In this document: positions 1 to 64,000 of the stretch, piece after piece
How the letters are laid out: each line of letters opens with the position of its first letter
How positions within the stretch are numbered: the stretch's first letter is position 1
The notes under the pieces: model-generated
Seen by the model: only the letters and a program-made list of their open reading frames with translations
What the model was told of the DNA's origin: nothing
The model's database searches: none
Source of the DNA: Streptacidiphilus sp. ASG 303
Lineage (GTDB): Bacteria > Actinomycetota > Actinomycetes > Streptomycetales > Streptomycetaceae
Assembly: GCF_020991365.1 (NCBI RefSeq)
Contig: NZ_JAJLRA010000024.1
Span: 1-64,000, forward strand
Direction: 5' to 3'
DNA length: 64,000 nucleotides
Position numbers and translations under genes: made by a program

Positions 1-616
1 GGTCCCCGCCGGGCCGCCCGCCGCCGGGCCCGCCGCCGCCGGGCCCGCCGCCGCCGGGGCCGCGGCCGCGGGGGCCGCGCCCGGCCGGCTGTCGGTCGCG
101 GCGAGCGAGTACGGCAGCCGCACCGTCGTCACCCTCACCAACACCGGTGCCCACAGCCTCTTCTGGCGGGCCGTCACCGACGCCTCCTGGCTCCGTCTCA
201 GCCGGGACTCCGGGGTGCTGGAGCCCGGGCAGCGGATCACCCTCATCGTCACGGTCGACCCCGACCGGGCGCCCCGCGGCCGCTGGACCGCCCACGTGGC
301 CCTGCAGCCCTCCGAGTCCGTCGTCACCCTGGAGGGCAGCGGCGGCCCGCGGCCGTCCCCCTCGGGCACGCACCGGCCCCCGACGCCGTCCTCCCCGCCG
401 TCCACCCCCGCGCCCTCGGGCGGCCCGACCGGGCGGCCCTCCCCCTCGGACGGCCCGCCGTCCTCCCCGGCGCCGCCGTCCCCGCAGCCGTCGGGCCCGG
501 CGCCCTCCTCCCCGGCGCCCTCCTCCCCGCCGGGGACGTCCGGGCCGTCCGGGCAGCCGTCGGGGACCGCGTCCCCGACGCCGTCCGGCTCCGGGACGGC
601 GCCCGGCACGGGCTGA
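1..616 (+). CDS. C-terminal part of a BACON-like beta-sandwich protein with Pro/Ser tail (5'-truncated)
   Basis: The window opens inside this gene, so its start and N-terminal part are not visible; the first complete codon begins at base 2 and the stop TGA is at 614-616. About 30 Pro/Ala/Gly residues lead into a segment of roughly 75 residues resembling a BACON/Ig-type beta-sandwich, with the stretch TLTNTGAHSLFWR, then SWLRLSRDSGVLEPGQ, then a V-T-V-D-P strand. The last 85 residues are almost only Pro, Ser, Gly and Thr and are probably disordered. BACON-like domains occur at the C-terminus of various actinobacterial multidomain proteins, so no function can be assigned from this fragment. Frame confidence is good; the family call is an inference. 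Confidence 0.6.
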   Translation, partial: VPAGPPAAGPAAAGPAAAGAAAAGAAPGRLSVAASEYGSRTVVTLTNTGAHSLFWRAVTDASWLRLSRDSGVLEPGQRITLIVTVDPDRAPRGRWTAHVALQPSESVVTLEGSGGPRPSPSGTHRPPTPSSPPSTPAPSGGPTGRPSPSDGPPSSPAPPSPQPSGPAPSSPAPSSPPGTSGPSGQPSGTASPTPSGSGTAPGTG

Positions 617-683
617 CGCCCCCGTGCCCGGCACCGGGGCGGCGGCGGCCGGTCCGCCCCGCGCCCGGCACCGGGCGGACCGC

Positions 684-1268
684 TCAGCCGCCCAGCAGGG
701 CGGCGAAGCCGTCCCGGGAGAGCAGCTCCAGCTCGTCCAGGGCCTCGCGGGCGCGGGCCGCGGCGGCGGGGTCGCGCTCCGCCAGGCCGCTCGCGAGGAA
801 CTCGTCCTCGTCCAGCCGCAGCGGCGCGGACCGGTCGGCCGGCAGCCACAGGTCCAGGTCGAGGTCGTGGACCACCACGGCGCCGTCCCGGACCGCCGCG
901 GGCCGGGTGACGTCGCAGTACCAGCCCTTCAGCGCCCCGCGCCCGTCGCGCACCTCCTTGACGGAGTACCAGCGGTCCCGCCAGTAGTGCTCGGTGAACA
1001 CGTCGCCCCGCTCGAACCGGACGAAGCCGAAGTCGCGGCTCGGCGGCCCCGCCCAGGGGGCCCGCACGGTGATCCGCGTCCCGTCGTCCCCGTCCACCAG
1101 GGCCGGGTAGCGGACGTCCGGCCGGGGGTGCTTCACCAGCAGGACCGTCACCTCGCTGCCGGGCGCCAGCCTCCCGGCCGCCCCCGCGCCGGGTCCGCCG
1201 GTCCCGCCGACGGCGGTGGCCTCGTCGGGGGCGGTGGTCCCGCCGGGGGCGGTGGTCTCGTCGGTCAC
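684..1268 (-). CDS. DUF402 domain protein (possible nucleotide phosphatase)
   Basis: A 194-residue protein. About 35 Thr/Ala/Gly-rich residues precede a DUF402 domain recognised by GDVFTEHYWRDRWYSV, the KGWYCDVTRPA motif and the acidic DLDLDLWL strand. Some DUF402 proteins, such as the Staphylococcus Ntdp enzyme, hydrolyse nucleoside di- and triphosphates using this Tyr/Asp cluster; whether this one does is inference. GTG at 1268 is preferred over a GTG at 1307 because AGGAGAG lies 6 nt before it. The gene follows the cysteine-rich protein gene on the same strand after 97 nt, so the two may be cotranscribed. Confidence 0.8.
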   Translation of the reverse strand: MTDETTAPGGTTAPDEATAVGGTGGPGAGAAGRLAPGSEVTVLLVKHPRPDVRYPALVDGDDGTRITVRAPWAGPPSRDFGFVRFERGDVFTEHYWRDRWYSVKEVRDGRGALKGWYCDVTRPAAVRDGAVVVHDLDLDLWLPADRSAPLRLDEDEFLASGLAERDPAAAARAREALDELELLSRDGFAALLGG

Positions 1269-1365
1269 GGTCGCTCTCCTCGCCTTCTGCGCCGGGTGCG
1301 TCCCCACGAGCCTGCGCGGCGCGGCGGCCGGGCCGCCACCGGTTTTCCGGCGCGGCGGCGCCCGC

Positions 1366-2205
1366 CTACCGCTCCGGGTCCGCCGGGTGGGGCGCCAGGG
1401 TCCGGTCGGCGCGGGCGGCGATCCGCTCCTCGCACAGCCCGGCCAGCACCGCGTACCCCTCGGGGCCCATCAGCTCGGTGAGTTCCGGCCGGTAGCCGAC
1501 GTACACCGGCTCGGAGCCGCCGTGCGCCTCCGGGCTGCCGGTGCACCACCAGTGCAGGTCGTGCCCGCCCGGCCCCCAGCCGCGGCGGTCGTACTCGCCG
1601 ATGGAGACCACCAGCACCCGGGTGTCGTCGGGCCGGTCCACCCACTCGTAGGTGCGCCGGATCGGCAGCTGCCAGCAGACGTCGGGCTTGGTCTCCAGCG
1701 GCTCGCGGCCCTCCTTGAGGGCGAGCGTGTGCAGGGCGCAGCCGGCGCCGCCGGGGAAGCCCGGCCGGTTGAGGAAGACGCAGGCGCCGTCGGCCCGGCG
1801 GGTCTGCCGGTCGCCGTCCTCGTCGAGCTGGGTGATGCCGCCGTCGAGCAGCACCGAGCCGTCCGGGCCGGTGCCCAGGTGGTGGTACTGCCACGTCTCG
1901 GGGGTCAGCCGGGCGGCGTGCTCCGCCACGCGCTGCTCGTCGTCCTCGTCGGACCAGTGGGCGCCCAGGGTGCAGCATCCGTCGGACTCGCCGCGGCCGG
2001 GGCGGATGCCGTGGCAGCCGCGGCCGAAGATGCAGGCCCAGCGGGAGGTCAGCCACGTCAGGTCGCAGCGGAAGACCTGGTCCTCGTCGGCCGGGTCGGG
2101 GAACTCCACCCACGCCCGGGGGAAGTCCAGCGGCACCTCGCGGCGGCGCGCCGCCCCCGTGCCGCGCGCGGTGCCGTGTCCCCGGTCCTTCTCTGCTGCT
2201 GCCAC
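1366..2205 (-). CDS. Cysteine-rich protein, possible metal-chelating (YkgJ-like) domain
   Basis: A 279-residue soluble protein, conserved in character but not assigned. It has many Cys: [40 protein letters not shown] and DVCWQLPI, spread like the clusters of YkgJ/zinc-or-iron-chelating proteins. Trp/His-rich stretches follow, such as [14 protein letters not shown]. No signal peptide or membrane segment is visible. The GTG start at 2205 sits 6 nt after a TAGGCT hexamer (minus strand), which suggests a leaderless message. Metal binding is inferred only from Cys spacing; a structural disulfide role cannot be excluded. Confidence 0.7.
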
Positions 2206-2211
2206 GGGGCC

Positions 2212-2217
2212 AGCCTA
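2212..2217 (-). promoter_or_regulatory. -10 hexamer of a leaderless promoter
   Basis: TAGGCT on the minus strand ends 6 nt before the GTG at 2205, so transcription would start at or next to the start codon. No convincing -35 hexamer is seen. Confidence 0.5.
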
Positions 2218-2398
2218 TGCCCTGCCCGGGGGCGCGGATCGTCCCGTTAGCGGAGTGTTTGCCGGGCTTCCGCGGGACCTCCCGCCCGGGGCCCGGCCGG
2301 GGCCCCGCCGCAGCCGCCGGGGCGCGTGCGGCGCCCGTCCCGCCCGCGGACGCCCTCCCGGGGTCCGGGAACCCCTCCGACCTGCGCCGCCGTGCCGG

Positions 2399-2404
2399 TA
2401 GCGT
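2399..2404 (+). promoter_or_regulatory. -10 hexamer of a leaderless promoter
   Basis: TAGCGT lies 8 nt before the ATG at 2413, divergent from the -10 at 2212-2217. The purine stretch GGAG between hexamer and ATG could alternatively be a weak ribosome binding site. Confidence 0.45.
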
Positions 2405-2412
2405 GGAGCGCT

Positions 2413-3366
2413 ATGCGACTGGGCGTACTCGACGTGGGTTCCAACACCGTCCACTTCCTCGTGGTGGACGCGCACCGGGGTGCGTGCCCGATGCCCGCCT
2501 TCTCCTCCAAGGAGGAGCTGCGCCTCGCCGAACTGCTGGACGCGGACGGCGCCATCACCGCGGACGGCGTGCACCGCCTGGTCGCGGCCGTCGCCTCCGC
2601 GATGCGGGTCGCCGAGGACAAGGGCGTCGAGGACGTGCTCCCGTTCGCCACCTCCGCCGTCCGCGAGGCGGCCAACGGCGAGGAGGTGCTGGCCCGGGTC
2701 GAGCAGGAGACCGGCGTCGCGCTGCGGGTGCTCTCCGGCGGGGACGAGGCGCGGCTGACCTTCCTCGCCGCCCGCCGCTGGTTCGGCTGGTCCTCGGGCC
2801 GGCTGCTGGTCCTGGACATCGGCGGCGGCTCCCTGGAGATCGCCTGCGGCGTGGACGAGTCCCCCGACGTCGCCGTGTCGCTGCCGCTGGGGGCGGGCCG
2901 GCTCACCTCCGGGCGGCTGCCCGGCGACCCGCCGAGCCCGGAGGACGTGCGGGAGGTGCGGCGCCAGGTCCGCGCCGAGATCGCCCGGGTCGTGGGCGGC
3001 GTCTCCCGGCTCGGGCCGCCCGGGCACACGGTCGCCACCTCCAAGACGTTCAAGCAGCTCGCCCGGATGACCGGCGCGCCCCGCTCCGAGGCCGGCCCCT
3101 ACGTGCCGAGGCGCCTCACCAAGGCCGGCCTCGACGAGTGGCTGCCGAGGATCGCCACGATGACGGAGGCCGAGCGCGCCCGCATACCCGGGGTCTCCGA
3201 GGGCCGGGCCCGGCAGCTCCTCGCGGGGGCGCTGGTCGCCGACGCCGCCATGGACCTCTTCGGGCTGGAGGAGGTCGACATCTGCCCCTGGGCGCTGCGC
3301 GAGGGCGTCATCCTGCGGCGCCTGGACATGATGACGGAGACGGGCACCGGGTCGGGCGACGTGTGA
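2413..3366 (+). CDS. Ppx/GppA family phosphatase
   Basis: A 317-residue member of the exopolyphosphatase/guanosine pentaphosphate phosphohydrolase family of the ASKHA fold. Phosphate-binding loop 1 is at the N-terminus ([15 protein letters not shown]), and the second glycine-rich loop [15 protein letters not shown] lies near residue 130. The family hydrolyses polyphosphate or converts pppGpp to ppGpp, linking it to phosphate and stringent responses. Its length equals the short actinobacterial Ppx forms, which lack the C-terminal HD-like domain of the roughly 500-residue enterobacterial enzymes. The start chosen is the ATG directly before the conserved N-terminal strand. Substrate preference cannot be read from sequence. 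Confidence 0.9.
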
Positions 3367-3580
3367 AGGGACGACCCCCTGAGGTCCGTGCCACGGGTCA
3401 CCGGCGGGCGCCGGGGGCAGGAGCACGGGGCCGGGGCCGGTGCGAGCCCGGACCCGGCGGCAGGAGAGACCCTCGACGACTCGGCGGCATACGCATGACC
3501 GGACCATCCGAGGCCCCGGACGGGGCCGCAGCACCCCCGACCGGCGGCCGGGCGGGGTCCCGCGGCGCACGGGAGCCGCA

Positions 3581-3586
3581 TAGTCT
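3581..3586 (+). promoter_or_regulatory. -10 hexamer of a leaderless promoter
   Basis: TAGTCT lies 7 nt before the GTG at 3594. It supports that GTG as translation start rather than the in-frame ATG at 3495. Confidence 0.5.
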
Positions 3587-3593
3587 GTCTTCC

Positions 3594-5156
3594 GTGGCGG
3601 ACCCAGCGGACCAGGACACGGCGGGGCCGGACCGCGACGCCCCGGACCGGCGGGGTCCGGCCGGCGACGGCCCGGTCCCGGGCGGCCCCGACAGCGGCGG
3701 CCCCGACAGCGGCGGCCCCGGCACGGACGGCCCCGACACCGAGGCGCGGCGCGCGGCCCGCGCCGCCCGGCGCGTGGTGGCCAAGCGCGCCGCCGCGACC
3801 CGGGAGGTCGCGGGCGCGGCCCTGGAGGCCGCCCGCGCCCGCCGGGCCGCCGCCCGGCGCGGTACGGAGTCCGCGGACGACGCGGCCGCCGACGCCGGCG
3901 GCCGGCCGCACGGCACCGGCGTAACCGGCGGCGCCGGACGGGGCCCGGTGAAGCAGGCCGCCGCCGCCCGGCAGGCCGCCGTGAAGCAGGCCGCGGTGAA
4001 GCAGACCGCCGCCGTGAAGCGGGCCGCCGCGAAGGCCGCCGACGCCGCGCGCGCGGCGCGGGCGGTCGCGCTCCCCGGCGCCGCCGGGTCCGCGGCGACC
4101 CCGGCGGCCGCCGCCCCGGCGCCCGCGCCCGCGCCGCCCCCGGACAGCGGCACCCCCGCCGCCACCGCCTCCGACCGCCCCGCCGGCACGGCCGTCGCGC
4201 CCGGCACCCTGCGCGGCCCCGACGGGCGGTCCCTGCCGCAGCCGCCGGGCCTCCTCGGACCGGCACCGGAATCGGCACCCGCACCCGCACCGGCCGGCCG
4301 CCCCGCCGCGACCGCCGCCCCCCGCCCCCCCGCCGCCCCCGCCCCGGCCGGCGGCCGCGGGCCGGGCGCCAGGGTCGCCCTCTCCACCGCCTCGGTCTAC
4401 CCGGAGAACACCGCCGCCGCCTTCGAGGCCGCCGCCCGCCTCGGCTACGACGGCGTCGAGGTCATGGTGTGGACCGACCCGGTCAGCCAGGACATCGAGG
4501 CGCTGCGCCGCCTCTCCGACGACCACGGCGTCCCGATCCTGGCCGTGCACGCCCCCTGCCTGCTCATCACGCAGCGGGTGTGGAGCACCGACCCGTGGAC
4601 CAAGCTGGAGCGCGCCCGCGCCGCCGCCGAGAAGCTGGGCGCGGGGACCGTGGTGGTCCACCCGCCGTTCCGCTGGCAGCGGCAGTACGCCCGCGAGTTC
4701 GTCGAGGGCGTGTGGCGGATGGCGGACGAGACCGACGTCCGGTTCGCGGTGGAGAACATGTACCCGTGGCGCTACCGCGACCGCGAGGTCCTCGCGTACG
4801 CGCCGGGCTGGGACCCCACGGACGAGGACTACCGGCACTTCACCGTCGACCTCTCCCACGCCGCCACCTCCCGGGTCGACGCCCTGGCCATGGTGGACCG
4901 CATGGGCGACCGGCTGGCGCACGTCCACCTCGCCGACGGCAGCGGCTCGGCCAAGGACGAGCACCTCATCCCCGGCCGCGGCACCCAGCCCTGCGCCGAG
5001 CTGCTGGACCGCCTGTCCGCCGGCGGCTTCGACGGCCACGTCGTCCTGGAGGTCAACACCCGCCGCGCCGCGACCCCCGACGAGCGCGAGGCCGACCTGG
5101 CGGAGGCGCTGGCCTTCACGCGCAAGCACCTCGCCCCCTCGGCGCACGTAGGCTGA
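3594..5156 (+). CDS. Sugar phosphate isomerase/epimerase-type TIM barrel with H1-like basic extension
   Basis: A 520-residue protein in two parts. Residues from about 259 to the end form an AP-endonuclease-2/xylose-isomerase-like TIM barrel: [70 protein letters not shown] and [10 protein letters not shown], with His, Glu and Asp residues that bind divalent metal in this fold. Residues 1-258 are low complexity: an acidic Gly/Pro/Asp repeat ([10 protein letters not shown]), an Ala/Arg-rich helix, a Lys/Ala segment around residues 119-158 ([18 protein letters not shown]) and a Pro/Ala linker. The Lys/Ala segment resembles the tail of actinobacterial histone-like proteins. An in-frame ATG at 3495 would add 33 residues, but the -10 at 3581 favours the GTG. 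The exact substrate is unknown. Confidence 0.85.
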
Positions 5157-5210
5157 GGCACGACCGCGGGGAGCACCGCGGCGGACGCCGCAGGGGAAGG
5201 GGACGGGCGG

Positions 5211-6083
5211 ATGGGAGCCAACGGAGGGGCTGACCTCGCCTCCTCCTTCGGGGCGGTCGCGGCCGAGTACGACGCCGCCCGGCCCTCCTACCCCGCTGCG
5301 CTCCTCGACGCCGTCGAGGAGCTGGCGGGCCGCCCGCTGGCCGGCGCCGACGTGCTGGACGTGGGGGCGGGCACCGGCATCTCCGCCCGCGCCCTGCTGG
5401 CCCGCGGCGCCCGCGTCACCGCCGTCGAGCCCACCGCGGGCATGGCCGGGCGGCTGCGCGCGGTCAGCCCGGGGCTGCCGCTGGTGCGCGCCGACGGCAA
5501 CGCCCTGCCGTTCCGCGACTCCTCCGCGGACCTCGTCACCTACGCCCAGGCCTTCCACTGGACCGACCCGGCGCGCTCGGTGCCCGAGGCGGTCCGGGTG
5601 CTGCGGCCCGGCGGCGCGCTGGCGCTGTGGTGGAACCTCAAGGACCGCGGGGTCCCGTGGGTGCGGGAGCAGTCCGCCCGGATGCGCGCGGCCTGCCCGC
5701 GGTACCACGGGCACCGGCCGTACGGCGGGTCCCCGGAGGACCTGTCCCGCTCCGGCCTGCGGGTCTCCACCGCCGCGGTCCGCTGGGAGCGCCGGGTGCC
5801 GCTCGGGACCGCCCTGCTGGACCAGGCGTCGCGCTCGTACGTGGCGGTGCTCGCCCCCGCGGACCGGGAGCGGCTGCTGGCCGCCGAGCGGGAGGCGCTG
5901 CTGGCTGCGTTCCCCGACGGCGTGGTCGTGGAGCCGTACGTGGTGGAGCTCGTGGTCGGCGTCGCCGCCGGTGCCGGTGCCGGTGCCGGTGCCGTGGACG
6001 GGAGCGCCGACGGGAGCGCCGACGGGGACGCCGACGGGAGCGCCGACGGGAGTGCGAACGCGGACGGGGGTGCGCGCCGGTGA
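5211..6083 (+). CDS. Class I SAM-dependent methyltransferase
   Basis: A 290-residue Rossmann-fold methyltransferase of the Methyltransf_11 type. The SAM-binding motif I is [16 protein letters not shown] near residue 45, followed by the acidic end of beta-2 ([10 protein letters not shown]) and the motif [14 protein letters not shown]. The substrate is not predictable. The C-terminus carries Gly/Ala dipeptides, then a repeat of Asp-Gly-Ser-Ala units encoded by near-identical 12-bp repeats around 5997-6060, probably disordered. The start ATG has GGGGAAGGGGAC upstream. Its stop overlaps the next start by 4 bp (GTGA), so the TetR regulator is translationally coupled to it. Confidence 0.9.
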
Positions 6084-6694
6084 GCGCGGAGGAGGCGCCG
6101 GCCCGCCGCCGCGGCCGCCCGGCGGGCTCGCGGGCCGGGGCGCCGCGGACCCGGGAGGCGATCCTGGCCGCCGCCCGGTCGGAGTTCGCCGCCCGCGGCT
6201 ACGCCAAGGCGTCGATCCGCGGCATCGCCCGGGCGGCAGGGGTGGACCCGGCACTGGTCCACCACCACTTCGGCAGCAAGGAGCAGCTCTTCGCCGCCGC
6301 ACTGGAGATCACCTTCGCCCCGGCGCTGATGGTCCACGACGCGGTGGCGGGCGGCCCCGAGGGGGTGGGGGAGCGGCTGGCCCGCTCCTTCCTGTCGCTC
6401 TGGGAGCAGCCGGAGGTCCGGGAGCGGCTGATCGCCGTCATCCGCTCGGCCCTGACGGAGGACCAGGCCACGGTCATGCTCAGGGAGTTCGTCTCCCGCG
6501 AGCTGATGGAGCGGATCGCGGCCGGACTGGACGTCCCCGAGCCGCGGCTGCGGGCCGAGCTGGCCGCCTCCCACATGGTCGGCCTCGCGCTCGCCCGGTA
6601 CGTGATCCGGGTGGAGCCGCTGGCCTCGGCCGACCCGGAGGAGCTGGTCCGGCTGGTCGCGCCGGTGCTGCAGCGCTACCTCACGGAGCGCTGA
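6080..6694 (+). CDS. TetR family transcriptional regulator
   Basis: A 204-residue regulator. A basic N-terminal arm ([12 protein letters not shown]) precedes the TetR helix-turn-helix at about residues 25-70: [20 protein letters not shown], then [20 protein letters not shown], then [10 protein letters not shown]. The remainder is the ligand-binding helical domain. The GTG start overlaps the methyltransferase stop, so the two are one operon. A 12-bp inverted repeat 77 nt after its stop, in front of ilvD, is a possible target, but the ligand and regulon are unknown. Confidence 0.92.
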
Positions 6695-6770
6695 CCCCCG
6701 CCCGCGCCCCCGCCGCGCACCCCGCGCCCCCGCGGCCCGGCCCGCGCCCTCCCGCGCCGCGACGCGGTCC

Positions 6771-6799
6771 CGCCATCCGGACGCCATGTCCGGATGGCG
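6771..6799. promoter_or_regulatory. Perfect 12-bp inverted repeat upstream of ilvD
   Basis: CGCCATCCGGAC, a 5-nt spacer, then GTCCGGATGGCG. It lies between the TetR gene and ilvD and overlaps the predicted ilvD -35 region. There is no T-tract after it. It could be an operator (length and spacing suit a TetR-type dimer) or a terminator hairpin of the upstream operon. Confidence 0.6.
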
Positions 6800-6817
6800 G
6801 CGCCGGAGGCGTACGCT
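6789..6817 (+). promoter_or_regulatory. Candidate ilvD promoter
   Basis: TCCGGA (6789-6794), a 17-nt spacer and TACGCT (6812-6817). The -10 is typical for Streptomyces vegetative promoters; the -35 is poor and lies inside the inverted repeat. The predicted leader is about 98 nt. Confidence 0.35.
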
Positions 6818-6921
6818 CGACCGTCACGGACCCGGTGCGCCCCACCGGTCCGCAGAAGCCGCAGAGCAGGACCGCCCGCGTCGCACACACCGCCGCCGCG
6901 GCGCGAAGGGAGTGGAGCACC

Positions 6922-8781
6922 GTGCCCGAGCTGAGGTCGCGTACCGTCACCCACGGCCGCAACATGGCGGGCGCCCGGGCCCTCATGCGGGCCTCCGGCG
7001 TGGACAGCCGGGACATCGGCAAGCCGATCGTCGCGGTGGCCAACAGCTTCACCGAGTTCGTGCCCGGCCACACCCACCTCCAGCCGGTCGGCCGGATCGT
7101 CTCCGAGGCGGTCAAGGCGGCCGGGGCCGTCCCCCGCGAGTTCAACACCATCGCGGTCGACGACGGCATCGCCATGGGCCACGGCGGCATGCTCTACTCG
7201 CTGCCGTCCCGCGACCTGATCGCCGACTCGGTCGAGTACATGGTCAACGCGCACTGCGCGGACGCCCTGATCTGCATCTCCAACTGCGACAAGATCACCC
7301 CGGGCATGCTCATGGCCGCGCTGCGCCTGAACATCCCGACCGTCTTCGTCTCCGGCGGCCCCATGGAGGCCGGCCGGGCGACCCTGGTCGACGGCACCGT
7401 CCGCAAGCTCGACCTGATCAACGCCATCTCCGACGCGGTCAACGAGGACGTCTCCGACGAGGACATCCTCCGCATCGAGGAGAACGCCTGCCCCACCTGC
7501 GGCTCCTGCTCGGGCATGTTCACCGCCAACTCGATGAACTGCCTCACCGAGGCCATGGGCCTCTCGCTGCCCGGCAACGGCTCGGTGCTCGCCACCCACA
7601 CCGCCCGCCGGGACCTGTACGAGCGGGCCGGCCGCACCGTCGTCGACCTCACGCGGCGCTACTACGGGCAGGACGACGCCACCGTGCTGCCCCGCTCGAT
7701 CGCCACCCGCGCCGCCTTCGACAACGCCATGGCCCTCGACATCGCCATGGGCGGCTCCACCAACACCATCCTCCACCTGCTCGCCGCCGCCCAGGAGGCC
7801 GAGCTGGACTACGGGCTCGCCGACATCGACGCCGTCTCCCGCCGCGTCCCCTGCCTGGCCAAGGTCGCCCCGAACGTCGCCCCCGGCGGCACCTACTACA
7901 TGGAGGACGTCCACCGGGCCGGCGGCATCCCCGCGATCCTCGGCGAGCTGTACCGCGCCGGGCTGCTCGACGAGGACGTCCACACCGTCCACAGCCCCTC
8001 GCTCGCCGACTGGCTGAAGACCTGGGACGTGCGCGGCGGCTCGCCCTCCGCCGAGGCCGTCGAGCTGTGGCACGCCGCCCCCGGCTGCGTCCGCTCCGCG
8101 ACCGCCTTCTCCCAGTCCGAGCGCTGGGACTCGCTGGACACCGACGCCGCGAACGGCTGCATCCGCGACGCCGCGCACGCCTACTCGAAGGACGGCGGCC
8201 TCGCCGTGCTCCGGGGCAACCTCGCCGAGGACGGCTGCGTGGTGAAGACCGCGGGCGTCGACGAGTCCATCTGGACCTTCTCCGGGCCGGCCGTGGTCTG
8301 CGAGTCCCAGGAGGAGGCCGTCGACAAGATCCTGGCCAAGCAGATCAAGGCCGGCGACGTCGTCGTCATCCGCTACGAGGGCCCCCGGGGCGGCCCCGGC
8401 ATGCAGGAGATGCTCTACCCGACCTCCTTCCTCAAGGGCCGGGGCCTCGGCAAGTCCTGCGCGCTGGTCACCGACGGGCGCTTCTCCGGCGGCACCTCGG
8501 GCCTGTCCATCGGCCACGCCTCCCCGGAGGCGGCGTCCGGCGGCACCATCGCCCTGGTCGAGGACGGCGACACGATCTCCATCGACATCCCGAACCGCTC
8601 CATCCGGCTCGAGGTCCCCGACGAGGAGCTGGCCGCGCGCCGCGCCCGGCTGGAGGCGTCCGGCGGCTACCGGCCGAAGGACCGGCAGCGGCAGGTCTCG
8701 GCGGCGCTGCGCGCCTACGCGGCCATGGCCACCTCGGCGGACCGCGGCGCGGTCCGCGACCTGTCCCGGCTGGAGGGCTGA
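6922..8781 (+). CDS. ilvD: Dihydroxy-acid dehydratase
   Basis: A 619-residue IlvD, the normal length for the family. It dehydrates 2,3-dihydroxy-isovalerate and 2,3-dihydroxy-3-methylvalerate to the 2-keto acids in valine and isoleucine synthesis, using an iron-sulfur cluster and Mg2+. Cluster cysteines are visible in NCDKITPGM and in [19 protein letters not shown]; the Mg/active-site loops [14 protein letters not shown] and [20 protein letters not shown] are intact. The GTG start fits the conserved N-terminus ([13 protein letters not shown]), and GGGAGTGGAG lies upstream. It stands alone, away from other ilv genes, as is common in Streptomyces. Confidence 0.97.
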
Positions 8782-8834
8782 GGCCCGTGCCGTCCCGGGC
8801 CCGGGGCGGCACGGCACGGAGCACCGGCGGGGCC

Positions 8835-8869
8835 GGGGGGGGCGCCGGCCCCCCCGCCCCCCCCCCCCC
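8835..8869. repeat. Homopolymer region: G8 and C13 tracts
   Basis: Eight G at 8835-8842, then a C-rich block ending in 13 consecutive C at 8857-8869. The G8 tract and the first C7 tract could form a hairpin that ends ilvD transcription. The C13 tract lies 19 nt before the next start codon. Confidence 0.7.
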
Positions 8870-8875
8870 GTCGGG

Positions 8876-8881
8876 GACAAT
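8876..8881 (+). promoter_or_regulatory. -10 hexamer of a leaderless promoter
   Basis: GACAAT, 7 nt before the GTG at 8889, directly after the C13 tract that would occupy the spacer region. Confidence 0.4.
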
Positions 8882-8888
8882 CGGCCCC

Positions 8889-9407
8889 GTGACCGCCGAC
8901 CGCGCCCCCGCCGCCCCGACCGACGCCCCCCGGCCGGAACCCGTCCGCTTCTTCGGCACCTCCTGGGCTGACCGCGGCCCCGGCTACGCGCTGCGGCGCG
9001 CCGCCGTCGCCGCCGGGGCGCTGGCCGCGCTCGCGGCGGGCCTCCTGGCGCTGTCGCTCGCCCTCTCCGCCTTCACCGGCGGTCCCCTCCTCGACGTGCT
9101 GCTCGCGGCCGCCGTCGGCGGCTGCTCGCTGATGGCGGGGCTGCGCACCTGGCGGACCCTGTCCCGGGGCCGGGACGCGCTGGACGGCTGGATGGCCGAC
9201 GACCGTGCGCTCGCCCCGATCATGGTCGTCGGCTTCGCGGGCACCCTGGCCGCGTACGCCGTCCGCAGCCTCGTCGAGGCGCCCGGCGAGGGCGTCGCCC
9301 GCGCCCGCCACGAGGCGGCCCTCGCCGCCCACGCGCGCCGCCGCACCCCCCGCGGCGGCCGTCCCGGCGCCCGCCGCGCGCCGGGAGGGCGCCGGCCCCG
9401 CCGCTGA
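8889..9407 (+). CDS. Small membrane protein, unknown function
   Basis: A 172-residue protein. A short conserved-looking lead (PVRFFGTSWADRGPGYALRR) is followed by two hydrophobic segments at roughly residues 39-58 and 65-82, a cytosolic loop, and a third hydrophobic stretch near residues 103-118 (APIMVVGFAGTLAAYAV). The basic C-terminus (RRTPRGGRPGARRAPGGRR) predicts a cytosolic end. GTG 8889 is supported by the -10 7 nt upstream. It converges with the next gene, leaving only 19 nt between the two stop codons. I recognise no functional family. Confidence 0.75.
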   Translation: MTADRAPAAPTDAPRPEPVRFFGTSWADRGPGYALRRAAVAAGALAALAAGLLALSLALSAFTGGPLLDVLLAAAVGGCSLMAGLRTWRTLSRGRDALDGWMADDRALAPIMVVGFAGTLAAYAVRSLVEAPGEGVARARHEAALAAHARRRTPRGGRPGARRAPGGRRPRR

Positions 9408-9426
9408 GCCGCGGCCCGGCCCCCGC

Positions 9427-9879
9427 CTACCGGCGGGCGCGCGCCCCCGCGACCGAGCCGACGACCCCGACCACCGCCGCCAGCAGGACCGCGTGCCAGA
9501 CGCCGTCCCAGAGCGCGGCGGCGAGGCTCGCGGAGGAGAGCAGGCTGCGCGCCGCCGTGTCCAGCACCAGCAGCAGGACGGCCGGGACGGCCGCCACCCG
9601 CCAGGGGTGCTCGGCGGCCCAGCGGCGCAGCCGCCGGTCGCCGCCGGCGCGGCCGGTGACCGAGCCCACGCCGCCGACCAGGAAGAAGAGGAAGAGGGCG
9701 AGGCTGACCGGCCCGGCGAGGATGCCGAGCGACCAGTCGCCGGTGAGCACGTCGACGCCCAGGGCGGCGGCGCCGCCCAGCGTGCCGACGGCCGCCGCGG
9801 TCCGCCAGGGGCCGAGCGTCGCCGAGGCGACGGCGAGCTGGCGGTTCTCACCCGGGGTCATGTCTCCGTGTGCTGTCAT
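9427..9879 (-). CDS. Small four-helix membrane protein, unknown function
   Basis: A 150-residue integral membrane protein. Hydrophobic segments lie near residues 26-45, 50-70, 92-110 and 120-142 (VLLAAVVGVVGSVAGARARR at the end). No catalytic or binding motif is visible. Two in-frame starts are possible: ATG 9879 with GAAGG just before it, or ATG 9861 with GGAG very close upstream. The gene is divergent from an ABC exporter across a region that holds a perfect inverted repeat, so both may answer to one regulator. Confidence 0.7.
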   Translation of the reverse strand: MTAHGDMTPGENRQLAVASATLGPWRTAAAVGTLGGAAALGVDVLTGDWSLGILAGPVSLALFLFFLVGGVGSVTGRAGGDRRLRRWAAEHPWRVAAVPAVLLLVLDTAARSLLSSASLAAALWDGVWHAVLLAAVVGVVGSVAGARARR

Positions 9880-9917
9880 GCCTTCACGGTGCGCCTGCGG
9901 CGGGGTCCGCACCATAG

Positions 9918-9938
9918 GGGACAACCCTGATTTGTCCC
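9918..9938. promoter_or_regulatory. Perfect inverted repeat in divergent promoter region (candidate operator)
   Basis: GGGACAA, 7-nt spacer, TTGTCCC. It is centred at 9928 between a membrane-protein gene (minus) and an ABC exporter (plus). It lies about 47-67 bp upstream of the predicted exporter transcript start. On the minus strand a TATGGT hexamer at 9915-9910 directly abuts it, so it could block that promoter. No regulator gene is adjacent. Confidence 0.6.
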
Positions 9939-9949
9939 GCACGCCTCCC

Positions 9950-9978
9950 TTGACCCCGCGCTCGCCGGAGAGGATATT
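9950..9978 (+). promoter_or_regulatory. Sigma-HrdB-like promoter of the ABC exporter operon (leaderless)
   Basis: TTGACC (9950-9955), 17-nt spacer, GATATT (9973-9978). The first base of the ATG at 9985 is 7 nt after the -10, so the transcript should be leaderless. This is the best vegetative promoter in the window. Confidence 0.75.
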
Positions 9979-9984
9979 CTCCGC

Positions 9985-10836
9985 ATGATGAATACCGTGG
10001 CGGTGCGGGCCGAGGCCCTCACCGTCGTCCGCGGCGGCCGCACCGTGCTCGACGGCCTCGGCTTCACCGTCCCCCGGTCCACCGTCACCGGACTCCTCGG
10101 GCCCTCCGGCTGCGGCAAGACCACCCTGATGCGCGTCCTGGCCGGCGTCCAGGCCAACGCCACCGGCACCGCCGAGGTCCTCGGCCTGCCCGCCGGCGAC
10201 CCCGGCCTGCGCCACCGCGTCGGGTACGTCACCCAGGCGCCCTCCGTCTACGCCGACCTCTCGGTGCGGGAGAACCTCGCCTACTACGCCGCCGTCCTCG
10301 CGCCCGGCCGCGCCCGCCGCGCGGCCCGCGCCGAGGCCGTGGACCGGGTGCTGGCCGAGGTCGACCTCGCCGGGTACGCGGGCACGCTCGCCTCCCGCCT
10401 CTCCGGCGGCCAGCGCAGCCGCGTCTCGCTCGCCGTCGCCCTGCTCGGCGCCGGCACCGGCGACCGCCCCGAGCTGCTCGTCCTCGACGAGCCCACCGTC
10501 GGCCTCGACCCCGTGCTCCGCCGCGACCTGTGGGCGCTCTTCCACCGGCTCGCCGCCGACGGCGCCGCCGTCCTGGTCTCCAGCCACGTCATGGACGAGG
10601 CGGAGCGCTGCGACCGCCTGCTGCTCCTGCGCGAGGGCCGGCTGCTCGCCGAGGACACCCCCGACGCGCTGCGCGCCCGCACCGGCGCCGCCACCGTCGA
10701 GGACGCCTTCCTCCGCCTCGTCGAGGCCCCGGCGGGCCCCGAGGGCCCCGCCGGTCCCGGCGGTACCGGCGGTACCGCGGCTCCCGGCGGCGCCGGGACC
10801 CCCTCCGCCCGCCACCCCCGGGAGGTCCGGCCGTGA
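9985..10836 (+). CDS. ABC transporter ATP-binding protein (DrrA-type exporter)
   Basis: A 283-residue ATPase of the ABC-2/drug-exporter class. Walker A is GPSGCGKTTL near residue 35, the Q-loop lies in VGYVTQAPSVYADL, the signature is RLSGGQRSRVSLA, Walker B is LLVLDEPTVGLDP, and the H-loop is VLVSSHVMDEAERC. A Gly/Pro/Ala tail of about 35 residues follows the domain. It pairs with the permease gene, whose GTG overlaps its stop by 4 bp. Export of a toxic compound is likely from family; the substrate is unknown. ATG 9985 is supported by the promoter position. Confidence 0.93.
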   Translation: MMNTVAVRAEALTVVRGGRTVLDGLGFTVPRSTVTGLLGPSGCGKTTLMRVLAGVQANATGTAEVLGLPAGDPGLRHRVGYVTQAPSVYADLSVRENLAYYAAVLAPGRARRAARAEAVDRVLAEVDLAGYAGTLASRLSGGQRSRVSLAVALLGAGTGDRPELLVLDEPTVGLDPVLRRDLWALFHRLAADGAAVLVSSHVMDEAERCDRLLLLREGRLLAEDTPDALRARTGAATVEDAFLRLVEAPAGPEGPAGPGGTGGTAAPGGAGTPSARHPREVRP

Positions 10837-11597
10837 CCGCCGCCCCGCGCCCCCTCGCCGCCGGTGCCGCCCGCGCCGGCGCCACCGCCCGCCGCGTGCT
10901 GCTCCAGCTCCGCCACGACCCGCGCACCGTCGCCCTGCTGCTGGTCGTCCCCTGCCTGCTGCTCGCCCTGCTCTCCTGGATCTACGACGGCTCCCCGCAG
11001 GTCTTCGACCGGATCGGCGCGCCGCTGCTCGGCGTCTTCCCGTTCACCGTGATGTTCCTGGTCACCTCGGTCGCCACCCTCCGCGAGCGCTCCTCCGGCA
11101 CCCTGGAGCGGCTGCTCTCCATGCCGCTGGGGCGCCTCGACCTGCTGCTGGGGTACGCCCTGGCCTTCGGCGGCCTCGCGGTGCTCCAGGCCGGGCTCGC
11201 CACCGCCCTCGCCGTCGGACTGCTCGGCCTCGACGTCGCCGGCCCGCTCTGGGCGCTGCTGCTGGTGGCCGTCCTCAACGCGGTGCTCGGCACCTCCGTC
11301 GGCCTCTTCACCAGCGCCTTCGCCCGCACCGAGTTCCAGGCGGTGCAGTTCCTGCCCGCGGTGGTGCTGCCCCAGTTCCTGCTCTGCGGGCTCTTCGTGC
11401 CGCGCGGGCAGATGCAGCCCGTCCTCGGCGCCGTCTCCGACGTGCTGCCGCTCTCCTACGCGGTGGACGCCATGACCGAGGTCACCGTGCACGCGGACCT
11501 CGGCGGGGCGTTCGTCCGCGACACGTCCGTCACCGCGGGCTGCATCGCCGCCGCGCTCGCCCTGGGCGCCGCCACCCTGCGCCGCCGGACGCCCTGA
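10833..11597 (+). CDS. ABC-2 type transporter permease
   Basis: A 254-residue membrane subunit with six predicted helices, from FLQ/HDPRTVALLLVVPCLLLALL near residue 30 to the end. The central TLRERSSGTLERLLSMPLGR motif is typical of DrrB/NodJ-like ABC-2 permeases. It should form the membrane pore with the ATPase encoded immediately upstream; the GTGA overlap ensures coupled translation. Two copies of each subunit are expected in the complex. Confidence 0.92.
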   Translation: MTAAPRPLAAGAARAGATARRVLLQLRHDPRTVALLLVVPCLLLALLSWIYDGSPQVFDRIGAPLLGVFPFTVMFLVTSVATLRERSSGTLERLLSMPLGRLDLLLGYALAFGGLAVLQAGLATALAVGLLGLDVAGPLWALLLVAVLNAVLGTSVGLFTSAFARTEFQAVQFLPAVVLPQFLLCGLFVPRGQMQPVLGAVSDVLPLSYAVDAMTEVTVHADLGGAFVRDTSVTAGCIAAALALGAATLRRRTP

Positions 11598-11610
11598 GCG
11601 GCCGCACGCC

Positions 11611-11644
11611 CCGGCGCGGCCCCGGGGGCCCGGAGCCGCGCCGG
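11611..11644 (+). terminator. Candidate terminator hairpin after ABC exporter operon
   Basis: CCGGCGCGGC and GCCGCGCCGG form a perfect 10-bp stem around a 14-nt loop that can itself pair. There is no T-tract, as usual in Streptomyces. Confidence 0.45.
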
Positions 11645-11767
11645 CGGCCCCGACCGGCAGGCGGACGCCCCCGCCGCCCCCGCCTCCCCGGTGCGAGGAT
11701 GGGCCCGACACCGTCCGGAAGACGACCGGGGGCGCACGCCCCCGGAACACGACGAGGTGAGCCGCCC

Positions 11768-12577
11768 ATGCCCCAGACAGTCGCCGTCCTCGGCGCCGGC
11801 AAGATCGGCGAGGCGCTGGTCTCCGGCCTGCTGCGCGCCGGCAAGGCCCCGGCCGACGTCCTGGTCACCGCCCGCCGCGCCGAGCGCGCCGCCGAGCTCC
11901 GCGAGCGGTACGGCGTCGAGGCCGTCTCCAACGAGCACGCCGCCAAGGCCGCCGACACCCTGATCCTCACCGTCAAGCCGCAGGACATGGCCGCCCTGCT
12001 GGACGAGCTGGCCCCGCACGTCCCCGCCGACCGCCTCGTGGTCTCCGGCGCGGCGGGCGTGCCCACCGCCTGGTTCGAGGAGCGGCTCGCGCCCGGCACC
12101 CCCGTGGTGCGGGTGATGACCAACACCCCGGTGCTGGTCGACGAGGCGATGAGCGTCATCTCGGCGGGCGCCCACGCCGCCGAGGAGCACCTGCGCCGCA
12201 CCGAGGAGATCTTCCGGCCCGTCGGCAGGACGCTGCGGGTCCCCGAGGCCCAGCAGGACGCCGCCACCGCCCTCTCCGGCTCCGGGCCGGCCTACTTCTA
12301 CCTCCTCGTCGAGGCCATGACCGACGCCGGGATCCTCCTCGGCCTGCCCCGCGCGGTCGCCCACGACCTGATCGTGCAGTCGGCGGTCGGCGCCTCCACG
12401 ATGCTCCGCGACTCGGGCGAGCACCCCGTCAAACTGCGGGAGGCCGTCACCTCCCCGGCGGGCACCACCATCGCCGCCATCCGCGAGCTGGAGAACCACG
12501 GCGTGCGCGCGGCCTTCCTCGCCGCCCTGGAGGCCGCCCGGGACCGCTCCCGGGAGCTGGCCGCCGGCGGGCGGTAG
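11768..12577 (+). CDS. proC: Pyrroline-5-carboxylate reductase
   Basis: A 269-residue ProC of normal length, catalysing the last step of proline synthesis: NAD(P)H-dependent reduction of pyrroline-5-carboxylate. The N-terminal Rossmann motif is VAVLGAGKIGEALVSGLL. The C-terminal dimer domain carries the family signature around SPAGTTIAAIRELE and the active-site loop LSGSGPAYFYLLVEAM. The ATG has GAGGTGA upstream. No other proline gene is adjacent. Confidence 0.96.
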   Translation: MPQTVAVLGAGKIGEALVSGLLRAGKAPADVLVTARRAERAAELRERYGVEAVSNEHAAKAADTLILTVKPQDMAALLDELAPHVPADRLVVSGAAGVPTAWFEERLAPGTPVVRVMTNTPVLVDEAMSVISAGAHAAEEHLRRTEEIFRPVGRTLRVPEAQQDAATALSGSGPAYFYLLVEAMTDAGILLGLPRAVAHDLIVQSAVGASTMLRDSGEHPVKLREAVTSPAGTTIAAIRELENHGVRAAFLAALEAARDRSRELAAGGR

Positions 12578-12587
12578 CGCCACCCCG

Positions 12588-12632
12588 GGCGCGGGCGGGG
12601 GCGCCCGCCCCGCCCCTGCCCCCGCCCGCGCC
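12588..12632 (+). terminator. Terminator hairpin after proC
   Basis: A perfect 15-bp stem (left arm GGCGCGGGCGGGGGC at 12588-12602, right arm 12618-12632) with a 15-nt C-rich loop, 10 nt after the proC stop. Confidence 0.6.
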
Positions 12633-12669
12633 GGAGCCCGCCCCCGCCCGCGCCAGCGCCGGCGCCGCA

Positions 12670-12675
12670 TAGGGT
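12670..12675 (+). promoter_or_regulatory. -10 hexamer of a leaderless promoter
   Basis: TAGGGT, 6 nt before the GTG at 12682. Confidence 0.5.
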
Positions 12676-12681
12676 GTCCGG

Positions 12682-13344
12682 GTGCGCTACGACCTGGTGA
12701 TCCTCGACAACGACGGGGTGCTCTGCGACAGCGAGCCCCTCTCCAACCGGGTGCTGGCCGAGTACCTCACCGAGCTCGGCCACCCCACCACCTTCGACGA
12801 CTCGGTGCGGGACTTCCTCGGCACGGCGGCGCACCACATCCACGACGTGGTCCGCGCGCGGTCGGGGCGGGCGCTGCCCGACGGCTTCGACGACCTCTTC
12901 CACGCCCGGGTCTTCGCCGCCTTCGAGGCGGAGCTCACCGCGGTCGCCGGGGCCGAGGGGCTGCTCAAGGCCCTGGCCGCGTCCGGGACGCCCTACTGCC
13001 TGGCGTCCTCCGCGCACCACACCTGGATCCGCACCGCCCTGGACCTCGCCGGACTGCGCGGCCACCTCCCCGAGGACCGGATCTTCAGCGCCCAGGACGT
13101 CGGCCGGGGCAAGCCCGCCCCCGACCTCTTCCTGCACGCCGCCCGCACCCTGGGCACGCCGCCGGACCGCTGCGCCGTCGTCGAGGACAGCCCCAACGGC
13201 GTGCTCGCCGCCCGCGCGGCCGGGATGGACGTCTTCGGCTACGCCGCGCTCACCCCGGCCGACCGGCTCACCGCGGCCGGCGCGACGCGCCTGTTCACCG
13301 ACATGGCGGAGCTGCCGGTACTGCTGGGCCTGGCCGGGGCCTGA
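12682..13344 (+). CDS. HAD family hydrolase (beta-phosphoglucomutase/phosphatase-like)
   Basis: A 220-residue HAD protein with a helical cap of the PGMB/Gph type. Motif I is LVILDNDGVLCDSEPLSN near residue 5 (nucleophile Asp in DND), motif II is CLASSAHH, motif III is the Lys in GKPAPDLFL, and motif IV is VVEDSPNGVLAA. Such enzymes dephosphorylate small sugar phosphates or act as mutases; the substrate is not predictable. The GTG start is supported by the -10 hexamer 6 nt upstream and by the immediate DxD motif. Confidence 0.88.
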   Translation: MRYDLVILDNDGVLCDSEPLSNRVLAEYLTELGHPTTFDDSVRDFLGTAAHHIHDVVRARSGRALPDGFDDLFHARVFAAFEAELTAVAGAEGLLKALAASGTPYCLASSAHHTWIRTALDLAGLRGHLPEDRIFSAQDVGRGKPAPDLFLHAARTLGTPPDRCAVVEDSPNGVLAARAAGMDVFGYAALTPADRLTAAGATRLFTDMAELPVLLGLAGA

Positions 13345-13356
13345 TCCGGCGGCAGG

Positions 13357-13402
13357 CCGGTACCTCACCGGGCGGCGGACCGGTACCTGACCGGGCGGCG
13401 GA
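13357..13402. repeat. Two tandem copies of a 23-bp repeat between convergent genes
   Basis: Copies at 13357-13379 and 13380-13402 begin CCGGTACCT and end GCGGCGGA, with one mismatch. They lie between the stops of the HAD gene and the M23-like gene, where a bidirectional terminator would be expected. Confidence 0.7.
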
Positions 13403-13441
13403 CCGGTCCGGCCGCCCCCGGGCCCCGGGCCCCCGCGTCCC

Positions 13442-14887
13442 TCAGCCCTCGACGGTGAGGCGGCGGCCGCGCAGCGGCGCCCCGCGCAGCTCGGCGAGGA
13501 GCAGCGGCAGGGCCGCCCCGGACCCGGGGGAGGCGGTCGAGGTCCGGGTCTCCGCCCGCAGGTGGAGCAGCGGCTCGCCCCCGGTGTCGCCGGAGTTGCC
13601 CACCGCACCGAGCATCGTCCCCGCCGAGACCCGCGCCCCCGCCCGCACCCGGACGCTGCCCGGCTGCAGGTGCGCCAGCACCACCAGCGCCCGGCCGGTG
13701 TCCACGGCGACGTGGTTGCCCAGCGGGTGCGCGGGGTCGACGGCACCCGGCTCGTTGTCGGGCAGCCCGTCGACGACCACCGCCACCACGCCGTCGCAGG
13801 GGCTGCGCACCGGGTGCCCGTACGCCGCGTAGGCGTCGTTCTCCGCCGGCATCAGGCCCAGGGCGCGGCGGCGGCGCCACCGCAGGCCGCTGCCGAGCAC
13901 GGTGAGGTCGACGGCGAGGCGGGCGGCGCGGCCGTAGGCGTCCGCCGCGTGCCGGTTGAGGGCGGGGCCGCCGGCCTGGAGCAGGCAGAGGGTGCCGCCG
14001 CGCAGCGGCGAGGCCAGCACCAGCGGCGGGTCCGCGGGGTCGGTCCGGGGGCGGCAGCGGGCGGCGGTCCAGGCGGCGGCGGCCAGGACGGCCAGCGGCG
14101 GCAGCAGCGCGAGCGGCGCCCGCAGGTCCCAGGCCAGGCCGGCGGCGGGCACGCGCAGGCCGGCGGCGGCGGTCCCGGCCACGGCGGCGCCGGGCAGCAG
14201 CCGGGCGTACGGGGGCAGGGCGTGCCAGGGGCCGACGTGCAGCAGGCACCAGGCGGCGGCGGCCGCGGCGAGCAGGAGCAGCAGCCACTGCGTGGCCGAG
14301 ACCGCGGCCAGGGCCAGGGCGAGCTGGAGCACCGCCCAGCCGGCGGTCCCGGCGGCGGCCAGCGCGTACCGGCGGGCGGCCTCCTGCCGGGCCTGCGCGG
14401 CGGTGGAGGCGGGGGCCGGGCGCGCTGCGGGCGGCGCGGGGGCGGCCGGCCGTGCGGCGGCGGCAGGACCGGCGACCGGACGGGTGGACGGGGCGACGGC
14501 GCGGCGCTCGGCGGACCGCCGGGGGCCGGGGGGTTCGGCGGCGGTGCGGCGGGCCGTCAGCGCGGCCGGTCCGAGGACCAGCGAGGTGAGCAGGCCGTCG
14601 CCGTCCAGGCCGGCCCAGAGCAGCTCGCCGCCGTCGGCGCAGTGCACCCGCCACAGGCCCTCGTGGGGCTGGACCGACCGCACGGCGCCGTGCCGCTCGC
14701 GGAGCTGGTCCACCATCAGCTGCAGCCGGTCGACGGGGACCCGCTCCAGCAGCTCCGGGGCGAAGGCGGACCGCGGGAGCCGAGGTGCCGTCAGGACGGC
14801 GGTGAGCAGGTCCTGGAGGGTCCGGTCGACGGCCTGGCGGCGGCGGACGTGCAGGAGCTGGGGACCGAGAGCGCGCACCATCCCCAC
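13442..14887 (-). CDS. Membrane protein with degenerate M23 (LytM-like) peptidase domain
   Basis: A 481-residue protein. An N-terminal soluble region of about 135 residues (ALGPQLLHVRRRQAVDRTLQ, then HEGLWRVHCADGGELLW) is followed by a Pro/Ala linker, several hydrophobic helices at roughly residues 175-285, and a C-terminal beta domain from about residue 370. That domain resembles M23 endopeptidases: VRSPCDGVVAVVVDG, GNHVAVDTG, LVVLAHLQPGSVRV, GAVGNSGDTGGEPLLHLRAE. The terminal HxH zinc motif is replaced by HLR, so activity may be lost, as in other degenerate LytM proteins that bind peptidoglycan or regulators. GTG 14887 is used, with ATGAGGAC upstream; ATG 14881 is an alternative. Confidence 0.8.
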   Translation of the reverse strand: MGMVRALGPQLLHVRRRQAVDRTLQDLLTAVLTAPRLPRSAFAPELLERVPVDRLQLMVDQLRERHGAVRSVQPHEGLWRVHCADGGELLWAGLDGDGLLTSLVLGPAALTARRTAAEPPGPRRSAERRAVAPSTRPVAGPAAAARPAAPAPPAARPAPASTAAQARQEAARRYALAAAGTAGWAVLQLALALAAVSATQWLLLLLAAAAAAWCLLHVGPWHALPPYARLLPGAAVAGTAAAGLRVPAAGLAWDLRAPLALLPPLAVLAAAAWTAARCRPRTDPADPPLVLASPLRGGTLCLLQAGGPALNRHAADAYGRAARLAVDLTVLGSGLRWRRRRALGLMPAENDAYAAYGHPVRSPCDGVVAVVVDGLPDNEPGAVDPAHPLGNHVAVDTGRALVVLAHLQPGSVRVRAGARVSAGTMLGAVGNSGDTGGEPLLHLRAETRTSTASPGSGAALPLLLAELRGAPLRGRRLTVEG

Positions 14888-15121
14888 GACGTGTCCTCAT
14901 CTCTCCCGGGGGGCCGTCACCTACGGCACACACTCTCACCGTAAGCACCGATGAGCGCAAAACATGGCAACTCACCCGAAGGGAGTCACAAGGGATGGCG
15001 GATTCCGGCGGAACCGCCGCGTCCGGACCCTTCCGCGGCCCGCCCCGCGCCCCTACGCTCACGCCGGAACCGCCCGCCGGACGGCGGCACGAGGGGCGGC
15101 GGCACGGAGGGGAGCCCGGCC

Positions 15122-16585
15122 ATGGAGGGGAGGCCCGCCACGGAGGGGCCGGGGGCCGCGGGCGCGGCCCCCGCGGGGGGAGTTCCCGCCGGGGGAGCTC
15201 CCGCGGGAGGAGCGCCGGTGGGAGGAGCGCCGGCGGGAGGGGCGCCCCGGGAGACGGCGCCCGCGGAGGCGGCCGACCGCCTGCGGCGGGCCCGGACCGC
15301 CCTGCTCGCCTGCTTCCTCTGCCAGGGGGCGGCCTTCGCCCTGCTCGTCACCCGCATCCCGGCCGTCCAGGACCGGTACGGCGTCGGGGACGCGCTCCTC
15401 CCGGCCCTCCTCGCCGCGGTGCCGGTCCTCGCCGGAGCGGGCAGCGTCGCCTCGGAGCACCTCGCCCGGCGCACCTCCGCCCGCGCGGTGCTGCGGACCG
15501 CGCAGCCCCTGGTCCTGCTCGCCCTCGCCTGCACCGGGGCGGGCACCGCCCTGTGGCAGCTGGCCCTGGCCCTGGCGGCCTTCGGCCTGGCCGTCGGCGC
15601 GCTGGACGCCTCGATGAACATGCTCGGCGTCGACCTCCAGCGCCGCTGCGGACGCTCCGTCATGCTCGGCTTCCACGCCGCCTTCAGCCTGGGCGGCATC
15701 GCCGGCGCCACCCTGGCCTGGGCCGGTGCGCACGGGCACCTCCCGCTGCCGGTGCTGTTCGGCGGCACGGCCGCGGTGCTGCTGCCGGTGGTCCTGGCGG
15801 CGGGCACCCGGCACCTGGGGCCGGCCGGTCCGGACGCCGGTGGCGCCCCGGCCGTGCGGGAGGACCGGGCCGTGCGGGAGGACCGGGTCGCGCGGGACGG
15901 GTCCGCCGCGCCGCGCCGCCCCGTCCCCTGGCGGCCGCTGCTGCCGCTCTGCTTCGCCATGACCGCCGCGTACATCGCCGACGCCACCGTCTCCAACTGG
16001 AGCGCCAAGTACCTCCACGACACCCTGCACGCCTCCGAGGCCCTGGCCACCGTCCCGTACAACGCCTACACGGCGGCCATGCTGGCGGGCCGGACCTTCG
16101 GCGACGCGGCCGTGCAGCGCTGGGGCGCCCCCGCGGTGGTGCGGACCGGCGCCGTGCTCTCCGCGCTCGGCTTCGCGGCCGCCGCGGCCGCGCCCGGCCC
16201 CTGGACCGGCGTCCTGGGCTTCGCCCTGCTGGGCGCGGGGCTGTGCGCCGTCGTGCCGCAGGTCTTCGCCGCGGGGGCCCGGCGCCTCCCGCACGCGCGG
16301 GAGACGGCGGTGGCGCGCCTCAACCTCTTCAACTACGTCGGCTTCCTGGTCGGTTCGCCCCTCGTCGGCGCGGTCGGCGACGCCGCCTCCTACCGGGCGG
16401 CGCTCGCGATCCCGCTCGTCCTCGTCCTCGCCGTCCTGCCGGTCTCCCGGGCCTTCGGCCCCGCACCGCGCCGGGCCGCCGACCCCGCCACCGCCGCCAC
16501 CGCCGCCCCGGCCGGTCCCGACCCGGACGCGGGCACCGACGCGGGGACCGGCACGGGCACCGGCGCGATCGCCGGGGCGGGCTGA
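15122..16585 (+). CDS. MFS transporter
   Basis: A 487-residue major facilitator with 12 predicted helices from about residue 60. The N-terminal 50 residues are a Gly/Ala/Pro repeat (GGAPAGGAP units) and the C-terminal 35 residues a Thr/Gly repeat, both probably disordered. Motifs include LVTRIPAVQDRYGV in the first loop, GALDASMNMLGVDLQRR and NLFNYVGFLVGSPLVGAVG. These resemble the YbjJ/fucose-permease-like group; direction and substrate are unknown. ATG 15122 is chosen because GAGGGGAG lies 7 nt before it; longer in-frame starts exist from 14951. Confidence 0.85.
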   Translation: MEGRPATEGPGAAGAAPAGGVPAGGAPAGGAPVGGAPAGGAPRETAPAEAADRLRRARTALLACFLCQGAAFALLVTRIPAVQDRYGVGDALLPALLAAVPVLAGAGSVASEHLARRTSARAVLRTAQPLVLLALACTGAGTALWQLALALAAFGLAVGALDASMNMLGVDLQRRCGRSVMLGFHAAFSLGGIAGATLAWAGAHGHLPLPVLFGGTAAVLLPVVLAAGTRHLGPAGPDAGGAPAVREDRAVREDRVARDGSAAPRRPVPWRPLLPLCFAMTAAYIADATVSNWSAKYLHDTLHASEALATVPYNAYTAAMLAGRTFGDAAVQRWGAPAVVRTGAVLSALGFAAAAAAPGPWTGVLGFALLGAGLCAVVPQVFAAGARRLPHARETAVARLNLFNYVGFLVGSPLVGAVGDAASYRAALAIPLVLVLAVLPVSRAFGPAPRRAADPATAATAAPAGPDPDAGTDAGTGTGTGAIAGAG

Positions 16586-16609
16586 CCGGCCCGGCGCGGG
16601 CCCCTCCGC

Positions 16610-16615
16610 TACCGT
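16610..16615 (+). promoter_or_regulatory. -10 hexamer of a leaderless promoter (acuC)
   Basis: TACCGT, 7 nt before the ATG at 16623. Confidence 0.45.
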
Positions 16616-16622
16616 GGCGGCC

Positions 16623-17867
16623 ATGTCCGCCCCCGCCGCCCGGCCCCGAACCGTCCCCTGCGGCCTCCGCCTGCAGTGGGACGAGGCCGTCACCGCCTAC
16701 GACTTCGGCCCCGGCCACCCCATGGACCCGGTGCGGCTCGCCCTCACCATGCGGCTCGTGGAGGCCTTCGGCATCCCCGACGCGCCGGGCGTCACCGTCG
16801 GGGCGGCCGCCCCCGCCGGCGACTCCACGCTGCGGCTGGTGCACGACCAGGCCTACATCGACGCCGTCCGCCGCACCGCCGCGCACTGGGACGACCCGGC
16901 CGGGCAGGACGTGCGGCGCGGCCTCGGCACCGAGGACAACCCGGCCTTCGCCGCCATGCACACCGCCTCCGCCCTGATCGCCGGTCAGTCGGTCGCCGCC
17001 GCCGAGGCCGTGTGGCCCGCGCCCGGCACCCCCGGCGACCGGCCGCGCCCCCTGCACGCCGTCAACGTCGCCGGCGGCCTGCACCACGCGATGCCCGAGC
17101 GGGCCTCCGGCTTCTGCGTCTACAACGACGCGGCGCTCGCCGTCGCCCGCCTGCTGGAACTCGGCGTCGAGCGGGTCGCCTACGTCGACGTGGACGTCCA
17201 CCACGGCGACGGCGTGCAGCACGTCTTCTGGAACGACCCCCGGGTGCTCACCGTCTCGGTCCACGAGCACCCCGCCACGCTCTTCCCGCAGACCGGCTGG
17301 CCCGGCGAGACCGGCGGCCCGGACGCGCCCGGCAGCGCGGCCAACGTCCCGCTGCCCGCCGGAACCGGCGACGCGGGCTGGCTGCGCGCCTTCCACGCCA
17401 CCGTCCCCGAGCTGCTGGCCGCCTTCCGGCCGCAGGTGCTGGTCACCCAGCACGGCGCCGACACCCACGTCGAGGACCCCCTCGCGCACTTCGCCGTCTC
17501 GCTGGACGCCCAGCGGGCCATGGCCGAGGCCCTCCACGACCTCGCCCACCGGTACGCGGACGGCCGCTGGGTCGCGCTCGGCGGCGGCGGGTACGCCGTC
17601 GTCGACGTCGTGCCGCGCATCTGGACCCACCTCACGGCCATCGCCGCCGGGCGCCCCCTGGACCCGGAGTCCGACACGCCCGCCGAGTGGCGCGCCGAGG
17701 TGTACCGCCGCACCCGGCGGCAGGCGCCGCTGCGGATGACCGACGGCCGCCACCCGGTGGTCTGGCCCGACTTCGCGGAGGGCGGCTACGACCCCGCCGA
17801 CCGGCTCGACCAGGCGATCCTCGCGGCCCGCCGCGAGGTCTTCCCGTACCACGGCCTGCTCCCCTGA
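16623..17867 (+). CDS. acuC: Acetoin utilization protein AcuC / class I histone deacetylase-like
   Basis: A 414-residue zinc-dependent deacetylase of the AcuC/HDAC family. Key motifs are present: FGPGHPMDPVRL, HHAMPERASGFCVYND, the catalytic and zinc-binding YVDVDVHHGDGVQ, SVHEHPATLFPQTG, QHGADTHVEDPL and the terminal LGGGGYAV. Bacillus AcuC deacetylates and activates acetyl-CoA synthetase; a comparable protein-deacetylase role here is an inference from family. The ATG is placed by the -10 7 nt upstream. It is a single-gene unit. Confidence 0.93.
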   Translation: MSAPAARPRTVPCGLRLQWDEAVTAYDFGPGHPMDPVRLALTMRLVEAFGIPDAPGVTVGAAAPAGDSTLRLVHDQAYIDAVRRTAAHWDDPAGQDVRRGLGTEDNPAFAAMHTASALIAGQSVAAAEAVWPAPGTPGDRPRPLHAVNVAGGLHHAMPERASGFCVYNDAALAVARLLELGVERVAYVDVDVHHGDGVQHVFWNDPRVLTVSVHEHPATLFPQTGWPGETGGPDAPGSAANVPLPAGTGDAGWLRAFHATVPELLAAFRPQVLVTQHGADTHVEDPLAHFAVSLDAQRAMAEALHDLAHRYADGRWVALGGGGYAVVDVVPRIWTHLTAIAAGRPLDPESDTPAEWRAEVYRRTRRQAPLRMTDGRHPVVWPDFAEGGYDPADRLDQAILAARREVFPYHGLLP

Positions 17868-18276
17868 CCCGTCCGGCCGCACCGCCGTCCGCCCGCACCG
17901 CCGTCCGCCCGCACCCCCGGCCGCCCGCACCCCCGGCAGCACCGCTGTTCCCACCGCCGGCCGCCCGCCGGGCGTGCGACCGGCGCGCGGACGGCGGCCG
18001 GGGCGCGCCCCCCGCGCTCCCGCGCGGGCCGTGTGCTTCCGCGAGCCGACGCCGGGGCCGGCGGCGCGGGAGGCCCCCGCGACGCCGGGTCACCGGTCCG
18101 CGGCGGCCCGCCCGGCGCTCACCTGCTGCGACGGGTCGTGCGGCCACGGTGACGGAGGCGGCCTCACCCCTCTTCCCACCCGTACCACCCGCAACTACTC
18201 TGGGGATACGGGTGTGCTGGCTTCAGTCACCGGAGGGGAAGCCGGTGCTCAGCACATGCGAAAGGTCGGTGCTGAC
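17868..18276. other. 409-bp intergenic region before bdtA
   Basis: No gene is supported here. The first 80 bp contain short tandem repeats (CGCACCGCCGTCCGCC twice, then CGCACCCCCGGCCGCC-type units). The last 90 bp drop in GC and contain TACTCT and GGGATACGG, possible promoter elements for bdtA, and GGAGGGGA. Confidence 0.5.
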
Positions 18277-18486
18277 ATGGCGTCTGGTGAGAGGCCTCTG
18301 AACGAGGTGAACTTCCTGACCGTGGCGGAGGTGGCCGCGGTCATGCGGGTGTCCAAGATGACCGTGTACCGGTTGGTGCACGGCGGGGAGCTGCCCGCCA
18401 TCAGGGTGGGACGCTCCTTCCGGGTCCCCGAGCAGGCGGTCCACGACTACCTCCGGGAGTCCTACGTCGGGCGGGAGACCGCCTAG
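18277..18486 (+). CDS. bdtA: BldC/excisionase-type MerR-like DNA-binding protein BdtA
   Basis: A 69-residue winged helix-turn-helix protein. FLTVAEVAAVMRVSKMTVYR is the HTH, followed by the wing ELPAIRVGRSFRVPEQAVHDYL. It matches the small Streptomyces protein found beside the bldN cluster (BdtA, SCO3328 type) and belongs to the same fold family as BldC. ATG 18277 with GAAAGG upstream is preferred; ATG 18256 would add 7 residues. A developmental role is an inference from context; the DNA-binding fold is clear. Confidence 0.85.
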   Translation: MASGERPLNEVNFLTVAEVAAVMRVSKMTVYRLVHGGELPAIRVGRSFRVPEQAVHDYLRESYVGRETA

Positions 18487-18555
18487 CGGACCAGGGGCGC
18501 GGCGCTGCCGGGACGGGCCCGGCAGGAGTCCGCCGCACCCGTGTGTGCGACTCGA

Positions 18556-18585
18556 TTACGGCACGCGGGGTGCGGAAGGTAGGCT
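18556..18585 (+). promoter_or_regulatory. Candidate promoter of the bS22 gene
   Basis: TTACGG (18556-18561), 18-nt spacer, TAGGCT (18580-18585). The predicted leader is about 74 nt. Confidence 0.45.
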
Positions 18586-18665
18586 ATGGCTTCCGTCAGT
18601 CGTATCCGGACTCCAGAGCACCGCGCCGCGGTCGCGAGAGAGTCCCAGTGAGCGAGGGTTGTTCC

Positions 18666-18764
18666 GTGGGCTCTGTCATCAAGAAGCGCCGCAAGCGTAT
18701 GGCCAAGAAGAAGCACCGCAAGCTGCTGAAGCGGACGCGTGTGCAGCGGCGCAACAAGAAGTAA
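18666..18764 (+). CDS. Ribosomal protein bS22-like (AURKAIP1/COX24 domain)
   Basis: A 32-residue, extremely basic protein: GSVIKKRRKRMAKKKHRK continues into LLKRTRVQRRNKK. This is the actinobacterial AURKAIP1/COX24-domain peptide. Its mycobacterial counterpart has been seen in cryo-EM structures bound to the small ribosomal subunit as bS22. GTG 18666 follows GAGGG by 8 nt, and the encoded MGSVIKKRRKRM start equals the family start. The gene is followed by a strong hairpin, so it forms its own transcription unit. Confidence 0.9.
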   Translation: MGSVIKKRRKRMAKKKHRKLLKRTRVQRRNKK

Positions 18765-18781
18765 GCAGCGCCCCGATCAGC

Positions 18782-18820
18782 CCGACGCCCGCCCCGGCCC
18801 ACCGCCGGGGCGGGCGTCGG
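18782..18820 (+). terminator. Terminator after bS22
   Basis: A perfect 17-bp stem (CCGACGCCCGCCCCGGC and its complement) with a 5-nt loop, 17 nt after the stop, followed by CGTTTCC. Confidence 0.8.
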
Positions 18821-18832
18821 CGTTTCCGGGCC

Positions 18833-18868
18833 GGCCGCCGCCCCTGCACCGGCCGCCGCCCCTGCACC
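18833..18868. repeat. Two tandem copies of an 18-bp repeat
   Basis: GGCCGCCGCCCCTGCACC at 18833-18850 and 18851-18868, in the 364-bp gap between bS22 and the epimerase gene. The rest of the gap holds TAGGAT at 18987 and TACGGT at 19083 as possible -10 elements and no gene. Confidence 0.8.
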
Positions 18869-19128
18869 GGCGGCCGCCTCCGCGCCGGTGGGCGCTGCCG
18901 GGCCGGACCCCCGGGTCCGGTCCCCGGGACGTCCGGTCCGCCGGGGAGGCCCGGACGCCCTCCGCCCCGGACACCCTCCGCTGTCGTAGGATCACGGAGA
19001 CGGCGTGCCGCCGGGCGGTACGGCCCCGGTGATCGCCGCCACACCGGTGACGCCGGGTCGTCCCCCTGAAACAACCAGGCGATACGGTGCTGTGCGGGCA
19101 GGGGTTTTCGGACGGGAGGACTTCCACC

Positions 19129-20289
19129 GTGGGAAAGGTCGTGCTCGTCACCGGGGTGGCCCGCCACCTCGGCGCCCGGTTCGTCCGGGAGATCCGGCGG
19201 GAGCCGGACGTCGACCTGGTCGTCGGCGTCGACGTCCAGCCGTCCCCGTACGGCCTGGAGCAGGCGCCCCCCGAGGGGTCCGGCGGCCGCGTCGCCGACT
19301 ACGTCTTCGCCCGCGCCGACATCCGCCGCCCCGCCGTGGCCCGGATCATCGCCGAGCACTCCGTCGACACCGTGGTCCACCTGAACGTGACCGCGACCCC
19401 GCTGGGCTCCGGCGGCCGCGGCACGGTCAAGGAGACCAACGTCATCGGCACCATGCAGCTGCTCGGCGCCTGCCAGAAGGCCCCCACCGTGCAGCGGCTC
19501 GTGGTCAAGTCCACCACCAGCGTGTACGGCTCCGCCCCGCGCGACCCCGCCGTCTTCACCGAGCAGATGCAGCCCCGGGCGCTGCCCTCCGGCGGCTTCG
19601 CCAAGGACGCCTGCGAGGTCGAGGGGTACGTCCGCGGCTTCTCCCGCCGCCGCCCCGACGTGGCCGTCTGCGTCCTGCGGTTCGCCAACATCGTCGGCCC
19701 GGCCGCGGACACCCCGCTCAACGAGTACTTCTCGCTGCCGGTGCTCCCCACCGTGCTCGGCTACGACCCCCGGATGCAGTTCGTCCACGAGGACGACGCG
19801 GTCGAGGTGCTCCGGCTCGCCGCCCTCGAACCCCGCCGCGGCACCACCAACAGCGGCACCTTCAACGTCGCCGGCGAGGGCGTGCTGCTGCTCTCCCAGT
19901 GCGCCCGCCGCCTCGCCCGCCCCACCGTCCCGCTGCTGCTCCCCGCCATCAGCTGGGTCGCCGGACTGATCCGGCAGACCCGGGTCGCGGACTTCTCCCC
20001 GGAGCAGATCCGGCTCCTCACCCACGGCCGGGTCGTCGACGTGAGGCACCTTCACGAGACCTTCGGGTACACGCCCGTACGCAGCACCGCCGAGGCCTTC
20101 GCGGACTTCGCGGCGGCCGCGGCGGCCGGCCTGCTCCCCACGGAGCGCCTGGCGGCCGCCACCGACCGGCTGGCGGGGATGCTGCCGCCCGCCGGCCGCA
20201 CCCCCGCGGCGGCGGGACGCACCACGGAAGGGGGCCCCGCGGGAGCGGGCCCCGCGGAATCGGGCACATGGGAGCTGGACCTGCGATGA
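19129..20289 (+). CDS. NAD-dependent epimerase/dehydratase (extended/atypical SDR)
   Basis: A 386-residue SDR. The dinucleotide-binding motif is VVLVTGVARHLGARFVREI (GxxxxxG variant), followed by the acidic end of beta-2 (VVGVDVQPSPYG), the STTSVYGSAPRD region carrying the active-site Ser/Tyr, and FNVAGEGVLLLS. The usual YxxxK catalytic pair is not clear (GGFAKDACEVEGYV), which is typical of atypical SDRs. The GTG follows GGAGG by 8 nt. It overlaps or abuts the acyltransferase gene, so both probably act on one envelope lipid or glycolipid; that pairing is an inference. Confidence 0.88.
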   Translation: MGKVVLVTGVARHLGARFVREIRREPDVDLVVGVDVQPSPYGLEQAPPEGSGGRVADYVFARADIRRPAVARIIAEHSVDTVVHLNVTATPLGSGGRGTVKETNVIGTMQLLGACQKAPTVQRLVVKSTTSVYGSAPRDPAVFTEQMQPRALPSGGFAKDACEVEGYVRGFSRRRPDVAVCVLRFANIVGPAADTPLNEYFSLPVLPTVLGYDPRMQFVHEDDAVEVLRLAALEPRRGTTNSGTFNVAGEGVLLLSQCARRLARPTVPLLLPAISWVAGLIRQTRVADFSPEQIRLLTHGRVVDVRHLHETFGYTPVRSTAEAFADFAAAAAAGLLPTERLAAATDRLAGMLPPAGRTPAAAGRTTEGGPAGAGPAESGTWELDLR

Positions 20290-20309
20290 GCGCCGCGAGG
20301 GAGTACGCC

Positions 20310-21623
20310 ATGGGCGATGCCAAGGTCATCCCGATCGAGTCCGCCCGGACCGGCGGTGCGGCGCAGCCCCCCTCCCGCGACCGCGAGGCCGCCGCGCAGC
20401 CGGACGCCGACCGGTCCACTGCCGACCGGTCCACCGCCGACCGGTCCGTCCCGGGCCGGGAGGGCGCCGACCGGACCCGGCCGGGCACCAGGCCGCCGGC
20501 GCAGGGCCGCGACGCCCGGCGCGCCAGGGGGCCGGTGCGCCCGCCCGCGGCCGGGCCCGAGGACGACCGGCGCGCCGCCCACCGGCGGCTGCCGCCGCTC
20601 TCCGCCCTGCCCCAGGGCCCGCTGCCCGGTCCGGCCGCCGCGGGCGCGGCGGGCGCGGCGGCCGTCGGGGAGGCGGTCGGCGGGGCCGCCGACCGGGCCG
20701 GAGCGGCCGCCGAGCGGATCGCCGACGCGGTCGGCCACGCCCTCGCCGGGCCCCTCGGCGGGGCCGCCGAGCGGCTGCTGGGCCGCGGCTGGGAGCGCCG
20801 GGCGGCCAACGGGCTGGCCTTCCTGCGCCGCCGCATCACGGGCGACTACGAGGTGGACGAGTTCGGCTTCGACCGGGAGCTCACCGAGGAGGTGTTCCTG
20901 TCGCTGCTGCGCCCGCTGGCCGAGAAGTACTTCCGGGTCGAGGTGCGGGGGATCGAGAACATCCCGGCCGAGGGCGGCGTGCTGATCGTCGCCAACCACT
21001 CCGGGGTGGTCCCGCTGGACGCCCTGATGACCCACGTGGCCGTCCACGACCACCACCCGGCCCGCCGCCACCTGCGGATGCTCGCCGCCGACCTGGTCTT
21101 CGTCCTCCCCGGCGTCAACGAGCTGGCCCGCAAGGCCGGCCACACCCTGGCCTGCAACGAGGACGCCCAGCGGCTGCTGGAGCGCGGCGAGGTGGTCGGG
21201 GTCTGGCCGGAGGGCTTCAAGGGCATCGGCAAGCCGTTCTCCGAGCGCTACAAGCTCCAGCGGTTCGGCCGCGGCGGGTTCGTCGCCTCCGCGCTGCGGG
21301 CGCAGGTGCCGATCGTGCCCTGCTCGATCGTGGGCGCCGAGGAGACCTACCCGATGATCGGCAACGCCCGGACCCTCGCCCGGCTCCTCGGCCTGCCGTA
21401 CGTGCCGCTCACGCCGACCTTCCCCTGGCTGGGGCCGCTCGGCGCCGTGCCGCTGCCCACCAAGTGGACCATCCAGTTCGGCGAGCCGATCGCGACCGAC
21501 GTCCACCCGCCGGAGGCGGCGGACGACCCGATGCTGGTCTTCGACCTCACCGACGAGGTCCGGGAGACCATCCAGCACACGCTCTACCGCCTGCTGGTGC
21601 AGCGCCGCTCGGTCTTCTTCTGA
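20310..21623 (+). CDS. 1-acylglycerol-3-phosphate acyltransferase-like protein (PlsC family)
   Basis: A 437-residue protein. The first 170 residues are low complexity: Arg/Pro/Ala-rich with an STADRSTADRS repeat, then an Ala-rich helix. The PlsC acyltransferase domain runs from about residue 190: motif I is VANHSGVVPLDALM (His followed by Asp after 6 residues, longer than the classic HX4D), motif III is VGVWPEGFKGIGKPF, and motif IV is PIVPCSIVGAEE. ATG 20310 has GAGGGAG 6 nt upstream; ATG 20286 overlaps the previous stop (ATGA) and would add 8 residues. Acyl transfer to a phospholipid or glycolipid precursor is likely. Confidence 0.88.
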   Translation: MGDAKVIPIESARTGGAAQPPSRDREAAAQPDADRSTADRSTADRSVPGREGADRTRPGTRPPAQGRDARRARGPVRPPAAGPEDDRRAAHRRLPPLSALPQGPLPGPAAAGAAGAAAVGEAVGGAADRAGAAAERIADAVGHALAGPLGGAAERLLGRGWERRAANGLAFLRRRITGDYEVDEFGFDRELTEEVFLSLLRPLAEKYFRVEVRGIENIPAEGGVLIVANHSGVVPLDALMTHVAVHDHHPARRHLRMLAADLVFVLPGVNELARKAGHTLACNEDAQRLLERGEVVGVWPEGFKGIGKPFSERYKLQRFGRGGFVASALRAQVPIVPCSIVGAEETYPMIGNARTLARLLGLPYVPLTPTFPWLGPLGAVPLPTKWTIQFGEPIATDVHPPEAADDPMLVFDLTDEVRETIQHTLYRLLVQRRSVFF

Positions 21624-21790
21624 GCCGTCCCGCGGCCCCTTCCGCGTTCCCGCCCCGGGGCCGGCCGGCTCCGGCGGGGACAGGCGCGTCCCGGAGGCGG
21701 ACACGCCCCGGGGCCAGCCGGACACGCCGGACACGGTCCGGCGCCGCCCGCGCACCGGAGCCGGGTGTGCCGCAGGACCGGGCACGCCGA

Positions 21791-21826
21791 GGGGCCGCCG
21801 CCCGCAACCGTGCGGGCGGCGGCCCC
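21791..21826. terminator. Bidirectional terminator between acyltransferase and rsbN
   Basis: A perfect 16-bp stem (GGGGCCGCCGCCCGCA and its complement) with loop ACCG, between two convergent genes. Confidence 0.8.
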
Positions 21827-21860
21827 GTGCCGCGCGTGTGCTGCGCCGTCAGCCGGGCCG

Positions 21861-23156
21861 TCAGCCGAGTCCGAGGCCGACCCCGGGCAGCAGGCCCGGG
21901 ATCAGCGGCGGAACGGTCAGCCCGGGCTTGGCGCCGCCGGTCGCGGTGGACCCGTCCGCCGGGGTGGAGCCCGGGGCCGCCGTGCCGGTGCTGCCGTCCG
22001 CCCCGGAGCCGCGGCCGGTCAGGCCGCCGGTGATGCCGTCCACCAGGCCGCCGACCGGGCCCCCGGCCGGGGTGCTGCCCGGCGTCGCGGAGGCCCCCGC
22101 GGTGGCCGACGGGGGGGTCTCGTCGCGCCGCTCGGCGGCCGGGCTGGACGGGCCGTCGGACGGGGGCCGCCCGGTCGTCCCGGTCCGGTCCGCTCCGGTG
22201 GTGGTGCCCGGGCCGCCCGAGCGCGGACCGGTGCCCGGCGTGCCGGTCAACCCGCCGCCGCCGTGGTCCTGCGGCGGGAGGATGTGCAACTGCGTGGCGT
22301 CCGCCGTCATCTCGTGCAGCAGCTGGGTCACCTGCGAGGCGACCGGGGCGAGCTGCTCGGGCAGCCGCCGCCGCAGCTGCGTCCACTGGTCGTCCTGCGA
22401 GCGGGCGAAGCCCGCCAGGCGGCGCATCGGGTCCAGCGAGCCGTTGCTGCGGTAGACGGCCCAGAGCAGCCGGCGGCCGGTCGCCCCCTCCGCGTGCATG
22501 TCGGCCAGCGCGGTGCGGATCTGCTCGACGGTGGCGGGGGCGAGGGGGGCGGAGGAGCCGTCGCCGCCGGAGCGGACCACCAGCTCCCGCGCCTCGCGCA
22601 TCCGGGTGGATGCGTGGTCCAGCAGCAGCGCGCCGCGCTCGCCGTCGGAGCCGGCCCAGTCCAGCTGCCAGCCCTCCAGGCTGCGCTTCATCCCGTACAG
22701 GGTGTCGCCCGGCAGCGCGCCGGTGCTGGCCATCGACACCCCGGTGAGGCCGCCGACCGCGATGCCGGCGGCCAGGCCGCCCGCCGCGAGGCGGCGGCCC
22801 CAGCGGGACCGCGGCCGCAGCCGGGCCGCCGCGCCGCCGACGGCGGCGGCTGCCCGGTGGGCGCCGCGGCCGCGCTGCTCCGGAACGCCGGAGCCGGTGC
22901 CCGCGGCGAACTCCCGCTCGAAGGCGGCCACCAGCTCCGCCCGCTGGACCGCGCGCACCTCCGCGTCGAGGACGGGCGCCGGGACCGCGGCGGCCGTCAG
23001 CGTGTCGGCTGCCGCCAGCAGTTCCGCCATGGCGGTGGAGTGGCCGCGTGCGGGGCCGCCCTCGACGGCCCCGTTCCGGCGGTCGGTGCTCTGGTGCGCC
23101 GCAAGCGCCTCGGCGAAGGCCTTGGCCCGCCGGTTCTCGAGCACGTTCGCTGTCAC
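21861..23156 (-). CDS. rsbN: Anti-sigma factor RsbN (anti-BldN), DUF5667 type
   Basis: A 431-residue membrane-anchored anti-sigma factor. The N-terminal cytosolic region (residues 1-130) starts NVLENRRAKAFAEALAAH and should bind the sigma factor. One transmembrane helix follows near residues 135-160 (LAAGGLAAGIAVGGLTG). The extracytoplasmic part carries the DUF5667 region (GDTLYGMKRSLEGWQLDWAG) and a Pro/Gly/Thr-rich tail of about 130 residues. In Streptomyces venezuelae RsbN holds sigma-BldN inactive at the membrane. It lies directly downstream of bldN, as in other Streptomyces. GTG 23156 has an excellent AGGAGGTG. A sigma-BldN-like promoter precedes it. Confidence 0.92.
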   Translation of the reverse strand: MTANVLENRRAKAFAEALAAHQSTDRRNGAVEGGPARGHSTAMAELLAAADTLTAAAVPAPVLDAEVRAVQRAELVAAFEREFAAGTGSGVPEQRGRGAHRAAAAVGGAAARLRPRSRWGRRLAAGGLAAGIAVGGLTGVSMASTGALPGDTLYGMKRSLEGWQLDWAGSDGERGALLLDHASTRMREARELVVRSGGDGSSAPLAPATVEQIRTALADMHAEGATGRRLLWAVYRSNGSLDPMRRLAGFARSQDDQWTQLRRRLPEQLAPVASQVTQLLHEMTADATQLHILPPQDHGGGGLTGTPGTGPRSGGPGTTTGADRTGTTGRPPSDGPSSPAAERRDETPPSATAGASATPGSTPAGGPVGGLVDGITGGLTGRGSGADGSTGTAAPGSTPADGSTATGGAKPGLTVPPLIPGLLPGVGLGLG

Positions 23157-23217
23157 GGGTCGCACCTCCTCTCGTCGTTGTCGACACCCCGGACGGCCGG
23201 ACTGTTGCTCTGGCTGG

Positions 23218-23246
23218 GCAACGAGCAGCCTCGGGCGTCGGTTACG
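23218..23246 (-). promoter_or_regulatory. Sigma-BldN-like promoter of rsbN
   Basis: On the minus strand: CGTAAC (23246-23241), 17-nt spacer, CGTTGC (23223-23218). This resembles the ECF-type consensus I recall for sigma-BldN (CGTAAC and CGTTGA about 16 nt apart). rsbN is a known sigma-BldN target in S. venezuelae, so this would be a feedback promoter. The leader would be about 55 nt. Confidence 0.55.
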
Positions 23247-23286
23247 CACGCCCGATCATGTGATCTCTGATTCATCCTCGCGTGGG

Positions 23287-24063
23287 TCACCTGGCGTCGC
23301 TGGGCAGCAGCCGGGCGAGGGTGCGCACCGCCCGGTACTGGAGGGTCTTGATGGCCCCCTCGTTCTTCCCCATCATCCGGGCGGTCTCGGCGACCGAGAG
23401 CCCCTGGAGGAAGCGCAGCGTCACGCACTCGCGCTGCTGCGGGTTGAGTCTGCGGACCGCGTCCAGCAGGGCCGCGTTGGAGAGGGACTCCAGCACGGAC
23501 TCCTCCGGGCTGCGCTCGACCTCGTTGGCGTCGAGCATCTCCCCGGTGGTCACCTCCAGCCGGAAGCGGCTGGACTTGAAGTGGTCGGCCACCAGGTTGC
23601 GGGCGATGGTCACCAGCCAGGCGCCGAAGTCGCGCCCCTGCCAGGTGAAGGTGGAGATCCGCCGCAGGGCCCGCAGGAAGGTCTCGCTGGTGAGGTCCTC
23701 GGCGGTGGCCCGGCCGCCGACCCGGTAGTAGATGTAGCGGTAGACCGTGTCCGCATAGTGGTCGTACAGGCGGCCGAAGGCCTCGCTCTCGCCGGCCTGG
23801 GCCCGCTCGACCAGTTCCATCACCGGGTTGTGCCCGTCCTCGGTGGTGCCGTGGCGGGCGCGGTGGCCGGTGGTGCGCGGTCCCGGGGCGGTCCGGGAGC
23901 GGGTGCCGGAGGCGGTGCCGCTGCGGAGCGCGGTGCCGGCCGGGGCGAGGACGGGGGCGGCCGGGAGCAGCTGGTCGCGGACCAGGGTGCGCAGCAGGTC
24001 CAGGCCGGAGGCTCCGCAGGTGTCGTAGGGAGCGGGCGCGTCGTTCCGGACGTGTGGGTACAC
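23287..24063 (-). CDS. bldN: ECF sigma factor BldN with N-terminal pro-sequence
   Basis: A 258-residue ECF sigma factor controlling aerial mycelium formation, chaplin/rodlin genes and bldM in Streptomyces. The first 80 or so residues (VYPHVRNDAPAPYDTCGASG onward) form the characteristic extension; in S. coelicolor it is removed by proteolysis. Sigma region 2 runs from FGRLYDHYADTVYRYIYYRV through ATAEDLTSETFLRALRRIS; region 4 is NPQQRECVTLRFLQGLSVAE then ARMMGKNEGAIKTLQYRAVR. The GTG at 24063 has GGGAG upstream and gives the conserved VYPHV start. rsbN lies 130 bp downstream under its own likely promoter. Confidence 0.96.
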   Translation of the reverse strand: MYPHVRNDAPAPYDTCGASGLDLLRTLVRDQLLPAAPVLAPAGTALRSGTASGTRSRTAPGPRTTGHRARHGTTEDGHNPVMELVERAQAGESEAFGRLYDHYADTVYRYIYYRVGGRATAEDLTSETFLRALRRISTFTWQGRDFGAWLVTIARNLVADHFKSSRFRLEVTTGEMLDANEVERSPEESVLESLSNAALLDAVRRLNPQQRECVTLRFLQGLSVAETARMMGKNEGAIKTLQYRAVRTLARLLPSDAR

Positions 24064-24149
24064 GGGACTCCCAGAGGCAGAACTGTATACGTGCAGTGCG
24101 GGACCGCCCACCCACCGTGGGACGCATGGGTTCCGGCGTGCGTCAGACG

Positions 24150-24188
24150 AGAATAACGCTTCGTGAAACTGTCGCTACTCGGTGTCGC
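24150..24188 (-). promoter_or_regulatory. bldN: Candidate bldN promoter with BldD-like box
   Basis: A TATTCT -10 hexamer on the minus strand at 24155-24150 gives a leader of about 80 nt. At 24174-24188, where the -35 should lie, GCTACTCGGTGTCGC is a near-palindrome whose core ACtCgGtGT fits the recalled BldD consensus (ACnCWGnGT) except the central W. BldD represses bldN in Streptomyces, so a site here is expected. The match is by eye. Confidence 0.5.
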
Positions 24189-24234
24189 CAAAGTGGTCGC
24201 TTGAGCCTCTTCTGTTACCTGCGATGAGCTGAAA

Positions 24235-24330
24235 GTGACCGCCTGGGGCGGCCCGTGACTGTCCGTGGGTGACGCTTCCGTGGCCTTCCGTGACCGTATT
24301 TCTCCGCAGCGGCGCGTCGTTCCCCGTGAC
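24235..24330. promoter_or_regulatory. Cluster of five GTGAC repeats upstream of bldN
   Basis: GTGAC occurs on the plus strand at 24235, 24255, 24269, 24290 and 24326, all in one direction, within 96 bp. The contexts are AGTGACC, CGTGACT, GGTGACG, CGTGACC and CGTGACG. The cluster lies about 90-190 bp upstream of the predicted bldN start point and resembles arrayed half-sites for a regulator. Confidence 0.45.
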
Positions 24331-24391
24331 GCAGGGCCGTAATCCCCCATTTCCGGGGGCGCCGGAGCGATCGGATCCGGTCAGCACGCGG

Positions 24392-24421
24392 ACGGCCCCG
24401 CCCGGGATCGGGCGGGGCCGT
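24392..24421 (-). terminator. Terminator between the HAD phosphatase gene and bldN
   Basis: A perfect 13-bp stem (ACGGCCCCGCCCG and its complement) with loop GGAT. It lies downstream of the leftward HAD gene and upstream of the bldN regulatory region, so it should insulate bldN. Between it and the HAD stop (24422-24618) no gene is seen. Confidence 0.7.
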
Positions 24422-24618
24422 GCTGTCCGGAGGTGCCGGAACGGACCGGAGGTGTCGGAACAGGCCCGGGGCGTCCGGGCGGACCGGCGCGCCGGGGAGG
24501 GGCGCGGCGGGCGAGGGCGCGGCGGGGCGCCGCGCACGCCGGGGGCCGCGCGTCCCCGCGGGCGGGCCTCCCGGCGGGTCTGCCGCCCGGTGGGCCGGCC
24601 GCCCGGCGGGCCGACGGG

Positions 24619-25641
24619 TCAGCGGCGCCTGCGGTACAGCGCCAGCGCCGCGGCGGTGCCGCCCGCGGCGGCGCCCAGGCCGGCCGCGGCCGGGATGCCC
24701 ACCCGGGCCGCCTTGCGCCCGGTGCGGAAGTCCCGGACCCGCCAGCCCTCGGCGCGGGCGTGCCGGCGCAGCGCGTTGTCCGGGTTGATGACGTAGGGGT
24801 AGCCGACCAGCGACAGCATCGGGATGTCGTTGGAGGAGTCGCTGTACGCGGCGCAGCGCTCCAGTTCGAGCCCCTCGCGGCGGGCGAGCGCCCGCACCGC
24901 CGCGGCCTTCGCGGGCCCGTGCAGCGGCTCGCCCACGAGCCGCCCGGTGTACACGCCGTCCACCGTCTCCGCGACGGTGCCCAGGGCGCCGGTCATCCCG
25001 AGGCGGCGGGCGATGATCCGCGCCGCCTCGACCGGGGCGGCCGTCACCAGCCAGGCCCGCTGGCCCGCCTCCAGGTGCATCTGCACGAGGGCGCGGGTGC
25101 CGGGCCACACCTTGTCGGCCATGACCTCCTCGAAGATCTCCTCGCAGATCACCTCGAGGTCCTCGACCCGCTTGCCCTCCACGATGCCCAGCGCGGTGTC
25201 CTGCGCGTCGGCCATGTGGGCCGGGTCCTCGGTGCCGTGCAGCCGGAACCACGCCTGCTGCCAGACGAACCGGGCCACGTCGCGGTGGGTGAAGAACTGC
25301 CGCTTGTAGAGGCCGAGGCCGAGGTAGAAGACGGCGGCGCCCTGCAGCAGGGTGTTGTCGCAGTCGAAGAAGGCGGCGGCGCGCGGGTCGCCGGTGGCGG
25401 GGGGCGCGTCGCCCGGCGTCCGCGGGGCGGGGCGCTCCGCCCGGCCGCCGCGGTCGCGCAGGTGCAGTCCGCGGCGGCGTGCCTGGACGCCCGCCTCCGC
25501 CTCCGCGCTCCCGATCCGGGCGGCCTGGTCGGCCCGGGCCGCCGGGTCGGTCTGGGCGGCGTGGGCGGCGGCCTCGCCGGCCAGCACGGTCCGCTCGGTC
25601 ACGGACCGCTTCCTCCGGGTGAGCCTTCGCAGCACAGCCAT
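24619..25641 (-). CDS. HAD-IB family hydrolase (SerB-like phosphatase)
   Basis: A 340-residue protein. After about 100 Ala/Arg-rich residues the HAD motif I appears as AAFFDCDNTLLQGAAVF, motif II is WLVTAAPVEAA, and motif IV is YSDSSNDIPMLSLVG, the DSxND form of SerB-type HAD-IB enzymes. A hydrophobic segment near the C-terminus ([20 protein letters not shown]) followed by YRRRR suggests membrane attachment. Homologues occur next to bldN in Streptomyces; the substrate is unknown (phosphoserine or a phospholipid-related phosphate). ATG 25641 lies 6 nt after a TATGCT -10 (25653-25648), suggesting a leaderless mRNA. Confidence 0.9.
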   Translation of the reverse strand: MAVLRRLTRRKRSVTERTVLAGEAAAHAAQTDPAARADQAARIGSAEAEAGVQARRRGLHLRDRGGRAERPAPRTPGDAPPATGDPRAAAFFDCDNTLLQGAAVFYLGLGLYKRQFFTHRDVARFVWQQAWFRLHGTEDPAHMADAQDTALGIVEGKRVEDLEVICEEIFEEVMADKVWPGTRALVQMHLEAGQRAWLVTAAPVEAARIIARRLGMTGALGTVAETVDGVYTGRLVGEPLHGPAKAAAVRALARREGLELERCAAYSDSSNDIPMLSLVGYPYVINPDNALRRHARAEGWRVRDFRTGRKAARVGIPAAAGLGAAAGGTAAALALYRRRR

Positions 25642-25647
25642 GAGGCG

Positions 25648-25653
25648 AGCATA
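25648..25653 (-). promoter_or_regulatory. -10 hexamer of a leaderless promoter
   Basis: TATGCT on the minus strand, 6 nt before the ATG at 25641. Confidence 0.5.
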
Positions 25654-25911
25654 GCCAGAGCGGCGGGCCGACCCGGTGACGCGGAGGTTCGGCGCCCGTC
25701 AACGCCGCGCGTCGGTGCGGTGGCGGAGGAGGTGCCGGGGCCCCGGCGGCCCGCGTCCGTGGTGGACGCCACACCGCCGTGCCCGCCCGCGCCGCCCCTC
25801 CGTCCCGCGGCCCCTCCGCCCGTCCCGCCCCGCCCCCTCCGCCCCCCGGGACGGGTCCCGGGGCCGTCCGGCCGCTGTCGCCGCGGTCCGCGCCGGGAGC
25901 AGAATGGCCGG

Positions 25912-26190
25912 ATGAGTCCTCTGCTCCGCCGCCCCGGGCGGCCCGACCCGTCCGCCCGCACCGTCACCCTGATCGCGAAGCCGGGGTGCCACCTCTGCGA
26001 CGAGGCGCGGGAGGTGATCCTCCGGGTGACCGGGGACCTCGGCGCCTCGTTCGAGGAGAAGGACATCACCCGCGACGCGGAGCTGCACCGCCTGTACTGG
26101 GAGCAGATCCCGGTGACGCTGGTCGACGGGAGGCAGCACGACTTCTGGCGCGTCGACGAGCAGCGGCTGCGCAGCGCGCTGACCCGTTGA
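25912..26190 (+). CDS. Glutaredoxin-like protein (DUF836 type)
   Basis: A 92-residue thioredoxin-fold protein. The active site is LIAKPGCHLCDEAREVI (CxxC as C-H-L-C) near residue 26, and the cis-proline lies in EQIPVTLVDG. It is probably a thiol-disulfide oxidoreductase of the cytosol. ATG 25912 is preceded by CAGAAT at 6 nt (possible leaderless start). It keeps its usual place between the HAD phosphatase and rex. Confidence 0.9.
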   Translation: MSPLLRRPGRPDPSARTVTLIAKPGCHLCDEAREVILRVTGDLGASFEEKDITRDAELHRLYWEQIPVTLVDGRQHDFWRVDEQRLRSALTR

Positions 26191-26295
26191 CCGACCGTGC
26201 ACACCGGATCCGCCGACTTGTCGCACGGACAGTTCGTCGGCTTACCATCGAGGGGTTTTGAGCCGTACGGGGGTTGGACAGAGAGGGACCGTCCC

Positions 26296-27021
26296 GTGCT
26301 TCCCCGCCGACTCCCGGCGGCGCCCGCCGCGCCCCGTACGGCTGCGGCCCACGCCCGCGGCTACGCGGTGGTGGACGTCGAGGCCACCGGCCGCAGCCCG
26401 TGGCGGCACCGGGTGGTGGAGGTCGCGGTGGTCGCCCTGGACCGCTTCCTGCACCCGGTGGCCGAGTACACCACCCTGATCGACCCGGAGGGCCCGGTGG
26501 GCCCCACCCACGTCCACCGGATCACCCAGGACGAGGTGGCGGGCGCGCCGCGCTTCCGGGAGGTCGCCCCGCAGCTGCTGGAGCTGCTCTCCGGCCGCCT
26601 GCTGGTCGGCCACCACGTGGCCTGCGACCGCGCCTTCCTGGAGCGCGAGTTCGCCCGGATCGGCGTCGACCTGCCGCCCGTCCCCTCCCTGTGCACCATG
26701 CGGCTGGCCCGCGACCACCTGCCCGCCGCGGGCGGCTTCGGCCTGCGGGCCTGCGCGGAGGCGGCGGGCCTGCCGCCGTTCGCGGCGCACACCGCGCTGG
26801 GGGACGCCCTGACCACGGCCGACCTGCTGCGGCACTGCGCGGCGCGGCACCCGGCCCGCCCGCTGCGGCCCGCCGAGTGGACCCGGGCGCTGCGGGAGGC
26901 CGCCGCCCTGGCGTGGCCCAGCCTGGCCGCGCCCCGCGTCCCCCCGGCGCGGTGCGCCCGGACGCGGGCGAACGCACCGGCGGCCGCGCCGGTTCCGGAC
27001 GCCCGCGGGGGTGACGCGTGA
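26296..27021 (+). CDS. DEDDh exonuclease (DNA polymerase III epsilon-like)
   Basis: A 241-residue 3'-5' exonuclease of the DnaQ/RNase T fold. ExoI is YAVVDVEATGRSPW (D and E metal ligands), ExoII is LVGHHVACDRAFLEREF, and ExoIII is HTALGDALTTADLL (His general base and Asp). It is too short for a replicative polymerase and stands alone, so a repair or RNA-processing role is possible. GTG 26296 with GAGGGAC upstream is preferred; GTG 26197 would add 33 residues without domain support. The C-terminal 60 residues are Ala/Pro/Arg-rich. It ends 37 bp before the Rex operator. Confidence 0.88.
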   Translation: MLPRRLPAAPAAPRTAAAHARGYAVVDVEATGRSPWRHRVVEVAVVALDRFLHPVAEYTTLIDPEGPVGPTHVHRITQDEVAGAPRFREVAPQLLELLSGRLLVGHHVACDRAFLEREFARIGVDLPPVPSLCTMRLARDHLPAAGGFGLRACAEAAGLPPFAAHTALGDALTTADLLRHCAARHPARPLRPAEWTRALREAAALAWPSLAAPRVPPARCARTRANAPAAAPVPDARGGDA

Positions 27022-27058
27022 TGCGCGTCACTGTTCGGGGACAAATCGGACACAATCT

Positions 27059-27076
27059 TTGTGCACACGTTCACAA
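27059..27076. promoter_or_regulatory. Rex operator (ROP)
   Basis: TTGTGCACACGTTCACAA, an 18-bp site fitting the Rex consensus (TTGTG, 6 variable bases, TTCACAA or close). It overlaps the promoter of rex-hemACD, so Rex represses its own operon when NADH/NAD+ is low and releases it when NADH rises, as established for S. coelicolor. Confidence 0.93.
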
Positions 27077-27087
27077 ACGCATAGCCT
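27059..27087 (+). promoter_or_regulatory. Promoter of rex-hemA-hemC-hemD
   Basis: TTGTGC (27059-27064), 17-nt spacer, TAGCCT (27082-27087). The -35 and spacer coincide with the Rex operator. The leader is about 30 nt with AGGAG before the rex GTG. Confidence 0.7.
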
Positions 27088-27122
27088 GGCTGCCAAAGCC
27101 CAGCTTCACCCTCAGGAGCACC

Positions 27123-27980
27123 GTGGCAACTGGCCGACCCACCCACACCGCCGACCGCGGCCGCCCGGCCAACCGTGGCCGGGGCATTCCGGAGGCAACG
27201 GTCGCGCGCCTGCCGCTGTACCTGCGCGCGCTGACCGCCCTCTCCGAGCGCTCGGTGCCCACGGTCTCCTCGGAGGAGCTCGCCTCCGCCGCCGGGGTGA
27301 ACTCCGCGAAGCTCCGCAAGGACTTCTCCTACCTCGGCTCCTACGGGACCCGGGGCGTCGGCTACGACGTGGAGTACCTCGTCTACCAGATCTCCCGCGA
27401 GCTGGGCCTGACCCAGGACTGGCCCGTGGTGATCGTCGGCATCGGCAACCTCGGCCACGCCCTGGCCAACTACGGCGGCTTCGCCTCCCGGGGCTTCCGC
27501 GTGGCGGCGCTGCTGGACGCCGACCCCGCCGTGGTGGGAACCAGCGCCGCCGGGCTGCCCGTCCGGCACATGGACGAACTCGAGGACATCGTGGAGGACG
27601 AGCAGGTGTCGATCGGCGTCATCACCACGCCGCCCGGTGCCGCCCAGCAGGTCTGCGACCGGCTGGTCGCGGCCGGGGTGACCTCCATCCTGAACTTCGC
27701 GCCCACCGTGCTCTCCGTGCCCGACGGCGTGGACGTGCGCAAGGTCGACCTCTCCATCGAGCTGCAGATCCTGGCCTTCCACGAGCAGCGCAAGGCGGGC
27801 GAGGAGGCCGAGCAGGCCCTCGCCGCGCCCGCGGCCGCCAAGGCCGCCGCGTCCTCCGGGCCCTCCTCCGAGCCGGTCGTCCCCGCCGCGGCGGACCGTC
27901 CGGCCAGGACCGCCGCCAAGCTGCGCCGCGCCGCCGCGTCCGGGACCGACGGGGACCTCCCCGCCGTGATGCCGGCATGA
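27123..27980 (+). CDS. rex: Redox-sensing transcriptional repressor Rex
   Basis: A 285-residue Rex. The N-terminal winged helix carries GIPEATVARLPLYLRALT, and SSEELASAAGVNSAKLRKDF is the recognition region. The C-terminal Rossmann domain begins VVIVGIGNLGHALANYGGF and binds NADH or NAD+. About 50 extra Ala/Ser/Pro residues form the tail. GTG 27123 (AGGAG 6 nt upstream) starts the conserved ATGRP sequence. The stop overlaps the hemA ATG (ATGA). The operator upstream shows autoregulation. Confidence 0.97.
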   Translation: MATGRPTHTADRGRPANRGRGIPEATVARLPLYLRALTALSERSVPTVSSEELASAAGVNSAKLRKDFSYLGSYGTRGVGYDVEYLVYQISRELGLTQDWPVVIVGIGNLGHALANYGGFASRGFRVAALLDADPAVVGTSAAGLPVRHMDELEDIVEDEQVSIGVITTPPGAAQQVCDRLVAAGVTSILNFAPTVLSVPDGVDVRKVDLSIELQILAFHEQRKAGEEAEQALAAPAAAKAAASSGPSSEPVVPAAADRPARTAAKLRRAAASGTDGDLPAVMPA

Positions 27981-29311
27981 GCCTCCTCGTCGTCGGCCTC
28001 AGCCACCGCACCGCGCCCGTCGGCGTCCTGGAGCGCACCGCGCTCACCGGGGACTCCCGCGAGCGGCTGCTGCACGCCTCCGCCGCCTCCGCCACCGTCG
28101 CCGAGGCCGCCCTGCTGGCCACCTGCAACCGGGTCGAGCTCTACGCCGACGTGGACAAGTTCCACGCCGGGGTCGCCGAGCTCTCCACCCTGCTGGCCCT
28201 GCACAGCGGCGTCGACCTGGACGAGCTGACCGCGCACCTCTACGTCCACTACGAGGACCGCGCCGTGCACCACCTCTTCTCGGTGGCCTGCGGCCTGGAC
28301 TCCATGGTGGTCGGCGAGGGCCAGATCCTCGGCCAGATCCGCGACGCGCTCTCCCTCGCACAGGAGGAGCACACCGCCGCCCGCGGCCTCAACGAGCTCT
28401 TCCAGCAGGCCCTGCGGGTCGGCAAGCGCGCCCACAGCGAGACCGGCATCGACCGGGCCGGGCAGTCGCTGGTCACCTTCGGCCTGGAGCAGGTCGCCGC
28501 CGTGTCCGGCCCCGTCGCCGGCAAGCGGGCCCTGGTCGTCGGCGCGGGCTCGATGAGCTCGCTGGCCGCCGCGACCCTGGACCGCGCCGGGGTGGCCGAC
28601 CTCGTCATCGCCAACCGCACGGCCGACCGGGCCGAGCGCCTCGCCGCCGGCCTGGGCGCCCGCACGGTCGCCTTCGACAAGGTCGCCGCCGCCATGGCGG
28701 AGGCCGACCTCGTCGTCTCCTGCACCGGCGCCGCCGGGCTGGTCATCGACGCCGACCAGGTGCGGGACGCCGTCCGCGACCGCGAGGCCGGCGCACCGCC
28801 GCTGGCCCTGCTCGACCTGGCGATGCCCCGCGACGTCGACGCCGCGGTGCACGCGGTCGAGGGCGCCCGCCTCGTCGACATCGAGAGCCTCGCCGGCGCC
28901 GCCGCCGACCAGCCGGGCGCGGTCGACGTGGACGCCGTCCGCGGCATCGTGGCCCAGGAGGTCGAGGCGTTCGGCGCGGCCCAGCGGGCCGCGCGGATCA
29001 CGCCCACCGTGGTCGCCCTGCGCACCATGGCCTCCGACGTCGTCCTCAGCGAGCTGGACCGGCTCGACGGCCGGCTGCCCGGCCTCGACCCCAAGGCCCG
29101 CGCCGAGATCGCCCAGACCGTGCGCCGGGTCGTCGACAAGCTGCTGCACGCGCCCACCGTGCGGGTGAAGCAGCTGGCCGGGGAGCCCGGCGGCGCCTCC
29201 TACGCGGAGGCCCTGCGGGAGCTGTTCGACCTCGACCCGGCGGCCGTCGAGGCCGTGTCCGGCGCGCCCCGGCAGGAGGCGGCCCCGGCCGCGAAGGGCG
29301 GCGCCCGATGA
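27977..29311 (+). CDS. hemA: Glutamyl-tRNA reductase
   Basis: A 444-residue HemA, the first committed enzyme of the C5 tetrapyrrole pathway; it reduces glutamyl-tRNA(Glu) to glutamate-1-semialdehyde with NADPH. The catalytic Cys lies in LLATCNRVELYADV, the substrate-recognition stretch is SVACGLDSMVVGEGQILGQI, and the NADPH-binding motif is ALVVGAGSMSSLAAATL. The C-terminal dimerisation helix ends in a short Ala/Pro tail. It overlaps rex and hemC by 4 bp each, so the operon is fully coupled and Rex-controlled. Confidence 0.98.
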   Translation: MSLLVVGLSHRTAPVGVLERTALTGDSRERLLHASAASATVAEAALLATCNRVELYADVDKFHAGVAELSTLLALHSGVDLDELTAHLYVHYEDRAVHHLFSVACGLDSMVVGEGQILGQIRDALSLAQEEHTAARGLNELFQQALRVGKRAHSETGIDRAGQSLVTFGLEQVAAVSGPVAGKRALVVGAGSMSSLAAATLDRAGVADLVIANRTADRAERLAAGLGARTVAFDKVAAAMAEADLVVSCTGAAGLVIDADQVRDAVRDREAGAPPLALLDLAMPRDVDAAVHAVEGARLVDIESLAGAAADQPGAVDVDAVRGIVAQEVEAFGAAQRAARITPTVVALRTMASDVVLSELDRLDGRLPGLDPKARAEIAQTVRRVVDKLLHAPTVRVKQLAGEPGGASYAEALRELFDLDPAAVEAVSGAPRQEAAPAAKGGAR

Positions 29312-30381
29312 ACCACCACCCAGGCAACCAGCACGACCGGGACGATCATGTCATGAATGGTCAACTCAGCGCCATCGCAGGCGAGTTGAAGCAGCGGACC
29401 CTGCGGCTCGGCACCCGCCGCAGCGCCCTGGCCATGGCCCAGTCGGGCATGGTCGCGGAGCAGGTCTCCCGGGCCACCGGCCGCCCCGTCGAACTGGTGG
29501 AGATCACCACCTACGGCGACACCTCCCGCGAGCACCTCGCGCAGATAGGCGGCACCGGCGTCTTCGTCTCCGCCCTGCGCGACGCGCTGCTGGACGGGCG
29601 CATCGACCTGGCCGTGCACTCCCTCAAGGACCTGCCCACCGCCGCCCCCGACGGGCTGCTGCTGGCCGCCGTCCCCGAGCGGGAGGACGTCCGCGACGCC
29701 CTGGTGGTCCGCGACGCCCTCACCCTCGACGAGCTCGCCGAGAAGTGCGGCGCCCGCGGCGAGGGCCGCCCGGCCCGCGTCGGCACCGGCTCGCCCCGCC
29801 GCATGGCCCAGCTCAACGCGTACGCCGCCGCCCGCGGCCTGGACCTCGAGACCGTGCCGATCCGCGGCAACGTCGACACCCGCATCGGCTACGTCCGCGC
29901 GGGCGAGCTCGACGCCGTGGTGCTGGCCGCCGCCGGGCTGAGCCGCCTCGGCCGCCTCGCCGAGGCGACCCAGCTGCTCGGGACCGACCTCATGCTCCCG
30001 GCCCCCGGCCAGGGCGCGCTGGCCGTCGAGTGCGCCGCGGGCGACACCGCGCTCGCCGCAGCGCTCGCCGTGCTCGACCACCGCCCCACCCGGGCCGCCG
30101 TCACCGCCGAGCGAGCCCTGCTCGCCGCCCTCGAAGCCGGCTGCTCCGCCCCCGTGGGCGCGCTGGCCACCGTGCTCGGGCCCGAGGGGCCCGCCACCGA
30201 ACTGCGGCTGGAGGGCGTGGTCGGCACCCCCGACGGCGCCACCCTGCTGCAGATGTCCACCACCGGTCCGATCGTTCTCGACGGGACCTCCGAGCAGCAG
30301 GCGCAGGCCCTCGGCCGCGACCTCGCCGCCCGGATGCTCGCCGGGGGCGCGGCCGGTCTGATGGGGGAGCGAGTCCTGTGA
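29308..30381 (+). CDS. hemC: Porphobilinogen deaminase (hydroxymethylbilane synthase)
   Basis: A 357-residue HemC. It joins four porphobilinogens into hydroxymethylbilane. Conserved features include TLRLGTRRSALAMAQSGMV, LAVHSLKDLPTAAPDGL (catalytic Asp region), RVGTGSPRRMAQL, RGNVDTRIGYV, and the dipyrromethane-cofactor Cys in ALEAGCSAPVGALA. The first 30 residues before the conserved core are His/Asn-rich and unusual; ATG 29353 inside them is a possible shorter start, but ATG 29308 makes the ATGA overlap with hemA. Confidence 0.97.
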   Translation: MNHHPGNQHDRDDHVMNGQLSAIAGELKQRTLRLGTRRSALAMAQSGMVAEQVSRATGRPVELVEITTYGDTSREHLAQIGGTGVFVSALRDALLDGRIDLAVHSLKDLPTAAPDGLLLAAVPEREDVRDALVVRDALTLDELAEKCGARGEGRPARVGTGSPRRMAQLNAYAAARGLDLETVPIRGNVDTRIGYVRAGELDAVVLAAAGLSRLGRLAEATQLLGTDLMLPAPGQGALAVECAAGDTALAAALAVLDHRPTRAAVTAERALLAALEAGCSAPVGALATVLGPEGPATELRLEGVVGTPDGATLLQMSTTGPIVLDGTSEQQAQALGRDLAARMLAGGAAGLMGERVL

Positions 30382-32072
30382 GCCCCACCGCCACCACCGA
30401 CGCACACGGCCACCGCAAGGGCGGACAGGTGACCTTCCTGGGCGCCGGACCCGGCGACCCCGGACTGCTGACGCTCCGCGCGGTCGAGGTGCTGGCGTCG
30501 GCCGACGTGCTCGTCGCCGACCCGCTCACCGCCGCGGCCGTCCGCACCCACTGCCCCGAGGGCGTCGAGGTCCACACGCCCGGCGACACCGACGGCGCCG
30601 ACGGCGCCGGCGGAACCGCCGGCGACGCCGCGGAGACCGCCGACTGGGGCGCCGCCGCCCTGGCCAAGCTGGTCGCCACCGCGGTCAAGGCCGGGCGGCA
30701 CGTCGTGCGCACCGTCGACGGCGACCCCGGCCTGGACGGCCGTGCCGCCGAGGAGATGCTGGCCTGCGCCAAGGACCGCATCCCCTTCGAGGTCGTGCCC
30801 GGCGTCGCCCAGTCCGTGGGCGTCCCCGCCTACGCCGGCGTGCCGCTGCGCGGCCGCCGCGGCGCCGACGTGCGGTTCGTCGACGCCGCCACCCTGGAGC
30901 CGCAGGGCTGGGCCGACCTCGGCACCTGCGACGCCACCCTGGTCGTCCGCACCACCCTGGGCCAGCTGCCCGCCACCGCCGCCGCCCTGACGGCCCACGG
31001 CCGCAAGCCCGACTCGCCGCTCTCGGCCACCCTCGGCGGCACCACCACCCGGCAGCGGACCTTCACCGCGACGCTGGCCACCATCGCGGCCGAGCTCAAG
31101 AGCGCCAAGGTGCTGCCCTCCCCGGTGTCCGCACCGGTCGACCCGCAGACCCCCGTCATAGCGGTGGTCGGCGAGCAGGTCGGCATGCGCGACTCCCTGT
31201 CGTGGTTCGAGACCAAGCCGCTCTTCGGCTGGAACGTCCTGGTGCCCCGCACCAAGGAGCAGGCCGCCTCCCTCTCCGACCAGCTCCGCTCCTACGGCGC
31301 GGTGCCCCACGAGGTGCCCACCATCGCCGTGGAGCCGCCGCGCACCCCGCAGCAGATGGAGCGGGCGATCAAGGGCCTGGTCACCGGCCGCTACGAGTGG
31401 ATCGCCTTCACCTCGGTCAACGCGGTGCGCGCGGTCCGCGAGAAGTTCGAGGAGTACGGCCTCGACGCCCGCGCCTTCGCCGGCATCAAGGTCGCCGCCG
31501 TGGGCGAGACCACCGCCCAGGCGCTGGTCGACTTCGGCGTCAAGCCCGACCTCATGCCCTCCGGCGAGCAGTCCGCGGCCGGGCTGCTGGAGGACTGGCC
31601 GCCGTACGACCCGGTCTTCGACCCGATCGACCGGGTGCTGCTGCCCCGCGCCGACATCGCCACCGAGACCCTGGTGGCCGGGCTCATCGACCTCGGCTGG
31701 GAGGTGGACGACGTCACGGCCTACCGCACCGTGCGCGCCTCGCCGCCGCCGGCCGCGACCCGTGAGGCGATCAAGGGCGGCGGCTTCGACGCCGTGCTCT
31801 TCACCTCGTCCTCCACCGTGCGGAACCTCGTCGGCATCGCCGGCAAGCCGCACAACGTCACCGTCATCGCCTGCATCGGCCCGGCCACCGCCAAGACCGC
31901 CGAGGAGCACGGCCTGCGGGTCGACGTGCTCTCCCCGGCGCCCTCCGCGGCCGCGCTCGCCGAGGCCCTCGCCGACTTCGGCGCGGCCCGCCGCGACGCC
32001 GCGCTGGAGGCCGGCGAGCAGGTGTACCGGCCGAGCGAGCGCCGCCCCGGCTCCCGCAGGAAGGCCCGCTGA
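30378..32072 (+). CDS. hemD: Bifunctional uroporphyrinogen-III methyltransferase-like/uroporphyrinogen-III synthase
   Basis: A 564-residue fusion. The C-terminal half (from about residue 275, GWNVLVPRTKEQAASLSDQL, with WIAFTSVNAVRAV and DAVLFTSSSTVRNLV) is the uroporphyrinogen-III synthase that closes the ring with D-ring inversion. The N-terminal half is a tetrapyrrole (SUMT-type) methylase fold beginning VTFLGAGPGDPGLLTLRAVE with the late motif VVPGVAQSVGVPAYAGVPL. The motif that reads RLKGGDPFVFGRG in active SUMTs is RTVDGDPGLDGRA here, so methylation may be lost. The GTG start overlaps hemC (GTGA). This fusion is typical for Streptomyces. Confidence 0.95.
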   Translation: MSPTATTDAHGHRKGGQVTFLGAGPGDPGLLTLRAVEVLASADVLVADPLTAAAVRTHCPEGVEVHTPGDTDGADGAGGTAGDAAETADWGAAALAKLVATAVKAGRHVVRTVDGDPGLDGRAAEEMLACAKDRIPFEVVPGVAQSVGVPAYAGVPLRGRRGADVRFVDAATLEPQGWADLGTCDATLVVRTTLGQLPATAAALTAHGRKPDSPLSATLGGTTTRQRTFTATLATIAAELKSAKVLPSPVSAPVDPQTPVIAVVGEQVGMRDSLSWFETKPLFGWNVLVPRTKEQAASLSDQLRSYGAVPHEVPTIAVEPPRTPQQMERAIKGLVTGRYEWIAFTSVNAVRAVREKFEEYGLDARAFAGIKVAAVGETTAQALVDFGVKPDLMPSGEQSAAGLLEDWPPYDPVFDPIDRVLLPRADIATETLVAGLIDLGWEVDDVTAYRTVRASPPPAATREAIKGGGFDAVLFTSSSTVRNLVGIAGKPHNVTVIACIGPATAKTAEEHGLRVDVLSPAPSAAALAEALADFGAARRDAALEAGEQVYRPSERRPGSRRKAR

Positions 32073-32186
32073 ACCGCCCGAACCGCCCGGAACCGCCCGA
32101 CCCGTCCCGTCCGGGACACCCCGCCGCCGGCAGCACCCGGCCGGCGGGGCGCCGCCGGGAGCCACGCTGAAAGGCACCGCACCGTC

Positions 32187-33173
32187 ATGACCGGCTTCCC
32201 CCTCCACCGCCCCCGGCGGCTGCGCACCACCCCGGCGGTGCGCCGCCTGGTCGCCGAGACCCGGCTGCACCCGGCCCAGCTGATCCTCCCGGCCTTCGTG
32301 CGGGAGGGGATCGCCGAGCCGGTGCCGATCGCCTCCATGCCCGGCGTCGTCCAGCACACCCGCGACACGCTGCGCAAGGCGGCGGTGGAGGCGGCCGAGG
32401 CCGGCCTCGGCGGGATCATGCTCTTCGGGGTGCCCGCGGTGCAGGACGCCTGCGGCTCGGAGGGGACCAATCCCGACGGCATCCTCCAGCAGGCCATCCG
32501 CGACGTGGTGGCCGAGGTCGGCGACCGGCTGGTGGTCATGTCCGACCTGTGCCTGGACGAGTTCACCGACCACGGGCACTGCGGCGTGCTCGCCGCCGAC
32601 GGCACCGTCGACAACGACGCGACCCTGGAGCGCTACGCCGAGATGGCCGTGGTCCAGGCCGAGGCGGGCGTCCACATGGTCGGCCCCTCCGGCATGATGG
32701 ACGGCCAGGTCGGCGTGGTCCGCGAGGCCCTGGACGGCGCGGGCCACCAGGACGTCGCCGTCCTCGCCTACACCGCCAAGTACGCCTCCGGCTTCTTCGG
32801 CCCCTTCCGGGAGGCCGTCGGCTCCTCGCTCCAGGGCGACCGCAAGGGCTACCAGCAGGACCCGGCCAACGCCCGCGAGGCGCTGCGCGAGCTGGAGCTC
32901 GACCTCGCCGAGGGCGCCGACCTCGTCATGGTCAAGCCCGCCATGGCGTACCTGGACGTGCTGCGGCAGGTCGCCGACGCCTCCCCGGTGCCGGTCGCCG
33001 CGTACCAGGTCTCCGGCGAGTACGCGATGGTCGAGGCCGCGGCCGCCAACGGCTGGATCGACCGCGACCGGGTGGTCATGGAGACGCTGACCTCCATCCA
33101 CCGGGCCGGCGCCGAGCAGATCCTCACCTACTGGGCCGTGGAGGCCGCCCGCACCCTGCGGGAGCGGCTCTGA
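32187..33173 (+). CDS. hemB: Delta-aminolevulinic acid dehydratase (porphobilinogen synthase)
   Basis: A 328-residue HemB that condenses two 5-aminolevulinates into porphobilinogen. Schiff-base lysines lie in [12 protein letters not shown] and [12 protein letters not shown]. The metal-site stretch is [14 protein letters not shown]: only part of the Cys triad of zinc enzymes is present (Asp replaces one Cys), so the enzyme should be of the Mg2+/K+-dependent type. The ATG has GAAAGG upstream. A gap of 114 nt separates it from hemD; it may share the operon transcript or have its own promoter. Confidence 0.97.
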
Positions 33174-33193
33174 CCGCGGCGCGCACGCCGCGC

Positions 33194-33238
33194 ACGCGCC
33201 GAGGGCGGCTCCCCGTGGGGGAGCCGCCCTCGGCGCGT
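33194..33238. terminator. Bidirectional terminator after hemB
   Basis: A perfect 21-bp stem (left arm 33194-33214, right arm 33218-33238) with loop GTG, between hemB and the convergent secreted-protein gene. Confidence 0.9.
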
Positions 33239-33257
33239 CACGGGCGGGGGCCGGCGC

Positions 33258-33665
33258 TCAGCCCCGCACCGCCCCGCCCAGGACCTGGCCCAGGACCGGC
33301 AGGTCCTTGAGCCCGCCGCCGCCGCTGAGCGGCGCGGTCAGCGGCAGGGTGCTGAGGGGGCGGGTCTGCCCGTTGGGGGTCTTCGGCTCCACCGAGACGG
33401 CGTTGGTCAGCGGGTCGGCGGAGGAGTTGGCCCAGGGGTCCAGCCGCAGCTCCGTCACCGGGCGCAGGGCGCTGCCCGCGGTGGTGCCGAGCGTGCCGAG
33501 CGCCGCCCTGGTGTCCACCGGCTGCAGCGTGGCGTCGGGGGCCTGGGCCGGCTGCGGGGCACGGGCCTCGGCGGCCATGGCGGGCGTGTGCGCGGCGAGG
33601 GTGCCGAGCACGGCCGCTCCGACGGCGGCGAGTGCGCGGCCTGCCGCGCGGGACGGGGTCTTCAT
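33258..33665 (-). CDS. Small secreted protein, unknown function
   Basis: A 135-residue protein with a clear signal peptide: RAAGRALAAVGAAVLGTLAA, cleavage expected after HTPAMAA. The mature part is Pro/Leu/Thr-rich, has no Cys, and contains repeated LGTLGTTAG and LKDLPVLGQVLGG motifs. Such small Streptomyces secreted proteins often lie beside chaplin genes. AGGAGAGGA precedes the ATG. It follows the His-rich chaplin gene on the same strand after 109 bp. I recognise no family. Confidence 0.8.
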   Translation of the reverse strand: MKTPSRAAGRALAAVGAAVLGTLAAHTPAMAAEARAPQPAQAPDATLQPVDTRAALGTLGTTAGSALRPVTELRLDPWANSSADPLTNAVSVEPKTPNGQTRPLSTLPLTAPLSGGGGLKDLPVLGQVLGGAVRG

Positions 33666-33774
33666 GGCTGTCGTCCTCTCCTGGGGGCGGGCTCTCCTGG
33701 GGCCGGTCTGCGGCGCGGCGCTGCCCCTCGGGCTCTCGGGCTCCGAGGGGCAGCGCCGTACGGTGCGACGCGGA

Positions 33775-34167
33775 TCAGCAGTCCTTGCCGTGGCCCTTGC
33801 CGTGCTCGCCCTTGTGCTCGCCGTGGCCCTTGTCCCAGCCGCCGTGCTCGTGGCCGCGCTCGCCGCCGTACTCGTGGCCGCGCTCGCCGCCGTACTCGTG
33901 GCCGCGCTCGTGGCCGAAGCCGCCCGAGGCGTTGATGCAGGTGTTGCCGAAGGCCGGGTTCAGGATGCCCACGACGTTGATCGAGTTGCCGCAGACGTTG
34001 ACCGGGATGTGGATCGGCAGCTGCACGACGTTGCCGGAGGCCACACCGGGGGAGCCGACCGCCGCACCCTGGGCGCCGGCGCCCAGGGCGGAGGCGGAGG
34101 CGGCACCGGCGACGATCATGCCGAGGGAGGCGGCAGAGACGAGGGTGGCCTTCTTGATGTTGCGCAT
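33775..34167 (-). CDS. Chaplin with C-terminal Gly/His/Glu-rich repeat tail
   Basis: A 130-residue secreted protein. The signal peptide (MRNIKKATLVSAASLGMIVA, cleavage near SASA-LGA) is followed by one chaplin domain: GAAVGSPGVASGNVVQLPIH, then PVNVCGNSINVVGILNPAFG, then NTCIN, with the two conserved Cys. Short chaplins normally end here. This protein continues for about 48 residues of Gly/His/Glu/Lys repeats (GHEYGGER twice, then GHGEHKGEHGKGHGKDC), ending in a third Cys. The tail looks metal-binding or polyampholytic; the role is unknown. AGGAGAT precedes the ATG. It follows another chaplin gene by 65 nt and is probably cotranscribed with it. Confidence 0.92.
   Translation of the reverse strand: MRNIKKATLVSAASLGMIVAGAASASALGAGAQGAAVGSPGVASGNVVQLPIHIPVNVCGNSINVVGILNPAFGNTCINASGGFGHERGHEYGGERGHEYGGERGHEHGGWDKGHGEHKGEHGKGHGKDC
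33845..33912. repeat. 24-bp tandem repeat within the chaplin tail
   Basis: Units beginning GTACTCGTGGCCGCGCTCGC (plus strand) recur at a 24-bp period and encode the GHEYGGER octapeptides; a shorter variant precedes and follows them. Confidence 0.8.
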
Positions 34168-34232
34168 GGTGAATCTCCTGGATTCGGATGGGTGCCGCCT
34201 GCGGTGGCCGCGGACGGCGGTGTGGAACCGGG

Positions 34233-34475
34233 TCAGCCGGCGTTGACGCAGGTGTTGCCGAACGCGGGGTTCAGCAGGCCGATGACCGTGATGGTGTTGC
34301 CGCACAGGTTGACCGGGACGCTGACCGGGACCTGGATGACGTTGCCGGAGACGACGCCGGGGGAGCCGACCGCGGCACCCTCCGCGCCGCTGCTGGCCGA
34401 GGCCGCACCGGCACCGGCGGCGAGCAGGCCGGACGCCGCGACGGTGATGACGGCAGCCTTCTTGAAAGAGCGCAT
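34233..34475 (-). CDS. Short chaplin
   Basis: An 80-residue chaplin of the ChpE/ChpH type. The signal peptide (MRSFKKAAVITVAASGLLAA) is followed by a single hydrophobic chaplin domain: GAAVGSPGVVSGNVIQVPVS, PVNLCGNTITVIGLLNPAFG, NTCVNAG, with two Cys for the intramolecular disulfide. Secreted short chaplins assemble into amyloid-like fibrils that lower surface tension and coat aerial hyphae. GGAGGAAT precedes the ATG. It heads the leftward chaplin pair. Confidence 0.96.
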   Translation of the reverse strand: MRSFKKAAVITVAASGLLAAGAGAASASSGAEGAAVGSPGVVSGNVIQVPVSVPVNLCGNTITVIGLLNPAFGNTCVNAG

Positions 34476-35068
34476 GGTGGGAATTCCTCCGTGTTTCCGC
34501 CCTGCCGTGGAACCGGCGGGCGATGTGCGAAACGACAATGCTGGCCCCAGGGATGCGCGCAATGTGCGGCGATCACTCGGGCGGCCCACCCCGGGCATTT
34601 CCGCCACGGTGCAAGCCGGAGTGTTCAGACGATTACACACAGTTCCCCGAGAAGTTTTGGCACACGCCGTGATGCCCCGCATGTCGAGGCGGTCCGCTGG
34701 GATGGAGACCCGCTCCCGGGAGCGGCCCGAGGGTGCGTCAGGCGGTGCGCCGGACGTCCCGGAGGGCCGGTTCCAGCGCTGCGACCGGCGTGCTGACGGC
34801 GTTTCCGGGTGCCGTCCCGACGATGTGGCGCATGGTTTCTTCTCTCCCGAGGGGCTGGATCGAGGACCTCGTGCTGGAGAACGACCGACCCGCCGCCCGG
34901 GAACGGCCTCGGGTGCGGCGATCACCCGGATGGGGGGTGCGGGCCGGGACTTTGCTGCATGCGGGTGAATGTGCGACACCGCTCATGCCCTGCGGTCCGG
35001 AGCGTCGTTGATCAGGGGGCACGCCCAGTGCTCACGGTTCGACAGGTATGTACACAAAGGAGACATCA
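34476..35068. other. 593-bp regulatory region between divergent chaplin genes
   Basis: GC falls well below the surroundings around 34500-34680 and 35020-35068, as expected for promoters of two divergent chaplin genes. It contains GGAACTGTGTGTAATCGTCT on the minus strand (34650-34631 area) and CGTTGA at 35006-35011 on the plus strand, but I could not pair either with a convincing -35 for sigma-BldN. One possible 31-codon ORF lies at 34738-34833 (minus). Confidence 0.5.
34738..34833 (-). CDS. Possible 31-residue peptide, uncertain
   Basis: Reads MRHIVGTAPGNAVSTPVAAL then EPALRDVRRTA and stops. GGGAGAGAAG lies 5-14 nt before the ATG, which is a good ribosome binding site. No signal peptide, Cys or known domain. 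It may be a small regulator, a leader peptide or a chance ORF. Confidence 0.25.
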   Translation of the reverse strand: MRHIVGTAPGNAVSTPVAALEPALRDVRRTA

Positions 35069-35314
35069 ATGAACGCGCCCAAGAAGGTGGCCGCCGTTTC
35101 CCTCGCCGCCGCCGGCCTGATCGCCGCGGGTGCGGGTTCCGCCATGGCGAGCTCCGGGGCCGAGGGTGCCGCGATCGGCTCGCCCGGCGTCATCTCCGGC
35201 AACGCCATCCAGGTGCCGGTCAGCGTGCCGGTGAACCTGTGCGGCAACACCGTCAACCTGCTCATCGCCGCCGTCAACCCGGCCTTCGGCAACACCTGCG
35301 TCAACGCCGGCTGA
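35069..35314 (+). CDS. Short chaplin
   Basis: An 81-residue chaplin. The signal peptide starts NAPKKVAAVSLAAAGLIAAG and cleaves near AMASSG. The mature domain reads GAAIGSPGVISGNAIQVPVS, PVNLCGNTVNLLIAAVNPAF, GNTCVNAG. It is close to the chaplin at 34233-34475 but has two extra residues (LIAAV for VIGL) between the cysteines. AAAGGAGA precedes the ATG. It is a single-gene unit, divergent from the other pair and closed by a strong terminator. Confidence 0.95.
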   Translation: MNAPKKVAAVSLAAAGLIAAGAGSAMASSGAEGAAIGSPGVISGNAIQVPVSVPVNLCGNTVNLLIAAVNPAFGNTCVNAG

Positions 35315-35326
35315 CCCGCTGCGCGC

Positions 35327-35376
35327 CGGAGCCGCCGGCACCCGTCTCCCTCCTAGGGCGGGTGCCGGCGGCTCCG
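35327..35376 (+). terminator. Terminator after the plus-strand chaplin
   Basis: A perfect 18-bp stem (CGGAGCCGCCGGCACCCG and its complement) with a 14-nt loop, 13 nt after the stop. Confidence 0.8.
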
Positions 35377-35450
35377 TGCCGTCCGGCTCTCTGCGGTGGT
35401 GCGGCTCCCCGGCCGCGCGGCGCGGCGGGCGCCCGGCGCTGCGGCGGCCC

Positions 35451-35477
35451 GGGCGGGCCGGGCGGGCCGGGCGGGCC
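35451..35477. repeat. Three tandem copies of GGGCGGGCC
   Basis: Perfect 9-bp repeats at 35451, 35460 and 35469, just past the stop of the lipoprotein gene. A matching array in inverted orientation lies at 38768-38794. Confidence 0.8.
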
Positions 35478-35514
35478 GGGGCCGGTCCGGCCGTGTGCGG
35501 GTCCGGCGGACGCC

Positions 35515-35775
35515 CTACCCGTCGGCGGTCGCGTCGGCGTCGGCGGCGTCGGCCGCCTGCTCGGCGCCGGAGACCAGCCCCTGCATCCGCTGCAGGTCGG
35601 CGTCGGCCGCGTCGCCCGACCCGGCCCCGGACCCGGGCGCCGCCGACGGCGCCGCCGGGGCGGGCGCGGCCGGGGCGGACGCGGCCGACCGGTCGGTGCA
35701 GCCGGTGACGGCGGGCGCCGCCAGGGCGAGGGCCGCGGCCAGCAGCAGCGCGGCGCGGCGCGGCGCCCCGGTCAC
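35515..35775 (-). CDS. Small lipoprotein, unknown function
   Basis: An 86-residue protein with a lipoprotein signal: RRAALLLAAALALAAPAVTGC, lipobox VTGC. The mature part is an Ala/Pro/Ser linker followed by a short acidic helix, DADLQRMQGLVSGAEQAADA. Its GTG overlaps the stop of the upstream secreted coiled-coil gene by 4 bp, so the two are translationally coupled and likely act together outside the cell. Function unknown; the location suggests involvement with the adjacent sensor kinase. Confidence 0.8.
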   Translation of the reverse strand: MTGAPRRAALLLAAALALAAPAVTGCTDRSAASAPAAPAPAAPSAAPGSGAGSGDAADADLQRMQGLVSGAEQAADAADADATADG

Positions 35776-36206
35776 GACGTGCCGTCCGCGTCACCGCGGG
35801 TCCGGCACCAGGCCTCGACCTTCTGCAGGTCGGCGCGCCGCTGGGTGAGGGTGCCCACCATGGACTTCCGGTGGTCGAGACGGTGGCTGAGGTAGTTGTG
35901 GACCGCCGTGTGCCCGGCGGCCTGGGCGTTGTCGACCCGCTGCTGGAGGCGGGCGATCGAGCCGCGGACCCCGGGACCTGCCTGCAGGCGGGTCAGGGCC
36001 CGGTCGATGCGGCGCTCGATCCTGGGCGCGCGGACGCAGAGCACCCTCGCGCCGTCGCCCTTCACGGCCTTCGCGCCGGCGGACGCGGCGGGGGCGGGGG
36101 AGGCGGAGCCGGTGGCCGCGGAGGCCGGGACGGCGGCCGTGGTCAGCAGGGACCCGGCGAGCGCGAGCCCGGCCAGTCCCCCGGTGAGTGCGGTCCTGCG
36201 GTTCAT
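35772..36206 (-). CDS. Secreted helical protein with one disulfide, unknown function
   Basis: A 144-residue protein. The signal peptide NRRTALTGGLAGLALAGSLL cleaves near PASA-ATG. An Ala/Ser/Pro linker precedes a basic, charged helical domain (RIERRIDRALTRLQ, SIARLQQRVDNAQAAGHTAV, YLSHRLDHRKSMVGTLTQRR) with a Cys at each end (VLCVRAP, EAWCRTR), so a disulfide may clamp a helical bundle. ATG 36206 has GAAAGGAC upstream. A direct-repeat motif shared with the response-regulator promoter lies about 90-110 bp upstream. I recognise no family. Confidence 0.8.
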   Translation of the reverse strand: MNRRTALTGGLAGLALAGSLLTTAAVPASAATGSASPAPAASAGAKAVKGDGARVLCVRAPRIERRIDRALTRLQAGPGVRGSIARLQQRVDNAQAAGHTAVHNYLSHRLDHRKSMVGTLTQRRADLQKVEAWCRTRGDADGTS

Positions 36207-36278
36207 GGGACGTCCTTTCCGCTGGTACGACACGGTTCCCGTCCGGTGCCCCTGCCGGGGCCGGACGGCGTGCCGCCG

Positions 36279-36314
36279 AGCGTAGGGAGGCTCCCTGGGG
36301 ATTCTCTGGGAGTT
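36279..36314 (-). promoter_or_regulatory. Promoter with response-regulator-like direct repeats, secreted-protein operon
   Basis: On the plus strand CCCTGGGGATT (36293-36303) is followed at an 11-bp period by CTCTGGGAGTT (36304-36314). A possible minus-strand -10, TACGCT (36284-36279), lies beside it, so the repeats would overlap the -35. The same CTCTGGGA element occurs upstream of the response regulator gene. Confidence 0.55.
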
Positions 36315-36357
36315 CCGGGCCCGCCGGACCCGGCCGGACCGGGACGGCGGAGCGGGC

Positions 36358-37836
36358 TCAGGCCGGGAGGCCCGCCGTGGTGCCGGCCAGCCAGTCGCGG
36401 CGCAGCGGGAGCTCCAGGGTGCGGGTGTCGTCGGGGGAGGGCAGCAGCGGCAGCCGCACCTCGAACCTGCTCCCGCCTCCCGGTGCGTCCAGCACCCGGA
36501 CCGTGCCGCGGTGCAGGTGGACCTGCTGGGCGATCAGTGTCAGGCCGAGGCCCGAACCGGGGCTGCCGGGGCGGCGGTGGAACCGTTCGAAGACCCGCTC
36601 CCGCTCGGCCGGCGGGACGCCGGGCCCGCGGTCGTCCACCGTGAGGACGGCCGACGGCGGGCCCGCCTGCCCGCTCCGCCGCAGCCGGACCTCCACCCGC
36701 CCCGCCGCGTCCGGCCCGCGGCCGTGGACCAGGGCGTTGGTGAGCAGGTTGTCCACGGCCATCCGCAGGCCCGGCTCCCAGCCCCAGGCCCGCAGGTCCT
36801 CGGCCGCCTCCACGGCCAGGTCCGCCTCCGGGCGGCGGCGCGCGGTGTCCCGGACGCAGCTGCGGACCAGCAGGGCCAGGTCCACCGGCCCGAAGGCGTC
36901 GGCCTCGACGAGGTCGCCCTGGGCCAGTCCGCGCAGGGTGAGCAGCAGCCCCAGCAGCCGGGCGTGCTCCGTGCGCAGGTCGCCGAGGATCTCCTCCCGG
37001 TCGGCGGGGTCCAGGTGCGGGTGGGCGCTGAGGACCTCCAGGTTGGTCTGCATGCTCATCAGCGGGGTGCGCAGCTCGTGGGAGGCCGCCGCGGAGAAGG
37101 AGCGGGCGGTGGCCAGCGCCTCGGCCGTCCGCCCGGCCTGCTCGTCGTACCGGGCCAGCACGGTGTGCAGGGTGCGGGCGAGGTCGTCGACCTCCGCCAC
37201 CCGGGTCGGCGCGTGCGGCGGGCGGGCGGTGCTGGTCCGCGGGTCCAGTCCGCTGGTGCGCCGCTGCAGCAGCCGCAGCGGCCGCACCGCCCGCCGGGCG
37301 ACGAGCAGCCCCGCCCCGGCGGCGAGGGGTGCGGCGACCAGGGCCGCCAGCACGACACGGGACCGGACCGCGCGGATCCGTGCCTGCCGGGCGGAGTCCG
37401 GGGAGAAGAGCCGCAGCGTGCCCCCGGCGGCACCGCCCACCGGCAGGGCCAGCGCCCGCCAGCTCTCCCCGTCCGCGCGCACCGTGACCGGGACCCCGGC
37501 CACCCCGGGCAGCGGCGTCCCGGCCGGCGGGGTCGGGCCGCCCTCGGCGACCACCGCCCCCGAGCGGTCGGCGACCTGGACGCCGACGTCCAGGGCTGCG
37601 GAGAACAGCAGGCGCTGCCGGGTGCGCTCCGCCCGCGGCCGTCCGTCGAGCTGCGCGGCGAGCAGGCCCCTGGCCAGCGGGGCGGCGGCCGCGGCCCGGG
37701 CGCGCAGGTCGCCGTCCCGCTGCCGGTCCAGGTCTCGGTCGACCAGGCGGAGCAGCAGGCCGCCGGCGGCCAGGACCAGCAGGGGCACCGTGACGCCGAC
37801 CGCGACGGCGACCCGGGCGGCGAGCGAGAGCCTCAC
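36358..37836 (-). CDS. Sensor histidine kinase
   Basis: A 492-residue membrane kinase of the EnvZ/OmpR-linked class. The first transmembrane helix is at residues 5-32, a 130-residue extracytoplasmic sensor region follows, and the second helix near residues 155-178 leads into a HAMP linker. The H-box is [16 protein letters not shown] with His near residue 252; the ATPase domain has the N-box [12 protein letters not shown], the G1 box [20 protein letters not shown] and the G2 stretch [20 protein letters not shown]. The GTG start overlaps the response regulator stop (GTGA), giving coupled expression. The signal is unknown; the adjacent secreted pair suggests a cell-envelope cue. Confidence 0.95.
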
Positions 37837-38633
37837 CGGTCCGCCCCCGCCCGGTCCGTCCCCGCCCGGTCCGCGTCCGGGCCGCCCGCGTCCGGCCCGC
37901 CCGCGTCCGGCCCGCCCGCGTCCGGCCCGCCCGCGTCCGGCCCGTCGGGGCGCAGGACGAAGCCGACCCCGCGCACGGTGTGGACCAGCCGCGGCCGCCC
38001 GCCGGCCTCCAGTTTGCGCCGGAGGTAGCTGACGAAGGTGTCGACCGTGTTCGTGGTGACCTGGAAGTCGTACCCCCACACCCGGTCCAGCAGCGTGTCG
38101 CGGCTGAGGACCAGCCCGGCGTTGCGGGCCAGCACCTCCAGCAGCTCGAACTCCCGCCGGGTCAGGGCGACGGGCACGCCGTCGCAGCTCACCTCCCGGG
38201 TGGCCGGGTCCAGGGCCAGGCCGCCGACCCGCAGCACCCCCGAGGGGGCCTGCCCGCGGCGCCGCAGCAGCGCCCGCAGGCGCAGCACCAGCTCCTGCAG
38301 GGCGAACGGCTTCACCAGGTAGTCGTCCGCGCCCGCCTCCAGGCCGGCCACCCGGTCGTCCACCTCGTCCAGCGCCGAGAGCATCAGCACCGGGAGCTCG
38401 CTCCCCGCCGCCCGCAGCCGCCGGCAGACCTCGGTGCCGGCGAGGTCGGGCATCGAGACGTCGAGCACCACCGCGTCCTGGCCGCCGCGCGCCAGTTCGG
38501 CCAGGGCCGCGACGCCGCCGGGCGCGAGCGCCACCGCGAAGCCGTTCAGCCGCAGCCCGCGCTCCAGCGACCGCCGGATCGCCGCGTCGTCGTCCACCAC
38601 CAGCACCCGTGCCGCCGCCGTCGCGTCCGCCAC
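37833..38633 (-). CDS. OmpR/PhoB-type response regulator
   Basis: A 266-residue regulator. The receiver domain carries the acidic pair in [15 protein letters not shown], phosphoacceptor Asp58 in [12 protein letters not shown], and the switch Lys in [11 protein letters not shown]. The winged-helix output domain runs over [20 protein letters not shown] and [19 protein letters not shown]. The C-terminus adds about 35 residues of a GPDAG repeat (four to five copies), then [11 protein letters not shown], absent from most relatives. GTG 38633 is chosen because a -10 TAGGGT at 38680-38675 overlaps the only longer start (GTG 38675). It heads the operon with the kinase. Confidence 0.93.
37855..37945. 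repeat. 15-bp tandem repeat in the response regulator tail
   Basis: GCCCGCGTCCGGCCC-type units repeat at 15 bp and encode the GPDAG repeats at the regulator's C-terminus; a related GTCC(G/C)C unit continues to the stop. Confidence 0.75.
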
Positions 38634-38674
38634 CTGCCGCCCACCGCCCTCCGCCGCCCGTGGATCCGGCCGCA

Positions 38675-38735
38675 CCCTAACCCGGGGCGGCGCGGCCCGC
38701 GGCGCCGGTGGGCCGTTCCCAGAGAAATCCCAGAG
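38675..38735 (-). promoter_or_regulatory. Promoter of the two-component operon with 11-bp direct repeats
   Basis: A TAGGGT -10 (38680-38675, minus strand) lies about 37 bp from two direct repeats CTCTGGGATTT CTCTGGGA on the minus strand (plus-strand span 38717-38735). The repeats sit about 49-67 bp upstream of the predicted start point, a normal activator position for OmpR-family regulators, which bind 10-11-bp-spaced direct repeats. Autoregulation is inferred. Confidence 0.6.
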
Positions 38736-38767
38736 TTCCCCCGGGGGCCCGCGGGCGGCGCCCGCCC

Positions 38768-38794
38768 GGCCCGCCCGGCCCGCCCGGCCCGCCG
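38768..38794. repeat. GGCCCGCCC tandem array
   Basis: Two perfect 9-bp copies and one with a final mismatch, just after the stop of the YnfA gene. It is the inverse complement of the array at 35451-35477; the two flank the two-component/secreted-protein module. Confidence 0.75.
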
Positions 38795-38795
38795 G

Positions 38796-39131
38796 TCAGC
38801 GCCCGCGCGGTGCGTACATGATCAGTCCGACGCCGGCCAGGCAGACGAGGGCGCCCGCCACGTCCCACCGGTCGGGCCGGTAGCCGTCCACGGCCGCCCC
38901 CCAGGCCAGCGACCCGGCGACGAACACCCCGCCGTAGGCGGCCAGGATCCGCCCGAAGTGGGCGTCCGGCTGGAGGGTGGCGACGAACCCGTACGCGCCC
39001 AGCGCGACGACGCCCGCGCCGGCCCACGCCCACCCGCGGTGCTCGCGGACGCCCTGCCACACCAGCCACGCGCCCCCGATCTCCAGGACGGCTGCGAGCA
39101 GGAAGAGCAGGACGGAGCGCGCGACGGTCAT
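38796..39131 (-). CDS. YnfA/UPF0060 family membrane protein
   Basis: A 111-residue protein with four transmembrane helices. Family motifs are present: [19 protein letters not shown] in helix 1, [35 protein letters not shown], and the last helix [16 protein letters not shown]. YnfA belongs to the small multidrug resistance-like superfamily, but transport is not proven for most members. A TAGGGT hexamer (39144-39139) 7 nt before the ATG suggests a leaderless message. Confidence 0.92.
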
Positions 39132-39138
39132 GGCCGGG

Positions 39139-39144
39139 ACCCTA
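39139..39144 (-). promoter_or_regulatory. -10 hexamer of a leaderless promoter
   Basis: TAGGGT on the minus strand, 7 nt before the ATG at 39131. Confidence 0.5.
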
Positions 39145-39228
39145 CCGGGGCGCCCCCGGGGCCCCGGGGCCGTGCCAGCCGGGCCCGGCGGCACGGGACG
39201 CGGCGCCGAACCGCGGCGCCCCCGGGCG

Positions 39229-40077
39229 TCAGTACCGCTGGGCCTTGGCCACCTTCGGTGTCACCGGCCCGCCCGCGGCCTCCGCCGCGAAGGCCAGCTT
39301 GGTGGCGACGGCCCCCGCCGCCAGGTCCTTCGCCCCCACCACCGCGGACTCGACGGTCCTCCCGGAGGCGTCGACGAAGTCGACCTGCACGGCGTAGGAG
39401 GCGGTGGCCCCGCTGCTGTTGGTGATGGTGACCTTCGCCCCGGGGCGGCCCCCGGTGGTGCCGAGCGGCACCCCGGTGACCCGCACGTCGCCGACCGCGT
39501 TGCCGCTGCCGCTCACCTTGCCCAGCGCGGCCGACGCCGAGGCCTTCCCCGCCTGGACCTGGGCGGCCACCGACGCCTCGAAGGCCGACGCCCGCGCCCG
39601 GATCGAGGCGGCCGCCGCCGACGCAGACTCCAGCACCGAGGGGTGCGCGGAGGCGAACGACGCCGCGGCCGACTGGACGGCCGACGCCTGCCCCTGCGCC
39701 TCGGAGGCGATGGCCCCGGCCGCCTCGGAGGCGCGGGCCGCGGCGGACGCCGCGCCCTGCGACACCTCGGCGGCGGCCGACGCGGCGAGCCGGGACACCT
39801 GGGCCGCGGCCGACGCCGTGCTCCCGCCGCTCCCGTCCGAGCTGCTGCACGCGGTCGCCGCCGCGGCGACCGCCCCGGCGGCGGCGAGGACCGCCGCGCC
39901 GCCCGCCAGCCGCCGCCGCGCGATGCCCTCGGTCCGGGCCGTGGTGCGCCCCGTCGCCGTACGCCCCCCGCTCCCGGCGCCGTGCCCGGCGGCGTCCCGC
40001 CCGCCGGCACCGGGCTCCCGCGTGCCGCGCTCCTCGGTGCCGCGCTCTTCGGTGCCGCGCTCTCCGGTCGTGCTCAT
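39229..40077 (-). CDS. Exported Ala/Ser-rich coil protein with C-terminal FxLYD-like beta domain
   Basis: A 282-residue protein. A 50-residue hydrophilic N-terminus with [11 protein letters not shown] repeats is followed by [20 protein letters not shown] then ATACSSSD, either a lipobox (Cys) after a long signal or a membrane anchor. Next come about 110 Ala/Ser residues predicted as one long helix, then a beta domain of roughly 85 residues ([44 protein letters not shown]) resembling FxLYD domains. It is probably attached to the outer face of the membrane with the coil as a spacer through the wall. AGGAGC precedes the ATG. Confidence 0.8.
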
Positions 40078-40368
40078 CGGGCTGCTCCTGCGGGGCGTGG
40101 GGTCGCCCGGGCGTTCCGCCGCGGGCCCGACCGCCAGCATGTCCCCCGCCCCGCCGCCCCCGCGACCGGTGCTCGCCCCAAGGAGTGACGGCCGCCCTGA
40201 TCAGGCGTACGGCGGCAGCTCCCGGGTGTCGACCGTCCATCGCCCCACCTGGACGGTGTCCCCGAACACGCAGTCGTGACGTCCGCGGTGACGGGCGCCC
40301 TCCGGGCCCGTGCCGGGGTCGGACAGCACGGCCGCCCCGGCAGGTGCTCCCCGGCGGGTTCTCCCCGG
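40078..40368. other. 291-bp gap
   Basis: No supported gene. A minus-strand frame ending at 40201 reads FGDTVQVGRWTVDTRELPPY, which looks gene-like for about 22 codons but has no ribosome binding site or adequate start; it may be a remnant. Confidence 0.35.
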
Positions 40369-40890
40369 TCAGGGCCAGACGAGGCAGAAGAGCTGGTGGC
40401 CGGCGTCGTGGAGGCGGTTGGCGAAGTCCTGCCACTCGTGGAGCATCTTGTAGATCACGAAGGCGTCGCGCGGCCCGCGGCGGTCGGGGACGGTGGACCA
40501 GATGAAGGCGGCGGCGCCCAGCTCGGTCTCGTCCGCCTTGCGCAGGGGCTCGACGACGCTGGAGGGCAGCTGGACCACGGCGTAGTCGGGGTGCAGGACG
40601 ACCAGCTCCAGGGGCGGCACCTGCTGGAGCGGCACGCCCTTGATGCCGGTGAGCACCATCGCGCTCATCGTCTCCGGCTTGATCTTGGTGGAGAGGTGGC
40701 GCCCCACGGCGTCCTCGCGCTCGAAGGCGCGCTCCTCCGCCTCGATGCGCTCCTCCGCGCCGATGAGGTCGCCGAGGCGGCCCAGGGTGCCGAGCTCGCC
40801 GGCGTCGAGGCCGAGTCCGTCGCGGCCGAGGGCGGTGGGCACGCGGGCTGCGGTGGCGCGGTCCGGCGCCCCGAAGTACTTGTAGGTCAC
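40369..40890 (-). CDS. Conserved-type hypothetical protein
   Basis: A 173-residue soluble, mixed alpha/beta protein without signal peptide or Cys-rich motif. It begins TYKYFGAPDRATAARVPTAL, has an acidic central helix (IGAEERIEAEERAFERED), a hydrophobic strand set (PPLELVVLHPDYAVVQLPSS) and ends ANRLHDAGHQLFCLVWP. I do not recognise the family. GTG 40890 is chosen since the domain begins there; GTG/ATG codons up to 41061 would add an unsupported Arg-rich stretch. It is divergent from hemL over a region with a perfect palindrome. Confidence 0.7.
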   Translation of the reverse strand: MTYKYFGAPDRATAARVPTALGRDGLGLDAGELGTLGRLGDLIGAEERIEAEERAFEREDAVGRHLSTKIKPETMSAMVLTGIKGVPLQQVPPLELVVLHPDYAVVQLPSSVVEPLRKADETELGAAAFIWSTVPDRRGPRDAFVIYKMLHEWQDFANRLHDAGHQLFCLVWP

Positions 40891-41068
40891 CCCCACCCGG
40901 CCACCGCCTCCCCTCTCTCTCCCCGCTGAATCCGCAGCCCTCCGGTAGGGCCCGGCCGTCCTCTCGGAGTCGTCACGCTCGGACACTCGGACCATCCTCA
41001 CCGGAGTTCGCCGAAACCGACAGACCTGGCGCTGCCGCCCGCCCGCTGAGCGGTACTGCATGGTGCAC

Positions 41069-41094
41069 CCCGATCATCGTTCCAGATGATCGGG
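41069..41094. promoter_or_regulatory. Perfect 10-bp inverted repeat upstream of hemL
   Basis: CCCGATCATC, 6-nt spacer GTTCCA, GATGATCGGG. It lies 37 bp before the hemL start codon in the divergent region. Its low GC arms stand out from the surroundings. It could be a repressor site for hemL or a hairpin in the hemL leader; the regulator is unknown. Confidence 0.65.
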
Positions 41095-41130
41095 CGGGAC
41101 ATGCCGATGGGACGGACACGATTTGAGACC

Positions 41131-42462
41131 ATGTCCTGTGTGAGCTATCCGTACGAAGCCCCAGTGTCCCAGACGTTGTTCGAGCGCGCGTCGGTCGTGA
41201 CCCCCGGCGGGGTCAACTCGCCCGTGCGCGCCTTCCGAGCCGTGGGCGGTACGCCCCGGTTCATGGTGTCCGGTACCGGTCCGTACCTCACCGACGCCGA
41301 CGGCCGCGAGTACGTCGACCTGGTGTGCTCGTGGGGACCGATGATTCTCGGCCATTCCCACCCCGCCGTCCTGGAGGCCGTCCGGGCCGCCGTCGCCCGG
41401 GGCACCTCCTTCGGCACCCCCGGCCAGGGCGAGGTCGAGCTCGCCGAGGAGATCGTCGACCGGATCGCGCCGGTCGAGCAGGTGCGCCTGGTGTCCTCCG
41501 GCACCGAGGCGACCATGTCGGCGATCCGCCTCGCGCGCGGTTTCACCAGGCGGTCCAAGGTCGTCAAGTTCGCGGGCTGCTACCACGGTCATGTTGACGC
41601 GCTGCTGGCCGCCGCCGGTTCAGGTGTGGCGACTTTCGGTCTTCCGGACAGCCCCGGCGTGACCGGCGCGCAGGCCGGCGACACCATCGTGCTGCCCTAC
41701 AACGACCTCGACGCGGTGCGCGCCGCCTTCGCCGCCCACCCCGGCGAGATCGCCTGCGTGATCACCGAGGCGTCCCCCGGCAACATGGGCGTGGTCCCGC
41801 CGCTGCCCGGCTTCAACCGCGGCCTGTCCGAGGTCTGCCGCGAGAACGGCGCCCTGCTGGTCTCCGACGAGGTCATGACCGGCTTCCGCGTCTCCCGCGC
41901 CGGCTGGTACGGCCTGGAGGCCGCCCACGAGGGCTGGGCGCCGGACCTGCTCACCTTCGGCAAGGTCATGGGCGGCGGCTTCCCCGCCGCGGCCTTCGGC
42001 GGCCGCGCCGACGTCATGGCCCACCTGGCCCCGGCCGGCCCCGTCTACCAGGCGGGCACCCTCTCCGGGAACCCGGTGGCCACCGCCGCGGGCCTCGCCC
42101 AGCTGCGCCACTGCACCGACGAGGTGTACGCCACGGTCGACCGCGTCGCCGCCGAGGTCTCCGGCCTGGTCTCCGAGGCGCTGGCCAAGGAGGGCGTCGC
42201 CCACCGGGTGCAGCACGCGGGCAGCATGTTCTCGGTCTTCTTCACCGACCGCGAGGTGACCGACTACGAGCGGGCGAAGGAGCAGGAGGCCTTCCGCTTC
42301 ACCGCCTTCTTCCACAGCATGCTCTCCCAGGGCGTGTACCTGCCGCCGTCCGCCTTCGAGTCCTGGTTCCTCTCCGCCTCGCACGACGACCGCGCCGTCG
42401 CGCGGATCGCCGACGCGCTCCCGGCGGCGGCCCGTGCCGCGGCCGAGGCCCGGCCCGCGTAG
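41131..42462 (+). CDS. hemL: Glutamate-1-semialdehyde 2,1-aminomutase
   Basis: A 443-residue PLP enzyme converting glutamate-1-semialdehyde to 5-aminolevulinate, the step after HemA. Conserved regions are [51 protein letters not shown]-type (here [15 protein letters not shown]), [26 protein letters not shown], and the PLP lysine in [22 protein letters not shown] 41131 is used; a GTG at 41140 would shorten it by three residues. It has no strong ribosome binding site. Heme genes are thus split between the rex operon and this locus 8 kb away. Confidence 0.97.
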
Positions 42463-42503
42463 TCTCGGTCCGCCGACCCGTACCCCCTGAAGGAGCAGCT
42501 CAG

Positions 42504-43184
42504 GTGAGCAGCAAAGACGTCACAGTCGTCCACCTCATGCGCCACGGCGAGGTGCACAACCCGGAGGGCGTGCTGTACGGCCGGCTGCCCGACTACCACC
42601 TGTCCGAGCTCGGCAAGGAGATGGCCGAGCGGGTCGCCGACCACCTCGCGGGCCGTGACATCGCCCACGTGGTGGCCTCCCCGCTGGAGCGGGCCCAGGA
42701 GACCGCCGCTCCCATCGCGGCCGCGCACGGCCTGGCGACCGCGGTGGACGAGCGGCTCATCGAGGCGGAGAACGTCTTCCAGGGCAAGACCTTCGGCGTC
42801 GGCGACGGCTCGCTGCGCAAGCCCTCGCACTGGAAGCACCTCACCAACCCCTTCCGCCCGTCGTGGGGCGAGCCGTACATCGAGCAGGTCGTGCGGATGA
42901 TGGGCGCGCTGGGCGCCGCCCGGGACGCCGCCCGCGGCCGGGAGGCGGTCTGCGTCAGCCACCAGCTGCCGATCTGGGTCACCCGCTGCTTCGCCGAGCA
43001 CCGGCGGCTGTGGCACGACCCGCGGCGGCGGCAGTGCTCGCTGGCCTCGCTGACCAGCTTCACGTACGAGGGCGACCGGATCGTCTCCGTCGGGTACAGC
43101 GAGCCCGCCCGCGACCTGCTGCCCGCGCACCTCACCGGCAAGGGCGGCGGCAGCCGGCCGGTGGGCCGCAGCTTCGGGGCCTGA
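42504..43184 (+). CDS. Histidine phosphatase family protein (phosphoglycerate mutase-like)
   Basis: A 226-residue branch-1 histidine phosphatase. The RHG motif is VVHLMRHGEVHNPEGVLYGR near residue 8; the second catalytic segment is VVASPLERAQETAAPIA, and the second His lies in AVCVSHQLPIWV. Such proteins are often phosphatases rather than true mutases. GTG 42504 has AAGGAG 9 nt upstream. It follows hemL after 41 nt and may be cotranscribed with it. Confidence 0.9.
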   Translation: MSSKDVTVVHLMRHGEVHNPEGVLYGRLPDYHLSELGKEMAERVADHLAGRDIAHVVASPLERAQETAAPIAAAHGLATAVDERLIEAENVFQGKTFGVGDGSLRKPSHWKHLTNPFRPSWGEPYIEQVVRMMGALGAARDAARGREAVCVSHQLPIWVTRCFAEHRRLWHDPRRRQCSLASLTSFTYEGDRIVSVGYSEPARDLLPAHLTGKGGGSRPVGRSFGA

Positions 43185-43221
43185 GCGGCCCGGCCGGCCG
43201 GGGCTGCCCCGGGCCGGCCCC

Positions 43222-43263
43222 CCAGGGGCCCCGCCCGCCGCGACCGGCGGGCGGGGCCCCTGG
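43222..43263 (+). terminator. Terminator after the histidine phosphatase gene
   Basis: A perfect 18-bp stem (CCAGGGGCCCCGCCCGCC and its complement), 6-nt loop, then TTTCC. Confidence 0.8.
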
Positions 43264-43363
43264 TTTCCGTCCGGAGGCCCCGGGAAGGGGCGCGAAGGGG
43301 GACAGAACCCCCCAGGGGCGCAGGCCCCGCACGCGCACCCGAACGGAAGGAGGGTGGTCCGCT

Positions 43364-43933
43364 GTGTCCACCACCCTGGAGGGCAGGACCGTCGCATTCC
43401 TCGTCGCCACCGAGGGCATCGAGCAGGTCGAACTGACCGGCCCGTGGCAGGCGGTGGAGGCGGCCGGCGGCCGGCCCCGGCTGGTCTCGACCAGGCCGGG
43501 ACGGGTCCAGGCCTTCAACCACCTGGACAAGGCCGACACCTTCGAGGTCCACGACGTGGCCGGCGAGGTCTCCGCGGGCCACTACGACGCCCTGGTGCTG
43601 CCCGGCGGCGTCGCCAACCCCGACGCGCTGCGCCTGGACCGGGACGCGGTCGCCTTCGCCAGGGCGTTCTTCGACGCGGGCAAGCCCGTCGCCGCCATCT
43701 GCCACGCCCCCTGGACGCTCATCGAGGCCGGGGTGCTCGGCGGCCGCACGCTCACCTCCTGGCCCAGCCTGCACACCGACATCGCCAACGCGGGCGGCCA
43801 CTGGGTCGACGAGGAGGTCAAGGTCTGCCGGAGCGGCCCGAACGTCCTCGTCACCAGCCGCAAGCCGGGCGACCTCAAGGCCTTCGAGGAGACGCTGGTC
43901 GCCGAGTTCGCCGAGGGGCCCAAGCAGGGCTGA
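43364..43933 (+). CDS. DJ-1/PfpI family protein (type 1 glutamine amidotransferase-like)
   Basis: A 189-residue PfpI/YhbO-type protein. The N-terminal strand is TVAFLVATEGIEQVELTGPW (Glu that supports the nucleophile), LVLPGGVANPDALR forms the oxyanion region, and the nucleophilic elbow is AAICHAPWTLIEAG with the active Cys. Family members include deglycases and stress proteins; exact activity is unknown. GTG 43364 has GGAAGGAGGG upstream. It is separated from neighbours by a terminator on the left. Confidence 0.9.
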   Translation: MSTTLEGRTVAFLVATEGIEQVELTGPWQAVEAAGGRPRLVSTRPGRVQAFNHLDKADTFEVHDVAGEVSAGHYDALVLPGGVANPDALRLDRDAVAFARAFFDAGKPVAAICHAPWTLIEAGVLGGRTLTSWPSLHTDIANAGGHWVDEEVKVCRSGPNVLVTSRKPGDLKAFEETLVAEFAEGPKQG

Positions 43934-44021
43934 ACCGGGGCCCGGCCGCCCCCGCCGCGGGTGTGACGCGGGACACCCGACCCCGGTGAAGGTCCTCCGG
44001 GAGCCATGCGAAACTTTTCAC

Positions 44022-44633
44022 ATGAGTCCTGTCCGACCCGCCTCCCGCCGCACCCGCGCACGACTGGCGGCCCTCGCCGGCGCCGCCGTGCTCGCCGCCG
44101 CCGGATGCTCCGCCTCGGGCTCCGGGGTCGGCGACACGGCCGGCGCCGGCTTCGTCAGCGGCAAGGGCGGCATCGACACCGTCGCCGCGGGCCACCGCCA
44201 GGCCGCACCGGACATCTCGGGCGAGACCGTGGACGGCGGGCACGCCGCCCTCTCCGACTACCGGGGCAAGGTCGTCGTCGTCAACGTCTGGGGCTCCTGG
44301 TGCTCGCCCTGCCGGGCCGAGGCCGCGGGCCTGCAGCAGACCTGGGCCGCGTACAAGGACAAGGGCGTGCAGTTCCTCGGGATCAACACCCGGGACACCA
44401 GCGCCGACAACGCCCGGGTCTTCGAGAAGAACTTCGGCGTCACCTACCCCAGCCTCTACGACCCGGACGGCACCCAGGTCCTGCGCTTCCCCAAGGGCAC
44501 CCTGAACCCCCAGGCCATCCCCTCCACCCTCGTGGTCGACCGCGACGGGCGGATCGCCGCCCGCGCCCTCAAGCCGCTCGCCCGGGAGGACGTCGAGGCC
44601 ATGCTGAAGCCGGTCGTCGCGGAGAAGCCGTGA
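44022..44633 (+). CDS. resA: Thiol-disulfide oxidoreductase ResA/TlpA-like lipoprotein
   Basis: A 203-residue exported thioredoxin-fold protein that reduces the CxxCH cysteines of apocytochrome c. The lipoprotein signal ends [12 protein letters not shown] (lipobox AAGC). The TlpA/ResA domain has the active site VWGSWCSPCRAEAAGL and the cis-Pro in NPQAIPSTLVVD. ATG 44022 is chosen because it starts the signal peptide directly (SPVRPASRRTRARLAAL); an in-frame GTG at 43986 is an alternative. It is the first gene of the cytochrome c maturation operon and overlaps ccdA (GTGA). Confidence 0.93.
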   Translation: MSPVRPASRRTRARLAALAGAAVLAAAGCSASGSGVGDTAGAGFVSGKGGIDTVAAGHRQAAPDISGETVDGGHAALSDYRGKVVVVNVWGSWCSPCRAEAAGLQQTWAAYKDKGVQFLGINTRDTSADNARVFEKNFGVTYPSLYDPDGTQVLRFPKGTLNPQAIPSTLVVDRDGRIAARALKPLAREDVEAMLKPVVAEKP

Positions 44634-45439
44634 CCGGCCCCCTCGCCGCCGGGGCCCTCCCCGCCGGCACCCTCCTCGCCGCGGCGGACGGCACCAACGA
44701 GACCGTGCTGCGGGGCGCCCTGCTGCTCGCCGTCCCGGTCGCCCTGCTGGCCGGCCTGGTGTCGTTCTTCTCCCCCTGCGTGCTGCCGCTGGTCCCGGGC
44801 TACCTCTCCTACGTCACCGGCTTCTCCGCCGCCGACCTCGCCGACGCCGAGGGGCGCCGCCGCGGCCGGATGCTGCTCGGCTCGCTGCTCTTCGTCCTCG
44901 GCTTCACCGCCGTCTTCGTCTCCACCGGCGCGCTCTTCGGCTTCTTCGGCCAGACCCTCCTCACGTACCGCCGCACGATCTCGGTGGTGATGGGCGTCGT
45001 GACGATCCTCATGGGCCTGGCCTTCATGGGCCTGCTCCCGGGCTTCACCCTGCGCGAGGTCCGCTCCCACCGCCGCCCCGCGGTCGGCCTGGCCGGGGCC
45101 CCGCTGCTCGGCGTCGTCTTCGGCGTCGGCTGGACCCCCTGCATCGGCCCGACCCTCGCCTCGCTGAACACCCTGTCCATGTACCAGGCCAGTGCCGGGC
45201 GGGCGGCCCTCCTGATGGCGGTCTACTGCCTCGGACTGGGCGTACCGTTCGTCGTGGCGGCGCTCGCCTTCCGCCGTGCGCTCGGCGCGTTCGGCTGGAT
45301 CAAGCGCCACTACCAGTGGGTGCTGCGCATCGGCGGCGGCATGCTCGTCGCCGTCGGACTGCTGCTCGTGACCGGGGCCTGGGACTCCCTGGTCTCCCAG
45401 CTGCAGTCCGCCACCCAGGACTTCTCGATCGGAATCTGA
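44630..45439 (+). CDS. ccdA: Cytochrome c biogenesis protein CcdA (thiol-disulfide transporter)
   Basis: A 269-residue polytopic protein with six helices. It carries electrons from cytosolic thioredoxin to ResA. Conserved Cys motifs are FFSPCVLPLVPGYLSYVTG in helix 1 and GVGWTPCIGPTLAS in helix 4. The first 25 residues are an Ala/Gly-rich lead. The GTG overlaps resA; resB follows after 13 nt. Confidence 0.95.
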   Translation: MTGPLAAGALPAGTLLAAADGTNETVLRGALLLAVPVALLAGLVSFFSPCVLPLVPGYLSYVTGFSAADLADAEGRRRGRMLLGSLLFVLGFTAVFVSTGALFGFFGQTLLTYRRTISVVMGVVTILMGLAFMGLLPGFTLREVRSHRRPAVGLAGAPLLGVVFGVGWTPCIGPTLASLNTLSMYQASAGRAALLMAVYCLGLGVPFVVAALAFRRALGAFGWIKRHYQWVLRIGGGMLVAVGLLLVTGAWDSLVSQLQSATQDFSIGI

Positions 45440-45452
45440 CTGTGAGCAGCCT

Positions 45453-47294
45453 GTGAGCAACACGGACACCGGGAGCACCACGGACACCGGCAGCCCCGAC
45501 CCGCGCCGGCCGCTCGACGACGAGGCGGCCGCCGAGCGCCTCTCCACCGCACCCGTCGAGGAGCGGCCCGACGACGCCGCGCCCGCCTTCGGGGTCCTCG
45601 GCTGGCTGCGCTGGACGTGGCGGCAGCTGACCTCCATGCGGGTGGCGCTGATCCTGCTCTTCCTGCTCTCCCTGGCCGCCGTCCCCGGCTCGCTGATCCC
45701 GCAGACCAGCGCCAACGCCCTGCGGGTCGCCCAGTGGAAGGCCGACCACCCCGGCCTCGCCCCGCTGTACGAGCGGCTGCAGCTCTTCGACGTGTACAGC
45801 TCGGTGTGGTTCTCCGCCGTCTACATCCTGCTCTTCGTCTCGCTGGCCGGCTGCATCGTCCCGCGGACGTGGCAGTTCGCCGGCGTGCTGCGCAGCCGCC
45901 CCCCGGCGGCGCCCCGCACCCTCTCCCGCATGCCGGTGTACGCGACCTGGCGCACCGCGGCGGACCCGCAGCAGGTCACCGCGGCCGCGGAGCGGCTGCT
46001 GCGCGGCCGCCGCTTCCGCGTCCACGCCTCCGGCGGCGCGGTCGCCGCGGAGAAGGGCTACCTGCGCGAGGTCGGCAACCTGCTCTTCCACATCTCGCTC
46101 TTCGGCCTGCTCGTCGCCATGGCGTGGGGCAGCGTGGGCGGCGGCCAGGGCGGCAAGCTGGTGCTGGAGGGGCAGGGCTTCTCCAACACCATGACCCAGT
46201 ACGACGACTTCCAGGGCGCGCCCTTCTACGGCGCCGACCAGCTGGAGCCCTTCGGCTTCAAGCTCGACGGCTTCAGCGCCACGTACCAGACCCGGGGCGA
46301 CCAGCTCGGCACCCCGCGGGACTTCACCGCCCGCATCCGGTACTGGACCGGCACCGACAGCAGCCGGCTGCACAAGGGCGCCATCAAGGTGAACGAGCCG
46401 CTGGAGGTGGCGGGCAGCAAGGTCTACCTCATCGGCCACGGCTACTCGCCCGTCGTCACCGTGCGCAACGGCAGGGGGGACGTCGTCTTCCACGGCCCCA
46501 CCCCCTTCCTGCCGCAGGACAACAACCTGACCTCCACGGGCGCGATCAAGGTCGGCGACTACGGCACCAGGGACGGGAAGCCGGGGCGGAAGGTGCAGCT
46601 GGGCTTCTCCGGCATCTTCTCGCCCACCGCCCCCGTCAAGGCGGACCCGCTCACCGGCTGGAACTCGCTCTTCCCCGCCGCCGCCGACCCCAAGCTGATC
46701 CTCACCGCCTGGGCGGGCGACCTGGGCACCGACGCGGGCATCCCGCAGAACGTGTACCAGCTCGACACCAGCCACATGAAGCAGCTCCGGCAGGACGGCG
46801 ACCTCGCGAGGGCCGCGCTCAAGCCGGGCCAGGGCTGGAAGCTCCCCGACGGCTACGGCACCCTCACCTTCGACGGCTACCAGCAGTGGGCCAGCTTCAC
46901 CATCGCCCACCGCCCCGGCAACGCCGTGGCCCTGGGCAGCGCGGTGCTCGCCGTGCTCGGCCTGATCGGCTCCCTGCTGATCCAGCGCCGCAGGGTGTGG
47001 GTCCGCGCCTCGGCCGTCGGGGGCGCCACCGTCGTGGAGACGGCGGGCCTGGCCCGCAGCGAGTCCGCGAGGATCGCCGAGGAGCTGGCCGAGCTCGCCG
47101 TCGCCCTCCAGGACGACGCACCCGCCGCCGAGGACGGTCCGCAGGACCCCGACGGCCCGCAGGACCGGAACGGCCCCGGGGACCGGGACGGCGCAGAAGA
47201 CCGGGACGGCGCAGAAGACCGGAACGACGCAGGGACCCGTGAGCACGCGGAGGCGCGGCCCCACGGATCCGGGACGACCGAGGAGAGGGGTTGA
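45453..47294 (+). CDS. resB: Cytochrome c biogenesis protein ResB
   Basis: A 613-residue component of system II cytochrome c synthetase. Transmembrane segments are near residues 66-90 (RVALILLFLLSLAAVPGSLI), 120-140 (VWFSAVYILLFVSLAGCIV), 205-225 and 490-512. A large external domain lies between the third and fourth, with VYLIGHGYSPVVTVRN. It forms a heme-delivery complex with CcsB. The last 60 residues are an Asp/Gly/Arg repeat (EDRDGAEDRDGAEDRN) unlikely to be folded. GTG 45453 is used; the same CTGTGAGCA stretch occurs 11 nt earlier. It ends 2 bp before the ccsB GTG. Confidence 0.95.
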   Translation: MSNTDTGSTTDTGSPDPRRPLDDEAAAERLSTAPVEERPDDAAPAFGVLGWLRWTWRQLTSMRVALILLFLLSLAAVPGSLIPQTSANALRVAQWKADHPGLAPLYERLQLFDVYSSVWFSAVYILLFVSLAGCIVPRTWQFAGVLRSRPPAAPRTLSRMPVYATWRTAADPQQVTAAAERLLRGRRFRVHASGGAVAAEKGYLREVGNLLFHISLFGLLVAMAWGSVGGGQGGKLVLEGQGFSNTMTQYDDFQGAPFYGADQLEPFGFKLDGFSATYQTRGDQLGTPRDFTARIRYWTGTDSSRLHKGAIKVNEPLEVAGSKVYLIGHGYSPVVTVRNGRGDVVFHGPTPFLPQDNNLTSTGAIKVGDYGTRDGKPGRKVQLGFSGIFSPTAPVKADPLTGWNSLFPAAADPKLILTAWAGDLGTDAGIPQNVYQLDTSHMKQLRQDGDLARAALKPGQGWKLPDGYGTLTFDGYQQWASFTIAHRPGNAVALGSAVLAVLGLIGSLLIQRRRVWVRASAVGGATVVETAGLARSESARIAEELAELAVALQDDAPAAEDGPQDPDGPQDRNGPGDRDGAEDRDGAEDRNDAGTREHAEARPHGSGTTEERG

Positions 47295-47296
47295 CA

Positions 47297-48433
47297 GTGG
47301 TCCTTGCCACGGCGGTCAACGAACACCTGGCCAACATCTCCAACTACCTGATCTACTCGGCGATGGCCGTGTACCTGCTGGCGATGCTCGCCCACTGCTT
47401 CGAGTGGACCTTCGGCAGCCGCGGAGCCGTCGCCCGCCGCTCCGCCGAGCAGGGCGGCTCGCTCGCCGAGGCCGCGGCGGCCGCCGCGCGCCCCGCCGGG
47501 GCCCGGAAGGTCACCGTCACCGTCGCCTCCGCGGGCGGCGGCACCACCACGCTCACCCGCACGGCCCTGGCCGGCGAGGGCGCCGCCGTGGTCACCAGCG
47601 GCCGCGGCGGCGACGAGGCCGACGGGCCGGGCGCGGCCGGCACCGACGAGCAGGCGGACCTGCTGGGCCGCATGGCGGTCTCCCTCACCGTGCTCGGCGC
47701 GCTGGTCCACTTCGGCGGCGTGCTCACCCGCGGCCTGTCGGTGACGCGCTGGCCGTGGGGGAACATGTACGAGTTCTCCTGCGCCCTGGCCCTGACCGCC
47801 GTCCTGGCCTACCTGGGGCTGCTGGCGGCCGGGAAAAAGGTGCGCTGGCTCGGCCTGCCGGTGGTGCTCTCCGCGCTGCTGACGCTGGGCCTGGCCGTCA
47901 CGGTCCTGTACACGGACTCCGAGCAGCTCGTCCCGGCGCTGCACTCCTACTGGCTGGCCATCCACGTCTCGGCGGCGATCGTCTGCGGCGGCGCGTTCTA
48001 CGCGGCCTTCGTGGCCACCGCGCTGTACCTGCTCAAGGACGCCTACGAGAAGCGGGCCGCGGCCGGAAAGGACGGCGGCCCGCTGGGCGTCGCGCCGTCC
48101 GTGTGGCGGCGGCTGCCGGCGGCGGGCACCCTCGACAAGCTGGCGTACCGTATCAACGCGGTGATCTTCCCGCTGTGGACGTTCACCATCATCGCGGGCG
48201 CCATCTGGGCCGAGAAGGCGTGGGGCCGCTACTGGGAGTGGGACCCCAAGGAGACCTGGTCCTTCATCACCTGGGTCGCCTACGCCGCCTACCTCCACGC
48301 CCGCGCCACCGCCGGCTGGAAGGGCCGCAAGGCCGCCTACCTGGCGCTCCTGGCGTTCGCCTGCTTCCTCTTCAACTACTACGGCGTCAACATCTTCGTC
48401 ACCGGCAAGCACTCCTACGCCGGCGTCGGCTGA
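47297..48433 (+). CDS. ccsB: Cytochrome c biogenesis protein CcsB (CcsA/heme-handling WWD protein)
   Basis: A 378-residue integral membrane protein that presents heme for attachment to cytochrome c. The WWD region reads WGRYWEWDPKETWSFITWVA, and WPWGNMYEFSCALALTAVLA marks the upstream family motif; conserved His residues lie in LHSYWLAIHVSAAIV and AYLHARATAG. About 60 Ala/Gly/Arg residues between the first and second helices form a long non-membrane loop. GTG 47297 follows GGAGAGGGG; TTG 47291 is an alternative. It is the last gene of the operon, which ends in a very strong hairpin. Confidence 0.95.
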   Translation: MVLATAVNEHLANISNYLIYSAMAVYLLAMLAHCFEWTFGSRGAVARRSAEQGGSLAEAAAAAARPAGARKVTVTVASAGGGTTTLTRTALAGEGAAVVTSGRGGDEADGPGAAGTDEQADLLGRMAVSLTVLGALVHFGGVLTRGLSVTRWPWGNMYEFSCALALTAVLAYLGLLAAGKKVRWLGLPVVLSALLTLGLAVTVLYTDSEQLVPALHSYWLAIHVSAAIVCGGAFYAAFVATALYLLKDAYEKRAAAGKDGGPLGVAPSVWRRLPAAGTLDKLAYRINAVIFPLWTFTIIAGAIWAEKAWGRYWEWDPKETWSFITWVAYAAYLHARATAGWKGRKAAYLALLAFACFLFNYYGVNIFVTGKHSYAGVG

Positions 48434-48451
48434 CCCCGTACCCCCGCCCGC

Positions 48452-48506
48452 ACGCACGGAGGCGGCCCGGCACCCCCGCGAGGGGTGCCGGGCCGCCTCC
48501 GTGCGT
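48452..48506. terminator. Bidirectional terminator between ccsB and accE
   Basis: A perfect 25-bp stem (left arm 48452-48476, right arm 48482-48506) with loop CGCGA, between convergent genes. It is the longest hairpin seen in the window. Confidence 0.93.
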
Positions 48507-48514
48507 ACCGGGTG

Positions 48515-48724
48515 TCAGGCGGCGGTCTGCCAGCTGAGCGGCGAGTCGTAGGAGGGGCGGCGCTCCAGGCGCTGCCAGCGGGCGACGGGCTCGGGCCGGA
48601 CGGCCTGCTGCCGGGCGCCGCCGCCGGCGGCGGCCCGGGCGAGGAGGACGGCGGTGAGGGCGGCCAGCTCCTCGTCGGTGAGGCTGCCCCTGACGATCTG
48701 GAACGCTGGGACGACCTGGGTCAT
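48515..48724 (-). CDS. accE: Acyl-CoA carboxylase epsilon subunit
   Basis: A 69-residue AccE/PccE-type subunit found only with actinobacterial acyl-CoA carboxylases, where it stabilises the alpha-beta complex. Family motifs: FQIVRGSLTDEELAALTAVL near residue 8 and the C-terminal WQRLERRPSYDSPLSWQTAA, with the Trp-x-x tail typical of epsilon subunits. AAGGAG lies 9 nt before the ATG. It follows the beta-subunit gene by 35 nt on the same strand. Confidence 0.92.
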   Translation of the reverse strand: MTQVVPAFQIVRGSLTDEELAALTAVLLARAAAGGGARQQAVRPEPVARWQRLERRPSYDSPLSWQTAA

Positions 48725-48759
48725 CGGCGGTGCTCCTTCGGGCGTTTCGACGGTGCCGG

Positions 48760-50370
48760 TCACTGGGGCGGGTTGCCGTGCTTGCGGGAGGGCAGGTCGG
48801 CGTGCTTGGTGCGGAGCATGGCCAGGGAGGCGATGAGGACCCTGCGGGTGTCGGCGGGGTCGATGACGTCGTCGACCAGGCCGCGCTCGGCCGCGTAGTA
48901 GGGGTGCATCAGCTCGGCCTTGTAGTGCTTGACCATCTGCTCCCGCTTGGCCGCGGGGTCCTCGGCGGCGGCGATCTCCCGGCGGAAGATGACGTTGGCC
49001 GCGCCCTCGGCGCCCATCACGGCGATCTCGTTGGTGGGCCAGGCGTAGGACAGGTCGGCGCCCACGCTGCGCGAGTCCATGACGATGTAGGCGCCGCCGT
49101 AGGCCTTGCGCAGGATCAGCTGGATGCGCGGCACGGTGGCGTTGCAGTAGGCGTAGAGCAGCTTGGCGCCGTGGCGGATGATGCCGCCGTGCTCCTGGTC
49201 GACGCCGGGCAGGAAGCCGGGCACGTCGAGGAGGGTCAGCAGCGGGATGTTGAAGGCGTCGCACATCTGGACGAAGCGGGCGGCCTTCTCGGACGCCTCG
49301 ATGTCCAGCACGCCGGCCAGCGACTGCGGCTGGTTGGCAATGATGCCCACCACCTGGCCGTCCAGGCGGGCCAGGGCGCAGATCACGTTGGTGGCCCAGC
49401 GCTCGTGGACCTCCATGAAGGTGGCGTCGTCGACGACCTCCTCGATGACCTTGCGCATGTCGTACGGCCGGTTGCCGTCGGCGGGCACCAGGTCGAGCAG
49501 CGACTCGCAGCGGCGGTCGGCCGGGTCGTCGGTCGCCACCGGCGGCGGGGTCTCGCGGTTGTTCTGCGGGAGCAGCGAGAGGAGGTAGCGCACCTCCTCC
49601 AGGCAGGTCTGCTCGTCGTCGTAGGCGAAGTGGGCGACGCCGGAGACCTCGGCGTGCACGTCGGCGCCGCCGAGGCCGTTCTGGGAGATCTGCTCGCCGG
49701 TGACGGCCTTGACGACGTCGGGGCCGGTGATGAACATCTGCGAGGTCTCGCGGACCATGAAGACGAAGTCGGTCAGCGCGGGGCTGTAGGCGGCGCCGCC
49801 GGCGCACGGGCCGAGCATCACCGAGATCTGCGGGATGACGCCGGAGGCGCGGGTGTTGCGCTGGAAGATGCCGCCGTAGCCGGCGAGCGCGGTGACGCCC
49901 TCCTGGATGCGGGCGCCGGCGCCGTCGTTGAGGGAGACCAGGGGCGCCCCGGCCGCGATGGCCATGTCCATGATCTTGTGGATCTTCTGGGCGTGGGCCT
50001 CGCCCAGCGCGCCGCCGAAGATCCGGAAGTCGTGGGCGTACACGAAGACCGTGCGGCCGTGGACGGTGCCCCAGCCGGTGACCACGCCGTCGGTGTACGG
50101 CTTCTTCGCCTCCAGGCCGAAGCCGGCCGCCCGGTGGCGGCGCAGCGGCTCCACCTCGTTGAAGGAGTCCTCGTCCAGCAGCAGGGCGATCCGCTCGCGG
50201 GCGGTCAGCTTGCCCTTCGCGTGCTGGGCCGCGGTCGCCGCCTCGCTCGGACCGTCGACGGCCTGCTTCCTGATGTCGCGCAGCTCGGCGACCCGCCCCC
50301 GCGCGTCTGCCGGGGCCTCGGCGGCGGGTTCGGCCGCCTCCCCGGTGGTCGCCTCTTGCAGAACCGTCAT
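48760..50370 (-). CDS. accB: Acyl-CoA carboxylase beta subunit (acetyl/propionyl-CoA carboxyltransferase)
   Basis: A 536-residue carboxyltransferase that moves the carboxyl group from biotin to acetyl- or propionyl-CoA, giving malonyl- or methylmalonyl-CoA for fatty acids and polyketides. Motifs: QHAKGKLTARERIALLLDED, oxyanion GGALGEAHAQKIHKIMDMAI, LNDGAGARIQEGV, GPCAGGAAYSPALTDF, VPGFLPGVDQEHGGIIRHGA, RKAYGGAYIVMDS, and the terminal SRKHGNPPQ. ATG 50370 gives the typical TVLQEATTG start. The biotinylated alpha subunit must come from elsewhere. Adjacent accE makes the AccB rather than PccB assignment more likely, but substrate is not fixed. Confidence 0.95.
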   Translation of the reverse strand: MTVLQEATTGEAAEPAAEAPADARGRVAELRDIRKQAVDGPSEAATAAQHAKGKLTARERIALLLDEDSFNEVEPLRRHRAAGFGLEAKKPYTDGVVTGWGTVHGRTVFVYAHDFRIFGGALGEAHAQKIHKIMDMAIAAGAPLVSLNDGAGARIQEGVTALAGYGGIFQRNTRASGVIPQISVMLGPCAGGAAYSPALTDFVFMVRETSQMFITGPDVVKAVTGEQISQNGLGGADVHAEVSGVAHFAYDDEQTCLEEVRYLLSLLPQNNRETPPPVATDDPADRRCESLLDLVPADGNRPYDMRKVIEEVVDDATFMEVHERWATNVICALARLDGQVVGIIANQPQSLAGVLDIEASEKAARFVQMCDAFNIPLLTLLDVPGFLPGVDQEHGGIIRHGAKLLYAYCNATVPRIQLILRKAYGGAYIVMDSRSVGADLSYAWPTNEIAVMGAEGAANVIFRREIAAAEDPAAKREQMVKHYKAELMHPYYAAERGLVDDVIDPADTRRVLIASLAMLRTKHADLPSRKHGNPPQ

Positions 50371-50900
50371 CTCCCACCACTCCATGTCTGTCCGGAATCG
50401 CTCGACGGCCGGTTCGGCGGCTCCCCCACGGCGTCGTGGGGGGCGGCCCGCGACAGCAGGATCGGCTGCGGCGGCTGCGAACACTTCCCTTACGACCTTA
50501 CGAGCGGTCCGCTCGCCGCGCGGGGGTCGATTCCGTACAAGGTCCGGCCGGATTCCATGTCCGAGCCGGACAGGAGCACACCGCGGCCAATGTGCACAAA
50601 CGGGGCGACAGGTGCGCCTCCGCCTGTCCGGAACCGCCCTCCGGGCCCGGTGGACGCCGAGTTCGGCCGGGACGGCGTCCGCCCTGCGCGCGCCGTCCGC
50701 GGTAGCGCCCCGCCCGCCGCCGTGTACTCCGTACGGGTGAATCGGGGCGGGGTGCGGAGGCCGTCGCAGCCGGTCCGCCCCCGCGGCTCCGAACGAGTGA
50801 CGCGGGCCCCTCCGGCGCCCGGCACCCGTGCGGTGCGCCCCTCCGGCCCTGTGCGCCCCTCCGGCCCGGTGCGCCCCTCCGGGGGCCGGCCGGCCCCGGG
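50371..50900. other. 530-bp gap upstream of accB
   Basis: No gene is supported. It contains a duplicated octamer at 50489-50504 (minus strand TCGTAAGGTCGTAAGG, possible -10/operator of accB with a leader of about 120 nt), and near its left-gene end three 18-bp tandem units (GTGCGCCCCTCCGGCCC type) at 50833-50883 past the deaminase stop. Confidence 0.55.
50489..50504 (-). promoter_or_regulatory. Tandem octamer in the accB upstream region
   Basis: TCGTAAGG repeated twice with no spacer on the minus strand, in a low-GC patch. The embedded TAAGGT could act as -10. Confidence 0.35.
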
Positions 50901-51353
50901 TCAGTCCCCGATGTCCTCGAACCAGAGCTCCGGCTGCTCCCGGACGAACCGCTCCATCAGGGCGGTGCACTCCGGGTCGTCCAGCACCACGACCTCCACG
51001 CCGTGCCCGCGCAGCCAGTCGTGGCCGCCGGAGAAGGTCGAAGCCTCGCCCACCACGACCCGGCCGATGCCGAACTGCCGCACCAGCCCGCTGCAGTACC
51101 AGCACGGGGACAGCGTCGTGGCCATCGTCGTGCGGCCGTACCCGCGCCTGCGGCCCGCCGCCCGGAACGCCGCGGTCTCCGCGTGCAGCGACGGGTCGCC
51201 GTCCTGCACCCTGCGGTTGCGGCCGCGCCCCAGCACCTCGCCGTCCGGGCCGAACAGGGCGGCCCCGATCGGGATCCCGCCCTCGGCCAGCCCGGCCCGC
51301 GCCTCCTCGACCGCCACCGCCAGCATCGCCCGCAGATCCGCCGCCTCGCCCAT
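50901..51353 (-). CDS. Nucleoside/nucleobase deaminase (cytidine/deoxycytidylate deaminase family)
   Basis: A 150-residue zinc-dependent deaminase. The catalytic motif is LHAETAAFRAAGR (His and Glu), and the zinc cysteines are in TTLSPCWYCSGLVRQF (PCxxC). The length and the C-terminal ELWFEDIGD resemble the fungal cytosine deaminase/guanine deaminase-like group, so pyrimidine or purine base salvage is likely; the exact base is uncertain. ATG 51353 has GGGAGAG upstream. It stands alone. Confidence 0.9.
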   Translation of the reverse strand: MGEAADLRAMLAVAVEEARAGLAEGGIPIGAALFGPDGEVLGRGRNRRVQDGDPSLHAETAAFRAAGRRRGYGRTTMATTLSPCWYCSGLVRQFGIGRVVVGEASTFSGGHDWLRGHGVEVVVLDDPECTALMERFVREQPELWFEDIGD

Positions 51354-51425
51354 GCCCCCACTCTCCCGGCCCCGGGGCGCCGCGGCAACGCACGTGCGGC
51401 GGCCCGGCGCGCCGCCGCCGTACGA

Positions 51426-51457
51426 CGCACCGTCACCCGGGCGCACCGTCACCCGGG
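51426..51457. repeat. Two tandem copies of a 16-bp repeat
   Basis: CGCACCGTCACCCGGG at 51426 and 51442, with a partial third copy, in the 197-bp gap between the deaminase and PLDc_N genes. Confidence 0.7.
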
Positions 51458-51550
51458 CGCGCCGTCACCCCGCCCCGCGGGCACGGCGCCGGTCCCGCCC
51501 GCGGGCACGGCGCCCGCCCGGCCCGCCCGCGGGGGCGGCCCGGCGGGAGG

Positions 51551-51985
51551 TCAGTCCTCGGCCCCCCGGCCGCCGTCCGCCTCGTCGGCGCGGTCCGCCC
51601 GGCGCCGCAGCTCCTCCTCGCGGCGGCGCAGGTCGGACTCCCACTGCTTCAGCATGTCCTCGTGGGCCGCGTTGTGCTTCCCGAGCGAGGCCAGGAACTC
51701 CGGGTCGTCGTCCGGTGCCAGCACGCGGCGCTGCGGCCGCCCGTCCTCCGGGCGGCCGTCGGCGTCCGACGGCCACGGCGCCCGCCGGCGCGCCGCGCCG
51801 ACGCGCGCCCGGCCCGCGACCAGCCAGGCGATCGGGCCGACCAGCACCTCGCCGAGGAAGAGGATGACGAGGATCCACACCACCTTGGGCAGGTGGCGGA
51901 CCTCCTCCTCGGGCGTGATCAGGCAGTCGACGAAGGCCCAGACCCACAGGGCGAGCACGATCAGGAACGGCAGGTACCTCAGCAC
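51551..51985 (-). CDS. PLDc_N domain membrane protein
   Basis: A 144-residue protein with two N-terminal helices: LRYLPFLIVLALWVWAFVDC and VVWILVILFLGEVLVGPIAW, the pattern of the phospholipase D nuclease N-terminal domain. It lacks any PLD catalytic HKD motif, so it is not a phospholipase. The cytosolic tail carries a charged helix (LKQWESDLRRREEELRRRA). GTG 51985 has GGGAGAT upstream. It is divergent from mqnL and commonly sits beside it in Streptomyces. Confidence 0.88.
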   Translation of the reverse strand: MLRYLPFLIVLALWVWAFVDCLITPEEEVRHLPKVVWILVILFLGEVLVGPIAWLVAGRARVGAARRRAPWPSDADGRPEDGRPQRRVLAPDDDPEFLASLGKHNAAHEDMLKQWESDLRRREEELRRRADRADEADGGRGAED

Positions 51986-52056
51986 GGCGGTGCATCTCCC
52001 CCGGTACGGACACGGCCCAGGGGGACCTCATGGCGGGTCCAGGGTAGTGGGTGGCG

Positions 52057-52062
52057 GATACT
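52057..52062 (+). promoter_or_regulatory. -10 hexamer of a leaderless promoter (mqnL)
   Basis: GATACT, 7 nt before the ATG at 52070. Confidence 0.55.
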
Positions 52063-52069
52063 GGCAGGC

Positions 52070-53527
52070 ATGGCATACGACGACCTTCGGTCCTTCCTGC
52101 GGGCGCTGGAGCGCGAGGGCGAGCTGAAACGCGTCAAGGCGCAGGTCGACCCCTACCTGGAGGTCGGCGAGATCGTCGACCGGGTGCAGAAGGCCAAGGG
52201 CCCGGCGCTGCTCTTCGAGAACGTCAAGGGCTCGTCGATGCCGCTGGCCATGAACGTCTTCGGCACCGAGCGGCGGCTGGCCAAGGCGCTCGGCCTGAAG
52301 TCCGCCGACGAGATCGGGCAGCGGATCGCCGGACTGCTCAAGCCCGAGCTGCCGCAGGGCTTCACCGGCTTCCGCGACGCCTTCGGCAAGCTCGCGTCCA
52401 TGGCGCACGTGCCGCCGCGCAAGGTCAAGCCGGGCGACGCGCCGGTGCAGGAGACCGTCCTCACCGGCGACGACGTCGACCTGGAGCAGCTCCCGGCCCT
52501 CTTCACCTGGCCCCAGGACGGCGGGTCCTTCTTCAACCTGGGCCTGACCCACACCAAGGACCCCGAGACCGGGGTGCGCAACCTCGGCCTGTACCGGCTG
52601 CAGCGCCACGACCGGCGCACCATCGGCATGCACTGGCAGATCCACAAGGACAGCAGCAACCACTACCAGGTGGCCGCCCGGCGCGGCGAGCGCCTGCCGG
52701 TGGCCATCGCCTTCGGCTGCCCGCCCGCCGTGACGTACGCCGCCACCGCGCCGCTGCCCGGCGACATCGACGAGTACATGTTCGCCGGCTTCGTGCAGGG
52801 CGAGCGGGTGCGGATGGTGGACTGCCGGACGGTGCCGCTCCAGGTGCCCGCCGACGCCGAGGTGGTGCTGGAGGGCTGGCTGGAGCCCGGCGAGATGCTG
52901 CCGGAGGGCCCGTTCGGCGACCACACCGGCTTCTACACCCCGCAGGAGCCCTTCCCGGCGCTGACGATCGACTGCGTCACCATGCGCCGCCGCCCGCTCC
53001 TCCAGTCCATCGTGGTGGGCCGGCCGCCGACCGAGGACGGGCCGCTGGGGAAGTTCACCGAGCGGTTCTTCCTGCCCCTGCTGAAGATCATCGTCCCGGA
53101 CATCGTCGACTACGACCTGCCCGAGGCCGGCGGCTTCCACAACTGCGTGATCGTCTCGATCGACAAGAAGTACCCCAAGCACGCCCAGAAGGTCATGCAC
53201 GCCATCTGGGGCGCCCACATGATGTCGCTGACCAAGCTCATCGTCGTGGTGGACTCGGACTGCGACGTGCACGACTACCACGAGGTCGCCTGGCGGGCCT
53301 TCGGCAACACCGACTACAGCCGCGACCTGGTCGTGGTCGAGGGGCCGGTCGACCACCTGGACCACGCCTCCTACCAGCAGTTCTGGGGCGGCAAGGCCGG
53401 TATCGACGCCACCCGCAAGCTGCCGGCCGAGGGCTACACCCGCGACGGCGGCTGGCCCGAGATGGTCCTGTCCGACCCGGACACCGCCGACCTGGTGACC
53501 CGGCGCTGGAAGGAGTACGGCCTGTGA
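52070..53527 (+). CDS. mqnL: UbiD-family decarboxylase MqnL (futalosine menaquinone pathway)
   Basis: A 485-residue prenylated-FMN-dependent decarboxylase. It starts AYDDLRSFLRALEREGELKR and has the family segments ITVLTGDDVDLEQLPALFTW-type (here TVLTGDDVDLEQLPALFTW), ARRGERLPVAIAFGCPPAVT, EGPFGDHTGFYTPQEPFPAL and IVDYDLPEAGGFHNCVIVSI. In Streptomyces the MqnL, MqnP and MqnM proteins act late in the futalosine route. The GTGA overlap with mqnP and the nearby ubiX, which makes the cofactor, support this. The ATG is placed by the -10 7 nt upstream. Confidence 0.93.
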   Translation: MAYDDLRSFLRALEREGELKRVKAQVDPYLEVGEIVDRVQKAKGPALLFENVKGSSMPLAMNVFGTERRLAKALGLKSADEIGQRIAGLLKPELPQGFTGFRDAFGKLASMAHVPPRKVKPGDAPVQETVLTGDDVDLEQLPALFTWPQDGGSFFNLGLTHTKDPETGVRNLGLYRLQRHDRRTIGMHWQIHKDSSNHYQVAARRGERLPVAIAFGCPPAVTYAATAPLPGDIDEYMFAGFVQGERVRMVDCRTVPLQVPADAEVVLEGWLEPGEMLPEGPFGDHTGFYTPQEPFPALTIDCVTMRRRPLLQSIVVGRPPTEDGPLGKFTERFFLPLLKIIVPDIVDYDLPEAGGFHNCVIVSIDKKYPKHAQKVMHAIWGAHMMSLTKLIVVVDSDCDVHDYHEVAWRAFGNTDYSRDLVVVEGPVDHLDHASYQQFWGGKAGIDATRKLPAEGYTRDGGWPEMVLSDPDTADLVTRRWKEYGL

Positions 53528-54453
53528 GCAGCGCCGCCGACGCCCTCGGGCACGCGACCCCGCCCCCGGCCGCGCCCGCCCCCGGCCGCACCCGGGCGTT
53601 CCTGCGCCTGGTGATGATCGAGCACTCGGTCTTCGCGCTGCCCTTCGCCTACATCGCCGCGCTCACCGCGATGCACCTCGACGGCGGCACGGTGCGCTGG
53701 CTCGACCTGCTGCTGGTCACCCTCGCCATGGTCGGCCTGCGGACCTTCGCCATGGCCGCCAACCGGATCATCGACCGCGAGATCGACGCCCGGAACCCCC
53801 GCACCGCGGGCCGCGAACTGGTCACCGGCGCCGTCTCCGTCCGCTCGGCCTGGACCGGCGCCCTCGTCGCCCTGGCCGTCTTCCTCGGCGCGGCCGCCCT
53901 GCTCAACCCGCTCTGCCTGGCCCTGGCGCCGGTCGCGGTCGTGCCGATGGTGGTCTACCCGTACGGCAAGCGGTTCACGGACTTCCCGCACGCCATCCTC
54001 GGCCTCGCCCAGGCCATGGGCCCGGTCGGCGCCTGGATCGCCGTCACCGGCACCTGGTCGTGGGACGCGGTGGTGCTCGGCCTGGCCGTCGGCGTCTGGA
54101 TCGGCGGCTTCGACCTGATCTTCGCCTGCCAGGACGTCGCCGCCGACCGCGCCCACGGGGTGAGGTCCGTCCCGGCCCGCTTCGGCATCGCGGCCGCCCT
54201 GAACGGCGCACGCGCCTCCCACGTGGTCACAACGGGCCTGCTCGCCTGGTACGCCGTCCTCACCGACGCCGGACCGGCCTTCTGGCTCGGCCTCGCCGTC
54301 GTGGCCTGCGCCTTCCTGTACGAGCACGCCATCGTCCGGCCGGACGACCTCTCCCGGCTCAACCGGGCCTTCTTCACGGTCAACGGCTTCGTCGGCATCG
54401 CGCTCTTCTGCTTCGCCCTGCTGGACCTCGTCCTGCGCGGTCTGGGGGTCTAG
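53524..54453 (+). CDS. mqnP: UbiA-family prenyltransferase MqnP
   Basis: A 309-residue polytopic prenyltransferase with eight or nine helices that attaches the isoprenoid tail to the 1,4-dihydroxy-6-naphthoate ring. The two Asp-rich motifs are MAANRIIDREIDARNPRTAG and DLIFACQDVAADRAHGVRSV. The GTG start overlaps mqnL by 4 bp, so both are coupled. A 29-residue Ala/Pro lead precedes the first helix (FLRLVMIEHSVFALPFAYIA). Confidence 0.94.
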   Translation: MSSAADALGHATPPPAAPAPGRTRAFLRLVMIEHSVFALPFAYIAALTAMHLDGGTVRWLDLLLVTLAMVGLRTFAMAANRIIDREIDARNPRTAGRELVTGAVSVRSAWTGALVALAVFLGAAALLNPLCLALAPVAVVPMVVYPYGKRFTDFPHAILGLAQAMGPVGAWIAVTGTWSWDAVVLGLAVGVWIGGFDLIFACQDVAADRAHGVRSVPARFGIAAALNGARASHVVTTGLLAWYAVLTDAGPAFWLGLAVVACAFLYEHAIVRPDDLSRLNRAFFTVNGFVGIALFCFALLDLVLRGLGV

Positions 54454-54529
54454 CCCGGCCACGGCCTCCGGCGCCCCCGGGTGCCGCCCCGCCGACGGGC
54501 CGCCGCCTTCGGATCGAAGGTGCCGAAGG

Positions 54530-54535
54530 TAGAGT
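54530..54535 (+). promoter_or_regulatory. -10 hexamer of a leaderless promoter (ubiX)
   Basis: TAGAGT, 6 nt before the GTG at 54542. Confidence 0.5.
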
Positions 54536-54541
54536 GCGGGT

Positions 54542-55309
54542 GTGGCTGAGTCGGCGGCAGTGCAGCAGCAGGAGCGGCCGCGGCGGCCGTGGGTGGTCGG
54601 CGTGTCCGGGGCGTCCGGCACGCCCTACGCGGCCTCGGTGGTCCGGGCGCTGCTGGCAGCGGGCGAGGACGTCGACCTGGTGGTGAGCCGGGCGGCCCGC
54701 CTCACCATCCTGGACGAGACCGGGATCTCCTTCCGTGACGGCCACTGGCGCGACGACCTGGGCGCGTGGCTGGCGCAGGGCCTCGGCGACTCCCCGGCCC
54801 CGGAGGCCCCCGCCGGCCTGGACCGGGTCCGGTACTGGCCCGCGGGCGACCTGGCGGCGGGGCCGTCCAGCGGCTCGTACCCCGCCAAGGGGATGCTCGT
54901 GGTGCCCGCCAGCACCGCCTCCGTCGCCGGGATCGCGCTCGGCCTCTCCAAGGACCTGCTGCAGCGGGCCGCCTCGGTGACGCTCAAGGAGCGGCGCCCG
55001 CTGGTGGTCGCGGTGCGCGAGACCCCGCTGAACGGCCAGACCCTGCGCCAGCTGGTGGCGCTGGACGAGGCGGGCGCGGTGGTCCTCCCGGCGTCGCCCG
55101 CCTTCTACGCGGGCGGCTCCACCGCGCAGCAGCTGGTGGACTTCGTCGCCGGCCGGGTCCTGGACGCGGCCGGGGTCCCGCACACCCTCTACCGCCGCTG
55201 GCGCGGCGCCCTGGGCGGGGCGCGCGCGGAGGCCGCCGGGCACGCCGCGGACGCCGGCAGCGGCGGGCCGGGGGAGCGGGTCGGCGCCGCCCCCGGGCGG
55301 GGGGAGTGA
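54542..55309 (+). CDS. ubiX: Flavin prenyltransferase (UbiX/MqnM)
   Basis: A 255-residue UbiX-type enzyme that makes prenylated FMN for the UbiD-like MqnL. The N-terminal FMN motif is VVGVSGASGTPYAASVVRAL; MLVVPASTASVAGIALGLSK and RPLVVAVRETPLNGQTLRQL carry the substrate and Ser/Arg residues, and PAFYAGGSTAQQLVDFVAGR follows. The C-terminal 45 residues are Ala/Gly-rich. The GTG is fixed by the -10 6 nt upstream. Its own promoter separates it from mqnLP. Confidence 0.94.
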   Translation: MAESAAVQQQERPRRPWVVGVSGASGTPYAASVVRALLAAGEDVDLVVSRAARLTILDETGISFRDGHWRDDLGAWLAQGLGDSPAPEAPAGLDRVRYWPAGDLAAGPSSGSYPAKGMLVVPASTASVAGIALGLSKDLLQRAASVTLKERRPLVVAVRETPLNGQTLRQLVALDEAGAVVLPASPAFYAGGSTAQQLVDFVAGRVLDAAGVPHTLYRRWRGALGGARAEAAGHAADAGSGGPGERVGAAPGRGE

Positions 55310-55440
55310 GCGGGGTGCGCGGAACGGAGTATGTTCTGGGGGACTTCGGGGACGGGGACGCCCCGGAGCCTTGGATTCCGAATGCCGGAGCGCGGGTTCG
55401 GCAACGATGCGGAGGGTCCGCGTAGGTGAGAGAGCACAGC

Positions 55441-55905
55441 ATGGACGCGGTGGACCGACAGCTCATCCAGGCGCTGCGGGAGAACGGCCGGGCCTCCTAC
55501 GCGGAGCTGGGCCGCCTGGTGGGCCTCTCCGGCCCCAGCGTCACCGACCGCATCAACCGCCTGGAGCAGGCGGGTGTGATCACCGGCTACCGGGCGACGG
55601 TGAACCCCGCCGCGCTCGGCTTCGGCGTGACGGCCCTGATCGGCCTCCAGCTCAGCGACGCCGCCGACCACGAGGACGTGGCGCGCAGGCTCAAGGACCT
55701 CGGCGAGGTCGAGGACTGCTGGTTCATCGCCGGTGACGACTCCTACATGCTCAAGGTCCGCGTCTCCGACGTCGACGGCCTGGAGTCGGTCGTCAAGCGG
55801 CTGTCCGGCACCCGCGGGGTGGCGCGCACCCGGACCACCGTGGTGCTCTCCACCAAGTGGGAGAACCGGGTGACCACCGCGCCGGAGGAGCCCGAGCAGC
55901 GGTAG
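55441..55905 (+). CDS. Lrp/AsnC family transcriptional regulator
   Basis: A 154-residue Lrp-type protein. The HTH covers VDRQLIQALRENGRASYAEL then GRLVGLSGPSVTDRINRLEQ; the RAM ligand-binding domain covers IGLQLSDAADHEDVARRLKD and DCWFIAGDDSYMLKVRVSDV. The group often senses an amino acid. It lies between ubiX and a threonine ammonia-lyase gene, a possible target. ATG 55441 has GAGAGAG 7 nt upstream; GTG 55426 would add five residues. Confidence 0.93.
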   Translation: MDAVDRQLIQALRENGRASYAELGRLVGLSGPSVTDRINRLEQAGVITGYRATVNPAALGFGVTALIGLQLSDAADHEDVARRLKDLGEVEDCWFIAGDDSYMLKVRVSDVDGLESVVKRLSGTRGVARTRTTVVLSTKWENRVTTAPEEPEQR

Positions 55906-55997
55906 GCGGCGGACGGGGCCGCCGGCGCGGCAAACGGGGCCGCGGCGGCCCACCACGACGAGGCGCCCCGGGGAGGGGCGCGGACGGGAGCGGGCGC

Positions 55998-57002
55998 ATG
56001 GCACCGGAGCGCACGGCACCGGAGCGCACGGCACTGGTGGGGCCGGCCGAGCTGGAGCAGGCCCGGCAGCGGATCGCGGGCACGGTGGTGCGCACCCCGC
56101 TGCTGCCCTGCCCCTGGGCCGACGACGGACAGCACACCCTGCTGCTCAAGCCGGAGAACCTGCAGCCCACGGGCGCCTTCAAACTGCGCGGCGCCTTCAA
56201 CCGGCTGGCCGCCCTCACCCCCGAGGAGGCCGCCCGCGGCGTGGTCGCCCAGTCCAGCGGCAACCACGCGCAGGCCGTCGCCTACGCGGCCCGGCGGCTC
56301 GGCGTCAGGGCCGTCGTCGTCATGCCCGACACCTCCCCGGCGGTCAAGGTCGACGCCACCCGCGCGTACGGCGCCGAGGTGCTGGTCGTCCCGCCGGAGG
56401 AGCGCGACACCCTCCCGCCGAGGCTCGTCGCGGAGCACGGCTACGTCCACGTGCCGCCGTACGACGACCCGTACGTCATCGCCGGGCAGGGCACCGTCGG
56501 CCTGGAGATCGCCGAGGACGCCGCCGCGCTGGGCGCCGCCGTGGACACCGTCCTGGTGCCCGTCAGCGGGGGAGGCCTCATCTCCGGCGTCGCGGCCGCC
56601 GTGAAGCACACCATGCCCGGCGTGAAGGTCGTCGGCGTCGAGCCGGAGCTCGCCGCCGACGCCCGCGAGTCGCTGCGCACCGGCGCCCTGGTGGCCTGGC
56701 CCGTGGACCGCACCTACCGCACCCTCGCCGACGGCCTGCGCACCACCTCCCTCGGCCGGCTGCCCTTCGAGCACGTCAGGGCGTACGTCGACGACATCGT
56801 GACGGTGACCGAGGACGAGATCCGGCAGGCCGTCGCCGTGCTCGCCCGGCGGGCCCGCACCGTCGCCGAGCCCTCCGGCGCGGTCGCCGCCGCCGCCCAC
56901 CTCTTCCGCGGCGCCGACCTGCCGCCCGGCGGCACCCGGGTCGCCGTGGTCAGCGGCGGGAACGTCGACCCCCGCCTGCTGGCGGAGCTGCTCGCGGCGT
57001 GA
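55998..57002 (+). CDS. Threonine/serine ammonia-lyase (PLP fold type II)
   Basis: A 334-residue PLP enzyme. The cofactor Lys lies in KPENLQPTGAFKLRGAFNRL, the Ser/Asn loop is VVAQSSGNHAQAVAYAARRL, and the phosphate-binding glycine loop is VPVSGGGLISGVAAAVK. The protein lacks the C-terminal ACT-like domain of biosynthetic IlvA, so it is of the catabolic or serine-racemase-like group. ATG 55998 has GGGAG 9 nt upstream; the first 15 residues hold a PERTAPERT repeat. The Lrp regulator upstream is a likely controller. Confidence 0.9.
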   Translation: MAPERTAPERTALVGPAELEQARQRIAGTVVRTPLLPCPWADDGQHTLLLKPENLQPTGAFKLRGAFNRLAALTPEEAARGVVAQSSGNHAQAVAYAARRLGVRAVVVMPDTSPAVKVDATRAYGAEVLVVPPEERDTLPPRLVAEHGYVHVPPYDDPYVIAGQGTVGLEIAEDAAALGAAVDTVLVPVSGGGLISGVAAAVKHTMPGVKVVGVEPELAADARESLRTGALVAWPVDRTYRTLADGLRTTSLGRLPFEHVRAYVDDIVTVTEDEIRQAVAVLARRARTVAEPSGAVAAAAHLFRGADLPPGGTRVAVVSGGNVDPRLLAELLAA

Positions 57003-57086
57003 GCACCGGGCAGGCGTAGGCTCAGGTGGTTGCACCGGACACGGGAGCACGGCCACCGGGCACGGAACGAGGAGGCGGAGACGCGC

Positions 57087-58250
57087 ATGGACGCAGGACT
57101 CAAGCGCGAGCTGGAGGCGAAGGTCCTCGCGGGCGAGCGGCTGTCCCGGGAGGACGGCGTCGCGCTCTACGAGAGTGACGACCTGGCCTGGCTGGGCGGG
57201 CTGGCGCACCACGTGCGGACCGAGAAGAACGGCGACGTCGTCCACTTCAACGTCAACCGCCACCTCAACATGACCAACGTCTGCAGCGCCTCCTGCGCGT
57301 ACTGCTCCTTCCAGCGCAAGCCGGGGGAGAAGGACGCGTACACCATGCGCATCGAGGAGGCCGTGCGCCTGGCCAAGGCCATGGAGAACGACCAGCTCAC
57401 CGAGCTGCACATCGTCAACGGCCTGCACCCCACGCTGCCCTGGCGCTACTACCCGCGCAGCCTGCGGGAGCTGAAGAAGGCGCTGCCGAACGTGGCGCTG
57501 AAGGCGTTCACCGCCACCGAGATCCACTGGTTCGAGCGGATCAGCGGCATGCCCGCCGACGAGATCCTGGACGAGCTGATCGACGCCGGCCTGGAGTCGC
57601 TGACCGGCGGCGGCGCCGAGATCTTCGACTGGGAGGTGCGGCAGCACATCGTCGACCACGACACCCACTGGGAGGACTGGTCGCGCATCCACCGCCTGGC
57701 GCACTCCAAGGGCCTGAAGACCCCCTCGACCATGCTCTACGGCCACATCGAGGAGCCCCGCCACCGCGTGGACCACGTGCTGCGGCTCCGCGAGCTGCAG
57801 GACGAGACCGGCGGCTTCCAGGTCTTCATCCCGCTGCGGTACCAGCACGACTTCCACGACTCCAAGGACGGGAAGATCCGCAACCGGCTGCAGGCCCGCA
57901 CCGAGATGGCGACCGGCGCCGAGGCGCTGAAGACCTTCGCGGTCTCCCGGCTGCTCTTCGACAACGTGCCGCACGTCAAGGTGTTCTGGGTGATGCACGG
58001 CCTGACCACCGCCCAGCTGGCGCTGAGCCACGGCGCCGACGACATGGACGGCTCGGTCGTCGAGTACAAGATCACCCATGACGCGGACAACTTCGGCACG
58101 CCCAACAAGCTGGGCCGCGACGACCTGCTGGAGCTGATCCGGGACGCGGGCTTCCGCCCGGTGGAGCGCAACACCCGCTACGAGGTGATCCGCGAGTACG
58201 AGGGTCCGGACCCGCAGCGCCGCGAGCAGCCGCAGGCCATGCGCCTCTGA
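57087..58250 (+). CDS. mqnE: Aminofutalosine synthase MqnE (radical SAM)
   Basis: A 387-residue radical SAM enzyme. It joins the chorismate-derived enol ether made by MqnA to SAM to give 6-amino-6-deoxyfutalosine. The 4Fe-4S cluster motif is NVCSASCAYCSFQRKPGEKD (CxxxCxxC) near residue 70. TATEIHWFERISGMP, SLTGGGAEIFDWEVR and FIPLRYQHDFHDSKDG are typical of MqnE rather than MqnC. ATG 57087 has GGAGA upstream. Confidence 0.96.
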   Translation: MDAGLKRELEAKVLAGERLSREDGVALYESDDLAWLGGLAHHVRTEKNGDVVHFNVNRHLNMTNVCSASCAYCSFQRKPGEKDAYTMRIEEAVRLAKAMENDQLTELHIVNGLHPTLPWRYYPRSLRELKKALPNVALKAFTATEIHWFERISGMPADEILDELIDAGLESLTGGGAEIFDWEVRQHIVDHDTHWEDWSRIHRLAHSKGLKTPSTMLYGHIEEPRHRVDHVLRLRELQDETGGFQVFIPLRYQHDFHDSKDGKIRNRLQARTEMATGAEALKTFAVSRLLFDNVPHVKVFWVMHGLTTAQLALSHGADDMDGSVVEYKITHDADNFGTPNKLGRDDLLELIRDAGFRPVERNTRYEVIREYEGPDPQRREQPQAMRL

Positions 58251-58277
58251 CGCTCCGTCAGGCGGCAGGAGCGACCC

Positions 58278-58312
58278 GGGCCCCGGCCCCGCCCGCAGGG
58301 CGGCCGGGGCCC
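58278..58312 (+). terminator. Candidate terminator after mqnE
   Basis: GGGCCCCGGCC and GGCCGGGGCCC form a perfect 11-bp stem with a 13-nt loop, 27 nt after the stop. Confidence 0.5.
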
Positions 58313-58379
58313 CGGCGCGTCCGGGGGGCGGGCGCGGACCCCGCCCCGGGCACCGCGCCGTCGCCGGCGCCGCCTGGCC

Positions 58380-58385
58380 TAGGCT
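58380..58385 (+). promoter_or_regulatory. -10 hexamer of a leaderless promoter
   Basis: TAGGCT, 8 nt before the ATG at 58394. Confidence 0.5.
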
Positions 58386-58393
58386 CGGTGGCC

Positions 58394-58918
58394 ATGGACC
58401 TCACCTTCGCCCTCGACCCCGAGATGACCCCGGCCCTGCGCGACGAGGTCGTCGCGCTGTGGACCGACGTCAGCAACGCGGGCGGCGCCGTCGGCTTCGT
58501 CGCCCCCGTCACCGCCGAGCGGGTGCGGCCCGTGGCGGAGCGCCAGCTCGACGGCGTCGCCGACGGCCCCGACCGCCTCCTCACCGCCCGCGACGACGCC
58601 ACCGGGCGGCTCGCGGCCCTGCTCTTCCTCGAGTCCCAGCGGTTCGACCTCATGGAGCACTGGCGGCTGCTCAAGCGGGTCATGGTCCACCCCGGCCTCC
58701 AGGGCCGCGGGTACGGCGCGATGCTCCTCGCCGAGGCCGAGCGGGTCGCCCGGGAGTGGGGGCTGGCCGGGCTGAAGCTCACCCTGCGCGGCGGCCTCGG
58801 CCTGGAGGGGTTCTACGGCCGCAGCGGCTACCGGGAGGTCGGCCGGGTCCCCGGCGCCATCCGGGTCGCCGACGGCGACGACCGGGACGACGTCACCATG
58901 TGGCTCGACCTGCGGTGA
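58394..58918 (+). CDS. GNAT family N-acetyltransferase
   Basis: A 174-residue GNAT. The acetyl-CoA binding motif is VMVHPGLQGRGYGAMLLAEA near residue 98, followed by LKLTLRGGLGLEGFYGRSGY in the C-terminal half. The substrate is unknown. ATG 58394 is supported by a -10 8 nt upstream; GTG 58388 is a close alternative. It keeps its usual place after mqnE in Streptomyces. Confidence 0.9.
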   Translation: MDLTFALDPEMTPALRDEVVALWTDVSNAGGAVGFVAPVTAERVRPVAERQLDGVADGPDRLLTARDDATGRLAALLFLESQRFDLMEHWRLLKRVMVHPGLQGRGYGAMLLAEAERVAREWGLAGLKLTLRGGLGLEGFYGRSGYREVGRVPGAIRVADGDDRDDVTMWLDLR

Positions 58919-59033
58919 CCCGCGCGGCGCGGCGCGGGGGCCGGGCCCGTACCGGAGCACCGCCCCGGGCGTGCTTGACTGGAGGAGGGACCGGCACGGC
59001 CGGCCCCGTGCGGTACCGAGAGGAAGGCCACCG

Positions 59034-59354
59034 GTGAGCAAGTCCCACGCCACGCTCCGCTACACGTCCCTGCGGGCGGGCATCTTCGTCCTCTGCTTCC
59101 TGGCCTGCGTGCTGCTGGCCCACTTCGGGGTCATCCCGGTGGCCGGGCAGGCCGGCATCGTCTTCCTGCTGCTGCTGGCCGCCCTGGTGTCGGCGCCGAT
59201 CAGCTACGTGGTGCTCAGCCGGCAGCGCGACGCCATGTCGGAGCAGATCGTCGGCCGCGTCTCGGGCATGCGCTCGCGCACCGCCGAGCGGATCGCCCGG
59301 CAGAACGCCGAGGAGGACGCGGTCGACGACGCCAACCGCGCCGCCTCCGCCTGA
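59034..59354 (+). CDS. DUF4229 membrane protein
   Basis: A 106-residue protein with two helices, SLRAGIFVLCFLACVLLAHF and GIVFLLLLAALVSAPISYVV, followed by the conserved cytosolic segment LSRQRDAMSEQIVGRVSGMR and a charged tail. This is the DUF4229 arrangement of actinobacteria; function unknown. GTG 59034 has AGAGGAAGG upstream. Confidence 0.9.
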   Translation: MSKSHATLRYTSLRAGIFVLCFLACVLLAHFGVIPVAGQAGIVFLLLLAALVSAPISYVVLSRQRDAMSEQIVGRVSGMRSRTAERIARQNAEEDAVDDANRAASA

Positions 59355-59382
59355 CCCGCGCCGCGCCCGGCCCGGCAGCCCC

Positions 59383-59454
59383 GGTGACCCCCGCCACCCC
59401 GGTGACCCCCGCCACTCCGGTGACCCCCGCCACCCCGGTGACCCCCGCGACCCC
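59383..59454 (+). repeat. Four tandem 18-bp repeats containing start codons
   Basis: Units of GGTGACCCCCGCCACCCC (with one or two substitutions) at 59383, 59401, 59419 and 59437 encode a PVTPAT repeat. Each carries an in-frame GTG. Confidence 0.85.
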
Positions 59455-60469
59455 GACGCCCCCGGCGGCCCGGGACCGCCGCCCCACGGGGCGCGACGTG
59501 GCGCGCCTCGCGGGCGTCTCCCAGGCCACCGTCTCCCTCGTCTTCTCCGACGGGGGCGGCGCCCACCGCGTCTCCGAGGCCACCCGCGAGCGGGTCCGGG
59601 ACGCCGCCCGCACCCTCGGGTACCGCCCGCACGCCGCGGGCCGCCAGCTGCGGCTCGGCCGCACCAGCCTGGTCCTGCTGGCCGTGCCCAACATCCTCGG
59701 CCCGTTCTTCGCCCGGGTGCTCGCCGGCGCCCACGAGGAGGCCGGGGCGCACGGGCTGGCCGTCGTCGTCAGCTCCGGCTGGAGCAGTGCCACCCTGGCC
59801 CGCGCCACCACCACCAGCCAGTTCGACGGCCTGCTGGTCTGCTCGCCGGACGACAGCCAGCTCGGCGAGCTGCCCGAGTCCACCCCCGTGGTCTTCCTCG
59901 ACTCCGACCCCGCCCACGCCCGCGGCGCCGCCCGGCGACTCACCGTCGGGCTGGACGTCGCGGGCGGCATGCGCGCCGCCGTGGAGCACCTGGCCTCCCT
60001 CGGCCACCGCCGCATCGGCCACCTGCGGTCGACCCTCTCCGCCCACACCTTCCGCGCCCGCCAGGCGGGCTTCGAGGAGGCGGCGCGCGGCCTGGAGGTC
60101 GTGGAGGCCGGCGTCGCCCTCAACGACGGTCTGCCGGCGGCCCGCGCCGCCGCCCGCAGCCTGCTGGACCGGCCCGACCGCCCGCACGCCGTGGTGTGCG
60201 ACGACGACGTGGTGGCCGCCGGGCTGTACCGGGCCGCGGCCGAGCTGGGGCTGCGCATCCCCGAGGACGTCTCCGTCGTCGGCATGGACGACATCGCCGC
60301 CGCCGCGCTCCTCACCCCGCCGCTCACCACCGTCGACCTGCCCGGCGAGCTGCTCGGCCGCCGGGGCGTCGCCGCGCTGGCCGCCCTGCTGGCCGGAGGG
60401 CCGGCGGTGGAGCCCGAGCCGCTGCCGACGGCGCTGGTGGTGCGGGGCTCGACGGCTACCGCCAGGTGA
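59384..60469 (+). CDS. LacI family transcriptional regulator
   Basis: A 361-residue repressor if translation starts at the first GTG. The HTH is TGRDVARLAGVSQATVSLVF with the hinge helix RVRDAARTLGYRPHAAGRQL. The periplasmic-binding-like sensor domain follows: VLLAVPNILGPFFARVLAGA, HRRIGHLRSTLSAHTFRARQ, VVCDDDVVAAGLYRAAAELG. The N-terminus is a PVTPAT repeat whose four copies each hold an in-frame GTG (59384, 59402, 59420, 59438), so the true start is undecided. No ribosome binding site is clear. No transport operon is adjacent, so its sugar and target are unknown. Its end overlaps the Uma2 remnant by 14 bp. Confidence 0.9.
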   Translation: MTPATPVTPATPVTPATPVTPATPTPPAARDRRPTGRDVARLAGVSQATVSLVFSDGGGAHRVSEATRERVRDAARTLGYRPHAAGRQLRLGRTSLVLLAVPNILGPFFARVLAGAHEEAGAHGLAVVVSSGWSSATLARATTTSQFDGLLVCSPDDSQLGELPESTPVVFLDSDPAHARGAARRLTVGLDVAGGMRAAVEHLASLGHRRIGHLRSTLSAHTFRARQAGFEEAARGLEVVEAGVALNDGLPAARAAARSLLDRPDRPHAVVCDDDVVAAGLYRAAAELGLRIPEDVSVVGMDDIAAAALLTPPLTTVDLPGELLGRRGVAALAALLAGGPAVEPEPLPTALVVRGSTATAR

Positions 60470-60620
60470 CGAGCGCGCCCAGGTCGACCGTCACGGGGAA
60501 GAAGACGAGGGCTCCGTCGATCAGCTCCGTGTGGCGCGGGGCCTCCGGAAGGTGGTCCAGGTCCTCCGCGAGCCAGCCCTCGGCGCGGGGCGGGCGCATC
60601 CAGTCGGGCAGAGCGGTCAT
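60456..60620 (-). pseudogene. Truncated Uma2 family endonuclease remnant
   Basis: 54 residues that begin like a full Streptomyces Uma2 protein: TALPDWMRPPRAEGWLAEDL, DHLPEAPRHTELIDGALVFF, then diverge (PVTVDLGALVTWR) and stop. Normal Uma2 proteins are about 180-200 residues with an Asp/Glu nuclease core, which is missing. The 3' end overlaps the convergent LacI gene. It is likely a decayed gene after a deletion. Confidence 0.6.
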
Positions 60621-60678
60621 GCGCCCACGCTGGCGACCCGCGGGCCCGGCCGCCACGACGTCCGGCGGTGCGGCCGGG

Positions 60679-61917
60679 TCAGTGCGCGGGGGCGCCCGCG
60701 GCCTCCCCGGGCGCGCCGTGCGGCGCCGGGGGCCGGGCCGGGACGGCCGGGGGCACGAGCCGGCGGCGGGCGGCGGACAGGACCAGCGCGCCCGCGCCGA
60801 TGCCGGCCGCGCCGCACACGGCGGCCGCCCGCAGCGAGCCGTCGACCAGCACGCCGGAGACGGCGGCCCCGGCGGCGTTGCCGGTGGAGACCACGGTGAC
60901 CAGCCAGGCGAAGGCCTCGGTGGCGGTGCCGGGCGGCGCCAGTTCGCCGATCAGGCCGAAGGACGCCGCCAGCAGCGGCGCCAGGCCGAGGCCGGTGAGG
61001 AAGGAGAGCACGGTCATCACCGCGGGGGAGGGCAGCGGCACCAGGGAGGCGAAGCCCGCCGTCATCACCCACGCCAGCACCCAGGTGCGGGTTGCGGGGG
61101 CCGCCCGCCAGGGGGCCGCCCCGTACACGAGGGCGCCGACCAGGCCGCCGGAGGCCGCGACGGCGAGCAGGGTGCCCGCGCCGCCGGGCAGGCCGCCGCG
61201 GTGCTCCTCGGCGTAGGCGACGTACAGCACCGCCTGGGCGCCGAGCGCCCAGCCGGCCCCGGCGAGGCCGACGAGCAGCAGCACCAGGCCGGGGGAGCGC
61301 AGCGGGCCGAGGAGCCCGGCGCCGGCCCCGCGGGGCGGGGCGGTCCAGGCGCGGGCGGGGGCGGCGGTGGCGACGACCAGGGCGCCGGCCAGGCCGAGTC
61401 CGGCGGCGATCCAGAGCGCGGCGGCGGGGGAGGCCGCGGCGGCGACGACGGCGACGGCGAGCGGGCCGACGACGTAGAGCAGCTGCTGGGAGGCGGAGTC
61501 GAAGGCGTACGCGGTGTCGAGCTCCCGCTCCTCGACGATGTGCGGCCACAGGGCCCGCAGGCACGGCTCCAGCGGCGGCATCGCCGCCCCGGCGAGCGCC
61601 GCGCCGGCGAAGGCCGCCGCCGCGTCGCCGGGCGCCACCGCGAGCAGGGCGTAGCCGAGGCCGGCGGCGCAGGCGGAGGCGAGCAGGACCCGGGGCTGGC
61701 CGGCCCGGTCCACCAGGCGGCCGAGCACCGGGCCGCCGAGGGCGGCGGCGACGGCGTAGGCGGCGGTGACGGCGCCGATCCGGCTGTAGGGGGCGTGGGC
61801 CCCGCGCAGGGCGAGGGCGACGACCAGGGCGGTCATCCCGGCCGGGAGGCGGCCGAGGAGGGTTCCGAGCAGCAGCCGGGCGACGTACGGGCCGCGGAGC
61901 AGGGAGAGGTAGCGCAC
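60679..61917 (-). CDS. MFS transporter
   Basis: A 412-residue transporter with 12 predicted helices. The early loop reads GGPVLGRLVDRAGQPRVLLA, a motif-A-like GxLaDRxGrR segment. The rest is hydrophobic, with short basic linkers and an Ala/Pro/His tail. It is related to MFS exporters of drugs or sugars; the substrate is unknown. GTG 61917 begins RYLSLLRGPYVARLLLGTL. A perfect 14-bp palindrome lies 9 nt upstream, so expression is probably controlled by a repressor encoded elsewhere. Confidence 0.88.
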   Translation of the reverse strand: MRYLSLLRGPYVARLLLGTLLGRLPAGMTALVVALALRGAHAPYSRIGAVTAAYAVAAALGGPVLGRLVDRAGQPRVLLASACAAGLGYALLAVAPGDAAAAFAGAALAGAAMPPLEPCLRALWPHIVEERELDTAYAFDSASQQLLYVVGPLAVAVVAAAASPAAALWIAAGLGLAGALVVATAAPARAWTAPPRGAGAGLLGPLRSPGLVLLLVGLAGAGWALGAQAVLYVAYAEEHRGGLPGGAGTLLAVAASGGLVGALVYGAAPWRAAPATRTWVLAWVMTAGFASLVPLPSPAVMTVLSFLTGLGLAPLLAASFGLIGELAPPGTATEAFAWLVTVVSTGNAAGAAVSGVLVDGSLRAAAVCGAAGIGAGALVLSAARRRLVPPAVPARPPAPHGAPGEAAGAPAH

Positions 61918-61925
61918 CCGGTGAA

Positions 61926-61939
61926 GTTATACGTATAAC
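61926..61939. promoter_or_regulatory. Perfect 14-bp palindrome over the MFS promoter (operator)
   Basis: GTTATACGTATAAC, AT-rich in a 75% GC context, 8 nt upstream of the GTG at 61917. On the minus strand its TATAAC half can serve as the -10, so a protein bound here would block initiation. No regulator gene is adjacent. Confidence 0.75.
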
Positions 61940-61970
61940 GAGGCGGAGGCAAACGGCCCGGACAGGGCAG

Positions 61971-62004
61971 GGGGCCCGTCGCGTGCGGACACGCGCGGGC
62001 CCCC
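61971..62004. terminator. Terminator after the cold-shock gene
   Basis: GGGGCCCG-T-CGCGTG pairs with CACGCGCGGGCCCC (one bulged T) around loop CGGA. It lies between the cold-shock gene and the MFS promoter, both leftward. Confidence 0.6.
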
Positions 62005-62008
62005 TTGG

Positions 62009-62050
62009 GTGGTGCTGCTCAAGTGGTGCTGCTCAAGCGGTGCCGCTCGA
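62009..62050. repeat. Three tandem 14-bp repeats in the cold-shock gene 3' region
   Basis: GTGGTGCTGCTCAA at 62009 and 62023 (identical) and GCGGTGCCGCTCGA at 62037, between the cold-shock stop and its terminator. Confidence 0.8.
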
Positions 62051-62079
62051 GCCACCTGGGCGATCAGACCGGAGGACGG

Positions 62080-62283
62080 TCAGATGACGGTGACGTTCTC
62101 CGCCTGCGGGCCCTTCGGGCCCTGGGTCACGTCGAACGAAACGTTCTGGTTCTCCTCCAGCGAGCGGAAACCGTTCGCGTTGATGGCGGAGTAGTGGACG
62201 AAGACGTCGGGGCCGCCGCCCTCCTGGGCGATGAAGCCGAAGCCCTTCTCGGCGTTGAACCACTTGACGGTTCCGGTCGCCAT
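62080..62283 (-). CDS. Cold-shock domain protein (CspA family)
   Basis: A 67-residue single-domain cold-shock protein. RNP1 is KGFGFIAQ and RNP2 is VFVHYSAI, with the start [20 protein letters not shown]. The family binds single-stranded RNA/DNA and acts as an RNA chaperone. AAGGAGAAACGGT precedes the ATG. The upstream 200 bp are unusually AT-rich, consistent with a long leader typical of cold-shock mRNAs. Confidence 0.97.
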
Positions 62284-63583
<1,300 letters not shown>

Positions 63584-63731
63584 GCGGGCCGCGCCGCCCG
63601 CCCCCGCCGCCGCGGCGGGCCCCGCCGTGTCACATCTGCGGCACAGGGGCCGCGCCGACGGGTCACGGGGGCGGACGGCGGGTACCGTCCGGTCCGACAG
63701 GGGCACGCGAGCACAGCGAGGGGGCGGGGCC

Positions 63732-64000
63732 GTGGAACCGCTGGGGCCGGACGACCCGCGGCGGGTCGGCGCGTACCGCCTGCTGCGGAGGCTGGGTGCG
63801 GGCGGCATGGGCCGGGTCTACCTCGGACGGACCGCGGGCGGCCGGACCGTCGCGGTCAAGCTGGTCCGCTCCGACCTGGCGGACGACGCCGAGTTCCGGG
63901 CCCGGTTCCGCCGCGAGGTGGCGGCGGCCCGCCGGTTCGACGCCGCGTGGACCGCCCCGGTGCTGGACGCCGACACCGAGGGGCCCCGGCCGTGGGTGGC
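63732..64000 (+). CDS. Serine/threonine protein kinase, N-terminal part (truncated by window end)
   Basis: The first 89 residues of a Hanks-type kinase. The glycine loop is YRLLRRLGAGGMGRVYLGRT, the ATP-binding Lys lies in RTVAVKLVRSDLADDAEFRA, and the alphaC helix is ARFRREVAAARRFDAAW, followed by APVLDADTEGPRPW. The catalytic loop lies beyond the window. GTG 63732 is the only start compatible with the first kinase strand; GCGAGGGGGCGGGG precedes it. Streptomyces have many such kinases; the target is unknown. Confidence 0.92.
   Translation, partial: MEPLGPDDPRRVGAYRLLRRLGAGGMGRVYLGRTAGGRTVAVKLVRSDLADDAEFRARFRREVAAARRFDAAWTAPVLDADTEGPRPWV

Follow-up and report, generated by a model that had tools for sequence, protein, structure and literature searches.

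A third, C-terminal cysteine in short chaplins of the hem locus of Streptacidiphilus sp. ASG 303 and its relatives: a coat-protein class that has probably been overlooked

The window analysed here, a stretch of 64,000 nucleotides from Streptacidiphilus sp. ASG 303 (contig NZ_JAJLRA010000024.1), carries a group of chaplin genes beside hemB (Table 1). One of them encodes a short chaplin with a long tail and lies between an untailed chaplin and a small secreted protein. The same arrangement (hemB, small secreted protein, tailed chaplin, untailed chaplin, divergent chaplin) is found in genera g1, g3 and g14, and also in genus g4, where the chaplin at this position is untailed and lacks the Cys. 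The small secreted protein contains no Cys, gave zero matches in Pfam or NCBIfam, and was matched in 150 of the 395 Streptomycetaceae genomes searched. At three loci of genus g10 that match this protein, a chaplin is absent upstream of its gene.

Table 1. Features of the chaplin locus, in window coordinates.
Feature	Position	Strand	Basis
Tailed three-Cys chaplin, 130 aa	33775..34167 (including stop codon)	-	translation; PF03777, E 2e-27
Signal peptide region, residues 1-27, cleavage site approximate	34087..34167	-	MRNIKKATLVSAASLGMIVAGAASASA read directly
Chaplin domain PF03777, residues 24-79, with Cys59 and Cys77	33931..34098	-	profile match
C-terminal tail, residues 80-130, Gly/His/Glu-rich	33778..33930	-	translation, composition
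24-bp tandem repeat, 3 copies, ERGHEYGG-type octapeptides	33838..33910	-	repeat search
Codon TGC of third, C-terminal Cys (Cys130)	33778..33780	-	translation
Adjoining short chaplin without tail, 2 Cys, 65 bp upstream	34233..34475	- (same strand)	domain match
Small secreted protein, 135 aa, next gene downstream, conserved locus partner	33258..33665	-	no Pfam/NCBIfam match; syntenic in four genera
Divergent short chaplin without tail	35069..35314	+	domain match
hemB, conserved neighbour anchoring synteny	32187..33173	+	82-94% identity in syntenic loci

Read on the minus strand from 34167 to 33775, the tailed gene translates to MRNIKK...NTCINASGGFGHERGHEYGGERGHEYGGERGHEHGGWDKGHGEHKGEHGKGHGKDC. 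The first-pass annotation had recognized both the gene and its tail, which are real, but had placed them without a strand. Its description of a single chaplin domain holds: PF03777 is matched once, at 95 bits against a curated cut-off of 21. The basic-hydrophobic-AxA N-terminus, read by eye as a putative signal peptide, aligns with those of other chaplins. A sequence search of the PDB with the window chaplin returned zero matches, and among plasmid records other chaplins were matched only in part, with no match covering 80% of the query. An AlphaFold2 model (six rows) reached a mean pLDDT of 42 and was uninformative.

The tail comprises 51 residues after NTCIN, against a claimed length of about 48, and contains 18 Gly, 9 His, 8 Glu, 4 Lys, 3 Arg and one Cys, the terminal residue. 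This corresponds to 35% Gly, 18% His and 16% Glu, in agreement with the high His content noted earlier. The protein ends in GKDC and has three Cys in total, so the odd third Cys previously pointed out is present, and it proves to be the part of the tail that matters. The 24-bp repeat is likewise real (period 24, 3.0 copies, 97% match; three copies in the window versus 0.00 expected from shuffles) but encodes only the middle ~24 residues of the tail and not the whole of it. The calculated net charge of the tail changes from -2.4 at pH 7 to +7.1 at pH 5. Neither an LAxTG motif nor a hydrophobic stretch occurs in it.

The reading frame of the tail is genuine, because GC content by codon position is coding-like (0.80/0.49/1.00 in the tail versus 0.61/0.52/0.95 in the body of the gene) and because orthologues at the same locus in two other Peterkaempfera genomes are also tailed. 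One of these (G001) has a tail of 60 residues ending in GGDDC, and that of Peterkaempfera griseoplana NRRL B-3064 has 49 residues and ends in DDDN, without Cys. The congener tails share composition more than sequence. An origin by frameshift, misassembly or a wrongly assigned strand could be suspected from the strandless coordinates and from the plus-strand translation of 33775-34167, which is meaningless and is not the gene; with a GC3 of 1.00 in frame and tailed orthologues in two other species, we reject this explanation as negligibly probable. Absence of the tail from nearly all orthologues, or a frameshift relative to them, had been named beforehand as a sign of a local artefact, and neither applies: the tail is kept at 49-60 residues in both congeners. 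In each Peterkaempfera genome a further tailed chaplin is present (L007, L021, L022), with a Gly/Arg/Glu-rich tail of 50-67 residues and no tail Cys; in the window genome this tail (L007) reads GGFGRGYGREGFGRGYGHGF...GGKDW.

Tails are not unusual among short chaplins. In a survey of single-domain chaplins without a sortase signal from 19 Streptomycetaceae genomes of 17 genera, tails of at least 10 residues were found on 26 of 108 proteins, in 14 of the 19 genomes, and about 15% His or more was present in 8 of those 26 tails. Many tails in the survey are charged, of low complexity and little conserved in sequence. Of 60 short chaplins from 48 named loci, nearly all of which bear the label Streptomyces, 8 carry tails of at least 10 residues and none has Cys among its final two residues, and His-rich tails without Cys recur among Streptomyces chaplins. 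A unique tail was therefore rejected. Much the same applies to the view that the window chaplin fits neither the short nor the long class, which is overstated because tailed short chaplins are this common, L007 in the same genome included, and because His-rich tails recur in Streptomyces.

The window chaplin shares with the short chaplins ChpD-H of Streptomyces coelicolor a putative signal peptide, one PF03777 domain, the two domain Cys (except in ChpE) and the absence of a sortase signal. It differs from them in its third Cys and 51-residue tail; published descriptions give ChpD, ChpF, ChpG and ChpH two Cys and some 55 residues (PMC5618249, PMC5618241). It thus has the single domain and lacks the sortase signal, as short chaplins do, but does not end just past the domain with at most two Cys. 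Other tailed short chaplins of Streptomycetaceae, such as those from Streptomyces and related records (L054, L061, L072, L084 and L101; L033 and L041), resemble it in having one domain, a charged His/Gly/Lys/Asp tail and no sortase signal, but have no terminal Cys and, in the loci read, lie away from the hem locus. Long chaplins (ChpA-C) also extend PF03777 at the C-terminus, but with two domains and a sortase signal, both absent from the window chaplin. The long chaplin of the same genome (L001, on C111) has a His-rich stalk of repeated PPVHHHPGK units ahead of its sortase signal. No paper on a tailed or three-Cys chaplin was found in the open-access literature.

Loci were gathered via the small secreted protein neighbour from 74 genomes in four genera. 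In the slot that the window gene occupies, Cys is the last or second-last residue in 72 of 74 chaplins (the very last in 68), whereas only 3 of 116 same-strand neighbouring chaplins of these loci carry Cys in either of these places. The split by genus is 56/56 in g14, 14/14 in g3, 2/3 in g1 and 0/1 in g4, counts that are not independent since the set is drawn mostly from g14 and includes many close relatives. Beyond residue 25 the Cys count is odd in all 72 Cys-chaplins, at exactly three, and is two in 113 of the 116 neighbours. Their tails range from 3 to 60 residues and vary freely in composition while the Cys is retained, preceded by D, N, P or G (D in 57); examples of endings are APDNC, KPC, HHHDDDC, PADDC and VDEDC. 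His is present in 38 of the 72 tails, at 15% or more in 24, with clusters in g14 such as HHHDDDC and HHEHHEPPVDEDC, and is absent from the remaining 34, including all 14 of g3 (APDNC, KPC). These sequences show a class of hem-locus chaplins defined by position, a conserved terminal Cys and a variable spacer, and the window gene belongs to it. The trait common to the class is the Cys, with His-rich repeats as local decoration.

Other chaplins also came to light. In g3, an additional class located distally in the same cluster (L228, L229, L230, L296, L298, L303, L311-L314) has Trp/His-rich tails ending in DCD, DCN or DCC. Loci of genus g13 (L244, L245, L246) hold chaplin pairs with a CC or C(S/G) motif close to the start of the mature protein and with degenerate domain ends.

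A domain tree of 86 rows on 78 columns, which is poorly resolved, did not support a single clade of Cys-chaplins: it requires 11 changes, at least 7 of them forced by well-supported branches. Within genomes, the Cys-chaplin is highly similar to its tandem neighbour (median 0.83), and in several genomes the neighbour is its closest relative. Because there is no single clade and similarity to the tandem copy is high, domains may have been shared or converted between tandem copies, with the Cys tail holding its position; alternatively, the terminal Cys may have arisen there more than once. Either history points to selection for the Cys, to be read with the few columns of the tree and the many close relatives in mind.

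The explanation that we prefer for these patterns is that the tail offers a thiol for intermolecular disulfides that link the coat, a reading to which we assign a probability of about 0.5. The two-Cys chaplin domain would be exported and enter the amyloid coat of aerial hyphae like other short chaplins; amyloid assembly at air-water interfaces, a trait of the family, is predicted for it. Its flexible hydrophilic tail, of variable length, would bear an unpaired Cys at the last or second-last residue, and in the oxidizing extracellular space this thiol would form disulfides with a second chaplin, giving dimers, or with another Cys-bearing coat protein. Such bonds may staple or nucleate the coat. 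The Gly/His/Glu repeats of Peterkaempfera would then be an expansion of the spacer, adding hydration and, via His, some response to pH or metal, which is possible but secondary. Disulfide formation, its partner and its effect on the coat are inferred by analogy with better-known coat proteins. Disulfide-linked ChpF and ChpH dimers have been extracted from S. coelicolor walls, and prompted the proposal that intermolecular disulfides act as fibril seeds or nuclei (PMC3079736). A Cys-less ChpH fails in vivo, and reduced chaplins still fibrillate in vitro (PMC3079736, PMC5618249).

The closest parallel is BslA of Bacillus subtilis, by analogy and not homology: it too is a secreted hydrophobic coat protein, its C-terminal extension carries Cys that form disulfide oligomers, and its paralogue YweA is missing the extension (PMC7615278). 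The C-terminal CxC of BslA is needed for dimers, tetramers and water repellency (PMC7615278; also PMC5618241). BslA is an unrelated protein with two Cys in this motif and its function has been tested, whereas the window chaplin is known from its sequence alone; by analogy, it may work as a disulfide-linked coat protein of the same type. Crosslinking through the odd Cys, as the first-pass annotation had suggested, gains support from the retention of that residue in 72/74 positional counterparts against 3/116 neighbours. Since the terminal Cys is kept in this way, the hem-locus Cys-chaplins probably make up a neglected class of coat proteins capable of covalent linkage. A fuller claim falls somewhat short of even odds: that a widespread and hitherto undescribed class in at least three Streptomycetaceae genera uses a dedicated C-terminal Cys to link an amyloid coat covalently, with selection keeping the Cys and its place in the cluster despite domain exchange and rebuilding of the spacer. 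If true, chaplin coats of this kind and BslA would be a case of convergence among bacterial coats. The role of chaplin Cys is debated, and a natural class with an extra terminal Cys bears on that question. Each genome supplies an extra unpaired Cys and an untailed tandem copy, and the disulfide idea is therefore testable by a single-residue change.

The tail of P. griseoplana (DDDN), which has no Cys, and the untailed g4 chaplin speak against cross-linking. The tail could also be a passive, hydrophilic, pH-sensitive spacer that sets solubility, the charge of the fibrils or wetting at the cell-wall side, with drifting repeats and an incidental Cys. Many chaplin tails are charged, of low complexity and poorly conserved, the calculated charge of the window tail reverses between pH 7 and pH 5, and the surface activity of ChpE and ChpF is pH-dependent (PMC5618249). 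Drift would not, however, retain a terminal Cys at nearly every locus of the class while the neighbours lack it, and we regard a purely passive spacer as rather unlikely.

Metal binding (Zn, Cu or Ni via His, Asp/Glu and Cys), by which the coat would store or sense metal or stiffen with it, is suggested by the His content of the window tail, the g14 clusters, the third of the class with tails at least 15% His, and the His-rich tails that Streptomyces chaplins repeatedly carry without Cys. As the main role, metal binding, one of the options raised in the first-pass annotation, is weakened: 34 of 72 counterparts have no His, all 14 of g3 among them, whereas 72 of 72 keep the Cys. None of the neighbouring genes seen stands out as a metal gene, and His-richness by itself is no proof of physiological binding. 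With about half of the class devoid of His, a shared function in metal binding has been downgraded and is unlikely. A Cys at the extreme C-terminus after an acidic residue would also suit recognition by an enzyme, and could be an attachment point for a small thiol, a thioester or thioether, or another surface molecule, anchoring the chaplin instead of joining chaplins to each other. The secreted protein conserved next door might be involved, but the window copy lacks Cys and gave no match to an enzyme family, and a modifying enzyme was not seen in the locus; we regard attachment as highly improbable. It also counts against the preferred disulfide reading that a terminal Cys might carry a small-thiol cap, or bind metal jointly with His or Asp.

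Between the chaplin promoters lie two copies of GCGATCACYCGGRYGG (34569-34584 and 34918-34933), found in the same places in both congeners. Each copy includes TCACyCG, corresponding to one half of TCACcCgnncGgGTGA, the group I site of BldM (PMC4125116). Allowing up to two mismatches, the window has 6 matches versus 1.9 expected, and the two copies are candidate elements of developmental control.

Follow-up and report, generated by a model that had tools for sequence, protein, structure and literature searches.

LacI-family operators take the form of even-length palindromes of about 14 to 20 bp with CG at the centre, and PurR and LacI of E. coli both have CG-centred palindromic operators. The closest described system is that of ScnR1, a LacI-family protein of Streptomyces caniferus that is 68% identical to SCO1642 and binds promoters in gel shifts (PMC12292694; statements from this source refer to the part of its text that was available). 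Its motif, RTSATACGHATRAY, was derived from six sites that were first located with AlphaFold 3; mutated palindromes weaken ScnR1 binding, and the scnR1 promoter itself carries a pair of 14-bp palindromes separated by 7 bp (PMC12292694). The same text describes the SCO1642-type LacI group as highly conserved in Streptomyces and functionally unexplored, and the MFS gene next to scnR1 does not figure as a target in its available part. A near-identical 14-bp motif, RTCATWCGYATGAY, belongs to GvmR/GvmR2, LacI-family regulators of the guvermectin cluster, and GvmR activates this biosynthetic cluster (PMC12292694).

We analysed a 64,000-nucleotide stretch of DNA from Streptacidiphilus sp. ASG 303, referred to below as the window. 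A perfect 14-bp palindrome, GTTATACGTATAAC, can be read directly at positions 61926 to 61939, where it overlaps the promoter proposed for an MFS transporter gene. Based on comparisons of sequence, it is highly probable that this palindrome serves as the only operator for a ScnR1-like LacI repressor, encoded at 59384 to 60469, that controls the MFS gene. The site has the LacI-family operator form, with an even length, the halves GTTATAC and GTATAAC and CG at the centre, and it is proposed as such an operator, assigned to neither strand, from its position, its uniqueness, its distribution in the family and the conservation of its columns. Perfect 14-bp palindromes are not rare as such in the window, where 19 were observed and 21.8 are expected from composition. 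AT-rich ones with at least five A/T pairs are expected about 0.002 times, and the remaining palindromes in the window are all GC-rich, which bears out the description of the site as a perfect AT-rich palindrome in an earlier note on this DNA.

Allowing up to three mismatches, GTTATACGTATAAC has no other match in the window (shuffles gave a mean of 0.02), and allowing up to two it has none elsewhere in the 6.99-Mb genome. The earlier note had proposed looking for more genome copies near a regulator gene; the window's own genome holds no second copy. A regulon search at up to three mismatches in nine genomes gave no consistent excess over a reversed-pattern control: six of the nine fell below the control, among them the window's own genome (3 against 4), and three were above it (G036, 10 against 8; G101, 11 against 8; G184, 4 against 1). 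In seven of the loci read, a recurrent three-mismatch match, GTTCTACGTCTCAC, turned out to fall where the prcA coding sequence begins. In the literature searched, the site strings were matched only in two papers of unrelated yeast and chloroplast work.

The window site agrees with RTSATACGHATRAY at 13 of 14 positions, position 3 being T instead of C/G (motif as given in the available part of PMC12292694). We count this mismatch against the LacI assignment, and also that the motif comes partly from AlphaFold 3 predictions that preceded the gel shifts. ScnR1/SCO1642 resembles the window system in its LacI-family membership and its 14-bp CG-centred palindromes. The differences are that the window has one perfect palindrome whereas ScnR1 has two imperfect ones, that lacI is convergent or unlinked in the window clade instead of divergent and has no site of its own, and that protein identity to the ScnR1 group is about 46%, with position 3 of the motif differing. 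Because the two own-promoter palindromes are not found at the window lacI, its product is best classed by sequence as ScnR1-like and not as a ScnR1 orthologue. With respect to GvmR, the window site falls outside RTCATWCGYATGAY at 2 of 14 positions, and where the window LacI is a proposed repressor of an MFS gene, GvmR switches on a biosynthetic cluster.

The exact 14-mer is present in 83 of 394 genomes of the family, confined to 3 of 17 genera, and in none of 307 genomes elsewhere. It occurs in all three genomes of its own genus (apparently Peterkaempfera), in 69 of 70 of Kitasatospora (g14) and in 11 of 14 of Streptacidiphilus (g3); the only Kitasatospora genome without it, G164, has a one-mismatch version before its MFS gene. 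The MFS gene follows the exact site at all 34 site loci checked. When 44 upstream regions were aligned on their best match, 13 of the 14 site columns were conserved in 44/44 and the other in 43/44, neighbouring positions being far more variable; the Kitasatospora rows of this alignment were drawn from known exact-site genomes, plus G164, and G036 supplies two near-duplicate rows. Judged by this distribution and these columns, GTTATACGTATAAC is a strong evolutionary footprint. The earlier note had seen an operator-type element on the MFS promoter, and a conserved site in this position makes it very likely that a DNA-binding protein regulates the gene.

Several loci in this set deserve separate mention. 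G036 has two copies of the site and the MFS gene on two contigs (L083 and L084), with near-identical upstream regions. G041 has both the site and LacI, and its MFS gene, missed at E 1e-80, was found only on the site locus; that of G048 was likewise missed in the search, though visible beside the site. A scan of named genomes used the 14-mer plus an added TTGA box, a pattern that would miss the window's own promoter, and it gave 68 stretches, of which 39 have the MFS orthologue and 29 do not; most of these 29 look like chance matches in AT-rich DNA. Three of the 29, L157, L190 and L212, all from Lachnospiraceae, have the 14-mer immediately ahead of a gene for a distant LacI-family protein (24-27% identity, helix GVSTA(T/A)VSYV), which may have come to use this operator independently. 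On two Pseudomonas contigs (L164 and L180), a LacI-family gene with the helix GVSQPAVSY is located about 1.27 kb away from the 14-mer and its TTGA box.

The candidate repressor gene lies on the plus strand (59384-60469). Its product combines an N-terminal helix-turn-helix (PF00356, E 3.5e-14) with a periplasmic-binding-protein-like sensor domain (PF13377, E 1.8e-35), both above cut-off, and is thus a LacI-family member. The gene is convergent with the MFS gene, with 209 bp between the stops, and the earlier statement that no regulator is adjacent has to be abandoned. An 18-bp tandem repeat of 4.3 copies (59379-59455) lies at the predicted lacI start, where it specifies a PATPVT-like N-terminus, and the gene may really begin at a codon further downstream. 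Between the two genes, a small minus-strand reading frame (60470-60620) resembles, by eye, the start of a Uma2-type gene and is probably a gene remnant. The region ahead of lacI in the window holds no site, its best match having 7 mismatches, so the autoregulation that is common in the LacI family is not seen here; we count this, too, against the LacI assignment.

Convergent LacI and MFS genes were found at 13 of 13 Kitasatospora loci and at both further own-genus loci fetched, with gaps of 99 to 3743 bp. Among the 14 Streptacidiphilus genomes, a LacI orthologue (69-73% identity) is present in exactly the 11 that have the site and in none of the three that do not (Fisher p 0.0027, a value that ignores ancestry); these three also lack the MFS gene. 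The Streptacidiphilus LacI gene usually lies away from the MFS gene; in G073 the two are still adjacent. One contig of G030 carries both genes, separated by 1.2 Mb. Most other unlinked cases have them on separate contigs of draft assemblies, an arrangement that allows for distance but does not prove it. In Streptacidiphilus mqnE, GNAT and DUF4229 are kept beside LacI in 3/3 loci read, and a cold-shock gene, mqnA and the site are kept beside the MFS gene in 5/5, the cold-shock match showing DNA conservation only. The site has stayed exact after this separation, and Streptacidiphilus thereby offers, as far as gene order indicates, a natural experiment on regulation in trans. The control in trans that the earlier note had inferred fits most Streptacidiphilus relatives, in which the LacI gene is elsewhere, whereas the window itself has a candidate next door.

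Homologous pairs occur in other genera, where the nearest MFS protein is about 44% identical to that of the window and is accompanied by a divergent LacI homologue. The intergenic sites of these pairs are GTTATACGTAAAAC, GTTATACGTAACAC or GTCATACGTATGAC, and GTCATACGTATGAC fits RTSATACGHATRAY at all 14 positions (motif from the available text of PMC12292694). Outside the three genera, 14 of 17 loci have LacI and a site at up to two mismatches, and two (g4 and g8) have neither; at L063 a LacI homologue is present and no site was recognised, a locus that we count against the LacI assignment. In a second sample, of Streptomyces-type loci from g10 (by far the largest genus, taken to be Streptomyces), all 29 have a divergent LacI gene, a site and a second, near-identical site. 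This second operator resembles ATGGTACGTATGAC and lies 20 to 23 bp upstream in the 29 loci, at 21 bp in 23 of them, an offset that matches the 7-bp spacing described for the scnR1 palindromes in the available part of PMC12292694.

The Streptomyces-type LacI proteins are only about 46% identical to that of the window, which we likewise count against the LacI assignment. At the nine loci read, prcA and pafA flank the Streptomyces-type pair. Of ten genomes checked for the other type, nine have prcA in the 1.5 kb before pafA, and in eight of nine neither LacI nor MFS occurs in that interval; the tenth, G018, has an MFS gene there, and at the second pafA copy of G036 prcA is on the other side. By these loci, the pair has a different place on the chromosome in the two types of genome. 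SCO1642 is presumably also beside the proteasome genes, to go by its locus numbering. A broader picture can be offered tentatively, although we think it rather doubtful as a whole: a core housekeeping switch of Streptomycetaceae, in which a dedicated LacI protein would have a single target, an exporter of the MFS type for a common endogenous metabolite, with the pair located at the proteasome genes (prcA-pafA) in Streptomyces-type genomes and at the menaquinone genes (mqnE-mqnA) in the Kitasatospora group. Upon rearrangement of the divergent pair, two weaker operators would then have given way to one that is perfect and near-frozen, even where the genes are unlinked.

The recognition segment GVSQATVSLV is found in the window protein and at all 27 own-clade loci read. 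At 44 of 44 loci from other genera the segment reads VSQ(A/S)(T/A/S)VSLV, with GVSQATVSLV exact at 19 and GVSQAAVSLV at 20, and the window protein hence shares its recognition helix with the LacI proteins paired to the homologous MFS in Streptomyces-type genomes. Two loci, L056 and L057, have an SQST helix and both have a GTCATACGTATGAC site; this is suggestive of residue-base covariation, in two sister rows only. The closest solved chain is PurR (E 2.1e-34), which has the same domain layout and differs from the window LacI in its recognition residues (T-T-H against Q-A-L in the alignment), its operator and its targets.

These results bear on the choice of regulator. The earlier note had suggested a MarR-, TetR- or GntR-type repressor encoded elsewhere, and families of this kind do bind short AT-rich palindromes; furthermore, the LacI candidate is itself unlinked in most Streptacidiphilus, so another unlinked regulator is conceivable. 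We nevertheless find such a repressor very improbable, since LacI comes and goes with the site and is a recurrent neighbour in three genera and, as a divergent homologue, in others too, and since the site is CG-centred with a 13/14 fit to the published motif of a LacI regulator. A profile search detected no MarR, TetR or GntR gene among the immediate neighbours scanned. In place of the family first suggested, the locus has a site of LacI form and a LacI gene that is adjacent and co-occurring.

The MFS gene itself (60679-61917, minus strand) has a GTG start and encodes a protein of 412 aa that matches MFS_1 above cut-off (PF07690, E 2.4e-24). NCBIfam exporter models scored far below cut-off on this protein (TIGR00900, 46 of 319.6 bits), no NCBIfam model was above it, and a sequence search at E 0.001 found no PDB relative. 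The drug-efflux side of the earlier note's idea finds no backing other than these sub-threshold matches. Two paralogues in the same genome, G000:C127:32601-33776 (L008) and G000:C123:467184-468376 (L010/L015), are about 50% identical to the window protein and have neither the site nor a LacI neighbour. The window clade is strongly supported in the MFS tree, with these paralogues as its sister and the Streptomyces-type proteins further out. That paralogues without site or LacI are closer to the window protein than the Streptomyces ones is likewise counted against the LacI assignment.

Upstream of the MFS gene, we propose a minus-strand -10 element, TAACTT (TANNNT type), at 61924 to 61929, which overlaps the 3' end of the palindrome and was missed by the consensus scan, and a weak -35 element, TTTGCC, at 61948 to 61953, 18 nt before it. 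The -10 overlap is supported because the two T's after the palindrome, which complete TAACTT, are conserved in 43/44 and 44/44 of the aligned regions. The -35 was placed from the sequence and the same aligned regions, and many Kitasatospora relatives have TTGACC or TTGACG at that position. Along the MFS gene we infer a conserved block of TTGAC/TTTGC, about 18 nt and TAACTT, in which the palindrome would take in most of the -10 together with the last part of the spacer. Coverage of the -10, as first claimed, accordingly has the T columns and the upstream box in its favour, and against it a generic scan for sigma-70 promoters and terminators that called none at the palindrome region.

The position of the site also bears on the sign of regulation. 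A LacI-type protein acting at the same operator as an activator, or as a dual regulator, has a precedent in GvmR, which binds a near-identical motif and activates (PMC12292694, available part); a position over the spacer and the -10 favours steric repression, and activation here is unlikely by a wide measure. It is highly improbable that the palindrome is a strong promoter element only, palindromic by accident and with no regulator. It does overlap the -10 and is followed by the conserved TT that a promoter would predict, but sigma does not recognise individual bases of the spacer, and yet the left half of the palindrome, which lies there, is conserved in 44/44 while the neighbouring spacer varies. 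Streptomyces-type loci also have a second copy 20 to 23 bp upstream.

The GTG start lies 8 nt beyond the palindrome, with no Shine-Dalgarno sequence seen ahead of it. Since the distance from operator to start is only 7 to 10 nt in 11 of the 44 upstream regions (leaders in the others are 33 to 83 nt), the window MFS mRNA may be leaderless. The short leaders are scattered over all three genera (61917-61939, minus strand, in the window; L003/L006, L044, L120, L133 and most Streptacidiphilus loci), suggesting that the MFS transcripts have switched more than once between having a leader and lacking one. Further upstream, a strong minus-strand hairpin at approximately 61973 to 62007 (fold of 61960-62020, -36.8 kcal/mol, z -4.2) separates the palindrome and the MFS promoter from the cold-shock gene; it is probably the end of the cold-shock transcript, and has no T-run and was not called by the terminator scan. 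The palindrome, although an inverted repeat adjoining a start codon, has a negligible chance of being a leader hairpin or a terminator: RNA of this region is no more stably folded than its shuffled versions (z +1.21; 184 of 200 do equally well or better), on which ground this reading was rejected, the proposed transcript start downstream of it would leave it untranscribed, and the strong hairpin upstream is separate.

Returning to the LacI repressor, the conserved site and its promoter position, the presence and co-inheritance of the LacI gene and the common recognition helix are the grounds on which we infer binding by the window protein, repression as its sign, and a ligand and a substrate. 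In the absence of ligand, a LacI dimer would bind the palindrome and cover the spacer and -10 of the MFS promoter, and RNA polymerase would be kept off for as long as the dimer stayed bound. A small molecule that occupies the C-terminal sensor domain would lift the repressor off the DNA and thereby turn on the MFS transporter, which is probably an exporter.

The switch is well conserved, its mechanism is ordinary, and it belongs to an already known type. It gives a predicted target and operator to a LacI group that is reported, in the available text, as functionally unexplored (PMC12292694). The near-frozen site that is kept in trans in Streptacidiphilus is a simple handle, as the ligand that releases the repressor should name the substrate of a transporter retained across these bacteria. 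The pair would also be a tidy case of a local regulon outliving genome rearrangement.
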